Below the pieces are notes generated by a model. That model searched no databases and was not told the origin of the DNA. It saw nothing but the letters and a program-made list of their open reading frames with translations. From NCBI RefSeq assembly GCF_015355625.1, contig NZ_JACLAF010000008.1, forward strand, positions 62,001-126,000: a stretch of DNA of 64,000 bases. The letters run 5' to 3'. Of this stretch, positions 1-64,000 are shown one piece after another; within the stretch, counting starts at the first letter, position 1, and each line of letters starts with the position of its first letter. This stretch comes from Tamlana sp. I1. GTDB taxonomy: Bacteria > Bacteroidota > Bacteroidia > Flavobacteriales > Flavobacteriaceae. Both the position numbers and the translations under genes were made by a program.

Positions 1-37
1 TAATTTTTTTTTGTAAACTTTTTGAATTTCAAAAAAC

Positions 38-66
38 GTTAAAATATTAATTGTCAATATTTTAAC
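38..66. terminator. Perfect 11-bp inverted repeat with flanking A and T tracts
   Basis: Arms 38-48 (GTTAAAATATT) and 56-66 are exact reverse complements around a 7-nt loop. An A-run lies on the left and a T-run on the right. The shape suits a bidirectional rho-independent terminator for a gene outside the window, or an AT-rich operator. The stem is weak because it is AT-only. Confidence 0.4.
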
Positions 67-144
67 TGTTTTTTTGTGTAAACTTCTTAAATGGCGCTCG
101 TTTTTTTCTTTGTTAAAAACTTGTTGAAAAGCTTTCATTCTTTT

Positions 145-177
145 TTGCCAAAGTTACCAATCATTTTGCAATCTTTG
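145..177 (+). promoter_or_regulatory. Candidate promoter of nrdB
   Basis: TTG at 145-147 and AATCTTTG at 170-177, with a 22-nt spacer, approximate the Bacteroidota consensus TTG-N17-23-TAnnTTTG with one mismatch in the -7 element. It lies 58 nt before the nrdB start. No NrdR-box pair was recognised upstream. Confidence 0.35.
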
Positions 178-234
178 TTATTCCCAAATCGAAGCTAATT
201 TCGTTTAATCTAAAAAAAAAATAACCAACACACA

Positions 235-1215
235 ATGTCTCAAGCCGTAGAACCTATTCTTCAAGAAAATAAAGATCGATTTGTAATTTTTCCAATCCAA
301 CATCATGATATTTGGGAGTGGTATAAAAAATCAGAAGCCAGTTTTTGGACGGCTGAAGAAATTGATTTACATCAAGATCTTACCGATTGGTCGACTAAAT
401 TAAATGACGACGAGCGTTATTTTATTAAACATATTTTAGCTTTTTTCGCTGCCAGTGATGGTATTGTAAATGAAAATTTAGCCGAAAATTTTGTAAACGA
501 AGTACAATATAGTGAGGCGAAATTCTTTTACGGATTTCAAATTATGATGGAAAACATTCATAGTGAAACCTATTCGCTTTTAATTGATACTTATGTGAAA
601 GATGAAAAGGAAAAAGATTTATTATTTAATGCTATTGAAAACTTTCCAGCCATTAAGAAAAAGGCAGATTGGGCATTAAAATGGATTGAATCGCCAAGTT
701 TTGCAGAGCGTTTAATTGCTTTCGCGGCGGTTGAAGGGATTTTCTTTTCAGGAGCATTTTGTTCAATTTTCTGGTTAAAGAAACGTGGCTTAATGCCAGG
801 ATTAACATTCTCTAACGAGTTAATCTCTAGAGATGAAGGTGTGCATGCAGACTTCGCCGTGCACTTACACAATAAACATTTAGTAAATAAAGTACCAAAA
901 GCGCGTATAAGAGAAATTTTAATCGATGCTTTGGATATAGAGCGTGAATTTATCACAGAATCGTTGCCTGCAAGTTTAATTGGAATGAACGCGGTTTTAA
1001 TGTCGCAATACTTAGAATTTGTTACCGACAGATTGTTAAGCGAGTTAGATTGTGAGAAAGAATATAACACAGCAAATCCATTCGATTTTATGGACATGAT
1101 TTCATTACAAGGGAAAACCAATTTCTTTGAAAAGCGTGTTTCAGAATACCAAAAAGCAGGCGTACTTAATAAAGAAGAGGAAAAAGATAAATTTAATTTC
1201 GACGCCGATTTTTAA
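235..1215 (+). CDS. nrdB: Class Ia ribonucleoside-diphosphate reductase, beta subunit
   Basis: NrdB is the small subunit of aerobic ribonucleotide reductase. It houses the dinuclear metal site and the tyrosyl radical used by NrdA to make deoxyribonucleotides in the cytosol. Visible metal ligands are Asp75, Glu106, His109, Glu167, Glu201 and His204. The radical tyrosine is Tyr113, four residues after His109 as in the E. coli protein (Tyr122). The 326-residue length is normal for the short class Ia form. The ATG at 235 follows an A-rich leader. nrdA follows after an unusually long 237-nt spacer on the same strand. The family assignment is secure; the identity of the metal (Fe or Mn) cannot be read from sequence. 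Confidence 0.97.
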
Positions 1216-1360
1216 TAAAATTAAAATTTTAAGAAACAAAGTAGCGTGCTCTCCCTAAAGTTTTGTTTTTCCGCGAAAGCGTGATTAACAAAGGACTCAA
1301 AATGTTTCTACTGAAGTGAATTTCTGTAAAAGGAAAAGGTAATATCATTAATTAAACCAA

Positions 1361-1390
1361 CTAAACTGAACTTTATAAGCTCAGTTTTAG
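1361..1390 (+). promoter_or_regulatory. Hairpins in the nrdB-nrdA spacer
   Basis: The 237-nt spacer contains CTAAACTGA at 1361-1369 pairing with TCAGTTTTAG at 1381-1390 (one bulge). It also holds a GAAA-tetraloop stem at 1272-1281 and a TCCCGA/TCGGGA stem at 1413-1431 just before nrdA. No TAnnTTTG promoter was seen in the spacer. The function is unknown; RNA processing or differential expression of the two subunits are possibilities. Confidence 0.35.
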
Positions 1391-1452
1391 AAAACTAACC
1401 AATCAACCTATTTCCCGACGGTGTATCGGGAGGTATTAAAAAGTGTAAAAAT

Positions 1453-3939
1453 ATGTATGTAGTAAAAAGAAATGGCAGAAAGGAACAAGTAATGTTCGAT
1501 AAAATTACTGCTAGAGTAAGAAAATTATGTTACGGATTAAACGAACTAGTTGATCCGTTAAAAGTCGCAATGCGTGTTATAGAAGGTCTTTACGATGGTG
1601 TAACCACAAGCGAACTTGATAATCTTGCAGCAGAAGTTGCAGCGACCATGACAACAGCACACCCAGATTACGCGCGTTTGGCGGCTCGTATTTCGGTTTC
1701 TAACTTACATAAAAATACCAAAAAAACCTTTAGCGAGGTGATGGAAGATTTACATAAATATGTAAATCCAAGAACAGGAAAAGATGCGCCTTTACTTTCT
1801 GATGAAGTGTATAACGTCATCATGGAAAATAAAGATCGTTTGGATTCGACCATTATTTATAACCGCGATTTTGGTTATGATTACTTCGGGTTTAAAACAC
1901 TAGAACGTTCTTACCTTCTAAAGTTAAATGGAAAAATAGCCGAACGTCCACAACATATGTTGATGCGTGTTTCTATCGGAATCCATTTAAACGATTTAGA
2001 TGCTGCGATTGAAACTTACGAGTTGATGTCGAAAAAATATTTTACACACGCTACACCAACATTATTTAACGCTGGTACACCAAAACCACAAATGTCTTCT
2101 TGCTTCCTTTTAACCATGAAGGAAGATAGTATTGATGGGATTTACGACACGTTAAAACAAACGGCAAAAATCTCGCAATCTGCTGGCGGTATTGGCTTAG
2201 CAATGCATAATGTGCGTGCTACCGGAAGTTATATTTCTGGTACAAACGGAACAAGTAATGGTATTGTGCCGATGTTACGTGTTTTTAATGATACAGCACG
2301 TTACGTAGATCAAGGTGGTGGAAAACGTAAAGGGAGTTTTGCGATTTATTTAGAAACTTGGCATGCCGATATTTTCGATTTCTTAGACTTAAAGAAAAAT
2401 CATGGTAAAGAAGAAATGCGTGCGCGTGATTTATTTTATGCGATGTGGATTTCAGATTTATTTATGAAACGTGTTCAGGAAGATGGCGATTGGACTTTAA
2501 TGTGTCCTAACGAATGTCCTGGATTACCAGAAACTCATAGTGAAGAATTTGAAGCGCTTTATTTAAAATATGAAGCTGAAGGAAAAGGAAGAAAAACGAT
2601 AAAAGCGCGTGAGCTTTGGGAGAAAATTTTAGAATCTCAAATTGAAACTGGTACGCCATACATGCTATATAAAGATGCGGCTAACCGTAAATCTAATCAG
2701 AAGAATTTAGGAACTATTCGTTCTTCAAACTTGTGTACAGAAATTATGGAGTATACTTCGCCAGACGAGGTTGCTGTATGTAATTTAGCATCTATTGCTT
2801 TGCCAATGTTTATTAAAAACGGCGAATTCGATCATAAAGAATTATACCGCATTACAAAACGCGTTACTAAAAACTTAAACCGCGTAATTGATAGAAACTA
2901 CTATCCTGTTATTGAAGCTGAAAATTCAAACCTGCGTCACAGACCAATTGGTTTAGGGGTTCAAGGATTGGCAGATACCTTCATTCAATTGCGTATGCCG
3001 TTTACAAGTGATGAAGCTAAAAAATTAAATAAAGATATTTTTGAAACCCTTTACTATGCTGCAGTTACAGCCAGTATGGAAGAAGCAAAAGTTGATGGCC
3101 CTTACCAAACTTATGAAGGTTCGCCAATAAGCAAAGGGGAGTTCCAACACAACCTATGGAATATTAATGAAGATGAATTAAGCGGAAACTGGGATTGGGA
3201 AAAACTGCGTAAACAAGTCCTAAAACACGGTGTGCGTAACTCGTTATTAGTAGCGCCAATGCCAACAGCTTCAACTTCACAAATTCTTGGAAACAACGAA
3301 TGTTTCGAGCCTTATACATCAAACATTTATACGCGTCGCGTGTTATCTGGTGAATTTATTGTGGTAAACAAGCATTTATTAGAAGATTTAGTTGAACTAG
3401 GCCTTTGGAATGAGTCTTTAAAACAAGATATCATGAGAGCCAATGGTTCTGTACAACATATTGATGTTATTCCTCAAGATATAAAAGATCTTTACAAAAC
3501 GGTATGGGAATTAAGTATGAAAGACATTATCGATATGTCTCGTCAACGTGGTTATTTTATAGATCAATCACAATCGCTTAATTTATTTATGGAAGGCGCC
3601 ACTATGGCTAAATTAACTTCAATGCACTTTTATGCTTGGAAAAGCGGCTTAAAGACAGGGATGTATTATTTAAGAACGAAAAGTGCTGTTGATGCGATTA
3701 AATTTACGCTTCAAACCACTAAAAAAGAAGAACCAATTGCTGAAGTTGTTGAGGTAAATAATGAAGTGTCTTCTGAACAAGATGATGCTAAGAAAATGAA
3801 ATTAGCAGCGCAAAATGCGGCTAAATTTGCAAAACAAAACGAACCTGAAATAGAACCTATGACTGCTGAAGAAATGAAAGCACTTATAGCGCAGGCCAAA
3901 GAAGCTGAAGGTGACGATTGTTTAATGTGCGGATCGTAA
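1453..3939 (+). CDS. nrdA: Class Ia ribonucleoside-diphosphate reductase, alpha subunit
   Basis: NrdA is the catalytic subunit that reduces ribonucleoside diphosphates with NrdB. An N-terminal ATP-cone spans about residues 1-90 (starts [12 protein letters not shown]), implying allosteric activity control by ATP/dATP. Catalytic residues are visible: Cys217 and Cys443 as the redox pair, Cys428 as the thiyl site within NLCTE, with Asn426 and Glu430. A TyrTyr pair for radical transfer lies in GMYYLR. The C-terminal shuttle cysteines are Cys823 and Cys826 in CLMCGS. The 828-residue length includes a charged, low-complexity tail before the cysteine pair. A strong terminator follows. The window also holds an anaerobic class III enzyme (55.7-57.9 kb), so dNTP synthesis can apparently switch with oxygen. 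Confidence 0.97.
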
Positions 3940-3982
3940 TTATATTAATAGCGCTGGGCTCACCGTTTGTGTGAGACCAATT

Positions 3983-4025
3983 AAAAGGGTCGTTTAAATA
4001 GATTTTAAACGACCCTTTTTTATTT
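3983..4025. terminator. Bidirectional rho-independent terminator between nrdA and the OmpA-like gene
   Basis: A perfect 16-bp stem (arms 3983-3998 and 4004-4019) closes a 5-nt loop and is followed by a T-run. It sits between convergent genes and starts with an A-run, so it can serve both strands. Confidence 0.9.
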
Positions 4026-4048
4026 TGTTACAATAGATTTTTTAGAAC

Positions 4049-4909
4049 TTAATCTAAATCATTGTTTTCAGCAACTGCTGTATCATTATCAGCCATTAAA
4101 GCGAAAAATTTATCAATATTTGGAAGAATAATGATGCGTGTTCTTCTGTTTTTTGCTCTATTTTCAGAAGTGTCATTGTCTGCAAGCGGTTGGTAGCTAC
4201 TTCTACCCGCAGCAATCAATTTTTCTGGAGCTACATTATAACGGTCTTGTAATTTTCTAACAACCGATGTGGCTCTTAAAACACTTAAATCCCAGTTGTC
4301 AGCAATGTTTACTGTGTTTATGGTTCTAGAATCTGTGTGCCCTTCAACCATAACATCTAAACTAGGCTCAGAATTAATAACGTCAGCTAATTTTTGTAAC
4401 AAAGGATCTGCCTTCGAACTTAATTTATAGCTTGCCGTATTAAAAAGCATATCGTCTGCAATAGAAATCATAACAACAGTGCCATCAATATTAACAGCAA
4501 AATCGTCATCTGTATCTAAATCTGAATGGCTTATAACTTTTTCAAGATTATAAGCTACAGCCAAATTCATAGAATCTTTAAGCGTTTTAGCTTGACTTAA
4601 TTTTTCAGAATCAACATGCGTTAAGGTTTCACGCATCTTTACTTTAGCATCATTAGATACTACTGTGCCGTTTTCAACAACGTCAAGTTTTGTATCATTT
4701 TCAGCTTTTAAAGACATGATTTTAGAATTGTAAGTCTCTACACGCTCTTCGATTCTAGCAAATTTTGCTTCTAAATCTTCTTTTTCAACACGTGTTTTTT
4801 GCAATTCACTTTTAATCTCGCCATTTTCGTGCTCTAAAGCGATATATTTTTTCTTTGAAACACATGAAAATGTAAGGGCTACTAGTAATACAACTGAAAT
4901 TTTCTTCAT
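4049..4909 (-). CDS. OmpA-family peptidoglycan-binding lipoprotein
   Basis: This is predicted to be an outer-membrane lipoprotein tethering the envelope to peptidoglycan. The N-terminus is a lipoprotein signal peptide with lipobox residues LTFSC (Cys at about 16). A heptad-rich, charged coiled-coil follows at about residues 20-80. The C-terminal OmpA domain (about 150-275) has the peptidoglycan-binding signature VEGHTDS, ending in the NRAKNRRTRI segment that supplies the conserved Arg. The 286-residue length and the SCVSKKKY start resemble flavobacterial lipoproteins of the OmpA/MotB type. It is transcribed leftward and shares the terminator at 3983-4025. A perfect 8-bp inverted repeat (4923-4930 / 4940-4947) lies just upstream. 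Confidence 0.9.
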   Translation of the reverse strand: MKKISVVLLVALTFSCVSKKKYIALEHENGEIKSELQKTRVEKEDLEAKFARIEERVETYNSKIMSLKAENDTKLDVVENGTVVSNDAKVKMRETLTHVDSEKLSQAKTLKDSMNLAVAYNLEKVISHSDLDTDDDFAVNIDGTVVMISIADDMLFNTASYKLSSKADPLLQKLADVINSEPSLDVMVEGHTDSRTINTVNIADNWDLSVLRATSVVRKLQDRYNVAPEKLIAAGRSSYQPLADNDTSENRAKNRRTRIIILPNIDKFFALMADNDTAVAENNDLD

Positions 4910-4922
4910 AATTAATTTTTAA

Positions 4923-4947
4923 GTTTAATTGATTTACGTAATTAAAC
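4923..4947. repeat. 8-bp inverted repeat between ppnP and the OmpA-like gene
   Basis: GTTTAATT and AATTAAAC are separated by 9 nt. It could be a weak minus-strand terminator for ppnP or an operator of the downstream lipoprotein gene. Nothing distinguishes these. Confidence 0.3.
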
Positions 4948-4991
4948 CCGTGTATAGATTACGAAGTGCTAAATTTATCTGCCGAAATGTA

Positions 4992-5273
4992 TTATTTGTA
5001 AGTACATAAATATGAAGTTTGCGAAGAAACTTTAACTTGAAACTTTTTGTTAGCATCAATTTCATAAGCTTCTCCAGCATTAAAAGTTGCCCAATCTGAA
5101 GCTTCAGGTAATTTTACAACCATTTGGCCTTCAATCACTCGCATTGTTTCATGTTTAGACGTTGCAAATTCATATTCTCCAGGATTCATAACACCTAAAG
5201 TTGAACTTCCTTCTGCTGTTGTATAGCCTAAAGATTTTACATTGCTATCAAAATACTCGTTACTTGAAATCAT
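4992..5273 (-). CDS. ppnP: Pyrimidine/purine nucleoside phosphorylase (DUF1255, cupin)
   Basis: PpnP-family proteins phosphorolyse several nucleosides to the base plus ribose-1-phosphate. The protein is a 93-residue single-domain cupin, the usual family length. Characteristic stretches include the N-terminal SNEYFDSNVKSLGY, the central GVMNPGEYEF, and the LPEASDW segment before FNAGEAY. No signal peptide is present, so it is cytosolic. The gene stands alone on the minus strand between the OmpA-like lipoprotein and the phosphate permease. The assignment rests on motif recognition over the full length. Confidence 0.9.
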   Translation of the reverse strand: MISSNEYFDSNVKSLGYTTAEGSSTLGVMNPGEYEFATSKHETMRVIEGQMVVKLPEASDWATFNAGEAYEIDANKKFQVKVSSQTSYLCTYK

Positions 5274-5401
5274 AAATTATTAAATTTTATTAGTTTTAAA
5301 CGAGTGCAAATGTAAGTTTTTTAAAGTGCTAAGCGAACGGAATTACCAACTTTTCAGAATTTCAATCCCTTTTGAAGTGTTGATTTCTTCATTTTAGACA
5401 T

Positions 5402-5440
5402 AAAAAAAACACTTACCGATTTTACATCAATAAGTGTTTT
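5402..5440 (-). terminator. Terminator of the phosphate permease gene
   Basis: Arms 5406-5415 and 5431-5440 form a perfect 10-bp stem around a 15-nt loop. On the minus strand it is followed by a long U-run (5402-5409). It lies 22 nt beyond the permease stop. Confidence 0.85.
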
Positions 5441-5462
5441 GTTTTACTTTGAAGGATCAATT

Positions 5463-7799
5463 CTACTCTTCCTCTTCTTCGTCTAATTTTAAAGGCGTAG
5501 AAGGGTCTTGCGGAACGATTTTAGCTGGTTTTACAGAGCTGTCATGAGCTTCGTAATATTCTTCTAAAAGATTCATGGTCGCTACAAATAAATCTTTAGT
5601 CTCTAATAATAATCCAAAATAAAGCGTCGTGTTTTTCGGACTCGATTCTTCGGTACGTGTGCGTTCCACTTGTTTCTGAATTTTTTCAGAAAGCATTTTG
5701 AAAATCACATCTTTGTGCTTTATAATATCTCCAATCTTATCAAATGAACGCGATTCAAAAGCGTCTTTGGTTTCCGCTAATAATTTATCTAGCGCAAGAT
5801 CAACTTCTTTAAGCTCCTTAATTTGATTGAACTTTAATTTTTTATGATTGTTATTTACGTGTTTATGGCTCACCTTAGAAATGTATTCTAAAGATTGTGT
5901 CATGTCTTGTAAATACCCTAAGATATTTATGTAAAAATTACTAGCTCCAAGACTGGAATCGTCTAAATTTCTAATGAAATAAAAAATGTTATCACGTAAG
6001 CCTTCTACTTCTTGAGATAATTTAAGAATTTGTTTGTTGTTCTTTTTCAACATCACTAAATCCTGTTTTGCTAGACCATTAATGGAATTGGTGTAAATTT
6101 TATTTCCACGTTTAACCACGCTAGCAATGTTATTAGCACTTTCGTGAATAACACCTTGTACCGAACTGCTTTCTGCTTTTATTAAGCTGTCTTCAGCTCT
6201 AACTTCTTTAGATTTTTTGTTATGAACCATAGAGCTTCTTATCAATAAAGCAAAGGCCAATACCAATAAAATAGGGAACATTACTTTAACATTCAAGTTT
6301 AATAAGTAAGCCACTAAAGCTGCTGCAGTAAAGGCGCTAAAAGCGGTAAAGAACCAACCTCCAATGACGTTAATTACACCGGCTACACGATATACAGCAC
6401 TTTCTGCACCCCAAGCTCTATCGGCAAGTGAACTACCCATGGCTACCATAAAAGTCACGTAGGTTGTAGAAAGGGGTAACTTATAAGAAGTTGCAATAGA
6501 AATTAAAACCGCTGCAACCATTAAATTTACTGCAGCACGAACTAAATCGAAAGCTGGTAATTCTATTTTTTTGTTTTTAGAAACCGTAATTACTGGAGCT
6601 TCAAATTGTTTGTCTATTTTCTCTTGCCACGATTCAGGAAGCATGTATGAAGTAACTTGCGACATTAACACTGCTGTTCTAACAAATCCTCGAGATAAGA
6701 AGTTAGGTTGAAAACGTTCTTTAGTTTCCGTTTGACTAGAAAGATCTAAAGAAGTTTTTACTACGTTTTTCGCTTTTGTAGAAAACCAAAGTGTTAAAAC
6801 CATAACCATACCGGCTAAAAATAATAACCAGTTATTGGTTGGTACTTTTTGAGCCAACACTTCCATTGAAAACTCACTAGCTGCTACTCCAGATGCAGAC
6901 CACTCGGTAAATGCGTTGTAGGCAGCAACAGGAACTCCAATAAAGTTTACCAAGTCATTTCCTGCAAAAGCTAAAGCCAAAGCAAAGGTTCCTACAATAA
7001 TGATGAGTTTATAAATATTTGTCTTAAAGAACGCAATGAGTATATAGGATAGTAAAGACCAAATTATGGCATTAACTAAAAGGATAATCATAACTTGTTT
7101 TTCTAGGAAATTACTCATTGTGCCACCACCTAAAATTTCAAAAGATTGGTTTGCGTATGAGGTGCCTTTTAAGCCTTTCATAAAAATAAAGTAAGTGATA
7201 GCAGTTAATGCAAAACCACCAAATAAAGCACCTACCCAATGCGCTTTCTTTTCAAAATTGTATGATAAAAGTAGTCTTGAAAACCATTGAACAAGGGCGC
7301 CTATGGTAAATGCGACGACCACCGAGAGCAGAATACCAAATATAATCTGTGTGGCTTTCGAGGTGTTGATATAGCTAATTACATCGCTAAAATTACCGTT
7401 ATCATGTCCTATTTTAATTAAGGCGATGGCTACAGCAGCACCTAATAATTCGAATACAATAGAAACGGTAGTCGAGGTAGGCATCCCCACAGAATTAAAG
7501 AAATCGAGTAGGAGGATGTCGGTTATCATTACCGCCATGAAAATAATCATGATTTCATCGAACATAAATTCGCCTGGATTAAAAATACCTTTTCTGGCAA
7601 CCTCCATCATTCCGCTTGAAAAAACAGCGCCGACCGCAACACCTAAACTAGCAACAATCATAATTGTTTTAAAGGAAATCGCTTTAGATCCTATTGCAGA
7701 ATTTAAAAAGTTTACGGCATCATTACTAACCCCAACAACCAAATCGGCAACTGCTAAGATGGCTAACGCGATAATCATGTATAAGTAGATACTATCCAT
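5463..7799 (-). CDS. Inorganic phosphate transporter (PiT family) with C-terminal PhoU-like cytoplasmic region
   Basis: This is predicted to be an inner-membrane phosphate permease. Both inverted PiT signature repeats are visible: GVSNDAVNFLNSAIG near the N-terminus and AFAGNDLVNFIGVP in the middle, with roughly ten or more hydrophobic segments to about residue 530. The last ~240 residues are hydrophilic and helical (repeated HKHVNNNHKK, RSFDKIGDIIKHKD, acidic tail) and resemble a PhoU/DUF47-type regulatory domain fused in cis. The ATG at 7799 is preferred over an upstream in-frame start at 7832 because it begins directly before the first membrane helix. The porin gene lies 71 nt upstream on the same strand, consistent with an outer/inner membrane uptake pair. 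The phosphate specificity is family knowledge. Confidence 0.88.
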   Translation of the reverse strand: MDSIYLYMIIALAILAVADLVVGVSNDAVNFLNSAIGSKAISFKTIMIVASLGVAVGAVFSSGMMEVARKGIFNPGEFMFDEIMIIFMAVMITDILLLDFFNSVGMPTSTTVSIVFELLGAAVAIALIKIGHDNGNFSDVISYINTSKATQIIFGILLSVVVAFTIGALVQWFSRLLLSYNFEKKAHWVGALFGGFALTAITYFIFMKGLKGTSYANQSFEILGGGTMSNFLEKQVMIILLVNAIIWSLLSYILIAFFKTNIYKLIIIVGTFALALAFAGNDLVNFIGVPVAAYNAFTEWSASGVAASEFSMEVLAQKVPTNNWLLFLAGMVMVLTLWFSTKAKNVVKTSLDLSSQTETKERFQPNFLSRGFVRTAVLMSQVTSYMLPESWQEKIDKQFEAPVITVSKNKKIELPAFDLVRAAVNLMVAAVLISIATSYKLPLSTTYVTFMVAMGSSLADRAWGAESAVYRVAGVINVIGGWFFTAFSAFTAAALVAYLLNLNVKVMFPILLVLAFALLIRSSMVHNKKSKEVRAEDSLIKAESSSVQGVIHESANNIASVVKRGNKIYTNSINGLAKQDLVMLKKNNKQILKLSQEVEGLRDNIFYFIRNLDDSSLGASNFYINILGYLQDMTQSLEYISKVSHKHVNNNHKKLKFNQIKELKEVDLALDKLLAETKDAFESRSFDKIGDIIKHKDVIFKMLSEKIQKQVERTRTEESSPKNTTLYFGLLLETKDLFVATMNLLEEYYEAHDSSVKPAKIVPQDPSTPLKLDEEEEE

Positions 7800-7870
7800 A
7801 GTGTTTATTAGAAATAAGTTTGCAAATATCATGTGTATAAATGTGTGTTGTGTTACGTAATTGTTATGTT

Positions 7871-9067
7871 TTAAAAGTGAACATCTATTTGTAATCTAGC
7901 TAATATTTCATTTGGTCTACCATTGTTGCTTATATAGCTACAATCGCTTTGAACTTTTAGTTTTTGACCAACAATATATTTCGAAAGTCCTAAGGTATAC
8001 ATATCTCTAGAATTTTCCATGGTAATTTCATCCATATTTAGGTTGGTAAACCTGCCTGCAATTTCCCAATTAGAAGGAAATACATAACCAGATTGTAGAT
8101 TTAAAGCATTACCAACTTGTATAATATCTCCAGTAGCCGATCCGTCAGAATTTTTCGCAATTGGGTCGTCTGCATTTCTGTTGGCGTATTCAAACATAAA
8201 AGAATAGCCTTTGTATTTAAAGATACCGTCTATAAAAACAGTGTTTATATTCGACTTAAATAGTGCGCTGTCGTCATCAATTAGCATATATCGACCTTGG
8301 TTACTACGTTCTCTAACGGCATCATTGTTAAATTCATAACTTGTTCCTATTGCTAATTTAGGAGTTTTTTCTCTTACAAGATCGGCGCCAGTATAATCCC
8401 CCTTGTTTTTAAATTTTCCAAAAGGTAACAATTCAATCCGGCCTACGTATTGAAGACCACCTAAGTTTCCAGTTGTAATATTTCGCCCTTCACCTTGTGA
8501 AATGGATAAAATTTCTTTGACGATGAATTTTTCTGAAAGATGAAAATAGTGTTTAAGTTGTACACCAATATCTCTATCAATATTAAATTTTCCGTTTAAT
8601 AACGAGCGATCGACAAGTTGAAGATCTGCCGAAGACATAACACGTTCTCTGTTGCCAGGAAGTTTACCTTGCCCAACCCATAAAGAAAGATTTTTGTAGT
8701 AACCCCACTCTAAGAAAGCGTCCATAATGAAGCGTGGTGAGCCATGTGTAAAATCTTCCGATCCTCCAGACATATCGCGATTGGAGAAACCAGCCTCAAA
8801 TTTGTATTTTAATTTTGGTGAGTACACAAAACCTTTTAGTTTCAGCCTAGAGCGTCTCACTAAAAAACTTAATTCGTTAGGTTGGTGTTCTGTCCAGCTT
8901 GAAAATCCAAGAAGTTGAAATCTAATGGCGAAATTCATTGAAAAGGTACTGTCCTTGCCAACAACGTTAAAAATGCCTTTTCCAAAGGTATCTGTCTTAA
9001 TTTCTTGAGCACTTAAAGAAGTGAAAAGAAGCATCATTACCCCAAGTAGGGTAAGTTTCATATTCAT
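7871..9067 (-). CDS. Phosphate-selective porin (OprO/OprP-like)
   Basis: This is predicted to be an outer-membrane beta-barrel channel. A signal peptide (MKLTLLGVMMLLFTSLSAQ) precedes a mature part with alternating hydrophobic strands, aromatic girdles and a C-terminal Phe (LQIDVHF), typical of barrels inserted by Bam. Segments such as RFQLLGFSSW, RRSRLKLKGFVYSPKLKYKFEAG and GQGKLPGNRERV match the OprO/P porin family. The ATG at 9067 (or 9061) is chosen because it opens the signal peptide; an upstream start at 9091 would add an unlikely polar lead. It is transcribed together with the PiT permease downstream. The promoter region carries a repeat (9103-9123) that recurs at 9364-9384. Phosphate selectivity is inferred from the family and the neighbour. 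Confidence 0.85.
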   Translation of the reverse strand: MNMKLTLLGVMMLLFTSLSAQEIKTDTFGKGIFNVVGKDSTFSMNFAIRFQLLGFSSWTEHQPNELSFLVRRSRLKLKGFVYSPKLKYKFEAGFSNRDMSGGSEDFTHGSPRFIMDAFLEWGYYKNLSLWVGQGKLPGNRERVMSSADLQLVDRSLLNGKFNIDRDIGVQLKHYFHLSEKFIVKEILSISQGEGRNITTGNLGGLQYVGRIELLPFGKFKNKGDYTGADLVREKTPKLAIGTSYEFNNDAVRERSNQGRYMLIDDDSALFKSNINTVFIDGIFKYKGYSFMFEYANRNADDPIAKNSDGSATGDIIQVGNALNLQSGYVFPSNWEIAGRFTNLNMDEITMENSRDMYTLGLSKYIVGQKLKVQSDCSYISNNGRPNEILARLQIDVHF

Positions 9068-9102
9068 GTTAATTAGTTTTTGTCGCTGCAAATAACTAAC
9101 TC

Positions 9103-9123
9103 TAATGTTAACTTAACGTTTCC
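9103..9123. promoter_or_regulatory. Candidate operator, copy 1 (TAATGTTAAC-type repeat)
   Basis: This 21-nt element begins TAATGTTAAC and continues with a second GTT-centred half. It matches 18 of 21 positions with the element at 9364-9384. It lies 36 nt upstream of the porin start. A role in phosphate control is an inference from the adjacent porin and permease. Confidence 0.4.
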
Positions 9124-9149
9124 TAATTGTTAAAATTTTAAGATAATAA

Positions 9150-9175
9150 AAGACTGCCTTGGCCAAGACAGTCTT
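9150..9175. repeat. Near-perfect 24-nt palindrome in the porin upstream region
   Basis: AAGACTG (9150-9156) and CAGTCTT (9169-9175) flank an inner palindrome CTTGGCCAAG at 9158-9167. On the minus strand a short T-rich run follows. No gene ends here, so it may block read-through in either direction or act as a protein-binding site. Confidence 0.5.
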
Positions 9176-9363
9176 ATTCTAGAAATCATGATAATGTAGT
9201 CGACAAAAACTAATAAATTATATGAATTACTAATGTCGTCTTAAGACCATACAAATATCTAGGTTTTAATTTAGCGTAATGTAACCTAAATATTAACTAA
9301 TTATTAAGAATCCAATGTTAAATCTTTGTTTTTAAAGCGCTGTAAATCAAGTAAATAACAGTT

Positions 9364-9384
9364 TAATGTTAATTTAATGTTACC
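9364..9384. promoter_or_regulatory. Candidate operator, copy 2 (direct repeat TTTAATGTTA)
   Basis: Two 11-nt direct repeats (TTTAATGTTA plus one nt, from 9362 and from 9373) lie immediately upstream of the promoter at 9391-9421. That is a typical activator position. It shares 18 of 21 positions with 9103-9123. Confidence 0.4.
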
Positions 9385-9390
9385 TGAATA

Positions 9391-9421
9391 TTGTTTAAAG
9401 GTTAACAAATTCGTATCTTTG
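9391..9421 (+). promoter_or_regulatory. Promoter of the small secreted protein gene
   Basis: TTG at 9391-9393, a 20-nt spacer and TATCTTTG at 9414-9421 match the Bacteroidota promoter consensus exactly. It lies 28 nt before the ATG at 9449. Confidence 0.7.
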
Positions 9422-9448
9422 AGTTATAATGTTAAAACCCCCATAATT

Positions 9449-9766
9449 ATGAAGAAATCAGTTTTATTCCTTTTTGCTTTATTAATTTCTGTGGTTTCTT
9501 TTGCACAACAAAAGAGAGATTTAAAACTTAATAAGGACACTAATTTAATAGATGTTGTTTATTATCATGACAATGGTGTTGTAAGCCAAACAGGGTCTTA
9601 CACAGTAGATGGTAAATTGCAAGGCGTTTGGTTAAGTTTTGATACAGAAGGCAAAAAGATCGTTTCTGCAAATTATGATAATGGAAAGAAAGTCGGCAAA
9701 TGGATACACTGGATTGATGGTGTTCCAAAAGAAGTAGATTATACTAAAAATGTAGCATCACTTTAA
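9449..9766 (+). CDS. Secreted MORN-like (YwqK-type) repeat protein
   Basis: The start at 9449 opens a clean signal peptide (MKKSVLFLFALLISVVSFAQ), leaving a mature protein of about 86 residues. An in-frame extension from 9377 crosses the promoter and is rejected. The mature part carries two to three MORN_2-type repeats, recognisable by their spaced Gly and aromatic residues (YYHDNGVVSQTGSY, KLQGVWLSFDTEG, KKVGKWIHW). Such proteins are often annotated as YwqK-family, but no toxin partner is present and the function is unknown. It is a single gene with its own promoter, a candidate operator shared with the phosphate porin, and a strong terminator, suggesting it belongs to the same stress response. 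Confidence 0.8.
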   Translation: MKKSVLFLFALLISVVSFAQQKRDLKLNKDTNLIDVVYYHDNGVVSQTGSYTVDGKLQGVWLSFDTEGKKIVSANYDNGKKVGKWIHWIDGVPKEVDYTKNVASL

Positions 9767-9790
9767 ATAGTAAGCTCGTATTAAAAATTA

Positions 9791-9821
9791 AAAAGCACTC
9801 TAGAAATAGGGTGCTTTTTTT
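9791..9821. terminator. Terminator with GAAA tetraloop
   Basis: A 9-bp stem (AGCACTCTA pairing with TAGGGTGCT, one G-U) closes a GAAA tetraloop, flanked by an A-run and a 7-nt T-run. It separates convergent genes and can act on both strands. Confidence 0.92.
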
Positions 9822-9824
9822 GAT

Positions 9825-10334
9825 TTATATTTTGGTGGAATTTAGAGTTTCGATTTTGTTTTTAAACATTGCAATTTTGGCCGTTTCGTTTTCGCCTTGA
9901 ATACTGTGAAAATTCGTTAGGTAGTGCATGCCTAGATACTGAGCCGATTTTTTAAAAGGAAGCCAGAAATTATCATTTAAGTGGTCGCCGTTTGAAGAAC
10001 TAATTACTGCCATATATTTATTTCTTAATTCACGCCCCATGTCTTTTTCTATGGTTAATAAATCTGTTAATCTATCGAAAAACACTTTCATTATCCCACT
10101 CATGGCGTACCAATACACGGGAGTAGCAAAAATGAAAACATCATAATTATTGGTTATTCTTTTCATTAATGGGATAAAATCGTCATGTCTATTTAAATGC
10201 TTATAATCATAATATGAAATATTGTAATCATTCAAATCGACTAAATCCTAATTAGAAATTTTTATCAATTCTGAAACAACTTTTTTTGTTTCTCCATCTT
10301 TTCTTGAAGAACCTAAAATGATAACCTTTCTCAA
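9825..10334 (-). pseudogene. NAD(P)H-dependent oxidoreductase (flavodoxin-like fold), interrupted by an amber codon
   Basis: Read on the minus strand from 10334, one continuous frame encodes about 169 residues of a flavodoxin-like NADPH:FMN/quinone reductase. It starts with the FMN phosphate-binding stretch KVIILGSSRKDGETKK and continues with ATPVYWYAMSGIMKVFFDRL and KYMAVISSSNGD. The frame is broken once, by TAG at 10248-10250, at the position after ELIKISN. A TGG (Trp) to TAG change is the simplest cause. The first codon is TTG at 10334, with a stop two codons upstream and no ATG in frame, so the start may also have been weakened. The part after the stop (9825-10247) could at best give a protein lacking the FMN loop. 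The rest of the sequence is intact, so the inactivation looks recent. Confidence 0.85.
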
Positions 10335-10362
10335 TTTTTAGTGTTTTTGTTAAGAGTATAAA

Positions 10363-10411
10363 TTAATAAGCGCTTCAGAAGATTTGTTATTTCAAATGAA
10401 GCGCTTATTAA
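10363..10411 (-). terminator. Terminator of the SGNH lipoprotein gene
   Basis: Arms 10363-10376 and 10398-10411 form a perfect 14-bp stem, extended inside the loop by ATTTG/CAAAT. It begins 15 nt past the stop codon at 10426. The following U-run is modest. Confidence 0.8.
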
Positions 10412-10425
10412 TATGGTTAAATATT

Positions 10426-11913
10426 TTACTCTAATTCAGGTGAATATGCTATTGGGTAATCTGCTGCTTTCATTAAATTCCCAGAAGCTTCAAAGTTAGA
10501 GCCGTAGGTGGCATCTAATGCTGTTAAAAATGTATTAGCCATAAGCGCATAACCGCGGGCTGTTAGATGTACGCCGTCTAAACTTACTAAACCACCAAAA
10601 ACTAAATCTGTATTTAAATAGAAATCATCAAATTTAATACCTTGGGTTGAAGCTTGCTCTAAAACACCATTTAAATCGACTAAAGCCAAACCTTTTGATT
10701 TTGCTATGGTTTCAATAGTTGTATTATAGGCCATCGTGGCGTCACTTATTTCATTTTGTTCTTCAGGAGTTAAAACAAACTTATCACCCATAGGCGTTGA
10801 AACACCAACACCTTTTGGAATTTCAGAAGACGCCGTTAAAAGAATTAAATCATCACTTGTGGTTTGTCTTAAGTTTACTAATGCAGGATTTAGCATGGTT
10901 AAATCGCGTAAATCTTCATCTAAAATAACTAGTGAATTATTTGGAGCAGCAGTAAATGTTATGGTACGTTGAGCAATTTCAGCATCTGCCATTTCTTGAG
11001 TTAGTGGTGTGTTTGCTACTAAGTAAGCATATGCTTGAACAATTCCTGCATTGTAAGCGCCATAAGCATTCATGCTATTTAAATACGCGGCAGTTGCAGC
11101 GTCTAGAGGAACAGGGTTGTGTGCTACTGTAGTGAAATGTGAAATGCTAGTTACGTTTGGTACATTTGATATGGCGCCTTTTGCTTCATTGGCTGTTAGT
11201 TTATCAACTAAGACACTTAAAGCGGTATTGAAGGTGCCAACATCAGTAATCGGGTTTGACCCGTCGCCTCCAGATAGCGCATAACCTAGAACATCATTCG
11301 CCCCAATTTCAGATAAAGTGAAAAATGTAGGTTTTTGAGCTACGGCATCATCAATTACTGTAGCTGTAGGCGCTGAGGCTATCCTAGCATAGTATGGGTT
11401 TGCTCCAGCATAGCCAGGTGCAATAAGATGAAAACTTTTAGAACCAGGAATACCAAAATTATTAAAGTCACTACCAATATTAACGCCAGCTTCTGTAGTA
11501 ATTGGTGGTACAGGTTTGCCTATTCCTTCTAAAAATTCATTTAGAGGTTGGGGTCCAGGAATATTACTATTAAAGGTTAAACGGTAACCACTTACGGGTG
11601 TTCCGCCAACCAAAATACCTCCTGTATTGTCTTTAACTAGTGGTTGTAAAAAATCGCCGCCTCCAATTTTCTGGAATTGAGATGCTAGCATATTTGGAAA
11701 TGAATTTTCTTGTCCCGCAATGAATAACCCATTATCGGAGTATCCTGCTGTAAGCGATGCTCCAACGGCAACATAATTTGTGAAATCTAAACTACCAGCG
11801 GTTAATTCCGGCAGTGGAGTTGGATCATCAGGAGTTACAATATCATCTGGATTATTACACGCTGTAAATCCTATTAGTGCTATAAAAAGGCCTATATATT
11901 TAGTTCTAATCAT
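10426..11913 (-). CDS. SGNH/GDSL-type hydrolase lipoprotein
   Basis: This is predicted to be a surface or outer-membrane lipoprotein esterase. The ATG at 11913 opens a lipoprotein signal (IGLFIALIGFTAC, Cys at 19); longer in-frame starts overlap the upstream receptor gene and are rejected. SGNH blocks are visible. The nucleophile block reads VAVGASLTAGY, with Ala where GDSL has Asp. The oxyanion Asn block is EIGANDVL, and the catalytic Asp/His block is DGVHLT near the C-terminus. The 495-residue length is larger than simple GDSL enzymes, with a low-complexity linker after the Cys (DDPTPLPEL). It lies 10 nt downstream of a TonB receptor gene and is surely co-transcribed. This pairing, common in flavobacteria, suggests receptor and lipase handle one lipid-like or esterified nutrient. 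The substrate is unknown. Confidence 0.85.
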   Translation of the reverse strand: MIRTKYIGLFIALIGFTACNNPDDIVTPDDPTPLPELTAGSLDFTNYVAVGASLTAGYSDNGLFIAGQENSFPNMLASQFQKIGGGDFLQPLVKDNTGGILVGGTPVSGYRLTFNSNIPGPQPLNEFLEGIGKPVPPITTEAGVNIGSDFNNFGIPGSKSFHLIAPGYAGANPYYARIASAPTATVIDDAVAQKPTFFTLSEIGANDVLGYALSGGDGSNPITDVGTFNTALSVLVDKLTANEAKGAISNVPNVTSISHFTTVAHNPVPLDAATAAYLNSMNAYGAYNAGIVQAYAYLVANTPLTQEMADAEIAQRTITFTAAPNNSLVILDEDLRDLTMLNPALVNLRQTTSDDLILLTASSEIPKGVGVSTPMGDKFVLTPEEQNEISDATMAYNTTIETIAKSKGLALVDLNGVLEQASTQGIKFDDFYLNTDLVFGGLVSLDGVHLTARGYALMANTFLTALDATYGSNFEASGNLMKAADYPIAYSPELE

Positions 11914-11923
11914 GATTGTTTTT

Positions 11924-14728
11924 TTATAAGTTGTTAATGGTCCAAGTAATGAAGTACATAGAGCCAATAAAGCCTGTGCCATAGGCTGTAAAGTACTCTT
12001 TTCCTAAAAGATTGGTTGCGCCTAATTTAAATGTCGATTTAAAGCTTGGAATTCTGTAGTTAATTTGGGCATCAACAACATTGTATTCTGGAACAAGTCC
12101 ATTGCCAAAAGTAGATTCCCAATAGTAATCATCGCTAAAACGGTATGAAATATTGAAACCGAAATTTTTAAATAATTCGGTGTTTCCAAAAGAGGCTTTG
12201 AATTTGTGTTCAGGAGTATTAAAGTTGGTCGTAAAATCAGGATATTTTGCTTGGTCGAAATCTAATTTCGCAAAAGTGTAATTTCCTCCTAAATCAAAAT
12301 TTCCAAATATTTTGGTTGAAACTCCAATTGAAGCGCCATAAGAATTTACTGGGGCTTCAGAATTTGTATAAGTGTTATAAGCAACGGTATCGTCTCTATT
12401 AATGGCGTCTACAGATAAGGAATTATCGCCAACAGTACCGTATAAAGGAGCTATAACATTTTCTTGAGATATGAAATCTTTATAACTGTTGTAATAGGTG
12501 CTAAAATCGATTATTACATTTTTAATTTTTCCTCTATAACCTACTTCTACAGAAACGACTTGCTCTGGTTTTACCAACTCAGGATTAGCAACAACAAGGT
12601 CATCAGGGTTTGCTGAAGCTTGATAGTTGCGTATAGAATTTTCAGAGTATGAATTATAGTAAGCCGCAGCACCTGTTTGGGTAATTTGGCTTGGTTGTCC
12701 TGCAATTTGTCCGCTACCACTAACATTGTAATCTCCAGAATATCGATCTAAGTTTGTAGGTGCTGCACCAACTAATATAGCGCGTCCAGCATCTAAACCA
12801 ATAAATAAATCTTGAGTTGTAGGATTTCTAAATCCGGTTTGAACAGAGCCTCTAAAATTATGATTTTGGTTTAAAGTTAGGCCTGCTGAGAATCTTGGGG
12901 AGAAGAAACCATCAAAAAATTCAGATTTATCGTAGCGTACAGACCCCGTTAATTTTAAATCTAGACTTTCATTTAATTTTAAGTCTTTTTGAATTTGGGT
13001 GTACATCCCATATTCATAATATTTTATTGCACCATCATAATCGGTGTAAATGGTTCCGAAGGAATTTAGATTATATTTTCTAAACGAACCTCCCACTTGA
13101 ATTTCAGCAAACTGTATAATATCACTAAAATTAAAATTTCCATCGGTATGGTAGTATTTAGATGCATCTTGGAATTTAGAACCTGTTGCTAAGTTTGGGT
13201 CGTTAATACTTCTGTTAAAAGCAGCATTGTATTCGGGTGTACCTGGTAAAAAACGCCCTGTTTCTGCTTGGTTTCTTGCAGCAGCATGGGCTTGAGTATC
13301 GGTGGCTCCAGCTAGGGTAGATTGTACATAAGTTCCTGTGTATTCGGCGAACCAATTTAAATCGGGTTTCCATGCTCTGTTAATATTAATACCTGTAAAA
13401 ACCATATCGTAAGAATCACCAGCTTTATCGGCAACCACATAACTTCTTAAAAAGAAATGTTTATCACGAATTTCTATTTTATGTTGTTCTTGAAAAAAGT
13501 TTTCGATGTTATAACGGTTTAAACCTTGATAAATGGTAGTTCCAGTACCTACTTTTCCAACGTAAGAGATTTCTAAATCATCTTCTAATGGTCGGAAATA
13601 TAATCCCCAATCGGCTTTTATGCTTCTGGCTTCATAATCGGTTAAATCGCGTTCATTGTAACCTGTTCTACTTACTTCAACAGCAGGCACCAACGTGTTT
13701 GCTCCAGAAGGTAGATACGGTTGTCCTGTAGCAGGATTAATTGCCGACTCTAGTAAAACGGCGACTTGTTTAATGTTTTGAGACACCTCATCACCATAGA
13801 CATTTATACCATCGTAGTTTAAATTGGTTGCTCTCGTACCGTTCTCCATGTTTCTGTCAACTTCACTAGTTGCAGCCCAATCGGTACCTTCTAAGTAACC
13901 AAAGTTAACTTTTGCAGCAAACTTATTACTAAACTTATGTGCGGCTCTAATGCTTACATCGGTATATGGGTTTGTTCCTGCAGCTTTTTGTGAAGTAACG
14001 CCTCTTTTAATTGATGCACTTATCCCTTCATGATCGAAAGGGTTTTTACTTCGCATAAATAAAATACCATTAAAGGCATTGGCACCATATAATGAAGAGG
14101 ATGCTCCTGGTAGAAGCTCTACACTTAAAACATCGGTTTCTATCATGCCAACTAAGTTTCCTATCGGAAAATTTAGGGCAGGAGTTGAATTGTCCATACC
14201 ATCAACAAGTTGCATAAAACGGTTATTTGCAAAGGTTGCAAAACCTCTTGTGTTAACAGACTTAAACGTTAAGGAGTTTGTGTTTACATCGACACCTTTT
14301 AGGTTTTCTAAGCCATCATAGAAATTTGCAGATGCTGTGTTTTTGATTTCTTTTAGACCTAAACGTTCTACAGTTACAGGTGACTCAAAGATACGTTCTG
14401 GCGTTCGTGATGCTGAAATAACAATTTCATCTAAAGAAGTACCTTCAGTTAAAACGAATGTGACTTTTTGATTATTGCTTGTGATTTCTTCAGTAACGGT
14501 TTCAAAACCAACACTACTTGCTTGAAGTGTAAATGGTGGGTTTTGACTCGATGTTAACACGAATGCACCATCAAAATCTGAAATTGTACCTGAAGTTGTG
14601 TTTAGAATGATAATGTTTGCTCCAGGAATAGGCTGGTCGTTGTTGTCGACTACTTTTCCTGTGATTGTTGTTTGTGAGTAAGTTAGACTACAAAACAACA
14701 ATAATAAGAACGGGAGAATTGTTTTCAT
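11924..14728 (-). CDS. TonB-dependent outer-membrane receptor with carboxypeptidase-like N-terminal domain
   Basis: This is predicted to be an active outer-membrane importer. A signal peptide (MKTILPFLLLLFCSLTYSQ) is followed by a carboxypeptidase-D-regulatory-like beta-sandwich (about 20-105, ITGKVVDNNDQPIPGANI). Next come a plug domain (about 115-230, containing NTRGFATFANNRFMQLVDG and LLPGASSSLYGANAFNG) and a 22-strand-type barrel to the C-terminus (934 residues). It lacks a SusD partner, so it is not a classic polysaccharide locus. The partner is the SGNH lipoprotein 10 nt downstream. The substrate cannot be deduced. Confidence 0.93.
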   Translation of the reverse strand: MKTILPFLLLLFCSLTYSQTTITGKVVDNNDQPIPGANIIILNTTSGTISDFDGAFVLTSSQNPPFTLQASSVGFETVTEEITSNNQKVTFVLTEGTSLDEIVISASRTPERIFESPVTVERLGLKEIKNTASANFYDGLENLKGVDVNTNSLTFKSVNTRGFATFANNRFMQLVDGMDNSTPALNFPIGNLVGMIETDVLSVELLPGASSSLYGANAFNGILFMRSKNPFDHEGISASIKRGVTSQKAAGTNPYTDVSIRAAHKFSNKFAAKVNFGYLEGTDWAATSEVDRNMENGTRATNLNYDGINVYGDEVSQNIKQVAVLLESAINPATGQPYLPSGANTLVPAVEVSRTGYNERDLTDYEARSIKADWGLYFRPLEDDLEISYVGKVGTGTTIYQGLNRYNIENFFQEQHKIEIRDKHFFLRSYVVADKAGDSYDMVFTGININRAWKPDLNWFAEYTGTYVQSTLAGATDTQAHAAARNQAETGRFLPGTPEYNAAFNRSINDPNLATGSKFQDASKYYHTDGNFNFSDIIQFAEIQVGGSFRKYNLNSFGTIYTDYDGAIKYYEYGMYTQIQKDLKLNESLDLKLTGSVRYDKSEFFDGFFSPRFSAGLTLNQNHNFRGSVQTGFRNPTTQDLFIGLDAGRAILVGAAPTNLDRYSGDYNVSGSGQIAGQPSQITQTGAAAYYNSYSENSIRNYQASANPDDLVVANPELVKPEQVVSVEVGYRGKIKNVIIDFSTYYNSYKDFISQENVIAPLYGTVGDNSLSVDAINRDDTVAYNTYTNSEAPVNSYGASIGVSTKIFGNFDLGGNYTFAKLDFDQAKYPDFTTNFNTPEHKFKASFGNTELFKNFGFNISYRFSDDYYWESTFGNGLVPEYNVVDAQINYRIPSFKSTFKLGATNLLGKEYFTAYGTGFIGSMYFITWTINNL

Positions 14729-14871
14729 TTTATAAGTTTAGTTAAGTTAAAACAATATAATATAAAAGATTTAAAATATTGTTCTTTGCTAAAAATATAA
14801 AAAATTATGCACGCATAGTATATTTTGTTAAAAAAAGTATGGTTTTATTATGGAATGCTCAAGAATTAACT

Positions 14872-14910
14872 AAAAAAGAAATTGCCATGATTAGACAAAC
14901 CATGGCAATT
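14872..14910 (-). terminator. Terminator of glmS
   Basis: A perfect 10-bp stem, AATTGCCATG (14880-14889) with CATGGCAATT (14901-14910), is followed on the minus strand by a U-rich run from 14878 to 14872. It lies 27 nt past the glmS stop. Confidence 0.85.
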
Positions 14911-14936
14911 AATGAAAATATATTATAATGTTTTTT

Positions 14937-16790
14937 TTACTCTACAGTAACCGATTTTGCTAAATTTCTAGGCTGATCGACATTCTTACCTAGCATAACC
15001 GCGATATGATATGATAACAATTGTAACGGAATTGTAGTTAGTAAAGGCGATAAAGATTCTAGAGTATCTGGAACCTCGATAACATGATCGGCAAGCGCTC
15101 TAACTTGAGTGTCACCCTCGGTTACAATACCTATAATTTTTCCTTTTCTAGATTTAATTTCTTGAATATTACTTACCACTTTTTCATAATGCCCTTTTTT
15201 GGTTGCAATAACTACAATAGGCATATTTTCATCTATTAAAGCAATCGGACCGTGTTTCATTTCGGCAGCTGGATAACCTTCTGCATGAATGTAAGATATT
15301 TCTTTTAATTTAAGTGCGCCTTCAAGAGCAACTGGGAAGTTGTATCCGCGACCTAAGTATAAGAAATTAGAAACATCTTTGTAAATATTGGCAATAGTTG
15401 TAATGTTGGCGTCCGACTCTAAAGCTTTTTCTACTTTTTTCGGAATCATTTCTAATTCTAGTAGATGTGTTCTAAAATCTGAACTGCTTATTGTTCCTTT
15501 AGCACGAGCTAATCTTAAAGCAATTAATGTTAAAACTGTAATTTGAGTAGTAAACGCTTTAGTTGATGCTACTCCAATTTCAGGGCCAGCATGCGTATAT
15601 GCTCCAGCGTCAGATTCTCTTGCAATTGAAGAACCTACCACATTACAAACACCAAAAACAAAGGCGCCTTTAGATTTTGCTAATTTTATTGCCGCTAAAG
15701 TGTCGGCAGTTTCTCCAGATTGTGAAATGGCGATAACCACATCATTTTCTGTTATTACAGGATTACGGTATCTAAATTCTGAAGCGTATTCAACTTCAAC
15801 AGGAATTCTTGCAAGATCTTCAAAAATATATTCGGCAACTAAACCAGCGTGCCATGATGTTCCGCAGGCTACAATAATAATACGATTGGCATTAAGAAAT
15901 CGTTTCATGTTATCTTCTACACCTGCCATTTTAATAATGGCTTCGTTTCTTACTAAGCGCCCTCTATAGGTATCTGTTATAGCTTTTGGTTGCTCATGAA
16001 TTTCTTTAAGCATAAAGTGATCGTAACCCCCTTTTTCAATTTGCTCTAAGTTAATTTGTAGTTCTTGAACATAAGTGTCAACTAAAGAATCGTCTTCAAT
16101 TTTTCTAATTTTTATTGGTTTATGAAACCTGATAACAGCCATTTCTTCATCTTCAAGATACACCACATTTTTAGTGTATTCTAAGAAGGGTGAAGCATCA
16201 CTGGCAATAAAAAATTCATCTTCCTTCGGGCCAATTCCTACTGCTAGCGGACTACCTAAACGCGCAACTACAATTTCGTCGGGTTTGTTTTTATCGAATA
16301 CTGCAATAGCATAGGCGCCAACAACTTGATTTAAGGCGGCTTGTACGGCTTTTCCAAGTTTTAATTTTTGTTGTTTTTGAACGTCTTCAATTAAATTAAC
16401 TAAAACTTCAGTGTCTGTGTCAGATTTGAAGGTATATCCTCTTGAAATTAACTCTTGCTTTAAAGATTCATAATTTTCAATAATACCATTATGAATAATG
16501 GCTAAATTGCCTGAGTTTGAAACATGCGGGTGTGAGTTAACATCGTTAGGAACACCGTGGGTTGCCCAACGCGTGTGCCCAATACCAACTTTTCCGTTTG
16601 TTGTAATTTCTTTTTCAACAATTGCTTCTAAATCGACTACTTTTCCTTTGGTTTTTGCAACTTTAAGGTCGTTACCGTCAAAAAGTGCAATTCCAGCACT
16701 GTCATATCCTCTGTATTCTAGACGTTTTAAGCCTTCTATTATAATGGGGTATGCTTCTCTTGGTCCAATGTATCCAACAATTCCACACAT
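14937..16790 (-). CDS. glmS: Glutamine--fructose-6-phosphate aminotransferase (isomerizing)
   Basis: GlmS makes glucosamine-6-phosphate from fructose-6-phosphate and glutamine, the first step toward UDP-GlcNAc for peptidoglycan and lipid A. The N-terminal Ntn glutaminase domain starts MCGIVGYIG with the catalytic Cys2; RGYDSAGI and GHTRWATHG are also present. Two SIS domains follow (about 290-610) with CGTSWHAG, SQSGETADT and the isomerase segment ending EGYPAAEMKHGP. The C-terminus PRNLAKSVTVE is the conserved flexible tail. The 617-residue length is typical. The DUF4270 gene lies upstream on the same strand after a hairpin. No glmS ribozyme was seen upstream. Confidence 0.97.
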   Translation of the reverse strand: MCGIVGYIGPREAYPIIIEGLKRLEYRGYDSAGIALFDGNDLKVAKTKGKVVDLEAIVEKEITTNGKVGIGHTRWATHGVPNDVNSHPHVSNSGNLAIIHNGIIENYESLKQELISRGYTFKSDTDTEVLVNLIEDVQKQQKLKLGKAVQAALNQVVGAYAIAVFDKNKPDEIVVARLGSPLAVGIGPKEDEFFIASDASPFLEYTKNVVYLEDEEMAVIRFHKPIKIRKIEDDSLVDTYVQELQINLEQIEKGGYDHFMLKEIHEQPKAITDTYRGRLVRNEAIIKMAGVEDNMKRFLNANRIIIVACGTSWHAGLVAEYIFEDLARIPVEVEYASEFRYRNPVITENDVVIAISQSGETADTLAAIKLAKSKGAFVFGVCNVVGSSIARESDAGAYTHAGPEIGVASTKAFTTQITVLTLIALRLARAKGTISSSDFRTHLLELEMIPKKVEKALESDANITTIANIYKDVSNFLYLGRGYNFPVALEGALKLKEISYIHAEGYPAAEMKHGPIALIDENMPIVVIATKKGHYEKVVSNIQEIKSRKGKIIGIVTEGDTQVRALADHVIEVPDTLESLSPLLTTIPLQLLSYHIAVMLGKNVDQPRNLAKSVTVE

Positions 16791-16898
16791 AGTTTTTTAA
16801 TTTGATGTTGTTTTGATTAATTGAAAACAAATATGTATAATATTTTCTAAGAAGTAACAATTATTATACAAACATCCGTTTTACACGATGAAATTCAT

Positions 16899-16936
16899 TT
16901 CGAGCGGTTTTATTGTTTGATAAATCCGCTCGAAAG
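16899..16936 (-). terminator. Hairpin downstream of the DUF4270 gene
   Basis: TTTCGAGCGG (16899-16908) pairs perfectly with CCGCTCGAAA (16927-16936). It sits 14 nt past the stop at 16950. There is no strong U-run on the minus strand, so termination may be partial and feed glmS. Confidence 0.6.
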
Positions 16937-16949
16937 TAAATTTAAGAGC

Positions 16950-18662
16950 CTATTTGGCTTCCGAATAAAATATTTTTAATTGTAATTGATTGTCTGCAGG
17001 AACGGCTTGATTTGTTCCGTAAATAATAGTACCTCTTGGCGACAAAATTGATGCTCTAGGCACCGCGGTAACTTCGTCTTGACTTTCTAGAATTTCAGCA
17101 GTATCTGTATAATTTACGTTGTTAGATAAAACCAAACCAAGTTTTGTAGGTGTTTCATCTTTTATAGAATCGGTATGTAGAATATTTGTTAAATACTCGG
17201 TAAGACGTATTTTAAATTTTCCATCGGAATCTCTTTGACCTAAACTGATAATATTAGAATTTAGAGGATCTGCCGTGTTTTTAGTTTGATCGATTGTGTA
17301 ATCTATTGTTGTTGAGTTGTCTTCAATATTGTATGCGTAAATGCGATCGTATTTATGAAAATCTTCCGAGCCATCTGTTGGTAAGTTGTCTTTTTCGGTA
17401 AGAATTAATTGCGCTTCATTTATTAATTTTTTTAGAAGAAACCTTTGAGTAAGCGGGTTTTTCACATAATTACCATCATCATCAGTCTGTCTGTAGGTTT
17501 GTTTAAAACAGTCAATGGCGTCCATATCAACAATGCCATCGCCATCGCAATCCACTTTTCCGCTAAACAATTCTACTACAGCCATAGAACCTTCAGTACC
17601 TTTTAAGTGCAGTTCTTCGTCGCCTAAAACCTTGTCGCCATTTGCTAGAGGAATGGTATATTCGTTAACATAAGTGTTTAAAATATTTAGGTTTCCAGAA
17701 AAATTAAGCACATAGTTGCCTTGTGTTCTAGAATTTTCTTCTCCAGAGGTGTAATAAATGGTTATGTTCGAATTTGTAGAACTTAAGTTTAACAAAATCA
17801 TATTTCCATCGGCAGAATTTGCTTCAGCTTTAAAATATAGGCCTCTAAAATAATTTTTAAAATTGTTGGCATTACTTAAAACAGGATCATCTTGTTTGTC
17901 GATAATGGTTGCTTTCCAATAATCGTTGTCTAATAGTTCTCTAAATGCAGGGGTAGAAGTAGTAGAAACAGCCTCATCATCTTCTCCAACAGTAGTAACA
18001 ATGGGGCTATTGCTTGGAACAAAATCATCGTCTTCAAAGATTGGCGTATTAACATCTACAATATGGTCATCAAAACGGATTACAGATGTGCCGTTAAGGG
18101 CTGTATTTACTGTGCTACTTCCGTTAGAAAAGTAGTTTTGCACAGTGCCATCGGTATTATTTGGGTCGTAATCTCTTAAAAAGTAATCACTTCTGTAAAC
18201 GGTAAGCTTTATAGAAGCATCGGTATTTCCAAATAATGAATCTAATCGATATACAGGGTTGCTGTCGGTGTCATATTCAACAAGTGTGTTGTAATAAGGA
18301 ATCGTAAATACAACGCTATCAACTACAGGGCTTTCACCAAAATTAGGATTATATGTGTTAGGTACAATTTGCGCAACAATACTTGCTTTTGTTAAACCAT
18401 AAGCAGGATCTTTATAAACGCCCAATAAATTGTTTACAGACGTTGCCGCGGCGGTTGAACCTAATCTATTTATTTGTAAAGAATCTAACTTTTTATTGTA
18501 TGCTAGTACAGGGAAAAGCGAGTCGTTTGTTTTGAAATTTGCATTTTCATCTCCAAGAACATCACTATCTAATACATTGTAATCTTTATCGCAGGCAATG
18601 AAAACACAAACAAAAAGAATACAAATAATAGGAAATTTGAGGGTTTTAAAAGTCTTTTTCAT
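16950..18662 (-). CDS. DUF4270 family lipoprotein
   Basis: This is a predicted outer-membrane lipoprotein of a Bacteroidota-specific family of unknown function. The signal ends with the lipobox region VFIACDKDYN (Cys at about 24). Conserved DUF4270 features can be seen: an early FKTNDSLFPVLAYNKKLDSLQINRL segment with linear spacing, repeated VDSVVFTIPYY-type strands, the EAQLILTE element in the C-terminal third, and the ASILSPRGTIIYGTN end. It is 570 residues. It lies 23 nt downstream of the glycogen-synthase-like gene and upstream of glmS, an order I associate with other flavobacteria. A Ca-like or acidic stretch (KVDCDGDGIVDMDAID) occurs mid-protein. No reaction can be assigned. Confidence 0.85.
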   Translation of the reverse strand: MKKTFKTLKFPIICILFVCVFIACDKDYNVLDSDVLGDENANFKTNDSLFPVLAYNKKLDSLQINRLGSTAAATSVNNLLGVYKDPAYGLTKASIVAQIVPNTYNPNFGESPVVDSVVFTIPYYNTLVEYDTDSNPVYRLDSLFGNTDASIKLTVYRSDYFLRDYDPNNTDGTVQNYFSNGSSTVNTALNGTSVIRFDDHIVDVNTPIFEDDDFVPSNSPIVTTVGEDDEAVSTTSTPAFRELLDNDYWKATIIDKQDDPVLSNANNFKNYFRGLYFKAEANSADGNMILLNLSSTNSNITIYYTSGEENSRTQGNYVLNFSGNLNILNTYVNEYTIPLANGDKVLGDEELHLKGTEGSMAVVELFSGKVDCDGDGIVDMDAIDCFKQTYRQTDDDGNYVKNPLTQRFLLKKLINEAQLILTEKDNLPTDGSEDFHKYDRIYAYNIEDNSTTIDYTIDQTKNTADPLNSNIISLGQRDSDGKFKIRLTEYLTNILHTDSIKDETPTKLGLVLSNNVNYTDTAEILESQDEVTAVPRASILSPRGTIIYGTNQAVPADNQLQLKIFYSEAK

Positions 18663-18685
18663 ATGTTATTAATGAAGTCGTATGT

Positions 18686-19495
18686 TTAGCTTAAAACGCT
18701 ATTATTGAAAAATGTTGTGTAAGCTTCGCCAAATTCATCTTTAGGTTTGTAATCTAAAACAGGTTTGTTTGATGCTTTTAAATAGGCGTCTAAATCGTCA
18801 GGAATGGTTTCCGATCCAACAATTAAAGCATCCGAATAATCGATAGCTACTTTCATTAAGTTGGTATACGTTGGTTCTTCAAGCGATTTTATAGCTTCTT
18901 CATCAATGTTATCAAACTTAATTTTGTTTACCATTTCTTCGTTTAACGTACCGCTAAAGCTTTGGTTGTAAACAGATGTTACAATTTTACTTTCGCTAAA
19001 TAAAGGTTCGTCTTTATAATATTCTTTAAAGTAAAGTGGTAATAATGAGGCTAACCAACCATGTACATGGATAATATCTGGCGCCCAATTTAATTTCTTT
19101 ACGGTTTCAATAACGCCTTTTGCAAAGAAAATAGCGCGCTCATCGTTGTCTGGAAATAATTTTCCGGCTTCATCGGTTAAGGTTGCTTTTCTTTTAAAAT
19201 ATTCGTCGTTATCAATAAAATAAACTTGAATACGTTCTTTTGGGATTGATGCTACCTTAATAATTAAAGGCATATCTAAATCATTAATAACTAAATTTAT
19301 CCCAGATAGACGTATAACTTCGTGTAATTGGTGCCTGCGTTCATTTATATTGCCATACCTAGGCATGAATATTCTAATTTGTCCGCCTTGTTGATTTACC
19401 AATCGTGGTGCTTCAAACGACATAGAAGAAATTTCGGTTTCAGGTAGATAGGGCACTACTTCAGATGATACATATAATATCCTCTTATCTTTCAT
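18686..19495 (-). CDS. Glycogen/starch-synthase N-terminal-like protein (half-length, degenerate)
   Basis: The 269 residues align with only the N-terminal Rossmann half of GT5 glycogen synthases: ILYVSSEVVPYLPE at the start, then PRYGNINERR, the DIIHVHGWLASLLPLYFKEY element and a VTSVYNQSFSG motif. The ADP-glucose-binding KTGGL motif near residue 20 is replaced by ETEISSM. The whole C-terminal GT-B half, with the nucleotide-sugar site, is absent. The protein is therefore unlikely to be a working glycogen synthase on its own. It may be a regulatory or structural relative. It is divergently oriented to panC and upstream of the DUF4270 gene, with 23 nt between them. No frameshift is needed: the next frame downstream is the DUF4270 start. 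Confidence 0.75.
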   Translation of the reverse strand: MKDKRILYVSSEVVPYLPETEISSMSFEAPRLVNQQGGQIRIFMPRYGNINERRHQLHEVIRLSGINLVINDLDMPLIIKVASIPKERIQVYFIDNDEYFKRKATLTDEAGKLFPDNDERAIFFAKGVIETVKKLNWAPDIIHVHGWLASLLPLYFKEYYKDEPLFSESKIVTSVYNQSFSGTLNEEMVNKIKFDNIDEEAIKSLEEPTYTNLMKVAIDYSDALIVGSETIPDDLDAYLKASNKPVLDYKPKDEFGEAYTTFFNNSVLS

Positions 19496-19544
19496 ATATT
19501 AGTTTTTGTTGACTTTATTGATGTTCTAAATAAAATAGAAATAC

Positions 19545-19569
19545 CTGTTTCACTTTTTATATGAAACAG
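19545..19569. promoter_or_regulatory. 8-bp inverted repeat between divergent genes
   Basis: CTGTTTCA (19545-19552) and TGAAACAG (19562-19569) frame a 9-nt loop, midway between the glycogen-synthase-like gene and panC. It may be an operator or a small terminator. Confidence 0.35.
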
Positions 19570-19662
19570 AATAAACCCACTTTATATAGCTATTGCTTTT
19601 TGCTAATGAAAATAAAAAACATGCAAAAATACAAAATTTTATGCAGATTGGTTGTAAAATCT

Positions 19663-19670
19663 TAAGTTTG
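19663..19670 (+). promoter_or_regulatory. -7 element of the panC promoter
   Basis: TAAGTTTG is an exact match to TAnnTTTG, 24 nt before the GTG start. No clear TTG at the -33 position was found. Confidence 0.5.
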
Positions 19671-19694
19671 CACGCGTTAATTTTATATTAAACA

Positions 19695-20546
19695 GTGGAA
19701 GTTTACTCAGAAAAACAACAAATTACAGCAACTCTTAAGGCTTTAAGAGCTGAAAATAAAACCATAGGTTTGGTGCCTACGATGGGTGCGTTGCACGAAG
19801 GGCATTTACAATTAGTAAAAACAGCTTTGTTAGAAAATGACAATGTGGTGGTTAGCATTTTTGTAAACCCAACACAATTTGATAATAAAGAAGACTTGGA
19901 AAAGTATCCAAGAACTTTTGAAAACGATATGGCGCTTTTAAAAGATATTAGCGAAACCCGTATTTTAATTTATGCGCCAACGGTTGAAGACATGTATGAA
20001 GGCGACCTAAAATCTCAAAAATTTGATTTTGATGGTTTAGAGTTTGAGATGGAAGGCAAATTTAGAGCAGGACATTTTGACGGTGTTGGTACTATTGTGA
20101 AGCGTTTTTTCGAGATTATACAGCCAAATAATGCTTATTTTGGAGAGAAAGATTTTCAGCAATTAGCGATTATTAAAAAAATGGTTGAAAAACATGATAT
20201 TCCTGTAAATATTGTGCCTTGCGCCATTTTCCGGGAAACTAGTGGTTTAGCTATGAGCTCTAGAAATGTGAGATTAAAGCCAGAATACCAAAAAGCAGCA
20301 CCGTTTATTTATGAAACTTTAACAACTGCCAAAATTAAATTTGGCACAGAAAGTGCTAATGATGTTACGCAATGGGTTGAAAAACAGTTTTCTAGTCAAA
20401 AATTATTGAAGTTGGAATACTTTATAATTGCAGATTCAGAAACATTAAAAACCGTTGAAAATAAAGTAAAATCAAAAAAATACAGAGCATTTATTGCGGT
20501 TTATGCCGATGATATCAGACTTATAGACAATATCGCTCTAAATTAA
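19695..20546 (+). CDS. panC: Pantothenate synthetase
   Basis: PanC joins pantoate and beta-alanine with ATP to make pantothenate, the precursor of coenzyme A. The ATP-binding HIGH-like segment [14 protein letters not shown] is present, followed by [23 protein letters not shown] with the pantoate-binding residues, and the second ATP motif at GEKDFQQL and SSRNVRL. The 283-residue length is standard. The start is GTG at 19695, preceded by stops. panD follows after 13 nt, so beta-alanine and pantothenate synthesis are one operon. Confidence 0.97.
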
Positions 20547-20559
20547 TTATCTTTGCCAC

Positions 20560-20910
20560 ATGCAAATTCAAGTAGTAAAATCTAAGATTCATAGAGTTAA
20601 ATGCACGGGTGCAGAACTTAACTATATTGGTAGTATAACCATTGACGAAGACTTAATGGATGCCGCTAATGTTATTCAAGGTGAAAAAGTTCAGATTGTG
20701 AATAACGATAATGGCGAACGTTTAGAAACCTATTGTATTCCTGGACCTCGTAATTCGGGGGAAATCACTTTAAATGGGGCAGCGGCTCGAAAAGTTTCTG
20801 TAGGCGATACCTTAATATTAATCACTTACGGAATTATGGATATTGAGGAAGCTAAAGGTTTTAAACCAGCATTAGTTTTTCCAGATGAAGCAACAAACTT
20901 GTTAAAATAA
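20560..20910 (+). CDS. panD: Aspartate 1-decarboxylase (pyruvoyl type)
   Basis: PanD decarboxylates aspartate to beta-alanine for pantothenate synthesis. The 116-residue proenzyme has the self-cleavage site Gly-Ser in NYIGSITID (Ser at about 25), which yields the pyruvoyl group. [14 protein letters not shown] before it and [12 protein letters not shown] after it are hallmark motifs. It lies between panC and the UPF0104 gene. Confidence 0.97.
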
Positions 20911-20913
20911 ACC

Positions 20914-21873
20914 TTGAACCAGAAAACAAAAAATCTACTAAAGATCACGCTCCCACTATTGTTGGGAGTTTTTTTAATCTGGTATTCGCTTTCTAAAGTT
21001 TCGGTAGCCCAATTATTGGTGTATGCTAAAAATGCCGATTATACATGGATTGCTTTTGGTATGTTTTTAGGCTTACTAAGTCATTTGTCGCGGGCTTACC
21101 GTTGGCGATTTCAGTTAGATCCTATGGGTTATCAAGTGAAATTTGGAAATAGTGTAATGGCTATTTTCTCGGCTTATTTAATAAATTACACTATCCCCAG
21201 AGCTGGCGAAGTAGCGCGCGCATCTATCTTAACGAATTACGAAAAAGTACCCTTTGAAAAAGGTTTCGGAACCATTGTTGCCGAGCGTATTGCCGATATG
21301 GTGGTTATGTTGGGTATTATTGCAGTTACACTTTTTCTTCAGTTTGATTTTATTTACGGCTTTTTAATTCAGAAATTTAATCCAACAAAAATTATTGTTG
21401 CGCTTGCAGTTGCTATCCTGCTTTTTATGTTGGTTATGTACTTTATCAAAAAGAGTTCATCTAAAATTGCTTTAAAAATTAGAGGTTTTCTTAGCGGATT
21501 AATTGAAGGTGTTCTGGTTATTTTTAAAATGAAAAATAAGTGGGCTTACATTTTTCATACCCTTTTTATATGGGCTATGTATGTTTTAATGTTCTATGTA
21601 ACCTCTTTTTCTATTGAAGAATTACACGGCATTTCGGCAGGAGCCATATTAATCGGGTTTATTTCGGCTAGTTTTAGTATTGCGGCAACAAATGGTGGTA
21701 TTGGGTCTTATCCTTTGGCTGTTTATGCGGCATTTTCAATTTTCGGAATTCCAGAAGAACCTAGCATAGCCTACGGATGGATTATGTGGGCTTCACAAAC
21801 ACTAGTCATTATTCTTTGTGGTGGTTTATCTTTGATTTATTTGCCAATTTTCAATCGAAAAAAAGTAAAATAG
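20914..21873 (+). CDS. UPF0104/YbhN-type integral membrane protein (flippase-like)
   Basis: The 319-residue protein has about eight hydrophobic helices. The family marker RAYRWRFQLDP follows the second helix, and NYTIPRAGEVARASIL and GTIVAERIADM are in the central part. This fold is shared with the membrane half of lysylphosphatidylglycerol synthases, but no aminoacyl-transferase domain is present. Its substrate is unknown. The start is TTG at 20914, 4 nt after the panD stop, so it is translationally coupled to the pantothenate operon. A link to CoA metabolism is not established. Confidence 0.85.
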   Translation: MNQKTKNLLKITLPLLLGVFLIWYSLSKVSVAQLLVYAKNADYTWIAFGMFLGLLSHLSRAYRWRFQLDPMGYQVKFGNSVMAIFSAYLINYTIPRAGEVARASILTNYEKVPFEKGFGTIVAERIADMVVMLGIIAVTLFLQFDFIYGFLIQKFNPTKIIVALAVAILLFMLVMYFIKKSSSKIALKIRGFLSGLIEGVLVIFKMKNKWAYIFHTLFIWAMYVLMFYVTSFSIEELHGISAGAILIGFISASFSIAATNGGIGSYPLAVYAAFSIFGIPEEPSIAYGWIMWASQTLVIILCGGLSLIYLPIFNRKKVK

Positions 21874-21968
21874 CGCTTTTATTCAGGTTTGAAGCTTCTT
21901 AAACTTTGCTTTTAAACTCTGCGTATATTTACTATCTTGCCATACAAATCTAAAACCAAATACTTAAG

Positions 21969-23114
21969 ATGAAACACCTACTTTTTGTTTTATTGTTTAG
22001 CATATCACTAGTTTATAGCAACGCCCAAGTGAAGCGTGAAATCTTTCAGTCTACAAAATTAGACCAAGATCGTGAGATAAAAATTCATTTACCACAAGGT
22101 TACAATAAGGACAATAAAACCTATCCGTTAATTTTGGTTTTAGACGCCGATTATATGTTTGATGCTGTTGCTGGAAACGTTGATTATTTTTCCTATTGGG
22201 AAGACATGCCGCCTGCAGTTGTTGTAGGGGTAAACCAATTGAATAAACGCTATGACGATTGCATGTACTCCGAACAAAACTCGTTACCTATTGATTCTGG
22301 AGCTGCTTTTTACGAATTTCTTGGTTTGGAGTTAATTCCGCACATAGAAAAAAAGTATAGAACAGGGATTTTTAAAGCCATTATTGGTCATGGTGAATCG
22401 GCTAATTTTGTGAATTATTATTTGTTAAAACCTAATCCTCTGTTCCAATCATATGTGTCGATTAGTCCAGATTTAGCGCCAAATATGTTAGAGTATCTTC
22501 CTGAAGCATTGCGTAATGTGCAGTCGAAAACCTATTATTATTTAGCAAACACAAATAACGATTCTGAAACTATAAAAATGATGACCGATGCACTTAACAC
22601 AGATATTTCGGGCATAGAAAACGATAAGTTGGTGTATACCTTTAATAGTTTTGAAGGGCCTTCGCATTATTCGGTACCAACTAGCGCGATTCCTGTGGCT
22701 TTAGAGAACATGTTCAGAATATATCAGCCAATAACGGTTAAAGAATATAAAGAGGTTGTTTTAGAATTAGAGATGTCTCCAGTACTTTATCTTCAAGAAA
22801 AATATCAAGCCATTAAAGATATTTATGGGATTGAAAAACCTGTTTTAATTAATGATTTTAAAGCGATTGCTGCAGCCATCGAAAAAAAGGAGACTTTCGA
22901 ATATTATGAAGAATTGGGCAAAATGGCACGAGATGCTTTCCCGGAAACCCTTTTAGGTGGCTATTATTACGGACGCTTTTATGAAGAAACAGGCGAGCCA
23001 AAACGCGCTATGAAAACCTATCAATCGGCTTATACTTTAAGTGAAATTGCTGGAATTACAAAAGACGAAGTGCTTACTAGAGCCGAATCTATTAAGGCAG
23101 ATTTTGGCTATTAA
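21969..23114 (+). CDS. Secreted esterase-like protein (putative esterase D family) with degenerate nucleophile elbow
   Basis: A signal peptide (MKHLLFVLLFSISLVYSNAQ) leads a putative-esterase alpha/beta-hydrolase domain (about 30-270). Family markers are the IHLPQGYNKDNKTYPLILVLDADYMFD opening and a late FEGPSHYSVP stretch that could hold the catalytic His. The nucleophile elbow, normally GHSxGG, reads GHGESANF, so the usual Ser position is Gly. The following Ser is shifted two residues. The C-terminal ~90 residues are helical and TPR-like (GRFYEETGEPKRAMKTYQSAY). It may be non-catalytic or use the shifted Ser. It lies between the panCD cluster and radA. The substrate is unknown. Confidence 0.7.
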   Translation: MKHLLFVLLFSISLVYSNAQVKREIFQSTKLDQDREIKIHLPQGYNKDNKTYPLILVLDADYMFDAVAGNVDYFSYWEDMPPAVVVGVNQLNKRYDDCMYSEQNSLPIDSGAAFYEFLGLELIPHIEKKYRTGIFKAIIGHGESANFVNYYLLKPNPLFQSYVSISPDLAPNMLEYLPEALRNVQSKTYYYLANTNNDSETIKMMTDALNTDISGIENDKLVYTFNSFEGPSHYSVPTSAIPVALENMFRIYQPITVKEYKEVVLELEMSPVLYLQEKYQAIKDIYGIEKPVLINDFKAIAAAIEKKETFEYYEELGKMARDAFPETLLGGYYYGRFYEETGEPKRAMKTYQSAYTLSEIAGITKDEVLTRAESIKADFGY

Positions 23115-23178
23115 ACGGGATTTATCTCAAAGCAGTTCGACATATCTCTATGTATAAATTAAAAATTCAATACCTGTA

Positions 23179-24537
23179 ATGGCAAAAGTTAAAACCACAT
23201 TTTTTTGTCAGAATTGCGGAACACAATTTGCCAAATGGCAGGGGCAATGTACAGCTTGTAAAGAATGGAATACCATTGTTGAAGAGCTGGTTCAAAAGCC
23301 TGAAAAAAGCGATTGGAAAACACCAACATCGCCAACAAAACGGGCTTCGGTTCCTTTGTTAATAAATGAAATTGACACCACAAAAGAAGCACGGTTAGAT
23401 ACATTTGATGGTGAATTAAATCGTGTATTGGGTGGTGGAATTGTACCGGGATCTTTAACTTTATTAGGGGGCGAGCCAGGAATTGGAAAAAGCACACTGT
23501 TGCTTCAAGTCTCTTTAAGTTTGCCTTATAAAACGCTTTATGTTTCTGGAGAGGAAAGTCAGAAACAAATAAAAATGCGTGCCGAACGTATTAATCCTAA
23601 TAACAGCAATTGTTATATTTTAACTGAAACAAAAACTCAAAATATCTTCAAACAGATTGAAGCTTTAGAGCCAGATATTGTGATTATCGATTCTATTCAA
23701 ACGCTGCATAGCGATTATATCGAATCGTCTTCAGGAAGTATTTCACAAATAAAAGAATGCACTACCGAGCTGATTAAATTTGCAAAAGAAACGTCGACAC
23801 CTGTTTTATTAATTGGTCATATTACAAAGGATGGACACATTGCGGGGCCAAAAATTTTAGAACACATGGTGGATACGGTTTTGCAATTTGAAGGCGATCG
23901 AAATCATGTATTTAGAATTCTAAGAGCAAATAAAAACCGTTTTGGTTCTACAAACGAGTTAGGGATTTACGAAATGCAGGGTTCTGGACTTCGGGAAGTT
24001 TCTAATCCTTCAGAAATATTAATCTCTAAAAAAGACGAAGAATTATCGGGGAATGCGATTGCTGCAACTTTAGAGGGCATGCGTCCTTTAATGATTGAAG
24101 TGCAAGCCTTGGTAAGTACTGCAGTTTATGGAACGCCGCAGCGTAGTGCTACAGGATTTAACTCGAAACGTTTAAACATGTTGTTGGCTGTTTTAGAAAA
24201 ACGCGCTGGCTTTCGTTTGGGCGCAAAAGATGTGTTTCTAAATATAACGGGAGGAATTACTGTGGACGATCCTGCAATCGATTTGGCGGTTGTTGCTTCT
24301 ATTTTATCTTCAAACGAAGATGTTTTTATCCCTAAAGATTTTTGTTTTGCTGCCGAAGTTGGGCTTTCAGGAGAAATTCGACCGGTGCAACGTGTGGAAC
24401 AGCGTATTTTAGAAGCTGAAAAGTTAGGATTTGCTACCATATTTGTATCAAAATACAATAAAATTTCTCTTAAAAACACCGCCATCAGAATTCAATTAAT
24501 TTCAAAAATTGAAGATTTGGTCGATTTTATTGTTTAA
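23179..24537 (+). CDS. radA: DNA repair protein RadA
   Basis: RadA (Sms) is a RecA-like ATPase that drives branch migration of recombination intermediates. The N-terminal C4 zinc finger spans about residues 9-30 (CQNCG and CTACKEWNT). Walker A is GGEPGIGKST at about 92-101. The RadA-specific KNRFG motif is present in RANKNRFGSTNE. A C-terminal Lon-protease-like domain (about 290-452) ends the 452-residue protein, which is full length. A strong terminator follows. Confidence 0.97.
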   Translation: MAKVKTTFFCQNCGTQFAKWQGQCTACKEWNTIVEELVQKPEKSDWKTPTSPTKRASVPLLINEIDTTKEARLDTFDGELNRVLGGGIVPGSLTLLGGEPGIGKSTLLLQVSLSLPYKTLYVSGEESQKQIKMRAERINPNNSNCYILTETKTQNIFKQIEALEPDIVIIDSIQTLHSDYIESSSGSISQIKECTTELIKFAKETSTPVLLIGHITKDGHIAGPKILEHMVDTVLQFEGDRNHVFRILRANKNRFGSTNELGIYEMQGSGLREVSNPSEILISKKDEELSGNAIAATLEGMRPLMIEVQALVSTAVYGTPQRSATGFNSKRLNMLLAVLEKRAGFRLGAKDVFLNITGGITVDDPAIDLAVVASILSSNEDVFIPKDFCFAAEVGLSGEIRPVQRVEQRILEAEKLGFATIFVSKYNKISLKNTAIRIQLISKIEDLVDFIV

Positions 24538-24577
24538 ATCAGCTTTAAAATTTAAAAATAAGTCATAAATAAATATT

Positions 24578-24606
24578 AAAACCGATTATTTTCAATCGGT
24601 TTTTTT
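24578..24606 (+). terminator. Terminator of radA
   Basis: Perfect 10-bp stem, AAAACCGATT (24578-24587) with AATCGGTTTT (24594-24603), a 6-nt loop and a trailing T-run. Confidence 0.92.
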
Positions 24607-24665
24607 AGCGATTAGCCCTTCTGTTTTCTTAGAATTCCTTAAATTCGCGAACTTATTAGAATCGC

Positions 24666-27600
24666 ATGAAAATGAACGCTAAATTTCCTGAATATAAAGG
24701 TCTTAACTTACCAAATGTAGCAACCGAAATACTACAGTATTGGAAAGAAAACAACATCTTTGAGAAAAGTGTAACCACAAGAGAGGGTAAAGAACCGTAT
24801 GTATTTTTTGAAGGGCCACCTTCAGCAAACGGACTTCCTGGTGTGCACCACGTTTTAGCGCGTGCTATTAAAGATATTTTTCCGCGTTATAAAACCATGA
24901 AAGGCTACCAAGTAAAGCGTAAAGCGGGTTGGGATACCCATGGTTTACCTATAGAATTAGGTGTAGAAAAAGAATTAGGCATTACAAAAGAAGATATTGG
25001 TAAGTCAATTTCTGTTGAAGATTATAACGCAGCGTGTAGAAAAGCCGTTATGCGTTATACCGATGTTTGGAATGATTTAACTGAAAAAATGGGCTATTGG
25101 GTAGATATGGACGATCCATACATTACTTACGAGCCTAAATACATGGAGTCTGTTTGGTGGCTTTTAAAAGAAATATACACCAAAAAATTAATGTATAAAG
25201 GCTATACCATTCAGCCGTATTCGCCAAAAGCAGGAACTGGTTTAAGCTCACACGAGGTTAATCAACCAGGAGCGTATCAGGATGTTACAGATACCACTAT
25301 TGTTGCACAGTTTAAAAGCCCCCTAACCCCCAAAGGGGGAACGGAAAACTCAATTGCTAAGGCGTTTGAGTTCTCCCCTCCTATGGAGGGGTCGGGGGAG
25401 GCTTACTTCCTAGCATGGACGACAACGCCTTGGACGCTTCCAAGTAACACGGCATTAACTGTTGGGCCGAAAATAGAATATGTATTAGTTGAAACTTATA
25501 ATCAATACACTTTTGAGCCTATAAAAGTGGTTTTAGCTAAGAAATTACTGAGTTATCAATTTTCAGGGAAATTCAAATTAGTTGAAGAAGCTTCTGAAAT
25601 TTCAGCATATAAAGAAGGCGATAAAAAAATCCCATATAGAGTTATTGGCGAATGTATTGGAAAAGATTTAGTAGGCATTAAGTACGAGCAGTTATTGCCG
25701 TATGCCTTACCAAACGATAATCCTGAAAATGCATTTCGTGTGATTTCTGGAGATTTTGTGACCACCGAAGACGGTACAGGAATTGTACACACGGCGCCTA
25801 CTTTTGGAGCCGACGATGCTTTAGTTGCCAAACAAGCTACGCCAGAAGTGCCACCAATGTTAGTGAAAGATGAGCATGGAAACTTGGTGCCTTTGGTTGA
25901 TTTACAAGGAAAATTTAGACCAGAAATGGCTGAATTTGCTGGTAAATACGTTAAAAACGAGTATTATGATGAGGGGCAAGAACCAGAACGTTCTGTCGAT
26001 GTAGAGATTGCTATTAAATTAAAAGAAGAAAACAAGGCCTTTAAGGTTGAGAAATACAAACACAACTATCCGCATTGTTGGCGAACAGATAAGCCTATCC
26101 TTTATTACCCATTAGATTCTTGGTTTATTAAAATAACCGATGTTAAAGGGCGTATGCACGAACTGAATACAAGCATTAACTGGAAGCCAAAAGCAACCGG
26201 AACAGGGCGTTTTGGTAATTGGTTAGCAAACGCAAACGATTGGAATTTATCACGTTCACGTTATTGGGGAATCCCATTACCAATTTGGAGATCTGAAGAT
26301 GGTAAAGAAGAAATCTGTATCGGTTCTGTTGAAGAACTTAAAGCTGAAATGAGCAAAGCAGTTTCAGCAGGATTTTTAGCTAAAGATATTTTTGAAGATT
26401 TTGAAGTAGGAAACAATTCCGAAGAAAACTACGCGAAAATAGATTTACATAAAAATATCGTTGACGACATTGTATTGGTTTCTCCTTCCGGACAAAAAAT
26501 GTTCCGCGAAAGCGATTTAATCGATGTGTGGTTCGATTCAGGTTCTATGCCTTATGCACAATGGCATTACCCGTTTGAAAACAAGGAGCTAATTGACGAT
26601 AATAAGTCGTTCCCTGCCGATTTTATTGCTGAAGGTGTCGATCAAACACGTGGTTGGTTTTACACGCTTCATGCGATTGGAACCATGGTTTTCGATTCTG
26701 TAGCTTATAAAAACGTGGTTTCTAACGGGTTGGTGTTAGATAAAAACGGACAAAAAATGTCGAAGCGTTTAGGAAACGCTGTCGATCCTTTTGATACTTT
26801 AGGTGATTATGGTGCCGATGCGACACGTTGGTACATGATTTCGAACGCAAATCCTTGGGACAATTTAAAATTTGATTTAGAAGGTATTGAAGAGGTAAAA
26901 CGTAAATTTTTCGGAACGCTTTATAACACCTATTCATTCTTCAGTTTATATACCAATTTAGACAAATTTAGTTACGCTGAAGCGGATGTGTCTTTGGAAG
27001 AACGACCAGAATTAGACCGTTGGATTCTTTCAGAATTACATACTTTAATTAAAAAAGTAGATGCTTTTTATGCCGATTACGAGCCTACAAGAGCAGCACG
27101 CGCTATTTCAGATTTCACTCAAGATTATTTGAGTAACTGGTATGTGCGTTTAAGTAGAAGACGTTTCTGGAAAGGCGATTACGAGCAAGATAAAATTTCG
27201 GCTTACCAAACACTTTATACCTGTATGGAAACTATAGCGAAATTGGCCGCGCCTATTGCGCCGTTCTTTATGGATAAATTGTATTTAGATTTAAATTCGG
27301 TATCTAATAAAGAACAGTTTGAAAGTGTGCATTTAGCTAATTTCCCTGTTTGTGATGAAGCTTTTATCGATAAATCTTTAGAACGTAAAATGGAAAGTGC
27401 TCAAACCATTTCTTCATTAGTATTGTCGTTAAGAGCTAAGGAGAAAATTAAAGTACGTCAGCCGCTTCAAAAAATCATGATTCCTGTGGATTCTAAGCAG
27501 CAAAAAGAAGAGATTCAAGCCGTTTCAGAGTTGATAAAACACGAGGTGAATATTAAAGAGATTGAGCTTTTAAGTGATGCTTCCGATATTCTTGTAAAAC

Positions 27601-28115
27601 AAATAAAGCCTAATTTTAAAGCGCTTGGTCCTCGCTTCGGAAAGGATATGAAAGCCATTGCAGGAATAGTAATTAACTTTACAGCAGAAGATATTAACAA
27701 AATTGAACAAAATGGTAGTTTAGAGGTTAATGTTAATGGAAAAAATATTACATTAGAACGCTCAGACGTTGAGATTACATCCCAAGATATCGAAGGATGG
27801 TTGGTTGCAAATGAAGGTGCTTTAACCGTAGCTTTAGATGTAACTATTTCAGATGAATTACGTAAAGAAGGAATTGCTAGAGAGTTAATTAATCGCATTC
27901 AAAATTTACGTAAGGACTCAGGTTTTGAAGTCACCGATCGTATTGATGTAAGGCTTCAAAACGACGAGCAAGTTGTAAAAGCTGTTGAAGCTAATATGGC
28001 TTATATAAAATCGGAAACCTTAACCAATGAACTTGAAATAATTGATAATCTAGATAATGGTATAGAAATTGCGTTTGATGATGTAAATACCAAATTGTCT
28101 ATTCAAAAAAACTGA
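24666..28115 (+). CDS. ileS: Isoleucyl-tRNA synthetase, carrying an in-frame repeat-element insertion
   Basis: IleS charges tRNA-Ile. The class I signature is GLPGVHH at about residues 56-62 and KMSKRLGN at about 698. WTTTPWTLPSNTAL marks the start of the CP1 editing domain and YWGIPLP the return to the catalytic core. Overall layout and length (1149) resemble the eukaryote-like IleS type. Residues about 218-247, at the entry to the editing domain, are encoded by a GC-rich imperfect inverted repeat (25315-25402) that reads SPLTPKGGTEN...FSPPMEGSGEAYF. The reading frame stays open across it, so the gene is probably functional with an extra surface loop. It is followed 4 nt later by a dksA-like gene. 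Confidence 0.96.
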   Translation: MKMNAKFPEYKGLNLPNVATEILQYWKENNIFEKSVTTREGKEPYVFFEGPPSANGLPGVHHVLARAIKDIFPRYKTMKGYQVKRKAGWDTHGLPIELGVEKELGITKEDIGKSISVEDYNAACRKAVMRYTDVWNDLTEKMGYWVDMDDPYITYEPKYMESVWWLLKEIYTKKLMYKGYTIQPYSPKAGTGLSSHEVNQPGAYQDVTDTTIVAQFKSPLTPKGGTENSIAKAFEFSPPMEGSGEAYFLAWTTTPWTLPSNTALTVGPKIEYVLVETYNQYTFEPIKVVLAKKLLSYQFSGKFKLVEEASEISAYKEGDKKIPYRVIGECIGKDLVGIKYEQLLPYALPNDNPENAFRVISGDFVTTEDGTGIVHTAPTFGADDALVAKQATPEVPPMLVKDEHGNLVPLVDLQGKFRPEMAEFAGKYVKNEYYDEGQEPERSVDVEIAIKLKEENKAFKVEKYKHNYPHCWRTDKPILYYPLDSWFIKITDVKGRMHELNTSINWKPKATGTGRFGNWLANANDWNLSRSRYWGIPLPIWRSEDGKEEICIGSVEELKAEMSKAVSAGFLAKDIFEDFEVGNNSEENYAKIDLHKNIVDDIVLVSPSGQKMFRESDLIDVWFDSGSMPYAQWHYPFENKELIDDNKSFPADFIAEGVDQTRGWFYTLHAIGTMVFDSVAYKNVVSNGLVLDKNGQKMSKRLGNAVDPFDTLGDYGADATRWYMISNANPWDNLKFDLEGIEEVKRKFFGTLYNTYSFFSLYTNLDKFSYAEADVSLEERPELDRWILSELHTLIKKVDAFYADYEPTRAARAISDFTQDYLSNWYVRLSRRRFWKGDYEQDKISAYQTLYTCMETIAKLAAPIAPFFMDKLYLDLNSVSNKEQFESVHLANFPVCDEAFIDKSLERKMESAQTISSLVLSLRAKEKIKVRQPLQKIMIPVDSKQQKEEIQAVSELIKHEVNIKEIELLSDASDILVKQIKPNFKALGPRFGKDMKAIAGIVINFTAEDINKIEQNGSLEVNVNGKNITLERSDVEITSQDIEGWLVANEGALTVALDVTISDELRKEGIARELINRIQNLRKDSGFEVTDRIDVRLQNDEQVVKAVEANMAYIKSETLTNELEIIDNLDNGIEIAFDDVNTKLSIQKN
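25315..25402. repeat. GC-rich inverted-repeat element translated inside ileS
   Basis: The left half (AAAGCCCCCTAACCCC, then CAAAGGGGGAAC) and the right half (TTCTCCCCTCC, TATGGAGGGG, then GGGGGAGGCTT) are imperfect reverse complements around a ~30-nt AT-rich centre. Each half is itself a small hairpin. G/C homopolymer runs of this kind are unlike anything else in this AT-rich window. From general knowledge, similar CCCCTAACCCC/GGGGAGGC palindromes are dispersed in flavobacterial genomes. Confidence 0.85.
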
Positions 28116-28119
28116 AATT

Positions 28120-28497
28120 ATGGCAGATAATGTAAGATATTCGGATGCAGAATTAGCGGAATTTAAAGCGTTAATCACTGATAAAATTAATAAAGCGAAA
28201 CACGATTTAGAGCTTATTAAAAGTGCGTATATGAACGACCTTAATAATGGGACGGAAGATACTTCGCCTACATTTAAAGCTTTTGATGAAGGTAGTGCTG
28301 TAATGAGTAAAGAGTCAAATTCTCAATTGGCTATTCGTCAAGAGAAGTTTATTCGCGATTTAAAAAATGCGCTTATCCGTATTGAAAATAAAACCTACGG
28401 AATTTGCCGTGTTACAGGAAAACTAATCAATAAAAAACGATTAGAAATTGTGCCTCATGCGACCTTAAGTATTGAAGCCAAAAATATGCAACAATAA
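28120..28497 (+). CDS. DksA/TraR-family protein without intact zinc finger
   Basis: DksA-type proteins enter the RNA polymerase secondary channel and modulate transcription with ppGpp. The 125-residue protein has the long coiled-coil (about 10-85, charged, KAKHDLELIKSAYMND and QEKFIRDLKNALIRI) and the terminal globular segment KTYGICRVTGKLINKKRLEIVPHATLSI. Of the four zinc-binding cysteines only one (in YGIC) remains; the others are Thr/Val, Ala and Ala-like positions. This cysteine-poor form is, as far as I know, usual in Bacteroidota. It lies 4 nt after ileS and is co-transcribed, then terminated by the hairpin at 28561-28592. Confidence 0.88.
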   Translation: MADNVRYSDAELAEFKALITDKINKAKHDLELIKSAYMNDLNNGTEDTSPTFKAFDEGSAVMSKESNSQLAIRQEKFIRDLKNALIRIENKTYGICRVTGKLINKKRLEIVPHATLSIEAKNMQQ

Positions 28498-28560
28498 GCT
28501 GCTAGAAAGCAGGATTGAATATTTACACACCTAGGTGCTTAATATTAAGTTATATATTTG

Positions 28561-28592
28561 AAACGTCTCAACAACATTGGGGCGTTTTTTTA
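28561..28592 (+). terminator. Terminator of the ileS-dksA operon
   Basis: AACGTCTCA pairs with TTGGGGCGTT (two G-U pairs) around a short loop, followed by a 7-nt T-run ending at 28592. Confidence 0.85.
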
Positions 28593-28628
28593 ATTTGAAA
28601 CGCATTGTTTTTAAATCGTAAAGCAACC

Positions 28629-29249
28629 ATGTCGCTTAAAAAGTCTATTTTTCTTATTCTTATCATTTTACTAATCGATCAAATTAGTAAAATATATATT
28701 AAAACACATTTCGCATTGCATGAAAGTGTCGATGTTTTTAGTTGGTTTAAAATCTATTTTATTGAAAATGACGGCATGGCTTGGGGGACAAAAATTAGCG
28801 ATTTTACCTCTTTAATTTCCGATCGTACCGCTAAAGTGTCCTTAACTTTATTTCGTGTTATTGCTATTTTCGGAATAGGTTATTGGTTGTATGATGCCAC
28901 TAAAAAGCAAAGTTCGAAAATATTAATTATCGCCATCGCTTTAATTTTTGCTGGAGCTTTAGGGAATATTATCGATTCGGTTTTTTATGGTGTTTTGTTT
29001 AACGATAGTTACAGCCAAGTCGCATCGTTTTTGCCTGCTGAAGGTGGCTATGATGGCTTATTACACGGTCGCGTGGTCGATATGTTATACTTTCCATTAA
29101 TTGAAATGGATATGCCAGAATGGGTGCCCTTTTACGGTGGCAAACGCTTCAACTTTTTTGAGCCTGTTTTTAATGTTGCCGATGTTGCAATAAGCACTGG
29201 GTTTGTCATGCTTATTGTGTTTAATAAGCAAGCGTTTTCAAGAAATTAG
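28629..29249 (+). CDS. lspA: Lipoprotein signal peptidase (signal peptidase II)
   Basis: LspA cleaves prolipoprotein signal peptides in the inner membrane. Four hydrophobic helices are visible. The first contains the conserved Asp (LLIDQISKIYIKTHF). The catalytic aspartates lie in GALGNIIDSVFYG and in FNVADVAIS near the C-terminus, and GRVVDMLYFPL precedes the latter. The 206-residue length exceeds E. coli LspA owing to the extra periplasmic loop (SYSQVASFLPAEGGYDG) typical of Bacteroidota. The ATG at 28629 is preferred over an upstream TTG at 28605. Several predicted lipoproteins in this window would be its substrates. Confidence 0.95.
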   Translation: MSLKKSIFLILIILLIDQISKIYIKTHFALHESVDVFSWFKIYFIENDGMAWGTKISDFTSLISDRTAKVSLTLFRVIAIFGIGYWLYDATKKQSSKILIIAIALIFAGALGNIIDSVFYGVLFNDSYSQVASFLPAEGGYDGLLHGRVVDMLYFPLIEMDMPEWVPFYGGKRFNFFEPVFNVADVAISTGFVMLIVFNKQAFSRN

Positions 29250-29271
29250 AGAGCATTCAGTGTTTATTTTA

Positions 29272-29279
29272 TATTTTTG
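29272..29279 (+). promoter_or_regulatory. -7 element of the nrtR-like gene promoter
   Basis: TATTTTTG matches TAnnTTTG and lies directly against the operator at 29280-29294, leaving a very short 5' leader before the ATG at 29296. Binding at the operator would block both polymerase and the ribosome. Confidence 0.5.
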
Positions 29280-29294
29280 TGTGTAAACTACGCA
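29280..29294. promoter_or_regulatory. Operator site A of the NAD cassette
   Basis: TGTGTAAACTACGCA is a near-perfect inverted repeat (TGyGTA, 3-nt centre, TACrCA) ending one base before the ATG at 29296. The same core occurs in sites B and C upstream of the phosphoribosyltransferase gene. Autoregulation is the natural reading. Confidence 0.7.
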
Positions 29295-29295
29295 T

Positions 29296-29973
29296 ATGAA
29301 TAAGCAATCTATAAAACTTTCCGTCGACGCCGTTGTATTTGGTTACGAAGCAGGTAAAATATCTGTATTACTTATAAAACGTAAGTTTGAACCTTTTAAA
29401 AACCATTGGGCAATACCAGGAGGTTTTGTTCTAAATGATGAATCTTTGGAGGAGGCGGTTGAAAGGGAGCTTCAAGAAGAAACAGGAATTACCATTAACT
29501 ACCTTGAGCAATTATATACTTTTGGGGACCCAACACGAGATCCTCGAGGAAGAGTAGTGTCTATAGCTTACTTCGGTTTAGTGCGTCCAGATGCTTTTAA
29601 ATTATTTGCCTCTACAGACGCTGCAGCAGTTGAGTGGTTTAATATTCACGAATTACCAAAACTTTCATTCGATCATGGTGCCATTCTTCAAAAGGCAATC
29701 CTTCGATTACAGGCCAAAATTACATACGAACCTATAGGATTTGAATTGCTCGATAATAAATTTCCATTTTCAGATTTAGAAAAACTTTACACAACGCTTC
29801 TCGGTCGCGATATTGACCGTCGTAATTTCAGAAAGAGAATATTAGGCTTAAATGTACTTGATGAATTAGATGAAAAGTTGTCTAAAGGTTCAGGGAGACC
29901 TGCTAGTTTATTTCAATTTAATCAAAAAAGATACTTTCAACTTAAAAAGGACGGTATTGTTTTCGAAATATAA
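29296..29973 (+). CDS. nrtR: NrtR-type transcriptional regulator (Nudix domain plus winged helix)
   Basis: NrtR proteins are repressors of NAD synthesis/salvage genes and use ADP-ribose as anti-repressor. The N-terminal Nudix domain (about 8-135) has an intact Nudix box at residues 43-65: GFVLNDE, then ES-x7-RELQEETGI. The catalytic Glu residues are therefore present, unlike many NrtR members where they are lost, so ADP-ribose hydrolysis remains possible. The C-terminal ~80 residues (RDIDRRNFRKRILGLNVL, SLFQFNQKRYFQLK) form the winged-helix part. The gene heads a cluster with nicotinamide phosphoribosyltransferase and a Prs-like protein. Palindromes abut its own start and the next gene's promoter. 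Confidence 0.88.
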   Translation: MNKQSIKLSVDAVVFGYEAGKISVLLIKRKFEPFKNHWAIPGGFVLNDESLEEAVERELQEETGITINYLEQLYTFGDPTRDPRGRVVSIAYFGLVRPDAFKLFASTDAAAVEWFNIHELPKLSFDHGAILQKAILRLQAKITYEPIGFELLDNKFPFSDLEKLYTTLLGRDIDRRNFRKRILGLNVLDELDEKLSKGSGRPASLFQFNQKRYFQLKKDGIVFEI

Positions 29974-30000
29974 TCAACTAAAATACAGCTACATAAGTTC

Positions 30001-30021
30001 TTTGTGTAAATTAAACGCAAA
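30001..30021. promoter_or_regulatory. Operator site B of the NAD cassette
   Basis: The 21-nt palindrome has half-sites TTTGTGT and ACGCAAA around an A/T centre. It lies just upstream of the promoter at 30028-30058. Its centre is 54 nt (about five helical turns) from that of site C, which would allow two dimers to bind the same DNA face. Confidence 0.7.
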
Positions 30022-30027
30022 ATAATT

Positions 30028-30058
30028 TTGCGGGTAATGATTTTCTGGTTTATATTTG
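30028..30058 (+). promoter_or_regulatory. Promoter of the NAD salvage operon
   Basis: TTG at 30028-30030, a 20-nt spacer and TATATTTG at 30051-30058 match the Bacteroidota consensus exactly. The -7 element overlaps operator C, as expected for repression. Confidence 0.7.
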
Positions 30059-30076
30059 TGTAATAAATACGCAAAT
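30054..30076. promoter_or_regulatory. Operator site C of the NAD cassette
   Basis: The 23-nt palindrome has half-sites ATTTGTGTA and TACGCAAAT around an AT centre. It overlaps the -7 element and the probable transcription start, 11 nt before the ATG at 30088. Confidence 0.75.
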
Positions 30077-30087
30077 AAACAGAAATT

Positions 30088-31542
30088 ATGAATGGATTAT
30101 TATTAACAGACGGCTATAAAACAGGGCACCATCAACAATACCCTGCAGGGACAGAGGAAGTATATTCTAATTGGACTCCAAGAAGCAATAAATACGCCCC
30201 AAAAGGCTGTGATAAAGTGGTTTCATTTGGACAGCAGTATGTAGTAACATGGTTGCATGAATATTTTAATGATAATTTCTTTTCTAAGCCAAAGGAACAA
30301 GTTTGTAGTGAAATTAAAGAAGAGCTTTCTTTGTATTTAGGTGCAGATTATGATGTAATTCATTTTGAAAAATTACATGACTTACAATATCTTCCCATTC
30401 AAGTAAAATCATTGCCAGAGGGTATTGAAGTGCCTATTAGAATTCCAATGTTAACTGTTGTAAATACTGAAAAGGAGTTTTATTGGGTTACAAATTTTTT
30501 AGAAACCATTCTATCTACAATGTTATGGCAGCCTATGACGTCTGCATCTATCGCTATTTTGTACAAACGTATTTTTAAAAAATGGGCGTTGACTACCGAT
30601 AGCGAAAATCTTGCTTTTATCGATTTTCAAGGGCATGATTTTTCAATGCGAGGTATGAGTGGTCTTGAAAGTGCACTTACTTCTGGAATGGGGCATGCAA
30701 GCGTTTTTTTAGGGTCTGATACACTTCCTGTTATTAGCGGATTACGTAAGTATTACGATGCAAAAGGATTTGTTGTTGGTTCGGTAAATGCAACAGAACA
30801 CTCTGTAATGTGTGCTGGAACTAAAGAAGATGAGATAAGAACCTTTCAGAATTTAATGAAAACATATCCTAAAGGCATCTTATCAGTTGTTAGTGATACA
30901 TGGGATTTATGGAAAGTGCTTACAGAGTACCTACCAAAATTAAAAGATGAAGTGCTTGCTAGAGATGGTAAATTAGTTATTCGTCCAGATAGTGGGGATC
31001 CTATTGATATTATTTGTGGTGTAAACAGGCAAATTGGAGCTGAACTTCCACAAGAAAAAGGAGTTGTAGAATTGCTTTGGGATATTTTTGGAGGTACATT
31101 TAATAAAGAAGGGTTTAAAGTTTTAAATCCGCATATTGGAGCGATTTACGGCGATAGTATTACAACCGAAAGAGCAGAACAAATTTGCCAAAGATTGTAT
31201 GATAAAGGATTCGCTTCTACAAATGTGGTTTTAGGAATAGGCTCTTTTACTTATCAATTTAACACTAGAGATACTTTTGGTTTTGCTATGAAAGCGACAT
31301 CTGTAGTAGTTAATGGGGAACGCAGAGAAATTTTTAAAGATCCTATTACCGATGATGGGGTTAAGAAATCTGCTAAAGGATTAATTCGTATAGATTTGGT
31401 GGATGGTGAATATAAATTGATCGATCAAGTTTCTGAAGCTGAAGAAGCAAAAGGGGAATTGAAAATTATTTACAAAAATGGTGAATTTTTCAATCCCATA
31501 AATTTAAAACAAATAAGAGCGAGAATCAATGGATGTATTTAA
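30088..31542 (+). CDS. nadV: Nicotinamide phosphoribosyltransferase family protein
   Basis: NAMPT/NadV enzymes condense nicotinamide with PRPP to give NMN. The signature residues are visible: LLTDGYKTGHHQQYP at the start, HDFSMRGMSG with Asp184 (the nicotinamide-amide-binding Asp), NATEHS with the catalytic His238, and VIRPDSGDP with Arg299 and Asp301/304. The 484-residue length matches bacterial NadV. It overlaps the following HAD gene by 14 nt and the Prs-like gene comes next, so all three are one translationally coupled unit under NrtR-type operators. No NMN adenylyltransferase is in the cluster. Because the partner is a short Prs homologue, a phage-Namat-like role (nicotinamide plus ADP-ribose pyrophosphate to NAD) is an alternative to PRPP-dependent NMN synthesis. 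Confidence 0.93.
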   Translation: MNGLLLTDGYKTGHHQQYPAGTEEVYSNWTPRSNKYAPKGCDKVVSFGQQYVVTWLHEYFNDNFFSKPKEQVCSEIKEELSLYLGADYDVIHFEKLHDLQYLPIQVKSLPEGIEVPIRIPMLTVVNTEKEFYWVTNFLETILSTMLWQPMTSASIAILYKRIFKKWALTTDSENLAFIDFQGHDFSMRGMSGLESALTSGMGHASVFLGSDTLPVISGLRKYYDAKGFVVGSVNATEHSVMCAGTKEDEIRTFQNLMKTYPKGILSVVSDTWDLWKVLTEYLPKLKDEVLARDGKLVIRPDSGDPIDIICGVNRQIGAELPQEKGVVELLWDIFGGTFNKEGFKVLNPHIGAIYGDSITTERAEQICQRLYDKGFASTNVVLGIGSFTYQFNTRDTFGFAMKATSVVVNGERREIFKDPITDDGVKKSAKGLIRIDLVDGEYKLIDQVSEAEEAKGELKIIYKNGEFFNPINLKQIRARINGCI

Positions 31543-31918
31543 TTTTGATTTTTACGAGCGATTACGAAAAGATTATCAACAGCATAGAAGTCTTTTTGTA
31601 GCCTATGATTATGATAACACTGTTTTTGATTATCATAACCAAGGCATCGATTACGGGAAAATAATAGACCTCTTAAGAGTTTGTAAGTTGTTAGGATTTA
31701 CATTAATATTATTTACAGGTAATGAAGGTGAGCAATTGGAAACGATTAAGTTAGATTTAATGAAAAAGGGAATTCCATATGATTTAATTAATGAGAACCC
31801 TTTAATGAAAACTCGAAAGCCCTATTATAACATATTGTTAGACGATAGAGCGGGTTTAAAAGAGGCATATATCAATTTAAAAAAACTTACAGATGAAATA
31901 CAAAATAAACAAATTTAA
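31529..31918 (+). CDS. Small HAD-superfamily phosphatase-like protein
   Basis: The 129-residue HAD-fold protein has motif I DYDNT at residues 27-31 (nucleophile Asp27, acid Asp29). Motif II is LFTGNEG (Thr), and Lys-plus-Asp motifs III/IV are in TRKPYYNILLDDRAG. There is no cap domain, as in small nucleotide phosphatases and polynucleotide-kinase 3'-phosphatases. Its start overlaps the phosphoribosyltransferase gene by 14 nt and its end overlaps the Prs-like gene by 26 nt. This tight coupling suggests stoichiometric function in the same pathway. The substrate is unknown; a phosphorylated nicotinamide, ribose or ADP-ribose intermediate is an inference from context. Confidence 0.75.
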   Translation: MDVFNFDFYERLRKDYQQHRSLFVAYDYDNTVFDYHNQGIDYGKIIDLLRVCKLLGFTLILFTGNEGEQLETIKLDLMKKGIPYDLINENPLMKTRKPYYNILLDDRAGLKEAYINLKKLTDEIQNKQI

Positions 31919-32660
31919 AGATGGGCAAGTTGCAGCTAAAATTATTGAATCTGGCGATTTAGATATTAAAATTAGGGGTAACAGTTATGAAGATTTGTTT
32001 AGAATAGCTTCAATAAAAGAGGCTTGGGATAATGAAAATTCAACCAATAAAACTTTAACAGCTACATTAACAATTTATTGTTTAATTGGGCAGCGATCTG
32101 ATAGACGTTTTAATGATTTAGAGTCTTTTGATTTAAAAATTATTGCAAATTTTATTAATTCAATGGCTTTTGATAAAGTTGAAATATTACATCCGCATAG
32201 CAGTATTACATTGGCGTTAATTAATAATTCAAAAGAAATAAAAAACTATGAATTCGTTAAAAAAGCATATAATGCTATTGGAAACCCTGTGCTAATAAGT
32301 CCCGATGCTGGAGCTTATAAAACAACCCATGAAATTGCCGAGAAATTAGATGCAGATTTAATTCCCTCAAACAAAGTTAGGGTAAATGGTATGCCTGTTA
32401 TTAGTATACAAGGTGATGTTAATGGGAAAGATTGTTTGATTGTAGATGATTTAGCTGACGGAGGAAGAACCTTTAAGTTTTTAGCTGAAGAACTAAAAGA
32501 ACAAGGCGCTAGAAAAGTGTTTTTATATGTTACACATGCGCAATTTAATTATGGGTTTGAGGAACTTAAAACAGCAATAGATCATGTGTATTGCACGAAT
32601 AGTTATAAGGATATTGATGATGCTTTTGTAACTCAATATAAAGTTTTAATTGATGAATAG
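31893..32660 (+). CDS. Short ribose-phosphate pyrophosphokinase-like protein
   Basis: PRPP synthetases transfer pyrophosphate from ATP to ribose-5-phosphate. The PRPP-binding loop is clear: LIVDDLADGGRT at residues 182-193. The ATP-side motif RQDKK of Prs corresponds here to RSDRRF (68-73), and the Mg/His segment to LHPHSS (99-104). The catalytic flexible-loop KRR is reduced to KVR (161-163). At 255 residues it is about 60 shorter than housekeeping Prs (about 313), with simplified N-terminal ATP-loop sequences. It ends the NAD cassette. It may supply PRPP to the neighbouring phosphoribosyltransferase, or use another 5'-modified ribose such as ADP-ribose, as the phage enzyme Adps does. Sequence alone cannot decide. 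Confidence 0.8.
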   Translation: MKYKINKFKDGQVAAKIIESGDLDIKIRGNSYEDLFRIASIKEAWDNENSTNKTLTATLTIYCLIGQRSDRRFNDLESFDLKIIANFINSMAFDKVEILHPHSSITLALINNSKEIKNYEFVKKAYNAIGNPVLISPDAGAYKTTHEIAEKLDADLIPSNKVRVNGMPVISIQGDVNGKDCLIVDDLADGGRTFKFLAEELKEQGARKVFLYVTHAQFNYGFEELKTAIDHVYCTNSYKDIDDAFVTQYKVLIDE

Positions 32661-32704
32661 GTTTTGTAGAAAGGCGCTTTCTTTGAAGGAAAGCGTCTAA
32701 AACC
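32660..32704. terminator. Bidirectional terminator between the NAD cassette and the RimK operon
   Basis: An inner stem (GCGCTTTC with GAAAGCG) is nested in an outer GGTTTT (32660-32665) / AAAACC (32699-32704) pairing, in the 36-nt gap between convergent stop codons. Confidence 0.75.
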
Positions 32705-33260
32705 TATAAACCTTCTCCGGCGTCACGCAGTAATCCAACCTAATATCAGTGTCAAAAGTTTCGATGAGGTTATTTTCAGCTTCAAAAAAAGATAGTCCAA
32801 TTTTTATGGTTTCTGGTTTGCATGCTGCTAAAAACCGATCGTAAAAACCTTTGCCATAACCCACACGATTACCTTGTGTGTCGAAAGCTAAAAGCGGAAT
32901 AAAAACAACTTCAGTTTTACTGTTCTCAATTTCAATACCATCAACGGGTTCAGGAATGTTATAGCTATTTTTCTTAATAACGGTATTATCGGTTAAAAGA
33001 TAATTAATCATTTCGCCAGTTTTAAAATCACTTTTAGAAATGAGAATATGTTTGTCTTTTCCCGATAAAATATTCAAGATATAATCGGTATTTATTTCTT
33101 TTTGTTCTTCAATCGTTAAAAAAATATGGTAAAAGGAAAAATCCCAAATAGGAAGTTTTAAAAGCTGATTTGAAATATTTAAGCTTAAATCTTCAATCTG
33201 GTTTTCAGTCAAATCATTCCGAAGCGATTTGTATGTTTTTCGTAAGACGCTCTTGTCCAT
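32697..33260 (-). CDS. 5-formyltetrahydrofolate cyclo-ligase
   Basis: The enzyme converts 5-formyl-THF to 5,10-methenyl-THF with ATP. Family motifs are the N-terminal KSVLRKTYKSLRNDL (Lys/Arg phosphate contacts), FIPLLAFDTQGNRVGYGKGFYDRFLA (the GxGxGyYDR-type ATP/Mg loop) and the terminal DYCVTPEKVYRF. The 187-residue length is normal. The start is one base from the stop of the aspartoacylase-like gene, so it is the last gene of a four-gene minus-strand operon headed by the retropepsin-like protein. Its folate role seems unrelated to RimK modification. Confidence 0.93.
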   Translation of the reverse strand: MDKSVLRKTYKSLRNDLTENQIEDLSLNISNQLLKLPIWDFSFYHIFLTIEEQKEINTDYILNILSGKDKHILISKSDFKTGEMINYLLTDNTVIKKNSYNIPEPVDGIEIENSKTEVVFIPLLAFDTQGNRVGYGKGFYDRFLAACKPETIKIGLSFFEAENNLIETFDTDIRLDYCVTPEKVYRF

Positions 33261-33261
33261 A

Positions 33262-34245
33262 TTATTTTAAAACCCGTTTAAGTTTAGTTGAAATATGAAA
33301 TAATGCATCACCTTGGTAAACAATTGGCGATTCGTTTACATTGATGATATAGCCCGAATTTGGTGCTTTTACAAAGTAATTAAACTTGCCGTACGGGTCT
33401 GTAATATAGCCTAAAACATCCTTTTTCTGCACATAAGCACCAATACGAATGGTGGCTTTAAACATGCCCGAAAATTTGGCACGTTGCCATTTGCTATCGT
33501 CTATAAACACACAATCGTGTTTTGGTCGCATGGATTTTATGGTTGTAGCCAGCATGCCCAAATGTTTTAAAATGCGTTTGGAACCATTCACTCCAGAATT
33601 TGTAACGGCATCGTCTATGTGGAAGGATTTTCCTCCTTCAAAAAGTAAAATAGGCTTGCCTAATTTTGAGCAGGTCGACCTAAATGATTTTGGTAAATTC
33701 TTAGAGTACAACACAAAAGGTGCTCCAAAAACTTTGGCTAAGGCAATAAGTTCAAGATTGCTTTTTTCAAAACGAAGCTGCGGGGCGTTAAATCTGCCTG
33801 AACCTCCTGTGTGAAAATCGATAATCATGTCTACATTAGGAATCACCTCGGTAATGAGTTTGTGGGCAACTCTGCCTGCCAAAGATCCCGTTGGACTTCC
33901 AGGGAAAACACGATTTAAATCACGACCATCGGGGAATTCGCGTTTTAAGTTTATAAAACCAAAAACATTAATTACAGGCATACAGATTACGGTGCCAGCT
34001 TTTGGTTTGTTAATGCCTTTAGAAATGAGTTGCCTTACAATTTCAACACCGTTAACTTCGTCGCCATGAATGCCTGCAGTAAATAAAACTGTAGGTCCTG
34101 GTTTTTTAGCACGTTCGATAATTATTGGAACGTTTACAGGGGTTGACGTATGTAAATTGGCAACATTAAAATTAACTTCTTTACTTTCTCCGGGTTTAAT
34201 AGTCACCCCAAGAATGATTAAATCGCCATGATTTATTTCTGTCAT
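33262..34245 (-). CDS. Succinylglutamate desuccinylase/aspartoacylase family metallohydrolase
   Basis: M14-like zinc amidohydrolase, 327 residues. The zinc site follows AstE/aspartoacylase: TAGIHGDEVNGVEI (His and Glu), then IDFHTGG (His) further on. PVINVFGFINLKREFPDGRDLNRVFPG supplies the substrate-carboxylate Arg/Asn set. The C-terminal ~90 residues form the added beta-domain (VQKKDVLGYITDPYGKFNYFVKAPNSGYI). Its ATG shares one base with the rimK stop (TAATG), indicating translational coupling. Enzymes of this family next to RimK may remove or trim an amide-linked acidic group; the actual substrate is not known. Confidence 0.85.
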   Translation of the reverse strand: MTEINHGDLIILGVTIKPGESKEVNFNVANLHTSTPVNVPIIIERAKKPGPTVLFTAGIHGDEVNGVEIVRQLISKGINKPKAGTVICMPVINVFGFINLKREFPDGRDLNRVFPGSPTGSLAGRVAHKLITEVIPNVDMIIDFHTGGSGRFNAPQLRFEKSNLELIALAKVFGAPFVLYSKNLPKSFRSTCSKLGKPILLFEGGKSFHIDDAVTNSGVNGSKRILKHLGMLATTIKSMRPKHDCVFIDDSKWQRAKFSGMFKATIRIGAYVQKKDVLGYITDPYGKFNYFVKAPNSGYIINVNESPIVYQGDALFHISTKLKRVLK

Positions 34246-35120
34246 TATTTTTTATTCTTTTCAATAAAGGAGATAATGGATTTTGCTATGTTACGTCCGG
34301 TAGCAGCCTCAATACCTTCCAATCCAGGAGTGGAATTTACTTCTAACAATAAAGGTCCGCGAGCAGATTGTAGCATGTCTACGCCGCAAACAGGAAGTTT
34401 TAAAGCTATAGAAGCATTCATGGCTAGTTTTAACTCGTCGGTGCTTAGTTTAATGATATTTGCCGATCCGCCGCGATGTAAGTTAGAACGAAATTCGCCC
34501 TCTTTACCTTGGCGTTTCATAGCGCCAACAACTTGGCCGTCTACCACTAAAGCACGTAAATCGGCGCCGCCAGCTTCTTTAATAAATTCTTGAACAATCA
34601 CACGGGCTTGTAAACCGTTAAAGGCTTCAAGAACCGATTCGGCTGCATTTTTTGTTTCAGCTAAAACAACGCCTAAACCTTGTGTACCCTCTAATAATTT
34701 AATAATTACAGGGGTGCCGCCAACGTGTTGTATTACTTCTTCAACATCTCTAGAATAATTAGTGAAAACGGTTTTTGGCATGCCAATTCCTGCTTTACTT
34801 AAGCGTTGTAAACTGCGCAGTTTGTCCCTTGAGCGTTGAATGGCATCGGAAGTGACAATGGTAAAAACACCCATCATTTCAAATTGTCTAACTACGGCAC
34901 AGCCATAAAAAGTTACCGATGCTCCAATTCTAGGAATAATAGCATCTACATAATCTAAGTAACGATCTTTATAGTAAATGGTTGGTTTTTCTTTTTCAAT
35001 AATAATGTCACATTTCAGCGGGTCTATTACCTCTACTTTATGACCTCTTTTTGTACCTTCTTCAATAAGGCGATCAGTAGAGTATAACTGAGAATTTCTT
35101 GATAGAATGACTATATTCAT
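34245..35120 (-). CDS. rimK: RimK-family ATP-grasp ligase (alpha-L-glutamate ligase)
   Basis: RimK adds glutamate residues to the C-terminus of ribosomal protein S6 in E. coli, and related ligases modify other acceptors. The 291-residue protein has an N-terminal preATP-grasp domain ([21 protein letters not shown]). The ATP-grasp core has [38 protein letters not shown] and the metal-binding [11 protein letters not shown]. It sits between a retropepsin-like protease gene (1-nt gap) and an aspartoacylase-like gene (1-nt overlap). The cluster therefore encodes a ligase and two potential hydrolases for the same modification. S6 is the default target by homology. Confidence 0.93.
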
Positions 35121-35121
35121 G

Positions 35122-35541
35122 TTATTTTTTTAAAAAAGAAACGTTTATTAAATCTACGTCTACTATAAATTTTTGTTTCAGAAATTGTCTGCCTATTAAA
35201 ACAGGAAATCTCATGTCGTCTCTCGTGCTTAAAGTTAAGTTAATCTTATATGTTTTGCCAAAGAATACGACTTCAGATTTTACTTTATATCGATTTTCTT
35301 TATAACCATTGCTGCTTTTTACATCGGTGCGCCAAAAAGTATCAAAAATAATTTCGGTTTTTCCAAAATTAGTATGCGACTTACTATTAAAAACGCATCG
35401 TAGGCTGTTGCCTTCTTCAATAATTTTAGAACAATGAATGGCAGAGGTATAGGCTCCGGTATCTATTTTTACATCAATATTGAATAGTCCCAACTCTGGG
35501 AAGTCAACAATATCAACGCGTCCAATGGTTTTTTTGCTCAT
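35122..35541 (-). CDS. RimK-associated retropepsin-like aspartic protease (ATP-dependent zinc protease family)
   Basis: Family PF05618 proteins have a pepsin-like half-barrel fold. The active Asp motif is visible in [17 protein letters not shown] (D-T-G-A), and the second family block is [20 protein letters not shown]. The 139-residue length and absence of a signal peptide indicate a cytosolic protein. It is the first gene of the operon with rimK, 1 nt upstream of it. In proteobacteria, relatives (RimB) are reported with RimK and modulate S6 glutamylation; here that role is inferred from gene order. Confidence 0.88.
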
Positions 35542-35671
35542 TTTGTTTTTTTAAAAAGTGGCGCAATGTAGGGAATTAGTTCATTCAAAGATAAATAACT
35601 TCATTTTATTTAACAGTTTAATATGCTAACGGATTTCTGTTAAAAAATTAAAAATAATTACCTTTACGCTA

Positions 35672-37471
35672 ATGGATACCCCTAATTTAGAGATACAATT
35701 AAAAACCCTTCCAAGTCAGCCGGGAGTATATCAATACTACGACAAAGAAGGTACAATTATTTACGTAGGAAAAGCTAAAAACCTCAAAAAAAGGGTAACT
35801 TCTTATTTTACCAAAAATCATGATAGCGGTAAAACAAGAGTGTTGGTGCGTAAAATTGCCGATATAAAACATATTGTAGTCGATACAGAAACCGATGCTC
35901 TCTTACTTGAAAATAACTTAATAAAAAAGTATCAGCCCCGTTATAATGTCTTGTTGAAGGACGATAAATCTTATCCGTGGATTTGTATAAAAAACGAACG
36001 TTTTCCAAGAGTGTTTTCTACACGTCGCGTTTTTAAAGATGGTAGCGAATATTTTGGGCCATATACCAGTTTAAAAACCGTTTATACCTTATTGGATTTA
36101 ATAAAAGGCTTGTATGGATTGCGTACTTGCAATTATCATTTATCTGAAGAAAAAGTAGATGCTGGAAAATATAAAGTTTGTTTAGAATACCATTTAGGAA
36201 ACTGCAAAGGTCCTTGCGAAGGCTTGGAAACCGAAGTGGCCTATAACGAAAACATAAAAGCAATACGCGAAATATTAAAAGGGAATTTTAAAGATTCATT
36301 GCAGCAGTTTAAGCTTCAAATGAAGGCTCTTGCAGAAAATTTACAGTTTGAAGAGGCTCAGAAAATTAAGGAAAAAGTTGAGGTTTTAGAAAACTATCAA
36401 TCCAAATCAACCATAGTAAACCCTAAAATTAGCAATGTTGATGTGTTTTCAATTATGAGCGACGAAGGTTATGGGTATATTAACTTTTTACAACTGTCCT
36501 ATGGTGCCATTATTCGTTCGCATACGTTAGAAATAAAAAAGAAATTAGACGAAACCGATAAGGAACTTTTAGAATTAGCCATTACTGAAATTAGGCAACG
36601 TTTCAATTCCAAATCTAAAGAAATTTATGTACCTTTTAAAGTAGATTTAGGCGCGTCTTTAAAAGTGACAATTCCTAAGTTGGGCGATAAAAAACACATT
36701 TTAGATTTGTCCTTAAGAAATGCTAAATATTATAGGATGGAGCGTTTCAAACAAATTAAAATTGTAGATCCCGATAGGCATGCCAATCGCATTATGGCAC
36801 AAATGAAGCTGGATTTAAGACTGTCTGAAGAACCCCGACATATAGAATGTTTCGATAATTCGAACATTCAAGGTACAAATCCTGTGGCGGCTTGTGTGGT
36901 ATTTAAAAACGGAAAACCTAGTAAAAAGGATTACCGTCATTTTAATATAAAAACGGTAGTGGGGCCAGACGATTTTGCTTCAATGGAAGAAGTGGTTTAT
37001 AGGCGCTACAAGCGTATGGTTGAAGAAGAGCAGCCTTTGCCACAACTTATTATTATTGATGGCGGAAAAGGTCAACTATCATCGGCATTAAAAAGTTTAG
37101 ATGCTTTAGGTTTAAGAAACGAGATTGCCATTATTGGAATTGCAAAACGCTTGGAAGAGCTGTTTTATCCAGACGACCCCATTCCGTTGTATTTGGATAA
37201 AAAGAGTGAAACCTTAAAAGTGATTCAGTTTTTACGTAATGAAGCCCACCGATTTGGAATTGAACATCATAGGAATAGACGTAGTAAAAGTGCTTTGAAT
37301 ACCGAGCTTGAAACCATTACGGGTGTAGGCGAAAAGACCATTGTCGATTTGTTAAAACATTTTAAATCGGCAAAACGTATTGCCAATGCAAAACTAGATG
37401 AGTTGGAAGCGGTAGTTGGGGTTGCTAGAGCAGCGAAAGTATATAATCATTATCACGACCAATTAGAATAA
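35672..37471 (+). CDS. uvrC: Excinuclease ABC subunit C
   Basis: UvrC makes the dual incisions of nucleotide-excision repair. The N-terminal GIY-YIG nuclease (about 13-95) reads GVYQYYDKEGTIIYVGKAKNLKKR. A cysteine cluster (CNYHL, CLEYHLGNCKGPC) follows, then a UVR motif at about 205-240 (LQFEEAQKIKEKVEVL). The RNase-H-like 3'/5' nuclease domain contains ECFDNSNIQGTNPVAACVVF and IIDGGKGQLSSA. Tandem helix-hairpin-helix motifs end the 599-residue protein (ITGVGEKTIVDLLKHF). It is divergent from the RimK operon, and the patatin gene begins 21 nt after it. Confidence 0.97.
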   Translation: MDTPNLEIQLKTLPSQPGVYQYYDKEGTIIYVGKAKNLKKRVTSYFTKNHDSGKTRVLVRKIADIKHIVVDTETDALLLENNLIKKYQPRYNVLLKDDKSYPWICIKNERFPRVFSTRRVFKDGSEYFGPYTSLKTVYTLLDLIKGLYGLRTCNYHLSEEKVDAGKYKVCLEYHLGNCKGPCEGLETEVAYNENIKAIREILKGNFKDSLQQFKLQMKALAENLQFEEAQKIKEKVEVLENYQSKSTIVNPKISNVDVFSIMSDEGYGYINFLQLSYGAIIRSHTLEIKKKLDETDKELLELAITEIRQRFNSKSKEIYVPFKVDLGASLKVTIPKLGDKKHILDLSLRNAKYYRMERFKQIKIVDPDRHANRIMAQMKLDLRLSEEPRHIECFDNSNIQGTNPVAACVVFKNGKPSKKDYRHFNIKTVVGPDDFASMEEVVYRRYKRMVEEEQPLPQLIIIDGGKGQLSSALKSLDALGLRNEIAIIGIAKRLEELFYPDDPIPLYLDKKSETLKVIQFLRNEAHRFGIEHHRNRRSKSALNTELETITGVGEKTIVDLLKHFKSAKRIANAKLDELEAVVGVARAAKVYNHYHDQLE

Positions 37472-37492
37472 TAAAATAGACCTTAATTTCAT

Positions 37493-39730
37493 TTGAAGCA
37501 ACAAACTCTAATATTTATTCTCTTCGCAATGTGTATAACTTTAGGGTATGCGCAACAAAACAGCTATGACAATAAACCAAAAGTAGGCTTAGTGTTAAGT
37601 GGTGGAGGTGCAAAAGGATTGGCGCATATTGGGGTTTTAAAAGTGATTGATAGTTTAGGGATTAAGATTGATTATGTGGCTGGAACCAGTATGGGTGCTG
37701 TTATTGGCGGTTTGTATGCAGCAGGATATTCTGGAAAACAACTAGATTCCCTGTTTCATGTTGTTAATTTTGATAAGATTATAAATGATGATTTACCTCG
37801 GGCATCAAAAACGTTTTACGAGCGTGACAATACCGAGAAATATGCTGTAAAATTACCGTTTGATAAATTTTCAATAAAATTACCTTCGGCGATTTCTAAA
37901 GGGCACAACACCTATAATTTATTCTCAAACTTGTTAATTGGTGTTAGTAATATTGACGATTTTAGTAAACTTCCCATACCGTTTTTCTGTATGGCAACTA
38001 ATGTTGAAAACGGCCAACAAGTCGTTTTAGATAAAGGCAATCTTCCGCAATGTATTATGGCTAGTGCTGCGTTGCCATCGTTATTTCAGCCCGTTTTAAT
38101 AAATAATACGGTTTTGGTAGATGGTGGTGTGGTTAATAATTACCCGGTTGATGAGATGCGAGAAAAGGGCATGGATGTAATTATTGGTGTCGATGTACAA
38201 GATGGATTATCAGATCGCGAACGATTAACTTCCGCTCCAAATGTTTTACTTCAAATAAATAATTTTCGAACCATTGATGATATGAAATTAAAGGTTGGTA
38301 AAACAGATGTTTATATAAAACCAGATATTGAAGATTTCAATATTATTTCATTTAGTGGTGGAGAAGATATTATAGAGTCGGGCAACGATGCGGCATTAGC
38401 CCAATTAGAAGCGCTTAAAGCTTTGCCTACTTATCAGTCAGATCAAGCAAAAAAAGAATTTAAGCCCACAAACTTAGATAGTATTAAAATTAATCAAATC
38501 CTTATTAAAGGAAACGAAAATTATACCAGAGCTTATGTTTTAGGAAAGCTGAAATTTAAAAACTACGAAAAAATAAGCTATAAAGATTTTACAAAAGGGG
38601 TCGATAATTTAGTAGCAACTAATAATTTTGATGCTTTTGAATATCAATTAAAGAAAACAAAAAACAGTGAAGGTTACGATTTAATAGCTAATATCACAGA
38701 ATCTTCGGTGCGATCGTATCTCAAATTTGGTGTGCATTATGACCAGTTATATAAAACCGCGGTGCTTGTAAATGTTACCAAAAAAAAGATGCTTTTTAAA
38801 AACGATATGGTGTCCCTAGATTTAATTTTAGGCGATAATGTGCGTTATAATTTCGAGTACTTAATCGACAGAGGTTTTTATTGGAGTGTCGGTTTAAGAT
38901 CGCGATACAATCAATTCGACAAGAAAGTTAGTGCCAGTTTGCTTTTAGAAGCGGAAGAAATTGAGGCTAAAAATTTAAATAAAATCGATTTAAGACTTAG
39001 AGATTTTACCAATCAATTTTATTTGCAAACCTTGTTTAGAAGAGATTTTTATTTAAGTATGGGAATCGAGCATAAGTATTTAGATGTAGATACCGAAAAT
39101 CTTGCTGGGATTAATAATAACGCCTATTCTTTTGGAAGTACCGATTATTTAGGCTTGGCCGGAAATTTAAAATTAGATACTTATGATGATTTTTACTTTC
39201 CTACAAAAGGCGTGTATTTTGATGGGCATCTTAATTTATATTTATTTTCGTCAAGACTAGGAAGCGATTTTAAAAACTTTTCGATTGCAAAAGCAAATAT
39301 GGGCTATGCCTTTAGTGTATCAAATAAATTGGCTTTTAATCTACAAACCAGTGGCGGATTTAAATTTGGCGATAAATCGGATAGAACATTAGATTTTGCA
39401 TTAGGCGGATATGGGAATCATTTAATAAACAATTTCATTCCGTTTCTAGGATACGATTTTATGACTCTAACAGGAAATAGTTATGTGAAAGCATCATTTT
39501 CTGCAGACTATGAAATTTTCAAAAAGCAACACATCACCCTTGAAGGAAACTGGTCGAATATCGCTGATGATATTTTCGATACAGGCGAATGGTTTACACT
39601 TCCAGATTATACCGGTTATTCACTGGGTTATGGTGTAGAAACCTTTGTTGGTCCCATTCAGCTTAAATACAGTTATTCGCCAGAATTAGGCGCTAGTAAA
39701 TGGTTTTTTAATGTGGGCTTTTGGTTTTAA
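37493..39730 (+). CDS. Patatin-like phospholipase fused to an outer-membrane beta-barrel
   Basis: A PlpD-like outer-membrane protein is predicted. A signal peptide (about 1-20) begins at a TTG codon. The patatin domain (about 28-310) has the oxyanion loop SGGGAKGLAHIG, nucleophile GTSMGAV and catalytic VDGGVVNNYP (Asp). A POTRA-like linker (about 330-400, KINQILIKGNENYTRAYVLGKL) follows. The C-terminal half is a 16-strand-type BamA/D15 barrel ending KWFFNVGFWF with the terminal Phe. Such proteins autotransport a phospholipase or anchor it. It may be co-transcribed with uvrC. Confidence 0.93.
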   Translation: MKQQTLIFILFAMCITLGYAQQNSYDNKPKVGLVLSGGGAKGLAHIGVLKVIDSLGIKIDYVAGTSMGAVIGGLYAAGYSGKQLDSLFHVVNFDKIINDDLPRASKTFYERDNTEKYAVKLPFDKFSIKLPSAISKGHNTYNLFSNLLIGVSNIDDFSKLPIPFFCMATNVENGQQVVLDKGNLPQCIMASAALPSLFQPVLINNTVLVDGGVVNNYPVDEMREKGMDVIIGVDVQDGLSDRERLTSAPNVLLQINNFRTIDDMKLKVGKTDVYIKPDIEDFNIISFSGGEDIIESGNDAALAQLEALKALPTYQSDQAKKEFKPTNLDSIKINQILIKGNENYTRAYVLGKLKFKNYEKISYKDFTKGVDNLVATNNFDAFEYQLKKTKNSEGYDLIANITESSVRSYLKFGVHYDQLYKTAVLVNVTKKKMLFKNDMVSLDLILGDNVRYNFEYLIDRGFYWSVGLRSRYNQFDKKVSASLLLEAEEIEAKNLNKIDLRLRDFTNQFYLQTLFRRDFYLSMGIEHKYLDVDTENLAGINNNAYSFGSTDYLGLAGNLKLDTYDDFYFPTKGVYFDGHLNLYLFSSRLGSDFKNFSIAKANMGYAFSVSNKLAFNLQTSGGFKFGDKSDRTLDFALGGYGNHLINNFIPFLGYDFMTLTGNSYVKASFSADYEIFKKQHITLEGNWSNIADDIFDTGEWFTLPDYTGYSLGYGVETFVGPIQLKYSYSPELGASKWFFNVGFWF

Positions 39731-39767
39731 GCTCTGCACTAAAAAAAACTCAACTTCTATCTATTTT

Positions 39768-39791
39768 AAAAGCATTCCATTTTCATGCTTT
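39768..39791 (+). terminator. Weak terminator-like hairpin after the patatin gene
   Basis: AAAGCAT and ATGCTTT pair around a 9-nt loop, with little U-run. The remainder of the 274-nt gap up to the ATG at 40005 holds no convincing ORF or element. Confidence 0.4.
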
Positions 39792-40004
39792 AATACAATT
39801 AATCAAACGAAGTCTTTTTTTATGATAAGAAATTGAATACTTTAGATTAGGATTGTTAAATACTAGAATCGTCTGAAAAGTCTAACAAAACAATAACAAT
39901 TCAAAAGCGCATCCATAGGATTAAATTTATACATTTGGAATGGTAATTGCGACACCTTAATACAAATTGAAATCGCGTTTCACTCAAAATAGTTGCAAAA
40001 AACA

Positions 40005-40787
40005 ATGAAAAAGACATTACTTATAATACTCACCTTAGGATTTATGCAAGCGGGAATCGCTCAAGAAGAATCGGCTTTTGGTGTTGGAGAATGGTTTAAA
40101 TTTAAAATGAGTTATAGCAGCTGGTTTAAAGCTGGAAACGCTACACTTACCGTAAAAGAAGGCGAAGTTGCAGGCAAGGAAGTGTATCATGTTGTTGGTA
40201 AAGGTTGGACCACAGGCATGATAAAATGGTTTTTTGAGGTGGAAGATCTTTATGAAAGTTATTTTGATAAGCAAACTATAATGCCTTATAAATTTGTAAG
40301 AAAGATTGATGAAGGAGGCCATACTAAAAATTTAGTAATAGACTTCGATCAAAAAAATAATAAAGCTTATGTAAACGATTTAAAACATAATACCAAAAAG
40401 GTTATTGATACTAAGCCAAACATACAAGATATGGTGTCTACTTTTTATTATTTACGCAACAAGCTAGATACTAAGGCGCTTAAAGTTGGTCATGAAGTTA
40501 AAATCGATATGTTTTTTGATGATGAAAACTATGGTTTTAAACTTAAATATTTAGGTGAAGAAACTATAATCACCGATTTTGGCCCTATTCGTTCCTTAAA
40601 ATTCAGGCCCTATGTTATGGCAGGTCGTGTGTTTAAAGAGGAAGAAAGTTTAACGCTCTGGGTATCGAAAGATAAAAATAAAGTACCTTTGCGTATCAAG
40701 GCAGATTTGGCTGTAGGATCGTTAAGAGCAGATTTAGAAGCGTTTAGCGGTTTAAAACATCCTTTTAAAACCAGTGCTAAAAACTAG
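40005..40787 (+). CDS. DUF3108 domain-containing periplasmic protein
   Basis: The ATG at 40005 opens a signal peptide (MKKTLLIILTLGFMQAGIAQ); the longer TTG start at 39993 is rejected. The DUF3108 beta-rich domain covers most of the mature 240 residues. Markers are FGVGEWFKFKMSYSSWFKAGNATL at the start, MIKWFFEVEDLYESYFD, DMVSTFYYLRN, and the SLTLWVSKDKNKVPLRIKADLAVGSLRADLE ending shared by family members. The function is unknown. It is 5 nt upstream of tryptophan dioxygenase and likely co-transcribed with it, the M23 peptidase and pgi. Confidence 0.9.
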   Translation: MKKTLLIILTLGFMQAGIAQEESAFGVGEWFKFKMSYSSWFKAGNATLTVKEGEVAGKEVYHVVGKGWTTGMIKWFFEVEDLYESYFDKQTIMPYKFVRKIDEGGHTKNLVIDFDQKNNKAYVNDLKHNTKKVIDTKPNIQDMVSTFYYLRNKLDTKALKVGHEVKIDMFFDDENYGFKLKYLGEETIITDFGPIRSLKFRPYVMAGRVFKEEESLTLWVSKDKNKVPLRIKADLAVGSLRADLEAFSGLKHPFKTSAKN

Positions 40788-40792
40788 GAAGA

Positions 40793-41719
40793 TTGAAATC
40801 TGATATCACAAAAAAACTCAAAGAAAAATACGAAGCTATTGATCAAGATGTAGACACCCATTTAGAGGGGTTGTTACACAGCAAGCCTATTAATTATTGG
40901 GATTACATTCATACAGATACTTTATTAAATCTTCAAATACCACGTACTAATTTTCCAGACGAGATGGTTTTTATTATGTACCATCAAGTTTCCGAACTTT
41001 TATTCAAAATGGTGCTTAGCGAAATAGATCAAGTCGCGAATGCAAAAGATTTAACTGCGGAATTGTTTACAGATAAAATAATGCGTATAAGCCGGTATTT
41101 CGATGTGCTTACATCTTCGTTTAGCATTATGAAAGACGGTATGGATGTGGAGCAGTATAATAAATTTAGAACCACATTAACGCCAGCTAGTGGTTTTCAA
41201 AGTGCGCAGTACAGAAAAATTGAGTTTGCTTCAACAGAACTTATTAATCTTATAGACAAACGCTTCCGAGACACCATTGATCGCGACAGTTCTTACGAGC
41301 ATGCTTTCGAACATTTATATTGGCAAGCTGCTGGAAAAGATTTTGTTACGGGAAAAAAGAGCTATACTTTAACAATTTTTGAACAGAAGTATAAATCGGA
41401 ATTCATTAATTTTACGCGCTTTTACAAAAACAATAACTTGTGGAGTAAATTTAAAGCGTTGCCAAAAGCTTCACAAGAAAATGAAGCTTTAATAAAAGCC
41501 ATGCGTCACTACGATTATACAGTGAATATAACATGGGTAATGGCACATTACAATACGGCAAATCATTATTTAAATATTGGTGGCGAAACTGCCGAAGCCA
41601 CCGGAGGAAGTGAGTGGGTGAAATACATGCACCCGAAATATCAAAAAAGAATATTTTTTCCAAAATTATGGACAGAGAAAGAAAAAGAAGCATGGGGAAC
41701 AAATATAGCAGAGGAATAG
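40793..41719 (+). CDS. kynA: Tryptophan 2,3-dioxygenase
   Basis: This haem dioxygenase opens tryptophan to N-formylkynurenine, the first step of the kynurenine route. Family markers are YIHTDTLLNLQ, the haem-pocket MYHQVSELLFKMVLSEID, the substrate-carboxylate region GFQSAQYRKIEF, and the late ETAEATGGSEWVKY, corresponding to the GTGGTSG loop. The 308-residue length is close to bacterial TDO. The start is TTG at 40793. Its 3' end overlaps the M23 peptidase start at 41692. Other kynurenine genes are not in this window, so whether the route ends in NAD synthesis or catabolism is open. Confidence 0.92.
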   Translation: MKSDITKKLKEKYEAIDQDVDTHLEGLLHSKPINYWDYIHTDTLLNLQIPRTNFPDEMVFIMYHQVSELLFKMVLSEIDQVANAKDLTAELFTDKIMRISRYFDVLTSSFSIMKDGMDVEQYNKFRTTLTPASGFQSAQYRKIEFASTELINLIDKRFRDTIDRDSSYEHAFEHLYWQAAGKDFVTGKKSYTLTIFEQKYKSEFINFTRFYKNNNLWSKFKALPKASQENEALIKAMRHYDYTVNITWVMAHYNTANHYLNIGGETAEATGGSEWVKYMHPKYQKRIFFPKLWTEKEKEAWGTNIAEE

Positions 41720-43008
41720 TAGTATTATTAGTTGTAATTTTTTCAGCTTGTAAAGAAACCCCAAAAAATAAAGTACCATTAGTAAAAGTAGAAATAGCAG
41801 CAGTTGAAGAACCTGAAGATGTATATGAATTTGGTTATAATTTAAACGATTTTGTTGTAAAACGCGATACCGTAAGGTCTGGTGATAGTTTTGGTGAAAT
41901 ACTAGAACGTAATAAAGTTAGTTATCCTGAAATTTTCAATATTGCCGAAACAGCTAAAGCTACCTTTGATATTAGACGGATTCAATTAGGGAAACCTTAT
42001 ACGCTTTTATGTTCTAAAGATTCATTAGAAACCCCAAAATGTTTTATTTATCAGCCCAATTTGGAAGAATATGTGGTTATCGATTTTAACGATTCCATTC
42101 AAGCTTATACCAAGAAAAAGCCAATCACTTATGTTGAGAAAACAGCTACTGGTGTAATAAATAGCAGTATTTCTGAAACTTTATTAGATAAAGGTTTAAG
42201 TCCGAGATTAGCATATAAGCTGGCTGACGAAATTTACGCATGGACTATCGATTTTAGAAGACTTCAAAAAGGCGATCGCTTTAAAGTTATTTATACCGAT
42301 AAATACATTGACGATACTATTTATACAGGTATTCACGATATTAAAGCAGCTTATTTTGAGCATAATAAAGAGCCTTTCTATGCTTTTCAGTTTGAAACTG
42401 ATGCCGAAAAAGGTATTGTCGATTATTTTAATGAAGATGCTAAAAACCTGCGTCGCGCCTTTTTAAAAGCGCCAGTTCAGTTTAGTCGTATTTCTTCAAG
42501 ATATAACTTAAAACGTCGCATTGCAGTTTATGGTTTTAAAGTAAGACCACACAAAGGTACCGATTTTGCGGCGCCAATAGGTACACCTATTATGGCAACT
42601 TCAAACGGAACGGTTACCAAATCTGAACGTCGTGGAGGAAACGGTAATTATGTAAAGATTAGACACAATGCCACTTACGAAACACAATACCTTCACATGA
42701 GTAAACGCAACGTAAAAGTTGGGCAGTTTGTAAAGCAAGGCGATGTTATTGGATGGGTAGGAATGACCGGAAACACTGGCGGTCCACACGTATGTTACCG
42801 TTTTTGGGTTAACGGAAAACAAGTTGATCCTTTCAAACAAAAATTACCAGAAGCGAAACCTATATCAGATTCTTTAAAGGTGGAATATTTAGACTTCATA
42901 AAACCTATAAAAGCACAGCTTGACGGGATTCAATTTGAAGCTAAACCTGAAGATTTTGAAGAACCACAAGGCGAAACTATAGAACCGAACGAAAATTTAA
43001 TTTCTTAA
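41692..43008 (+). CDS. M23-family peptidase lipoprotein with altered zinc-ligand motif
   Basis: This is a predicted envelope peptidoglycan endopeptidase or activator. Starting at 41692 gives a lipoprotein signal ([16 protein letters not shown], Cys at 20); starts at 41614 or 41668 only add polar residues and extend the overlap with the dioxygenase gene. A LysM/OapA-like region lies at about 45-95 ([16 protein letters not shown]). The LytM domain lies at about 300-410, with the first motif HKGTDF (His, Asp) intact and [14 protein letters not shown]. The final HxH motif reads GPHVCYRFW, so the second His, normally a zinc ligand, is Cys. Cys could still bind zinc, or the protein could be an inactive LytM factor. 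pgi follows after 20 nt. Confidence 0.85.
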
Positions 43009-43028
43009 ATAATAAACAACAACTATTT

Positions 43029-44648
43029 ATGGCGCTACCAACAATTAAGCCTACTACTACCAATTCTTGGGGAAAATTACAAGAGCACTTTGAAAACATA
43101 AAAGATGTTCACATGAAAGATTTATTTGCATCTGATAAAGATAGAGCAGATAAATTCACAATAAAATGGGAAGATTTTTATGTCGATTTTTCAAAAAATA
43201 GAATTACTGAAGAAACCTTAAAACACTTACTTGAACTAGCAAAAGATGTTAATTTAAAAGAAGCTATTGAAAGTCAGTTTTCAGGAGAAAAAATTAATCA
43301 AACCGAAGGAAGAGCCGTTTTACACACCGCTTTAAGAGCGCCTAAAACCGCTGATTTCAAAGTGGATGGCGTTAATGTAATGCCCGAAATTTATGCCGTT
43401 AAGGAAAAAATAAAAGGCTTTACAAACGAAGTTGTAACTGGCCAGCGTAAAGGTTATACAGGAAAAGCATTTACCGATGTTGTAAATATTGGTATTGGAG
43501 GTTCGGATTTAGGACCAGCTATGGTTGTAGATTCTTTACAGTATTATAAAAATGATTTAACCACACATTTTGTAAGTAATGTTGATGGCGATCATGTTAA
43601 CGAAGTCATTAAAAAATTAAACCCAGAAACGACTTTATTTGTCATTGTTTCAAAAACATTTACAACTCAAGAAACGCTTTCAAATGCCAATACAATTAAG
43701 GAGTGGTTTTTAAAATCGGCTAATCAAGAGGCTATTGCACAACATTTTGTTGCGGTTTCTACAAACATTAAAAACGTTCAAGCTTTTGGTATCGATGCCA
43801 ATAATGTGTTTCCAATGTGGGACTGGGTTGGTGGTCGTTTCTCTTTATGGAGTGCGGTTGGTTTAACCATTAGTTTGGCTGTAGGTTACGATAATTATGA
43901 TGCTTTACTTAAAGGGGCAAATAAAATGGATGAACACTTCAGAAATGAAGATTTTAAAACCAATATCCCTGTGGTTTTAGCTTTAATTAGCGTTTGGTAC
44001 AACAATTTCTTTAATGCCGAAAGTGAAGCTGTTATTCCTTATTCTCAGTATTTAAATCAATTTGCGACTTATCTACAGCAAGGGATTATGGAGAGTAATG
44101 GTAAGAGTATAGACCGTAACGGAAACCCAATTGATTACCAAACAGGAACCATTATTTGGGGTGAACCAGGGACGAATTCGCAGCACGCGTTTTTTCAATT
44201 AATTCACCAAGGAACAAAATTAATTCCTGCCGATTTTATTGGGTTTACTAAGTCTTTGCACGGTAATCAAGATCATCAAGATAAATTAATGTCTAACTTT
44301 TTAGCACAAACTGAAGCTTTGTTAAACGGTAAGACAGAGGCTGAAGTTAAGGCTGAAGGAGCAAGTTCAGACTTAGTGCCTTTTAAAGTTTTTCAAGGTA
44401 ATAAGCCAACAAATACAATTTTCATTAACAAGCTTTCTCCAGAAAGTTTAGGTGAATTAATAGCGATGTACGAACACAAAATATTTGTGCAAGGCATTAT
44501 TTGGAACATTTTTAGTTACGACCAATTTGGTGTTGAACTAGGAAAACAGTTGGCTAATAAAATTTTACAAGAATTTGATGAGTCAGGAGAAAACACACAT
44601 GATTCTTCAACTCAAAACTTATTGAATTACTATAAATCAATAAGATAA
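43029..44648 (+). CDS. pgi: Glucose-6-phosphate isomerase
   Basis: Pgi interconverts glucose-6-phosphate and fructose-6-phosphate in glycolysis and gluconeogenesis. The two family signatures are present: the first SIS region [18 protein letters not shown], then [17 protein letters not shown] and [16 protein letters not shown]. The catalytic Glu/His part is ESNGKSI, with [18 protein letters not shown]. The C-terminal [12 protein letters not shown] signature completes the set. The 539-residue length is standard. It closes the DUF3108-kynA-M23 operon and is followed by a strong terminator. Confidence 0.97.
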
Positions 44649-44666
44649 GCTTCATAGGAATTAAAG

Positions 44667-44702
44667 TAAAAGCATCATTTTATTAAATGGTGCTTTTTTT
44701 TT
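44667..44702 (+). terminator. Terminator of the pgi operon
   Basis: AAAAGCATCATTT (44667-44679) pairs with AAATGGTGCTTTT (one G-U) around a TATT loop, ending in a 10-nt T-run. The following 245 nt up to 44947 are AT-rich and hold a promoter only. Confidence 0.92.
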
Positions 44703-44913
44703 GTTATAATTTCATGAAATTTTTTTTAAAATAAAGTTTAATTAGGATTAGTATACATTGCCTAAATATTTAGAATTCTTGCTGCTTTTTTAGCATTTTC
44801 GATAAATTTTAAGGTTCTTTTTGTGTTAACATTATTTTTTTAGAATGATATTTTTAATAGTGTAAAACACTGATGTCTTAACATTTAGATAATATTAACA
44901 CGAATTTTATATG

Positions 44914-44921
44914 TATTTTTG
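44914..44921 (+). promoter_or_regulatory. -7 element upstream of the second TonB receptor
   Basis: TATTTTTG matches TAnnTTTG, 26 nt before the ATG at 44948. No clear TTG at -33 was found, suggesting dependence on an activator. A small GTGT-AAA-ACAC hairpin lies at about 44860-44870. Confidence 0.45.
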
Positions 44922-44947
44922 CCATGACTAATTCTAATAATTAATTT

Positions 44948-47506
44948 ATGAAAACAAAAATTCCCTCACTATTGCTATGGGTATGTCTTATGGTGACTGC
45001 TTCAGCAATTTCACAAAGTAAACTTTCAGGAACCATTTTAGAAGCTGGAAGTAACATGCCGCTTCCAGGAGCCAATCTTATTGAAAAAGGAACTTCAAAC
45101 GGAGTAACTACAGATTTTAATGGAAATTTCACTTTAGTTTCAAAACAAAAATCTGGACAGCTTATTATTTCTTATGTGGGTTACGCCTCGGTAACTGTAA
45201 ATTTTAAAGGAGACACCAATTTAGGTAACATTAAATTAGAATCTGACAACTCACTTGATGAAGTAGTTATTATTGGTTCTGGTGTCGTAGATTTAGCTGA
45301 AGACAGAAAAACTCCAGTGGCTGTTTCTACAATTAAAGCTAAAGAAATTCAAGAAAAGGCAGGTAATTTTGATTTACCCGTTTTATTAAAATCAACCCCT
45401 TCTGTTCAAACGGTTCAGTCTGGTGGTTTTGGTGATGGTCAGATGTATTTACGTGGTTTCGATCAAACAAATATTGCATTTTTATTAAACGGACAACCTA
45501 TTAACGGTATGGAAGATGGTAAAATGTACTGGTCAAACTGGCAAGGTGTTACTGAAGTAGCAAATGCTATACAAGTTCAGCGTGGTTTAGGAGCTTCAAA
45601 ACTAGCCATTTCTTCAGTTGGTGGTACAGTAAATATCGTAACTAAAACCATTGATAAAAAAGCAGGTGGTTTTGTGCAGCAAATGTTTGGTAACGATAAC
45701 TATTTAAAGACGAATGCTTATTTTTCAACAGGAGTTAACGATAAAGGTTGGTCGTTCTCAGGTTTGTTAGGCTATTGGGAAGGTAATGGTTATGTAGATT
45801 TTACCCAAGGGCAAGGTCAAACTTATTTCTTTTCGGTAGGATATCAACCAAACGAAAATCATTCCATTAACTTCTTAATCACTGGTGCTCCACAGTGGCA
45901 TGCTGTAGCAGGAAGTGCAGATATTGGCGATTTTTTAGATAGTGAAAGAGGGCGTCGTTACAACCCATGGAACTTTGATGGTATTGATAGTCCTAACACA
46001 CTTGATGGACCATATAACGTTTATCCTGGCGGACGAAATATTTATCATAAGCCGGTTGCCAATTTAAACTGGGATTGGACTATAAACGATAATTCTTCAT
46101 TATCTACAGTGCTTTATGGATCGATGGGTCGAGGAAGTTTTGCACAGTCTATCACCGATAGAAATTCAGGTGAACTTTTATACGCTAGAGGTTCAAACAA
46201 TAACCATAATTGGTTTGGTTTAGTAACAAACTACAACAACCAATTAACCGAAAATTTAAACTTAAACGTAGGTGCCGATGTGCGTTTTTATAACGGAATT
46301 CACTTTAGAGATGTTCGCGAATTTATTTCGGTAGATTCAGTTCAAGCAAATTCAGCTTATAATAACAATCAAGATTATTACTTAACTGAAGCTGGTGGTA
46401 TTAATCCTTGGAAAGTGTTTTTTAACCCTAACACAGATCACTTACAACGTTTTGGTTACGATTATGAAGAACAAATTAACTACGGCGGTATTTTTGGTCA
46501 GTTAGAATATTCTAAAGATAAATTTTCAACCTTTTTCCAAGGTGCATTATCTAATCAATCTCATGTGCGTGAAGAATTTTTAAATACTTCTACTCCAGGT
46601 GAAGGCGAAAAAGGTGGTAAAATAAATAATATGGGCTACAACCTAAAAGTTGGTGCGGCTTATGAGATTAGCAGTATGCACAAGTTATTTGTTAATGCAG
46701 GATATTATTCGCGTCAGCCTTTTCATGAAAATTTATATAAAAATGATAGAGGAAGTAATGAATTATTACAACCTGAAGCAGGTAATGAGGAAATTACAGG
46801 TTTTGAAGGAGGATATCAATTTAATGGAGGGCGAGCCATTTCAGTTAATTTAAATGCATACCACACCACATGGGGCAATAGAACTTTAATAAATAATAAT
46901 GGTGAAAATGGTGATGATTATATCAGTTTCCAAACTTTAGGTGTGAAGCAAGTGCATTATGGTGCCGAATTGGAAGTGATGACACGTCCATTAGAGCATT
47001 TAAGATTGAATGGTTATTTATCATTAGGCGAGTGGCAGTTTAAAGATAATGCGACCCAGAGAACTTTTGATAATGATGGTGTCCAAATTGGTTCCGATGA
47101 AGAAATTGTAATAGACGGCTTTAATGTTGGAGGCGCCGCACAGGTAACAGGTGGTGTTAACGGTAGCTATGAATTTTTACCAAGAGCAAGTTTTGATGCT
47201 GCATGGAATTGGTATAACGATATATTTTCAACAGGGTCTTTAGAATTGGCGCCATTATCTATGCCATCTTACGATACGGTAGATTTAGGGTTTTCATACA
47301 CCATGTTATTTGGAGCAGGTATAAACTCAATTCAGTTTCGAGTTAACGTAGACAACGTTTTCGATGAGGTTTATTTAGAATCTGTAAATGGAAACACTCA
47401 GGCTTCAGCAAATCCCGCTGATAACTATAAAGGTGTTAATAAAAGCAATACAGGGCGTTTTGGTTACGGAAGAACTTGGAATACAAGTATTCGTGTTAAC
47501 TTCTAA
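44948..47506 (+). CDS. TonB-dependent outer-membrane receptor
   Basis: The 852-residue receptor has a signal peptide ending near SAISQ. A carboxypeptidase-D-regulatory-like domain (about 24-105, LSGTILEAGSNMPLPGANLIEKG) follows, then a plug (about 125-230, with QMYLRGFDQTNIAFLLNGQPINGMEDG and LGASKLAISSVGGTVNIVT). The barrel terminates TWNTSIRVNF with the C-terminal Phe. There is no SusD or obvious substrate-processing gene beside it: pgi is upstream behind a terminator and a small membrane protein is downstream behind another. It therefore stands alone, and the substrate is unknown. Confidence 0.92.
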   Translation: MKTKIPSLLLWVCLMVTASAISQSKLSGTILEAGSNMPLPGANLIEKGTSNGVTTDFNGNFTLVSKQKSGQLIISYVGYASVTVNFKGDTNLGNIKLESDNSLDEVVIIGSGVVDLAEDRKTPVAVSTIKAKEIQEKAGNFDLPVLLKSTPSVQTVQSGGFGDGQMYLRGFDQTNIAFLLNGQPINGMEDGKMYWSNWQGVTEVANAIQVQRGLGASKLAISSVGGTVNIVTKTIDKKAGGFVQQMFGNDNYLKTNAYFSTGVNDKGWSFSGLLGYWEGNGYVDFTQGQGQTYFFSVGYQPNENHSINFLITGAPQWHAVAGSADIGDFLDSERGRRYNPWNFDGIDSPNTLDGPYNVYPGGRNIYHKPVANLNWDWTINDNSSLSTVLYGSMGRGSFAQSITDRNSGELLYARGSNNNHNWFGLVTNYNNQLTENLNLNVGADVRFYNGIHFRDVREFISVDSVQANSAYNNNQDYYLTEAGGINPWKVFFNPNTDHLQRFGYDYEEQINYGGIFGQLEYSKDKFSTFFQGALSNQSHVREEFLNTSTPGEGEKGGKINNMGYNLKVGAAYEISSMHKLFVNAGYYSRQPFHENLYKNDRGSNELLQPEAGNEEITGFEGGYQFNGGRAISVNLNAYHTTWGNRTLINNNGENGDDYISFQTLGVKQVHYGAELEVMTRPLEHLRLNGYLSLGEWQFKDNATQRTFDNDGVQIGSDEEIVIDGFNVGGAAQVTGGVNGSYEFLPRASFDAAWNWYNDIFSTGSLELAPLSMPSYDTVDLGFSYTMLFGAGINSIQFRVNVDNVFDEVYLESVNGNTQASANPADNYKGVNKSNTGRFGYGRTWNTSIRVNF

Positions 47507-47539
47507 ATTAATGCATAACAACAAGAATTTATAATATCT

Positions 47540-47570
47540 AAAAACCGCTTCATCTAGAAGCGGTTTTTTT
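47540..47570 (+). terminator. Terminator of the second TonB receptor gene
   Basis: A perfect 12-bp stem (47540-47551 with 47557-47568) with a 5-nt loop and T-run, 34 nt past the stop. Confidence 0.93.
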
Positions 47571-47584
47571 ATCTTTTTAATTAT

Positions 47585-47592
47585 TACATTTG
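47585..47592 (+). promoter_or_regulatory. -7 element for the small membrane protein gene
   Basis: TACATTTG matches TAnnTTTG, 28 nt before the ATG at 47620 and just after the terminator. Confidence 0.5.
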
Positions 47593-47619
47593 TTATTCAA
47601 AATATAAATAAATCGAATT

Positions 47620-48057
47620 ATGTACGACATTGTTTTATCACTACACTCATATTGGGCCTATTTAGTGCTTATTGTTTTAACCATTACAGCTGTAACGGCT
47701 ATTTTTAAAACACTAGGCGATAAGGAATATGAAAATAATGATTTCAGACGTGGTTTATTCACTTTAATCGTGTCGCATATTCAACTATTAATTGGTTTAG
47801 TCTTGTATTTTGTATCGCCTCGTTTTGAATTATGGAGCGAATTAGGAGGTAAAGTGATGAGTAATTCTTTAGCGCGTTTATACCTTGTAGAGCACCCTTT
47901 TATAAATATTTTAGCAATTGCTTTAATTACTATAGGGTATTCTAAACACAAAAGAAAATTAACTTCTAAAGCAAAACTTAAAACCATTGCTATATTTTAT
48001 TCCATAGCTTTAGTATTATTCTTGTCTAGAATTCCTTGGAGTACTTGGTTGGGGTAA
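47620..48057 (+). CDS. Four-helix membrane protein (cytochrome-b-like, unknown role)
   Basis: The 145 residues contain four hydrophobic helices (about 12-30, 48-65, 88-105, 118-138). Histidines lie near helix ends (LHSYWAYL, IVSHIQLLIG, EHPFINILAI). Such a pattern could bind haem, and I recall relatives being labelled cytochrome B, but no family signature proves it. It has its own promoter. Its stop lies only 3 nt from the stop of the convergent lipoprotein gene, with no terminator between. Confidence 0.65.
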   Translation: MYDIVLSLHSYWAYLVLIVLTITAVTAIFKTLGDKEYENNDFRRGLFTLIVSHIQLLIGLVLYFVSPRFELWSELGGKVMSNSLARLYLVEHPFINILAIALITIGYSKHKRKLTSKAKLKTIAIFYSIALVLFLSRIPWSTWLG

Positions 48058-48060
48058 AAT

Positions 48061-48804
48061 TTAATCGCCACAAATAATTTCATTAAAAACAGTTGAAGCT
48101 GTAGCGTCTTTCAAATCATGTTTAGTTTCTTGAAAAAGTAAAAACTGGTCGATTCCATGACCTTTTGATCTGCCTGAAACTTCCATGGTGTATTCACGGG
48201 CACTATCAAATTGCACATAGATGTTATGGGCATCATTGTCAGACGTACTGGCTTGCCATTTAAAATCTAAGTCATTTCCACCTCTGTAAACCTTGAACCA
48301 GCCATCTTTCGAGGAGCCGTTAGGGTTTGGAGTTTTATCTGTGTCTTTAGGGTATATTTTTAGATCATTTTTTTCGGCATAAAAATCGCTTGCATCTGCA
48401 AATCGTAACCAAGAATCGTTATGCTCAGTGCCATTGTCACCTTCAGTAACTGCCGATTTCCATATAAAACGATAGATGCCAGGAGTTTTAATGTTTAGTT
48501 TAAAACTTACTACATCAACCCCTGGTGAGTTAAATAAATCAGATCCTTGCCATACAACATATTTACCGCCAGAAACTTCGTTAGAAGTAACAAATTTCCA
48601 GTTGGTAGCGTCACTAAATGCACCATTTTCAAATTCAATTTGTATGAATGCATTGGTTTCTTGAAAAATATAATTCGAAGGGGTTTCGCAGATTGGCTGA
48701 GTTATATTTTCATCTTCTGAAGTGTTTTCGTTGTCCGAACTGCATGAAACGAATATTCCTCCCAACAAAAGGAGCATAAGTAGGTTGATTTTTTTAATAG
48801 TCAT
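48061..48804 (-). CDS. Lipoprotein of unknown function, beta-sandwich-like
   Basis: The lipoprotein signal ends with GGIFVSCSSDNENTSED (Cys at about 21), followed by an acidic Asn/Ser/Glu linker typical of surface-exposed Bacteroidota lipoproteins. The 200-residue mature part is rich in Trp, Asp and Gly (NWKFVTSNEVSGGKYVVWQG, YRFIWKSAVTEG, DNDAHNIYVQFD, SGRSKGHGIDQFLLF). This looks like a carbohydrate-binding-type jelly roll. I do not recognise a specific family. It is the only gene of its unit; the endonuclease gene lies 119 nt upstream on the same strand. Confidence 0.75.
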   Translation of the reverse strand: MTIKKINLLMLLLLGGIFVSCSSDNENTSEDENITQPICETPSNYIFQETNAFIQIEFENGAFSDATNWKFVTSNEVSGGKYVVWQGSDLFNSPGVDVVSFKLNIKTPGIYRFIWKSAVTEGDNGTEHNDSWLRFADASDFYAEKNDLKIYPKDTDKTPNPNGSSKDGWFKVYRGGNDLDFKWQASTSDNDAHNIYVQFDSAREYTMEVSGRSKGHGIDQFLLFQETKHDLKDATASTVFNEIICGD

Positions 48805-48923
48805 AAGTAGTTTTTAATTTGGGTATAATTTTGAAAATTAAATATTTTAATGAAGAACACAAAAAGAACTCTCAATTTGTTTGAAGCCTCTAAAAAATTA
48901 TTCAGAATTGAATAGGTTTCAGT

Positions 48924-49970
48924 TTAAAGCGCTTTAATAAGATAAATATATACAGGAAAATGGTCGCTAAATCCATGGCTAAAACCTCCGTTAGACCAGC
49001 TTCTAAAGGGGTAACCTTTGTATTTTCCTGTTTGCTGGATTAAATAGTTATTGTTGTAGATTCCAGCTTTGTAAAAGTTTAGTTTGGAATAATCTTTATC
49101 AAGCAATGGTTTTGTAAGCATAATTTGGTCGAATAAACTCCATGAATCTCGATAGGCGGTGGTTCCTAAACCATTTTTGTAGAAGTTCATAAACGGATTA
49201 TAAATTCCTTTTAAGCCTACTTTGTTTTTGTTTTTTTCAGCTTTTAATATAGATTTTATGCTTCCGTTATTTGGGTTGTCGTTTAAATCGCCCATCATAA
49301 TTATTTTTGCGTACGGGTCTATAGCTTGTAACGAATCTACAAGGTGTTTGTTCAGTTTTGCAGCGGCAATACGTTTTGGTCTGCTTCGTGCTTCACCACC
49401 GCGTCTGGATGGCCAATGGTTTACAATAATGTGAATCAATTCATTTTCAAGTTTTCCACTAACCAGTAACTGGTCTCTTGTGTAAATACGTTTTGAGGTT
49501 GTTTCATCATAAATTTTAAGTTCATGACTACTAGATTGTAATGGTTTAAAAATATTTTTCTTGTATAAAAGCGCCACATCGATGCCACGCACATCTGGCG
49601 AATCAAAATGCACAAAGCTATATTCATTTTTTCCTAACAAAGAATCGTTTACAAGTGCTTGTAAAACAGCTTCATTTTCAATTTCACAAACCCCAATGAG
49701 GCTTGGTGTGTTCTGTGTAACATCTGCGCCAATATCAGCCAAAACACGAGCCATATTGTGTAATTTCTGTTTGTAAGCCTCGCCGCGGTTTGTTTTAATT
49801 TCCATAATCGGACTATACTCATCAAACTTATTAGGGTCGTTTATCGTGTCGAATAAATTTTCTAGATTATAGAAAGCCACTGTGTGAATTTTGAACCTTT
49901 TTTCTTGTGCATTTAAGACCGTGAATAAACTTAGAATTAGAAAATAAATGATAAATTTTGATTTAGACAT
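48924..49970 (-). CDS. Secreted endonuclease/exonuclease/phosphatase-family protein
   Basis: A signal peptide (about 1-22) precedes an EEP-fold domain of about 320 residues. The metal and catalytic residues are recognisable: FYNLENLFD (Asn, Glu), IGVCEIENEAV (Glu), RGIDVALLYKK, IIVNHWPSRRGG (His and Asn), MMGDLNDNPNN (Asp, Asn) and SDHFPVYIYL (Asp-His pair). It could hydrolyse DNA, RNA or a phosphodiester outside the cytoplasm. It is divergent from a TonB receptor with a DUF5689 lipoprotein, which suggests nucleic-acid or organophosphate use. A cytosolic paralogue is at 59360-60328. Confidence 0.88.
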   Translation of the reverse strand: MSKSKFIIYFLILSLFTVLNAQEKRFKIHTVAFYNLENLFDTINDPNKFDEYSPIMEIKTNRGEAYKQKLHNMARVLADIGADVTQNTPSLIGVCEIENEAVLQALVNDSLLGKNEYSFVHFDSPDVRGIDVALLYKKNIFKPLQSSSHELKIYDETTSKRIYTRDQLLVSGKLENELIHIIVNHWPSRRGGEARSRPKRIAAAKLNKHLVDSLQAIDPYAKIIMMGDLNDNPNNGSIKSILKAEKNKNKVGLKGIYNPFMNFYKNGLGTTAYRDSWSLFDQIMLTKPLLDKDYSKLNFYKAGIYNNNYLIQQTGKYKGYPFRSWSNGGFSHGFSDHFPVYIYLIKAL

Positions 49971-50104
49971 GTTTCTGAAATACAGTGTTTTAGTGTTCTG
50001 TTAAGATGAAATCACAGTCAAAGTTAATGTTTTTACAATCAACTTTGTAGGTTTTTATTTCTTATAAGTTAATATTTTTCCTATTTTGGTTTTAAATATT
50101 TTAT

Positions 50105-52903
50105 GTGAGTAAAACTTTACTGTTTGTTTTAGGGGTCTTTTTTTCAATGTGTTGCCAGGCACAAACCACAGTTATACAAGGAAGTGTAAAAGACAGCGAA
50201 TCTTTAGAAGTTCTTGAAGCTGTAAACATACATTTAGAAGGCACTGATTTTAAAACAGCAACCAATAATTTAGGTGAATTTATATTTGATAAAAATTTGC
50301 CATTGGGCGAACAAATGCTGATTGTTTCTAAATCAGGCTATCTTACAAAACGTTATCCCATAATTGTAAATGAAGGAAAAACGGTAAATATTACCGATAT
50401 GGTTTTAAACCGAGATTTGTCTGCAAACAATCTATTTACAATCACTTTATCCGATGACGAATTAAACGACGACACCAATGCCTCCGATAATATTTCTGGA
50501 CTTTTAGCAGCTTCTTTAGATGTTTTTCAACGCACGGCTGCTTTTGAATTTAGTGCTTCTTTTTTTAGAGTTCGTGGTTTAGATTCTAACAATGGTTTGG
50601 TTCATATTAATGGTATTGAAATGAATAAAACGTATAACGGCAGACCACAATGGAGTAATTGGGGCGGTATTAATGATGTGCTTCGCAATCAGGAATTGTC
50701 TATGGGCTTGGCACCTTCAACCTATAGTTTTGGAGGTGTTTTAGGCGCCACAAATATAAATGTGCGTGCCTCTCAGGCTAGGCCAGGTGTGCGTTTTACC
50801 TATTCGTCGTCCAATAGGAGTTATTCTAATCGTATTATGGGAACTTATGCTTCAGGATTGTTGAAAAACGATTGGGCGTTTACCATTTCATTAGGGCGAC
50901 GCTGGGGTAATGAAGGTTATCAAGACGCAACTTTATACAGTGCAAATTCATTTTTTACTTCCATAGAAAAGAAATTTTCAGAGAAACACAGTTTGAATCT
51001 TACAGGAATTTACACGCCTAATTTGCGTGGAAAATCATCACCAAACACCCAAGAGGTTTACGATTTAAAAGATATAAAATACAATGAGTATTGGGGGTTT
51101 CAAGAAGGTGAAAAACGCAATTCTAGAATTAAAGAAGTTAACGAGCCTATTGTAATGTTGAATCATTTTTGGAATATCAATTCTAAAACATCATTAAATA
51201 CAAACTTAGGATATCAAACTGGGAAGCTAGGAAATAGCCGTTTGGATTATAACGGAACCGATTTAATTGACGGCATGCCGCAAGGTGGTGGGGCAAACCC
51301 GAGTCCGACCTACTACCAAAAACTGCCAAGTTATTTTGAACGCAATTTCCCTGATGATTTAGACCCTGCTTATCGCGCTCAAAAAACATTTCAGAATGAT
51401 GGGCAAATCGATTGGAACGCTATGTATAATGCCAATTTGAATAATGCACAACAAGGCGGTAATGCCATTTATGCCTTATATGAAGACCGCGTTGATGATA
51501 CCCAATTTACAATGAATTCTATTTTGAATAAAAGTATTAATCAACATGTAAATTTCGATGCATCGGTGAGTTTTAAAACATTAAAATCTGAAAATTTCGC
51601 CAATGTGTTAGACCTTTTGGGAGCTTCAACCTATTTGGATGTCGATGCTTTTGCTTCAAACATCAATGAGGCTCAAAACGATTTGTTGCATCCAAATAAA
51701 CTGGTTGGTGTGGGTGAAACCTTCAAATATCATTATAATATGTATGCACAAACATGGAGCGCATTTGCACAAGCCACATTTTCCTATCGTGTTGTCGATT
51801 TTTATATATCAGGTAGTTTTAATAGCACTTCATATCAGCGGGAAGGGTTGTATCAAAATGGCGGATTTCCTGATAATTCATTAGGAAAAGGTGAAAAATT
51901 AAGCTTTATAGGCTTTGGGGCAAAGGGTGGATGCACTTATAAATTTTCAGGAAAACACCTGTTTAATTTCAATGCGGGTTATATACAAAGGGCTCCAAGC
52001 ATTCAAAATACCTTTTCAAACTCCAGAGAAAACCATAATATCGTTCCTAATATTTCCGAAGAAAAAATACAATCTGTCGATGCCAGTTATATTTTTCGGT
52101 CTTCCATGGTGCAGGCCAAATTAACGGGCTATTATACTAATATAAGCAATGCCAATGAGATCGCTTTTTATTTTGCCGATGGTGTAGGTGGCGATAACGC
52201 GGTTTTTGTTCAGGAAATTTTACAAGGTGTTGCTAAAAAACATGTTGGAGCAGAATTAGGGGTTGAAGCTCAAATAACGTCAACCATAAAATTAAAAGGG
52301 GCAGCTTCTGTTGGGCAGTTTACCTATGCGAATAACCCCAATTTAATGCTTACCACAGAACCTGATGACGATGCTGTTGCAGCTGGATTTGTAGACGGAA
52401 TGAAGGATTTTGGTGAAACAAAATTGAAGCATTACAAATTGGCAACAGGACCACAAAACGCCTATTCTGTGGGATTCGAATATCGTGATCCCGATTTTTG
52501 GTGGTTTGGGGCGACAGCGAATTTCTTTTCAAATATTTATTTAGATGTGAATCCCTTAACGCGCTCCTCTAATTTTAATACCGATTTTGACGGCAACGTG
52601 TTTAACGATTACGATGAAGATTTAGCCAAAACCTTATTAGAGCAAGAGCGTTTTGATGCTTATATGGTTGTGAATTTGGTAGGTGGAAAATCATGGAAAT
52701 TGAGTAAATATTACGTTGGTATTTTTGCGAGCGTCAACAATCTTTTAAATCAAATTTATAAAACAGGTGGTTTTGAGCAAGCTAGAAATGCCAATTATAG
52801 GGAATTACGCGATGATAAAGCTTTGGAAACGCCCGTTTTCGGGCCCAAATATTGGTATGGTCGCGGAACCACATACTTTTTGAATTTAAATGTTAGTTTT
52901 TGA
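50105..52903 (+). CDS. TonB-dependent outer-membrane receptor (DUF5689-linked)
   Basis: The 932-residue receptor begins at GTG 50105 with a signal peptide (LLFVLGVFFSMCCQAQ). A carboxypeptidase-D-regulatory-like domain (about 22-105), a plug (about 130-235; FRVRGLDSNNGLVHINGIEMN and LGLAPSTYSFGGVLGATNI-like) and a barrel ending FLNLNVSF follow. The DUF5689 lipoprotein gene starts 14 nt after its stop, so the two form a unit as a possible receptor-lipoprotein complex. The divergent secreted endonuclease/phosphatase suggests a phosphodiester-type substrate, but this is context only. Confidence 0.92.
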   Translation: MSKTLLFVLGVFFSMCCQAQTTVIQGSVKDSESLEVLEAVNIHLEGTDFKTATNNLGEFIFDKNLPLGEQMLIVSKSGYLTKRYPIIVNEGKTVNITDMVLNRDLSANNLFTITLSDDELNDDTNASDNISGLLAASLDVFQRTAAFEFSASFFRVRGLDSNNGLVHINGIEMNKTYNGRPQWSNWGGINDVLRNQELSMGLAPSTYSFGGVLGATNINVRASQARPGVRFTYSSSNRSYSNRIMGTYASGLLKNDWAFTISLGRRWGNEGYQDATLYSANSFFTSIEKKFSEKHSLNLTGIYTPNLRGKSSPNTQEVYDLKDIKYNEYWGFQEGEKRNSRIKEVNEPIVMLNHFWNINSKTSLNTNLGYQTGKLGNSRLDYNGTDLIDGMPQGGGANPSPTYYQKLPSYFERNFPDDLDPAYRAQKTFQNDGQIDWNAMYNANLNNAQQGGNAIYALYEDRVDDTQFTMNSILNKSINQHVNFDASVSFKTLKSENFANVLDLLGASTYLDVDAFASNINEAQNDLLHPNKLVGVGETFKYHYNMYAQTWSAFAQATFSYRVVDFYISGSFNSTSYQREGLYQNGGFPDNSLGKGEKLSFIGFGAKGGCTYKFSGKHLFNFNAGYIQRAPSIQNTFSNSRENHNIVPNISEEKIQSVDASYIFRSSMVQAKLTGYYTNISNANEIAFYFADGVGGDNAVFVQEILQGVAKKHVGAELGVEAQITSTIKLKGAASVGQFTYANNPNLMLTTEPDDDAVAAGFVDGMKDFGETKLKHYKLATGPQNAYSVGFEYRDPDFWWFGATANFFSNIYLDVNPLTRSSNFNTDFDGNVFNDYDEDLAKTLLEQERFDAYMVVNLVGGKSWKLSKYYVGIFASVNNLLNQIYKTGGFEQARNANYRELRDDKALETPVFGPKYWYGRGTTYFLNLNVSF

Positions 52904-52917
52904 AAAATGTAGAAATC

Positions 52918-54363
52918 ATGAAAAAAATAAATCATCATAGAATTTTAATATTACTGATTATTTCGGCGCTTCAATGGTCATCTTGCGTAAAAACGGATGA
53001 TTATGAACTGCCTGATGTTTCAATTGATGATTTTGAAGTTTCAGCAGATAAAATAACCACATTTAAAAGTATTAGAGCGTTATACGAACAGGCTGTTAAC
53101 GGAGGGAATTCAACTGTAATTGTGCGTTCTGAAACCGATTTATACATTGAAGGTTATGTAGTGTCTTCAGATAAATCGGGTAACTTTTTTAAAGAATTAA
53201 TCATTCAAAATAAAACTGATGCAAGCAATCCTGATAACGACCCGAGATTAGGTTTTCGACTAGATGTGAATGTGAGTAATTTGTATGAAACCTATCAATT
53301 CGGACAAAAAGTATATGTAAAAATGAATGGTTTAACCATTGGCGAAACCAGTGGTGTAATAAGTATAGGTAAAGGAAATGGAGTTTCGGTTGAACAAATT
53401 CAAGCTTCAGAATATAAAAACATCATCATAAGAACCAGTGATATAGAAACGATTTCACCTAAAATAGTTCGAATAGAAGATTTAACTGAAAGCGATGAGA
53501 ATACACTAATTCAGTTAGAAAACATGCAGTTAAACCGATTTGAAATGGGCGCCACTTTTGCTAGCGAATCTTTTGATGAATTTGATGGTTTTCGGGTTTT
53601 AGAAAGCTGTGATTCTGGCGTTTCCATGATGTTGCAAACGAGTACTTATGCCGATTTTAAATCGCTAGTCGTACCGCAGGGAAAAGGCCAGGTAACCGGC
53701 ATTTTTTGTAGAGATTATGGCGACGATTTTAATGTTTTAGCAGTAAATAGCTCTAAAAATGTGGTTTTTGAAAGTCCTACACGTTGTGATCCCTTAGAGC
53801 TAAATTGTGGTATTGCTTCAGCTTTTGGAACTGGAAATTTATTAACTGAAGATTTTGAAGCTCAAAAAAATAACAAACCCATAGAAATTGAAGGATGGAC
53901 GAATTATATGGAAGCAGGAACCCAAGCTTGGGAAGGCTATTCTTCAACATCTTCTAATGCCTCTTTGGGGAGATCGGCACGGTTTCAAAGTGCGAGTTCT
54001 GGAGACACGAGTAATATAGGTTGGTTAATTACACCAGCGATTAATTTAGATGCTCAGGATGGTGAAACACTTCGTTTTAAAACCTCAAATAGTTTGACCG
54101 ATTCTAGTTTTATGGAAGTGTTGTATAGTTTGGATTGGGATGGAACAGAAGGTGGGGTCACTGAGGCAACCTGGGGCGTATTATCAGCAGCTTATGTGGT
54201 AAAGGACTCCGATTCTTTTGTGCCTTGGTTTAATTCTAGAACTGTAGATTTATCTTGTGCTACCGGAACCATGCATATTGCTTTTAAATATACGGGCAGC
54301 GGACAAGAATCTTTTGATGGGGTTTACGAATTGGACGATATTCGCATTGATTATGTAGAATAG
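52918..54363 (+). CDS. DUF5689 lipoprotein with C-terminal choice-of-anchor-J-like domain
   Basis: The ATG at 52918 opens a lipoprotein signal (ILILLIISALQWSSC, Cys at 23); a TTG start at 52900 would overlap the receptor gene. DUF5689 covers about residues 25-265, with IEGYVVSSDKSGNFFKELIIQ and YGQKVYVKMNGL-like OB-fold strands. The second half (about 280-480) resembles the cleaved-adhesin/choice-of-anchor-J sandwich: LLTEDFEAQ, NIGWLITPAINLDAQDGETLRFK, and GVYELDDIRIDYVE. It is the probable surface partner of the adjacent TonB receptor. The ligand is unknown; DUF5689 relatives occur beside secreted nucleases in flavobacteria, which fits the divergent EEP gene. Confidence 0.88.
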   Translation: MKKINHHRILILLIISALQWSSCVKTDDYELPDVSIDDFEVSADKITTFKSIRALYEQAVNGGNSTVIVRSETDLYIEGYVVSSDKSGNFFKELIIQNKTDASNPDNDPRLGFRLDVNVSNLYETYQFGQKVYVKMNGLTIGETSGVISIGKGNGVSVEQIQASEYKNIIIRTSDIETISPKIVRIEDLTESDENTLIQLENMQLNRFEMGATFASESFDEFDGFRVLESCDSGVSMMLQTSTYADFKSLVVPQGKGQVTGIFCRDYGDDFNVLAVNSSKNVVFESPTRCDPLELNCGIASAFGTGNLLTEDFEAQKNNKPIEIEGWTNYMEAGTQAWEGYSSTSSNASLGRSARFQSASSGDTSNIGWLITPAINLDAQDGETLRFKTSNSLTDSSFMEVLYSLDWDGTEGGVTEATWGVLSAAYVVKDSDSFVPWFNSRTVDLSCATGTMHIAFKYTGSGQESFDGVYELDDIRIDYVE

Positions 54364-54395
54364 TTTTTACCTTTGAGGATTATTTAAAGACCAAA

Positions 54396-54773
54396 ATGAC
54401 CATATTCGATAGCTTATTCTTTCATTTTTTTCAATATTACAAAACCAAAAAAGGTAAAAAAGCCAACCGTATCGCGACTTTTTACGTCACTTTTTTACAA
54501 TGTAGTTTGCTATTGCTTTTAGGGGTGTTTTTTGCTGGATTTTTTAAGCAAATGAACGTGGCAACCATGTCGGCAACCAAGGCATGGATATTATTCACAT
54601 TGGTTGTTATCTTCATATATTTTAAAAACTGGATGCAGTACGGCGGTAGAAAACGCAAAATATTAAATGCCAAAATGCTTAAAAACAGAAAATTAGGCTA
54701 CAATATTTGGGTGCTTTGGTTTTTGCCTATGGTTATTTTAGGTTTGGCTTTTGTATTGTCTAAGGCTATTTAG
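54396..54773 (+). CDS. Small membrane protein, three predicted helices
   Basis: The 125 residues contain hydrophobic stretches at about 32-52 (LLLLLGVFFAGFF), 66-80 and 103-122, with Lys/Arg-rich loops (YYKTKKGKKANR, YGGRKRKILNAKMLKNRK). I do not recognise a family. It lies 32 nt after the DUF5689 gene on the same strand and may be the last gene of that transcript. No terminator was found behind it. Confidence 0.65.
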   Translation: MTIFDSLFFHFFQYYKTKKGKKANRIATFYVTFLQCSLLLLLGVFFAGFFKQMNVATMSATKAWILFTLVVIFIYFKNWMQYGGRKRKILNAKMLKNRKLGYNIWVLWFLPMVILGLAFVLSKAI

Positions 54774-54873
54774 TTTATTTTGTCTAGCTCATTTTTTATA
54801 GAGTCGCTGTTTTTTGATAGATATTTCCTGTTTTCAACTTCAATATCATTTTAAATAATCCAAATTTTATTCT

Positions 54874-54896
54874 TAAATTTGTATCTAAGTAGATAC
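54874..54896. promoter_or_regulatory. Promoter and palindromic operator of the toxin-antitoxin remnant
   Basis: TAAATTTG at 54874-54881 matches the -7 consensus. It overlaps by one base a perfect palindrome at 54881-54896 (GTATCTA, AG, TAGATAC). This is the expected layout for an autoregulating HigA-type antitoxin. Confidence 0.75.
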
Positions 54897-54903
54897 AGTT
54901 TTT

Positions 54904-54954
54904 ATGTTCTTTATTGAGAAAACAAATGAATTTGACATAGGGCTAAAAAAATAA
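54904..54954 (+). pseudogene. Truncated toxin remnant (HigB/RelE-like, N-terminal 16 codons)
   Basis: The frame from ATG 54904 reads MFFIEKTNEFDIGLKK and stops at TAA 54952. This matches the usual N-terminus of addiction-module killer proteins (xIxKTxEFDxWLKKL), which are about 100 residues long and directly precede this antitoxin type. The remaining ~80 codons are absent; only 10 nt separate the stop from the antitoxin ATG. The position, promoter and operator support a deleted toxin. Confidence 0.65.
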
Positions 54955-54964
54955 ACACATAAAA

Positions 54965-55249
54965 ATGGGAGCTTCAAGATTTGAAATAGCAGATTATTTG
55001 GATAGTAAAGAAATGATTGCAGAATATCTTAATACCGTTTTAGAAGAAGGAAATAATGCAGATATCATAAATGCCATTGGGCATATTGCTAAAGCTATTG
55101 GAATGACAAAAATAGCGGAAGAAACAGGTTTAAGCAGGCCTAGTTTATATAAAGCATTATCTGATGGCGCTAAACCTCAGTTTGCAACAATTATGAAAGT
55201 ATTAAAAGCAATTGGAGGTCAAATTCAAGTGCATCCAACTTCTGTCTGA
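54965..55249 (+). CDS. HigA-type addiction-module antidote (orphan antitoxin)
   Basis: The 94-residue protein matches the COG3636-type antidote family throughout. It has RFEIADYLDSKEMIAEYLN, then a helix-turn-helix (about 50-75, MTKIAEETGLSRPSLYKALS), then PQFATIMKVLKAIGGQIQVHP. Its normal partner toxin lies immediately upstream, and here only 16 codons of it remain. The protein may persist as an autorepressor binding 54881-54896. The last 120 bases before its stop (55126-55245) are repeated exactly at 58172-58291, on the far side of nrdGD. Confidence 0.85.
   Translation: MGASRFEIADYLDSKEMIAEYLNTVLEEGNNADIINAIGHIAKAIGMTKIAEETGLSRPSLYKALSDGAKPQFATIMKVLKAIGGQIQVHPTSV
55126..55245. repeat. 120-bp direct repeat, copy 1 (inside the antitoxin gene)
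   Basis: Identical base for base to 58172-58291 over 120 positions. The two copies bracket the riboswitch-nrdG-nrdD block and differ immediately outside the repeat on both sides. Confidence 0.95.
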
Positions 55250-55382
55250 AGCATTGCTACACAAAGTCATTGTGTTTATTATTGTTTACCAACATTTTAT
55301 TATTGCGGTTAATATCTTGTTGAAAACATAAAATTAATCTTAAAAATTTCAGTTTTTATTTTCACTACTTTTAGCATAGAAT

Positions 55383-55553
55383 TTGGTTCTAAAATTAGGC
55401 GTCGTACTAATTAGGATTAAAAGGGAATTGGGTGTAAATCCTGAACTGTTCCCGCAGCTGTAAGCTCTTAAAAGGTGTTACATTCTTTGGTCACTATTTG
55501 AAAAAATCAAATGGGAAGACGTAATTACTAGAGTAAGTCAGAAGACCTGCCTC
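55383..55553 (+). promoter_or_regulatory. Cobalamin riboswitch controlling nrdG-nrdD
   Basis: Conserved blocks of the adenosylcobalamin aptamer appear in order: GGGAATTGGGTGTAAATCC from 55422, CCCGCAGCTGTAAGC (the B12-box core) at 55451-55465, GTCACT near 55490, GGGAAG at 55513-55518, and AAGTCAGAAGACCTGCC at 55535-55551. The downstream 135 nt up to the nrdG ATG contain two further hairpins that can serve as expression platform. High B12 should switch expression off. Confidence 0.93.
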
Positions 55554-55649
55554 TTTCTAAATCATGTCCAACTTTCGGGAAAAAAGTTGCTGGCACAACA
55601 TCATCCAAATAAAGGATATCTGTACCAATTTGACTATTTATTAATGTTT

Positions 55650-55682
55650 CGATAGAACTTGGTTTTATCGGTAATACTATCG
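55650..55682 (+). promoter_or_regulatory. Hairpin next to the nrdG start codon
   Basis: CGATAG (55650-55655) pairs with CTATCG (55677-55682), ending 4 nt before the ATG at 55687 and so covering the ribosome-binding region. A second stem, CAACTTT/AAAGTTG, lies at about 55569-55589. No U-run follows either, so control is more likely translational than by termination. Confidence 0.5.
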
Positions 55683-55686
55683 TACT

Positions 55687-56139
55687 ATGTATTATCACAA
55701 TATACACATGGCCTTGCAGGAAGTGCCTGGAGAAATAAGTGTGTGTTTTAGTATTAGTGGTTGCCAATTACAATGTGAAGGTTGCCATTCGCCATTTCTA
55801 TGGAAAGCCAAAACTGGTAAAAAATTAACTGAAGCTATTTATTTAGAAATTTTAAATAAATACAAAGGGTTAGCAACCTGTGTCTTATTTATGGGCGGCG
55901 AATGGCACCCCGAAAGGCTTGCATATTATTTAAAAATGGCTCGAAATAAAGGCTATAAAACGTGCCTTTATACAGGAGAAGACGCCATAAATCCTACTGT
56001 TTTGAAAAACTTAACCTGGTTGAAAACAGGGAGTTGGCAGGCAGAATTAGGTGGTCTTGATAGTTCTACAACCAATCAGAAATTTATAGAAGTACAATCC
56101 AATACCCAACTGAATCATTTATTCATTAAAACCCCATAA
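55687..56139 (+). CDS. nrdG: Anaerobic ribonucleoside-triphosphate reductase activating protein
   Basis: NrdG is the radical-SAM enzyme that installs the glycyl radical on NrdD. The iron-sulfur motif is CQLQCEGC (Cx3Cx2C) at about residues 26-33, preceded by VCFSISGC. FMGGEWHPE supplies the SAM-binding Gly-Gly segment. At 150 residues it is a typical minimal NrdG. nrdD starts 5 nt after its stop. Both are downstream of the cobalamin riboswitch. It requires anoxic conditions to act, so the organism appears to grow or survive without oxygen at times. Confidence 0.93.
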   Translation: MYYHNIHMALQEVPGEISVCFSISGCQLQCEGCHSPFLWKAKTGKKLTEAIYLEILNKYKGLATCVLFMGGEWHPERLAYYLKMARNKGYKTCLYTGEDAINPTVLKNLTWLKTGSWQAELGGLDSSTTNQKFIEVQSNTQLNHLFIKTP

Positions 56140-56143
56140 ACTC

Positions 56144-57937
56144 ATGATTAGATTAAGCCAAGAACAAATTGATCAAAAAATTAATTTTATTAATAACTAC
56201 ATCGGAGCTAGCAATGCTGCCGATGGTTCAAAAATGGATGCCAATGCCAATGTGTCTTCAAAAAACGTGGCAACCATGGAGTTTGAACTTAATAAGGATA
56301 TTAATATTCAAGTGAATCGTCAGCTTTTAAAAAATAAGATCGCCGAACTTTTTGGTGAAGACTTATCTAACGAATATGTCAGGCAAATTGAAAGTCATGA
56401 AATATATATACACGATGAAACTTCTCTAAAACCTTATTGTGCCTCTATTAGTATGTACCCTTTTTTATTGGATGGTATGACGAATTTAGGCGGAGAAAGC
56501 AAAGGGCCTAAGCACTTAGAGAGCTTTTGTGGTGAATTTGTAAATTTAGTTTTTGCGGTAAGTTCCCAATTCGCTGGAGCTTTGGCAACTGTTGAATTCT
56601 TGCTGTATTTTGATTATTTCGCAACTAAAGATTATGGTGTTAATTACTTGGAGACCAAAAAACAAACCATCGACAATCACTTACAACACGTAGTTTATGC
56701 CATAAACCAACCCGCAGCAGCTAGAGGTTATCAATCGGTGTTTTGGAATATTTCTTTATATGATGTTGAATATTTTAACAGCATGTTTAAAGATTTTGTT
56801 TTTCCAGACAGGACGCCTGCTTCTTGGGCAGGATTAAAAAAACTGCAAAATTATTTTATGTCTTGGTTTAATAATGAGCGCGAAAAGGCTGTGCTTACAT
56901 TTCCAGTTGTAACGGCTGCCATGCTTGTGAAAAACGGAAAGCCTGTTGATGCAGAGTTTGCAGACATGTGCGCAACCGAGTTAAGTGAGGGCAATTCGTT
57001 TTTTATTTATCAATCTGAAAGTGCCGACAGTTTAGCGTCTTGTTGCCGATTACGTAACGAAATTAGCGATAATACCTTTAGTTATTCACTTGGTGCAGGC
57101 GGTGTTTCAACGGGGTCGATTAATGTGATTACCCTTAATATGAATCGTTTAATTCAGCAAAATAAAAATCTTAAAGAAGAAATTTCTAAAATTCAAAAAT
57201 ATCAAGTAGCCTACAGAGTTTTAATTGAAGACTACAAACAAGCGCATTTATTACCCGTTTACGATGCGGGCTTAATTTCATTAGATAAACAATTTTTAAC
57301 TATTGGAATAAATGGTATGGTTGAAGCTGCTGAAAGCTTAGGTATAAAAGCAGAAAACAGTACTGTATATAAAGAGTTTGTGAAAAAACAGTTGAAAATT
57401 ATTTTTGATGCTAACAAAGAAGCTAAGAAAACCTATGGGTATATGTTTAATACTGAATTTGTTCCTGCTGAAAATTTAGGAGTAAAGAATGCTATGTGGG
57501 ACGCCGAAGATGGTTTGTTTGTACCGAGAGATTGTTACAATTCGTATTTTTATCCTGTTGAAGATCAATCTATAAATCATCTGGATAAAATTATTTTACA
57601 CGGAAAAGAAATCATTCAGTATTTAGATGGCGGCTCGGCACTACATTTAAATTTGGAAGAAGCTCCCAATAAATCTGGATTTTTAAAACTTATTGAAGCT
57701 ACTTCTATGGCAGGTTGTAATTACTTCTGTTTTAATATTAAAATAACCATTTGTAATGTTTGTGAGCATATAGACAAAAAAACACAGCAACAATGTAATC
57801 AATGCGGTTCCAAAAACGTCGATCACGGCACCCGAGTTATTGGGTATTTAAAGCGTGTTTCTAATTTTAGCACACCACGCCAAAAGGAACATGGCTTAAG
57901 GCATTACCATAAAGAACCATCTAAAGTTGTAGCATAA
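56144..57937 (+). CDS. nrdD: Class III anaerobic ribonucleoside-triphosphate reductase
   Basis: NrdD reduces ribonucleoside triphosphates using a glycyl radical. The glycyl site is in RVIGYL (Gly at about 567). It follows a Cys4 zinc site, CNVC-x10-CNQC. Active-site segments include YCASISMYPFLLDG and SLASCCRLRNE, and SYSLGAGGVSTGSINVITLNMNRL is the conserved loop. The protein is 597 residues and lacks the N-terminal ATP-cone found in E. coli NrdD (712), so dATP inhibition through a cone is not expected. It is coupled to nrdG. The region behind it contains fragments of other genes, marking a rearrangement boundary. Confidence 0.95.
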   Translation: MIRLSQEQIDQKINFINNYIGASNAADGSKMDANANVSSKNVATMEFELNKDINIQVNRQLLKNKIAELFGEDLSNEYVRQIESHEIYIHDETSLKPYCASISMYPFLLDGMTNLGGESKGPKHLESFCGEFVNLVFAVSSQFAGALATVEFLLYFDYFATKDYGVNYLETKKQTIDNHLQHVVYAINQPAAARGYQSVFWNISLYDVEYFNSMFKDFVFPDRTPASWAGLKKLQNYFMSWFNNEREKAVLTFPVVTAAMLVKNGKPVDAEFADMCATELSEGNSFFIYQSESADSLASCCRLRNEISDNTFSYSLGAGGVSTGSINVITLNMNRLIQQNKNLKEEISKIQKYQVAYRVLIEDYKQAHLLPVYDAGLISLDKQFLTIGINGMVEAAESLGIKAENSTVYKEFVKKQLKIIFDANKEAKKTYGYMFNTEFVPAENLGVKNAMWDAEDGLFVPRDCYNSYFYPVEDQSINHLDKIILHGKEIIQYLDGGSALHLNLEEAPNKSGFLKLIEATSMAGCNYFCFNIKITICNVCEHIDKKTQQQCNQCGSKNVDHGTRVIGYLKRVSNFSTPRQKEHGLRHYHKEPSKVVA

Positions 57938-57950
57938 AGTTATAATTATA

Positions 57951-57962
57951 AAGTGATCACTT
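57951..57962. repeat. Perfect 12-nt palindrome at the junction behind nrdD
   Basis: AAGTGATCACTT straddles the start of the endonuclease-gene fragment. It may be chance or a recombination-related site. Confidence 0.3.
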
Positions 57963-58077
57963 CTTAAAAATCGCATAAACTGGGAAGTGGTCACTATAAC
58001 CGCCGTTATATTTTGTGCCCACATAGGTTCTAAACGGCTTGCCTTTGTAAGGGCTTATTGAGTGTTTTTAAAAAATC
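57957..58077 (-). pseudogene. 3' fragment of an endonuclease/exonuclease/phosphatase gene
   Basis: These 121 bases align with the 3' end of the intact gene at 59360-59479 with about nine differences, including one 1-nt indel. The minus-strand reading gives the same last 28 residues (GKPFRTYVGTKYNGGYSDHF and onward, ending AIFKK) and the same stop. All three base changes within those codons are synonymous. Upstream of them the frame is shifted, and similarity stops at 58077. It is a broken relic of a copy or ortholog. Confidence 0.9.
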
Positions 58078-58171
58078 AGGTTGAAAATGGAGTATGTTTG
58101 GATAAGTTCATTAAAGGATATTAACTTTATGATTTTTAGAAGTAAAATTTGAAGACATTTTAAAATTGTAT

Positions 58172-58291
58172 AGGTTTAAGCAGGCCTAGTTTATATAAAG
58201 CATTATCTGATGGCGCTAAACCTCAGTTTGCAACAATTATGAAAGTATTAAAAGCAATTGGAGGTCAAATTCAAGTGCATCCAACTTCTGT
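58172..58291. repeat. 120-bp direct repeat, copy 2 (antitoxin fragment)
   Basis: Exact copy of 55126-55245, encoding the C-terminal 40 residues of the antitoxin without its start. The frame runs on past the repeat for a few codons to TAG. The gap 57938-58426 otherwise holds only the endonuclease relic, about 95 nt of AT-rich sequence and the promoter at 58389. Confidence 0.95.
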
Positions 58292-58388
58292 TAGAGTCAA
58301 TTCTCTGCCGTACATCTTGAATTTATAGGTGTCGTAATTAATGAATAATAAAACCTTTCTATTTCTGTATAATTAACCCTTAATATTT

Positions 58389-58396
58389 TATTTTTG
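58389..58396 (+). promoter_or_regulatory. -7 element for the acidic protein gene
   Basis: TATTTTTG matches TAnnTTTG, 31 nt before the ATG at 58427. Confidence 0.45.
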
Positions 58397-58426
58397 ATTA
58401 AACCTTAAGCTTTAAACAATAAAAAT

Positions 58427-59200
58427 ATGAGTAATAAAGTGATTAATTTATTTGGAAACGAATTCGTTCAAAATACAGGTGTAAAATATTCTGAATTATT
58501 AGAGCAGTTTATTACGCCTTTTGCGAAGGAGTTTACAGATGTTGAATACTATGAAGATGTTTTTGAGTTTGCAATAAACGCTTGGAATATGGCTAATATA
58601 CAGGCTGTTATGCCAGAGGACGAACTCGACAAAGCTATGAAAACGGTTGAACAAGAAGGCACAGACTTGTCTTTATTGAAAAAAATGGTAGCTCATAAAA
58701 TTAAAAAGTATAAAGCGTATACTAATTTTATAGTTGATTATGAATTTGTAGATGACAAAACAGGCAAGAATCCTGTGTTGCGTGTGGTGACTCAAGAAAA
58801 GGATACCTATTTAGCGAGCATGTTCAATCAAATGGAAGATGACGATTTGGATATACAAGAGGAATTTGAAGAGAATTATATTAACCGAAGTGCTATTATT
58901 ATAAAGCCCAAACAACCTTTTTTAGATTGGTTTTCTGATTTGAATCCTGAAGATGATTTTGAAGATGAGTTAAAACAAACTAATATTTATTTAATTGATG
59001 AAGACACTGAGGATGTTGAAAAATTTCTTAGAAAGAAATTTGATAAGTTTTTTAAAATGGAATTAGAAGAGTGGCATGATAATAAAAAAGAATGGCCTCA
59101 AAAACGTAACTACAAAATGTTTAATCTTTGGTTTCAAGTTGATGTGTCTGAGATGATTTATGATATCGAAAAACGACCTGTTAAAAAATCAGAATATTGA
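58427..59200 (+). CDS. Acidic cytosolic protein of unknown function
   Basis: The 257-residue protein has no signal peptide or membrane segment. It is strongly acidic (MEDDDLDIQEEFEENY, DEDTEDVEKFLRKKFDKFFKMELEEWHD) with many Trp and Phe residues, and probably helical at the start (YSELLEQFITPFAKEFTDVEYYED). I do not recognise a domain. It lies just outside the repeat-bounded nrdGD block, convergent with the endonuclease gene. Coding bias and length support a genuine gene. Confidence 0.75.
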   Translation: MSNKVINLFGNEFVQNTGVKYSELLEQFITPFAKEFTDVEYYEDVFEFAINAWNMANIQAVMPEDELDKAMKTVEQEGTDLSLLKKMVAHKIKKYKAYTNFIVDYEFVDDKTGKNPVLRVVTQEKDTYLASMFNQMEDDDLDIQEEFEENYINRSAIIIKPKQPFLDWFSDLNPEDDFEDELKQTNIYLIDEDTEDVEKFLRKKFDKFFKMELEEWHDNKKEWPQKRNYKMFNLWFQVDVSEMIYDIEKRPVKKSEY

Positions 59201-59312
59201 ACAAAATGAGCCGTATTTAGCTAAGGGTGATTCGACAGAATTGGTTGAATTTTATAGCGAAAGAATTACAAATTACGTTGAATATTATGTGGGTAGAAAT
59301 CGTAATCAATAA
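59160..59312 (+). CDS. Possible 50-residue ORF overlapping the preceding gene
   Basis: An ATG at 59160, in the +1 frame, runs to TAA at 59310, overlapping the end of the acidic protein gene by 41 nt. The product is polar and acidic (LVEFYSERITNYVEYYVG in the second half) with plausible flavobacterial codon use. It could be a small coupled gene or a relic of a longer frame. No family is recognised. Confidence 0.3.
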   Translation: MISKNDLLKNQNIEQNEPYLAKGDSTELVEFYSERITNYVEYYVGRNRNQ

Positions 59313-59334
59313 TGCCATGAAAAAAGGTGGCATT
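59311..59334. terminator. Hairpin between convergent genes
   Basis: AATGCCA (59311-59317) pairs perfectly with TGGCATT (59328-59334) around an A-rich loop, 26 nt from the stop of the convergent endonuclease gene. The U-run is weak. Confidence 0.5.
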
Positions 59335-59359
59335 TCGGAATAATTGTTACGATTACCAA

Positions 59360-60328
59360 TCACTTCTTAAAAATCGCATAAACGGGGAAGTGGTCACTGT
59401 AACCGCCGTTATATTTTGTGCCCACGTAGGTTCTAAACGGCTTGCCTTTGTATGGGCCGCTGAATGTTTTTAAAAAATCTTCATCAAAAATATTAACGGT
59501 ACTAAATTCATAAGCATTTTCGGAAGCTTTAAAAAAGTTGGTCGAAATTAATATTTGATCAAATAAATCCCATTGACGATTGTAATATGTAGAGCCACGG
59601 TCGTAAGAGCGCAGGGTTTCCATAAGATTATATAAACCAGATGTTTTAACCAATTCTTGAATGCCAGGGTTGTTCGAGTCTTCATTAAAATCGCCCATAA
59701 CTATAACTTTGGCGTTTTCATTGGCAGCTCGCAAATTAGAAATAATCTCGTTAACCTTACTCGCAGCCATAAGGCGTTTGGGTTCCGAGAGTACTTCGCC
59801 TTCGCGTCTAGAGGGCCAATGGTTAACAATAACATGAATTTCTTCACCATCTAAAAGTCCTGTAACTAATAAAATGTCTCTTGTAAAATCTGGTCGCCCA
59901 TCATCATGAAGGAGCTCGAATCTAAAAGGTTCAGAAGCGGTAACTTCAAAAGCATTTTGGTCGTATAGCAGCGCCACATCTATACCGCGTTCGTCTAACG
60001 AGTCGTAATGTACATAGCTGTAATTGTAGTTTTCTAAGTGTTTCGAATGAATTAAATCGGTGAGCACTTTCTCGTTTTCAATTTCGGCAACACCAATTAT
60101 AGCAGGGTTTTTACCTGTTTCACGACGGCCTAAATTTGAAATGGCATAACCCAATTTTCTAAGTTTGTTTTCATAACGTTTTGGTGTCCATCGTCTTTCG
60201 GCAGTGGGCAAAAAATCTTCATCATGCGTATATCGGGCTTTTCGTAAATCGAATAAATTTTCAAGATTATAAAAAGCAATCGCTTGCATGTCGTCGCGAA
60301 CGGGAATATCTTCAAAAGGGTCTGTCAT
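59360..60328 (-). CDS. Endonuclease/exonuclease/phosphatase-family protein, cytosolic paralogue
   Basis: The 322-residue EEP-fold protein has the same motif series as the secreted protein at 48924-49970: FYNLENLFD, IGVAEIENEKV, RGIDVALLYD, VIVNHWPSRREGE, VMGDFNEDSNN and SDHFPVYAIF. It starts without a signal peptide (TDPFEDIPVRDDMQAIAFYN), so it probably acts in the cytosol on nucleic acid or a small phosphodiester. Its 3' end is duplicated as a relic at 57957-58077. hflX is divergent from it. Confidence 0.88.
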   Translation of the reverse strand: MTDPFEDIPVRDDMQAIAFYNLENLFDLRKARYTHDEDFLPTAERRWTPKRYENKLRKLGYAISNLGRRETGKNPAIIGVAEIENEKVLTDLIHSKHLENYNYSYVHYDSLDERGIDVALLYDQNAFEVTASEPFRFELLHDDGRPDFTRDILLVTGLLDGEEIHVIVNHWPSRREGEVLSEPKRLMAASKVNEIISNLRAANENAKVIVMGDFNEDSNNPGIQELVKTSGLYNLMETLRSYDRGSTYYNRQWDLFDQILISTNFFKASENAYEFSTVNIFDEDFLKTFSGPYKGKPFRTYVGTKYNGGYSDHFPVYAIFKK

Positions 60329-60478
60329 AATTCAAAAATAGGATTAATTATTCAAAAATGCAGGCATTCTTAATTTTTGGGATTATGTTTTGCAAATGGT
60401 GTTTTCAGAAGGCAAAAACAACGGAATATTTTATTGTGGTAATAAAATACTTTTTCATTTATAATGCTTGCAATTATG

Positions 60479-60486
60479 TAACTTTG
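60479..60486 (+). promoter_or_regulatory. -7 element of the hflX promoter
   Basis: TAACTTTG matches TAnnTTTG exactly, 18 nt before the ATG at 60505. Confidence 0.5.
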
Positions 60487-60504
60487 TAGTAATATATTAT
60501 TTAT

Positions 60505-61716
60505 ATGATAGAAAAGAAAGATGTTGCTTTAGAACGCGCTGTTTTAATAGGGGTTATTACAAAAGAACAAGATGAAGCTAAATCTAAAGAATATTTAGAT
60601 GAATTGGAGTTTTTAACCTTCACTGCTGGCGGATATGCCGTAAAACGGTTTACTCAAAAAATGGACATGCCCAATCCTAAAACCTTTATAGGTACAGGGA
60701 AAATGGAAGATGTGCGCCAATATATAAAAGATCATGATATTACCACAGCCATTTTTGATGACGAATTATCTGCGGCTCAAGAACGTAATATTAGTAAAAT
60801 TCTCGAGGTTAAAGTTTTAGATAGAACCAATTTAATTTTAGATATTTTCGCCCAACGTGCCCAAACCAGTTATGCTAGAACGCAGGTGGAATTGGCACAA
60901 TGCGAATATTTACTACCTCGATTACGTGGTATGTGGACCCACCTTGAACGCCAAAAAGGGGGTATTGGTATGCGCGGACCTGGAGAAACCGAAATAGAAA
61001 CCGATAGACGTATTGTTCGTGATAAAATTGCCCTATTAAAGGAGCGTATTAAAACCATTGATAGACAAATGGCAGTACAGCGTGGTAACCGCGGAAAAAT
61101 GGTGCGTGTTGCGCTTGTAGGTTACACCAACGTTGGGAAATCAACCTTAATGAACGTGATAAGCAAAAGTGATGTTTTTGCCGAAAACAAACTTTTTGCA
61201 ACTTTAGATACCACGGTTAGAAAAGTGGTGATTCAAAATTTACCGTTTTTATTAAGTGATACGGTTGGGTTTATTCGCAAGTTACCAACCCAATTGGTTG
61301 ATAGTTTTAAAAGTACCTTAGACGAAGTTCGCGAAGCGGATTTATTGCTGCATGTGGTTGATATTTCACACCCTAATTTTGAAGAGCATATTGCTTCGGT
61401 TGAAAAGATTTTAGGTGAAATTAAAAGCGGTGATAAGCCTACCATCATGGTGTTTAATAAGATTGATGCTTATCAAGCCGAACCTATTGATGATGACGAT
61501 TTAGAAACCGAACGTACCGAAAGACACTATACTTTAGAGGAGTGGAAAAGTACTTGGATGAGCAAAGTAGGAAACAATGCTTTGTTTATTTCTGCATTAA
61601 ATAAGCAAAACTTAGAAGATTTTAAAAAACGTGTGTATGATGAAGTTCGAGAAATTCATGTAACGCGTTTTCCATACAACCAGTTTCTTTATCCAGATTA
61701 CGAAGACGAATTATAG
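60505..61716 (+). CDS. hflX: Ribosome-associated GTPase HflX
   Basis: HflX binds the 50S subunit and splits stalled or stressed ribosomes. The N-terminal HflX domain (about 1-190) has the family stretch GPGETEIETDRR and the coiled linker. The GTPase domain (about 195-370) has G1 GYTNVGKST, G3 DTVGFIRKLP and G4 NKID. The 403-residue length is normal. Its stop is 17 nt before the penicillin-binding-protein gene, so the two form an operon. Confidence 0.96.
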   Translation: MIEKKDVALERAVLIGVITKEQDEAKSKEYLDELEFLTFTAGGYAVKRFTQKMDMPNPKTFIGTGKMEDVRQYIKDHDITTAIFDDELSAAQERNISKILEVKVLDRTNLILDIFAQRAQTSYARTQVELAQCEYLLPRLRGMWTHLERQKGGIGMRGPGETEIETDRRIVRDKIALLKERIKTIDRQMAVQRGNRGKMVRVALVGYTNVGKSTLMNVISKSDVFAENKLFATLDTTVRKVVIQNLPFLLSDTVGFIRKLPTQLVDSFKSTLDEVREADLLLHVVDISHPNFEEHIASVEKILGEIKSGDKPTIMVFNKIDAYQAEPIDDDDLETERTERHYTLEEWKSTWMSKVGNNALFISALNKQNLEDFKKRVYDEVREIHVTRFPYNQFLYPDYEDEL

Positions 61717-61733
61717 TTTGTAAATTTGTTCTT

Positions 61734-63986
61734 ATGAATTGGATAAAAAAAATACTTCAGAACAAATGGATTAAAGGGTTACTAGTTTTAGGAACAGCCG
61801 TTTTGCTGTTTCTTGTAGGCCTCTATTTTAGCATTTATTTTGGTGTTTTTGGAAAAGTACCATCTACTGAAGATTTGAGCTCCATTATTCAAGAGGAATC
61901 GACCGAGGTTTTAGATAAAGATGGTGTTTTAGTTGGTAAATATTATATTTACGACAGGCAGCCTTTAACTTTTGAAGACTTTCCGCAGCATCTTATTGAT
62001 GCTTTGGTCGCGACCGAAGACGTGCGTTTTTTTAAACACGATGGTATTGACAACGTAAGTTTAATGCGTGTGTTTATTAAAAGTATTTTGCTTCAAAAAA
62101 AATCGTCTGGTGGCGGAAGCACCATAACGCTTCAGTTGGCAAAAAACCTGTTTGGAAGAGACGATTATGTCTTGTTTGGCATTGTTATCAATAAATTTAA
62201 AGAAAGTATTATTGCCAAACGTCTTGAAGAAATTTATAGCAAAAACGAAATTTTAACCCTTTATCTTAATACGGTTCCGTTTTCTGATAATACTTATGGG
62301 ATCGAAAGTGCCTCCCGAAAATTTTTCAATAAACCAACACAAGAACTTAGTATTTCAGAGGCTGCAACCCTTGTTGGAACTTTAAAAGCGAACAGTTATT
62401 TTAATCCGAGATTGCATTTAGAGCGTTGCCAAGAACGACGCGATATGGTTTTATCTCAAATGGAAAAATATGGCTATTTGCCGCAAGATTCTTTAGATGT
62501 AATTACGAACAAGGATCTGGTTTTACATTACCGTTCGTTTAATCATGATTTGGGCATAGCGCCCTATTTTAGAGAAAAGGTTAAAGAGGAATTATCGGCT
62601 ATTTTAGATAGCATTAAAACGCCGGAAGGTACACGTTACGATTTGTATAAGGACGGCTTGAAAGTGTACACAACTTTAGATTATAAAATGCAGCAATTGG
62701 CAGAAGAGGCCATGAAATCGCATATGTCTAAATTACAGCATGATTTTGAAGCTTCTTATGGGAAATCGGCTCCATGGCTAAAAAACGACAAACTGATAGA
62801 CGCCGAAATTAAAAAATTACCGATTTATAAATCTTATAAAGCACAAGGGTTAAGTGAGTCGCAAATTCAAGATTCTTTAAATGTTAAACGCCCAGTGGAA
62901 CTGTTTAGCTGGACAGGCGACACCATTAAAAACTTAAATGTTCGCGATAGTATTAGTCATTATTTAAAACTTTTAAACACCGGATTATTGTCTGTCGAAC
63001 CAAGTACAGGAGCTGTTCGTGCTTATATTGGAGGCATAGATTTTAGGTTTTTTAAATACGATCATGTCTCACAAAGTGAACGCCAAGTAGGATCTACTTT
63101 TAAACCTATCGTCTATACAGCAGCCATAGAAAATGGTATGGATCCCTGTACTTATTTTTCTTTAGCTGAAGTCACTTATACCAATTATAAAAATTGGACG
63201 CCAAGTAACTCTGGCAGTAATGAAGATGATGTTTACGAGAACTATTCTTTAGAAAAAGCTTTAAGCCATTCGGTAAATACCATTGCTGTAAAAGTGTTAA
63301 ATAAAGTTGGAATTCATAACGTGATTACTCAAGCTGAAAAAATGGGGATTTCAAAGGAGTTGCCTAACGAGCCTTCATTAGCCTTGGGTGTTGCTCAAAT
63401 GACTTTAAAAGACCTCACACAGGCCTACACCAGTTATGTAAATAATAGTCATCCAGCAAAACCATATTTTATCACTAAAATTGAAGATAGAAATGGCAAC
63501 ACAATCGCTACTTTCGAGCCAGAAATTGCCAAAAATGAAGCTTTTAGTGCGTACACACGACAAGTTTTATTAGAAATGATGCAATCTACCGTTAACGAAG
63601 GTACAGCAAAACGCTTACGAAGTTCTTATCATTTAAAAAATGCCATTGCTGGAAAAACTGGTACGACCCAAGATAATAAAGATGGTTGGTTTATAGGGAT
63701 TACACCGCAGTTAGTTACCGTAACTTGGGTTGGAAACGATAACCACAGCATTGGTTTTAAAACCACAGGGATGGGACAAGGCGCTAATTCGGCATTGCCA
63801 ATTTTTGGTGAATTTTATAAAAAATTAAACGCTGATACTACTTTTCATACTATTACGAAAGCTCGTTTTGAAAGTCCTTCCGAGCAGGTTACTTCCGACT
63901 TAAATTGCGAACCAGAAAAACGTGATGGCTTTTTAAAACGCTTGTTTAAAAGTAAGCATAAAAAGAAAAAGTTTAAAGGGGATTAG
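61734..63986 (+). CDS. Class A penicillin-binding protein (PBP1A-like transglycosylase/transpeptidase)
   Basis: This is a bifunctional peptidoglycan synthase of the inner membrane. A single N-terminal anchor helix lies at about 14-36. The GT51 domain (about 60-240) has ATEDVRFFKHDGID with the catalytic Glu, GGGSTITLQLAKNLF, and the RRDMVLSQM end. The transpeptidase domain (about 420-680) has the active Ser in STFKP, SVN in SHSVNT, and KTGTTQD. The C-terminus is a Lys-rich tail (RLFKSKHKKKKFKGD). The 750 residues are complete within the window. It is coupled to hflX upstream. Confidence 0.95.
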   Translation: MNWIKKILQNKWIKGLLVLGTAVLLFLVGLYFSIYFGVFGKVPSTEDLSSIIQEESTEVLDKDGVLVGKYYIYDRQPLTFEDFPQHLIDALVATEDVRFFKHDGIDNVSLMRVFIKSILLQKKSSGGGSTITLQLAKNLFGRDDYVLFGIVINKFKESIIAKRLEEIYSKNEILTLYLNTVPFSDNTYGIESASRKFFNKPTQELSISEAATLVGTLKANSYFNPRLHLERCQERRDMVLSQMEKYGYLPQDSLDVITNKDLVLHYRSFNHDLGIAPYFREKVKEELSAILDSIKTPEGTRYDLYKDGLKVYTTLDYKMQQLAEEAMKSHMSKLQHDFEASYGKSAPWLKNDKLIDAEIKKLPIYKSYKAQGLSESQIQDSLNVKRPVELFSWTGDTIKNLNVRDSISHYLKLLNTGLLSVEPSTGAVRAYIGGIDFRFFKYDHVSQSERQVGSTFKPIVYTAAIENGMDPCTYFSLAEVTYTNYKNWTPSNSGSNEDDVYENYSLEKALSHSVNTIAVKVLNKVGIHNVITQAEKMGISKELPNEPSLALGVAQMTLKDLTQAYTSYVNNSHPAKPYFITKIEDRNGNTIATFEPEIAKNEAFSAYTRQVLLEMMQSTVNEGTAKRLRSSYHLKNAIAGKTGTTQDNKDGWFIGITPQLVTVTWVGNDNHSIGFKTTGMGQGANSALPIFGEFYKKLNADTTFHTITKARFESPSEQVTSDLNCEPEKRDGFLKRLFKSKHKKKKFKGD

Positions 63987-64000
63987 GTTTCAAAGAATCA

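Follow-up and report, generated by a model that had tools for sequence, protein, structure and literature searches.

The closest described counterparts of the locus reported here are the NAD-rebuilding NARP1 gene sets of phages. According to the parts of the published work available, the enzymes of both SPbetaL1 (PMC12774641) and DyoEdafos convert ADP-ribose into NAD. Chromosomal NARP1 has also been published already: in the available text of that study, an Adps/Namat pair encoded on the chromosome of Paenibacillus foliorum produced NAD in vitro and countered SPARSA in E. coli (Lan et al., 2026; PMC12774641). Another related group is formed by the ARG-centred Nudix-regulator systems, which were reported from actinobacteria, planctomycetes and proteobacteria. 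As far as the available text describes them, they share with the loci considered below a Nudix/HTH regulator, an ADP-ribosylglycohydrolase and a phosphatase, and also NADAR, macro and vWA genes; unlike the window, no Nampt or Prs is named in their section 3.8 (Iyer et al., 2022; PMC9503650).

The window, that is, the whole 64,000-nucleotide stretch of Tamlana sp. I1 DNA that was analysed, contains four genes in the order given by the earlier note, all on the forward strand: a Nudix/winged-helix (nrtR-like) regulator (29296..29973, 225 aa), a NAMPT-like gene for a Namat-like nicotinamide ADP-ribose transferase (30088..31542, 484 aa), a gene for a capless HAD phosphatase-like protein (31529..31918, 129 aa) and a Prs homologue coding for an Adps-like ADP-ribose pyrophosphate synthase (31893..32660, 255 aa). 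The last three overlap by exactly 14 and 26 nt, as had been claimed, and both overlaps were also seen at four loci of other Flavobacteriaceae (L007, L008, L010 and L013). The gene set is real and more than a chance arrangement, and its order recurs in other Flavobacteriaceae. Sequence comparison makes it very likely that the cassette is a NARP1 module encoded by the host and regulated locally. In this organism, the Adps-like protein would transfer pyrophosphate from ATP to C1'' of ADP-ribose to give ADPR-PP, and the Namat-like protein would join ADPR-PP and nicotinamide into NAD in one step; both products of NAD cleavage would thereby become NAD again. Like the sets of SPbetaL1 and DyoEdafos, the cassette has both enzymes, as judged by clade and residue signature, and its genes lie close together on one strand. 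It differs from them in the order Namat-HAD-Adps, the Nudix regulator, the operator-like sites, a shorter Adps and the HAD in between, whereas the available description of DyoEdafos places RyDEP between its two NARP1 genes. The P. foliorum pair is likewise chromosomal, but adps is upstream of namat, and the available text of the account has 0 occurrences of NrtR and mentions no HAD gene (PMC12774641).

The earlier note had set the host version of NARP1 against a conservative alternative, ordinary NMN synthesis with a dedicated PRPP supply. In such a plain salvage route, the Prs-like protein would make PRPP from ribose-5-phosphate, the NAMPT-like protein NMN and NadD NAD, while the regulator would answer NAD status. 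Pfam assigned Pribosyltran and Pribosyl_synth to the 255-aa protein and NAPRTase and NAMPT_N to the 484-aa protein. NCBIfam names speak for plain salvage: the 484-aa protein passed the nicotinate phosphoribosyltransferase model (542.3 bits, cut-off 405), and the 255-aa protein resembled ribose-phosphate diphosphokinase, at 101.1 bits below the cut-off of 113. In the tree, the 255-aa protein clustered with the two Adps that have been assayed, those of SPbetaL1 and DyoEdafos, and apart from PRPP synthetases. The split between 54 rows, including both assayed Adps, and 6 Prs-motif rows had 100% in a quick tree with long branches, in which 3 of the 6 Prs rows were classed as Prs by the motif itself. 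The alignment omits ORFs shorter than 200 aa and 23 copies or overlapping loci, and 9 more rows were omitted before the tree. Furthermore, the 5-phosphate loop VDDLADGGRTF (32442..32474, forward strand) has the Adps form, with D-G-G-R-T in place of the D-T-[AG]-G-T of PRPP synthetases (DD[ML].DT[AG]GTL in the Prs-motif rows); its DT pair was present in 0/54 Adps-side rows versus 6/6 Prs rows. The protein has letters in common with the assayed Adps (PHS, PDAGA and DGGRTF), an unpublished signature derived in this analysis, and HS and TF each occurred in 52/54 Adps-side rows and 0/6 Prs rows. Tree and loop, proposed earlier as the refuting test, thus came out by sequence on the Adps side and against a PRPP synthetase, and the protein is Adps-like. 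Its AlphaFold model (pLDDT 93) matched E. coli PRPP synthetase with a TM of 0.85. Two further features had been emphasised in the earlier note. The KVR triplet is present, but it is neither unusual nor diagnostic: the triplet reads KQR in the Prs of this genome, KRR in E. coli Prs, and KQR and KER in the assayed Adps, so that only K-x-R is kept across the compared sequences, and KVR was rejected as a mark of altered activity. The 255 residues are indeed few beside the 313 and 315 aa of Prs, yet they fall within the Adps-side range (252-310 aa, plus one partial row of 214) and are therefore not diagnostic. In annotation, many phage genes of this kind carry the name ribose-phosphate pyrophosphokinase.

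The comparison of the 484-aa protein with NadV and Namat gave a similar picture. The protein clustered with the assayed phage Namats and away from Nampt (100% SH-aLRT), and the same quick tree, which has some long branches, split 13 canonical Nampt rows from 44 others with 100%; it comprised 57 rows (ICP1 omitted), the alignment 58 (short row L167 removed). In a PDB search, the SPbetaL1 Namat was matched at 6e-157 and 7yqo, a Nampt-type chain, at 3e-63. The adenine clamp is present. Its helix motif GSFTYQFNTRD (residues 385-395; 31240..31272, forward strand), located by alignment, holds F387 and F391, in agreement with the rule for Namat in the available part of PMC12774641. Its loop, where an Arg, or a Lys/Tyr followed by a stacking residue, is expected, has K35-Y36 (30190..30195, forward strand), K35 aligning with R40 of SPbetaL1 Namat, although the alignment is less certain in clamp loops than in the helix. 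Of 45 Namat-side rows, 40 (38 if His is not counted) had Phe, Tyr, Trp or His at each of the two adenine-stacking positions, while 13 of 13 canonical Nampt rows had such a residue at neither. At the 20 NAD-touching residues of SPbetaL1 Namat, the window protein differs solely by R40K, Y396F and A362S. Neither the clade of canonical Nampt/NadV nor their GG-type motif without aromatic clamp was found, and by these characters the protein is Namat-like, not an ordinary Nampt. In favour of plain salvage, the available text reports that SPbetaL1 Namat retains PRPP activity in vitro, making NMN at about half the rate of human Nampt (PMC12774641), so PRPP might also be used by the window protein. The genome's four PF01467 genes are NadD, CoaD, RibF and a GCT-like one, and the lack of NadM and NadR among them favours NARP1; NadD, however, passes the nicotinate (nicotinamide) nucleotide adenylyltransferase model, and NMN might therefore still be usable. 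Nevertheless, the clamp, the 5-phosphate loop and both trees argue for the host version of NARP1 and make plain nicotinamide salvage very improbable. Against the latter also stands that the canonical-type genes of the phages Serratia BF and Mendera lie near adenylyl- or nucleotidyltransferase genes, whereas the corresponding genes of JH2 and SPbetaL1 adjoin an Adps.

Regulators of the NrtR/AraR family have palindromic operators, and the cassette resembles the operons under their control in pairing a Nudix and winged-helix regulator with palindromic sites. Pfam found NUDIX (1.4e-21), NrtR_WHD (2.9e-22) and AraR_C (4.6e-19), so that the Nudix domain and NrtR winged helix that define NrtR are both present, with 151.2 of the 400 bits needed for the NCBIfam NrtR equivalog. 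As a point against the NARP1 reading, among solved structures the regulator is closer to AraR, the arabinose regulator (4.6e-50, first match), than to 3gz5 (5.1e-31), which we take to be S. oneidensis NrtR; its Nudix box (GGFVLNDESLEEAVERELQEETGI), unlike that of the compared AraR sequence, is intact. Three copies of an operator-like site, TTTGYGT-N7-ACRCAAA, precede nrtR and namat, that is, the regulator's own gene and NAD genes, as computed for an NrtR-type arrangement. The first, TTTGTGTGTAAACTACGCATA, has one mismatch to TTTGYGTN7ACRCAAA and reaches the ATG of nrtR (29276..29296, forward strand). The others form a tandem pair 54 bp apart (upstream site 30001..30021, downstream site 30055..30075, both forward strand), and these two pattern matches are the sole perfect ones in the whole genome. 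With TTTGYGTN7ACRCAWA and at most one mismatch, the three sites gave 6 matches on both strands against 0.46 expected, and 0/100 shuffles reached 6. From one plus two putative operators, the regulator would repress its own gene and the operon, and ADP-ribose or a related compound would probably release it. The same site also precedes an ordinary Nampt gene elsewhere (L178), which is compatible with plain salvage, and therefore it is no proof of ADP-ribose control. Literature on NrtR in Bacteroidetes gave nothing useful among the matches listed.

For the 129-aa protein Pfam gave no match, and its HAD class rests on the structure model and the catalytic letters: D27, D29, K97, D105 and D106 were invariant in 48 rows, T31 was kept in at least 90% of them, and T63 did not vary among the 11 rows of A1. 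PADLOC returned only AbiEi (3.7e-4), which looks spurious, and Pfam on other viral HAD proteins was uninformative. Among viral loci, 31 of 55 HAD clusters, counted by the best member of each, carry both other NARP1 genes (75 loci, 2 without an ORF of 100 aa, the remaining 73 clustered at 90%). In bacteria, a scan of genome contigs started from the HAD itself, which biases the loci it yielded. In a Namat-led family search, the HAD was kept in 3 (G000, G398, G408) of the 7 genomes with matches of at least 78% and absent from 4 (L202-L205), and it was rejected as a constant member in bacteria. In two of these close relatives (L202, L203) an ADP-ribosylglycohydrolase occupies the HAD slot. This replacement and the recurrence of HAD by viral NARP1 genes are new here, and we regard the HAD as a candidate third NARP1 protein; no NARP1-HAD link was found in the open-licence literature, among the matches listed and in the available text of PMC9503650, PMC7824862, PMC13232231 and PMC13064858. 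Most likely, the HAD would supply ADP-ribose by dephosphorylating an ADP-ribose phosphate. Fold neighbours below 2obb were tied in Z, so the substrate is not settled by fold. A sugar-1,5-diphosphate phosphatase among the structural neighbours fits another role, in which the HAD would repair decayed ADPR-PP or would drive both reactions forward by removing AMP or pyrophosphate. Three viral HAD clusters (L086/L087, L132, L134) that directly adjoin a Prs-motif gene without Namat fit it as well, being consistent with a role linked to the PRPP-type reaction. We lean against this role, although it is a serious contender, because of the ADP-ribosylglycohydrolase in the HAD slot and two viral HADs (L139, L140) that lie by NADAR genes and have neither Adps nor Namat with them.

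Genes for NADAR, KptA or macro proteins are frequent around Namat, and such ADP-ribose-handling neighbours also count against plain salvage. We examined 16 of 19 Namat-type loci of a phylum sample and 12 of 31 genomes of a family sample, the latter picked non-randomly by identity. The clamp motif was read in 9/19 and 11/12 loci, respectively. Against the NARP1 reading, adps lay within the examined stretch in only 8/16 and 8/12. ADP-ribose genes were likewise present in 2/5 canonical Nampt neighbourhoods (ARG in L177, KptA in L180) and hence are not special to Namat. We infer that these neighbours and the HAD feed ADP-ribose to Adps. Among the matches listed, clusters of Nampt with NADAR or KptA were not found in the available open-licence text, and literature on AfhF and on arabinosyl DNA gave nothing useful; a 330-aa gene of L011 had no confident relative. 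Gene names (ileS, lspA, fthC, M14-type, gmk, adenylosuccinate-synthase-like, vWA), the transposase-like ORFs of L171 and the macro-type ORF of L139 were assigned by eye.

The same chemistry could also belong to an anti-defence set of phage origin, captured or on a mobile element, whose purpose would be to counteract NAD-depleting immunity, not to benefit the host. Gene order and short overlaps are alike in the crAss-like phages cr126_1 (26 and 23 nt) and DAC15, and Namat and HAD stand side by side in cr111_1; the Namats of all three are 51-54% identical to that of the window, the Adps only 28-30%. In both the Namat and Adps trees, the outgroup nearest to the cassette is viral contig L071, and the cassette is patchy, being present in 3/6 genus members and at different sites in two congeners. 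On the other hand, no phage or integrase gene was recognised among the listed ORFs between 24.6 and 35.1 kb, and the cassette's own Nudix regulator and operator layout are common to cassettes of several genera; unlike in the window, the regulator had no match in the cr126_1 and DAC15 stretches. We consider this alternative unlikely. Composition did not show the cassette to be recent foreign DNA (GC 32.9% versus 34.6% for the window, whose lowest 3.4-kb stretch has 32.3%), although the single genes had and adps are low (28.2% and 29.8%). The genome carries ThsA/ThsB; a tie to Thoeris in particular was rejected, since ThsA occurs in 1/6 genus members and the cassette in 3/6.

For a host-encoded NARP1 module, the physiological trigger may be NADase defence or ADP-ribosylation turnover. 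In the available text, Lan et al. left open the purpose of bacterial NARP1 (PMC12774641), and the cassette offers handles on it: a built-in regulator, operator-like sites, and neighbouring genes in its relatives that suggest a link to ADP-ribose turnover. The Adps letter signature separates Adps from PRPP synthetase, which are confused in present annotation. A bolder and, taken jointly, doubtful reading is that the cassette is one form of a broader, as yet undescribed group of bacterial operons that recycle ADP-ribose into NAD. Such operons would have a fixed core of Nudix repressor, Namat and Adps, plus an exchangeable enzyme releasing ADP-ribose from adducts or by-products (ADP-ribosylglycohydrolase, NADAR, KptA with a phosphatase, macro, a nucleoside-deoxyribosyltransferase-like protein or HAD); the HAD would act as a phosphatase on ADP-ribose-1''-phosphate, and the trio would be common to crAss-like and other large phages. 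If this is true, ADP-ribosylation and RNA 2'-phosphate repair would return their ADP-ribose to NAD.

The earlier note's four-gene order was confirmed, with all four ORFs on the forward strand: an nrtR-like regulator gene (29296-29973), the NAMPT-like, here Namat-like, gene namat (30088-31542), a HAD-like gene (31529-31918) and the Prs-like, here Adps-like, gene adps (31893-32660), the last three overlapping by 14 and 26 nt. Genes of housekeeping appearance surround the cassette, with ileS and lspA on the 5' side and fthC and an M14-type gene on the 3' side (named by eye), and the flanks also hold a dksA/traR-like gene (Pfam). The suggestion that this cassette is a host version of the phage NAD-rebuilding pathway NARP1, in which Adps makes ADPR-PP from ADP-ribose and ATP and Namat joins it to nicotinamide to give NAD, agrees with the Namat clamp, the Adps-type loop letters and both protein trees.

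The clamp rule separating Namat from ordinary Nampt was taken from Lan et al., 2026 (PMC12774641). The window protein carries the helix motif GSFTYQFNTRD and the loop K35-Y36. In our alignment, both helix positions were Phe, Tyr, Trp or His in 40/45 Namat-side rows (38/45 when His is not counted, the assayed DyoEdafos Namat itself having His), while neither position was so filled in any of the 13 canonical Nampt rows. The five Namat-side rows without the full pair were L094, L102, L125, L136 and PAK_P1. Three of the 20 NAD-contacting residues of the SPbetaL1 phage Namat are changed in the window protein (R40K, Y396F, A362S). In a 57-row tree, 13 canonical rows (bacterial Nampt and those of phages KVP40, RB43, Serratia BF and Mendera) were set apart by a branch of 100% SH-aLRT support, and the window stood on the other side together with SPbetaL1 and DyoEdafos Namat, both of published activity; it was a quick tree, and the program cautions about long branches, that of Serratia BF foremost. 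The closest solved chains by sequence were 9w5x and 9w5w (6e-157), which have the letters of SPbetaL1 Namat over the stretch compared; the Nampt-type chain 7yqo was far behind (3e-63).

The second enzyme pointed the same way. The AlphaFold model of the Adps-like protein (pLDDT 93.0) was matched by E. coli PRPP synthetase with a TM of 0.85 by query, indicating that the fold is common to Adps and Prs and that the distinction rests on letters. In rows with the Prs motif, among them E. coli Prs and that of the strain itself, the letters were DLHA or DLHT, PDxGG in most, and DT[AG]GTL. The window protein instead shares PHS and PDxGA with the assayed Adps of SPbetaL1 and DyoEdafos; in all three the 5-phosphate loop lacks the DT pair, and it ends in GTF in the assayed proteins and in RTF in the window. 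By this signature, derived in the present analysis, the DT pair occurred in 0/54 Adps-side rows vs 6/6 Prs rows of the 60-row tree set, TF in 52/54 vs 0/6, HS in 52/54 vs 0/6 and the A of PDxGA in 49/54 vs 2/6; half of the six Prs rows owe their assignment to the motif itself (L086, L132, L134), the remainder being E. coli Prs, that of the strain itself and a neighbour of a canonical Nampt gene. The two sets split in the tree with 100% support, placing the Prs-like protein with the assayed Adps and apart from the Prs rows. The KVR triplet, which had been singled out as a departure from KRR, is ordinary.

The HAD-like protein was modelled as a capless HAD fold (pLDDT 94.6), and its five catalytic residues were invariant over 48 rows. 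Its top structural neighbour was BT_0820, of unknown function (Z 10.4), followed by tied HAD folds at Z 7.1-7.5: the phosphatase parts of Pnkp1 and T4 Pnkp, a lipin, and AfhF, a phage phosphatase for arabinose 1,5-diphosphate. Viral loci were fetched by HAD alone (73/75 used, giving 55 clusters at 90%) and neighbours within 4 kb were recorded. Namat-like and Adps-like genes were both present in 31/55 clusters and at least one such gene in 38/55, three of these with a Prs-motif gene only; 17/55 had neither, and a few of these 17 lie where a contig ends. Partner genes were always on the HAD's strand, in several gene orders. Nampt/Namat genes being scarce in phage records (1937 of 50,697), chance seems no serious account of this pairing. 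Elsewhere among the viral loci, the HAD homologue lay beside NADAR in L139:3950-6715 and L140, where neither Namat nor Adps was present within 4 kb and where L139 also has a macro-type ORF nearby (by eye); in L081:3773-4918 its reading frame continues into a NUMOD4/HNH endonuclease domain.

Neighbourhoods of other Namat genes suggest what the HAD may do. In Flavobacterium-type loci, genes upstream of namat, and also between adps and namat where adps was in view, included NADAR, KptA/Tpt1, ADP-ribosylglycohydrolase, macro and calcineurin-like phosphoesterase (identified by Pfam on examples and otherwise by blastp). One or more of the first three or macro was found in 12/16 Namat neighbourhoods and in 6/12 further ones, vs 2/5 canonical Nampt neighbourhoods (L177, L180), a control that is small and not clean. 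Most telling are L202 and L203, with Namats 82-83% identical to that of the window, where an ADP-ribosylglycohydrolase stands in the HAD slot between namat and adps; we infer that the slot may be a place for an enzyme freeing ADP-ribose, and that the HAD could dephosphorylate an ADP-ribose phosphate. Downstream, L204 carries NADAR and L205 KptA, and a tblastn search of the 12 further neighbourhoods turned up no HAD (best E 0.062). Several further genes were seen near Namat: a 330-aa gene of uncertain family between HAD and adps in L011:4393-5385 and L168 (in L011 only a faint match, to macrodomain AF1521, E 0.88); a nucleoside 2-deoxyribosyltransferase-like gene in L011:2086-2514, L012, L163:5513-5965, L203, L204 and L207 (PF15891 in L011 and L163); a NadD-like gene 3' of namat on the opposite strand in 11/16 Flavobacterium-type loci (L150-L165), called by blastp to an ORF named nadD by eye; and adenylosuccinate-synthase-like and vWA-like genes in several of those clusters (by eye).

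Operator-like sites accompany the regulator. TTTGYGT-N7-ACRCAAA occurs once before nrtR (one mismatch) and twice before namat, 54 bp apart; a slightly looser pattern gave the same three sites in the window, being six matches over both strands vs 0.46 expected, and the pair before namat are the only perfect sites in the 4.04-Mb genome. With at most one mismatch, the genome held five sites vs 12 for the reversed control, so that single-mismatch matches elsewhere are meaningless. In relatives (up to 250 bp upstream, at most two mismatches), the nrtR site and the namat pair were also found in L007-L010, L013 and L166, the nrtR site only in L011, L012, L167 and L168, and a pair before adps in L152, L154, L157, L163 and L164. 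In L178 a perfect site lies upstream of an ordinary Nampt gene, indicating that the regulator family probably serves both the Namat and the Nampt routes. The nearest solved relative of the regulator was the arabinose regulator AraR (4.6e-50), then 3gz5 (5.1e-31), though its own Nudix box is complete, unlike that of the AraR sequence compared; ADP-ribose is thus a candidate inducer.

Searched for by its HAD, the cassette proved rare: one strong match in 395 Bacteroidota genomes of the phylum sample (the other 15 genomes among the matches listed had weak ones, E 2e-10 or worse), 3/397 in the family sample and 3/6 in the genus. Namat-like genes of at least 57% identity were commoner than this HAD-led cassette (20/395 and 31/397 genomes of the phylum and family samples), and Nampt-type genes at 34-39% identity were found in 10 further phylum-sample genomes. 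In the five congeners (L169-L173), the lspA-fthC site is occupied by a ~630-aa gene without the cassette (broken in L171 by ORFs resembling transposase, by eye), and in two of these congeners the cassette lies at another site. The window Namat also resembles its Mariniflexile counterpart (87%) more than that of the cassette-bearing congener G398 (81%), and together this would fit gain at different sites. Among relatives, decay was also seen: namat is split in G396 (L167:5848-7303) and broken in G447 (L205). The Tenacibaculum haliotis HAD frame lacks its start region (L012 near 4001-4351).

Chromosomal NARP1 is already known: a Paenibacillus pair was assayed by Lan et al., who cite an earlier survey by Tesson et al. 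(PMC12774641). ARG (ADP-ribosylglycohydrolase) systems with Nudix regulators were described by Iyer et al., 2022, whose ARG section names no Nampt or Prs (PMC9503650). Within the literature searched, the regulated Bacteroidota form of NARP1, the HAD partner common to the cassette and crAss-like phages, and the replacement of HAD by ADP-ribosylglycohydrolase are new. The genome has four PF01467 genes (NadD, CoaD, RibF and a glycerol-3-phosphate cytidylyltransferase-like gene), and as this search found neither NadM nor NadR, any use of NMN would fall to NadD, an enzyme that may or may not accept it. PADLOC models detected a Thoeris pair on contig 17 of the genome (L199:44-1971; ThsA 2.4e-180, ThsB 7.1e-83), which could supply ADP-ribose and nicotinamide; a search of the other five genus members, including congeners carrying the cassette, found no ThsA. 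Judged from its sequences, the Tamlana cassette is very probably a host-borne NARP1 variant.
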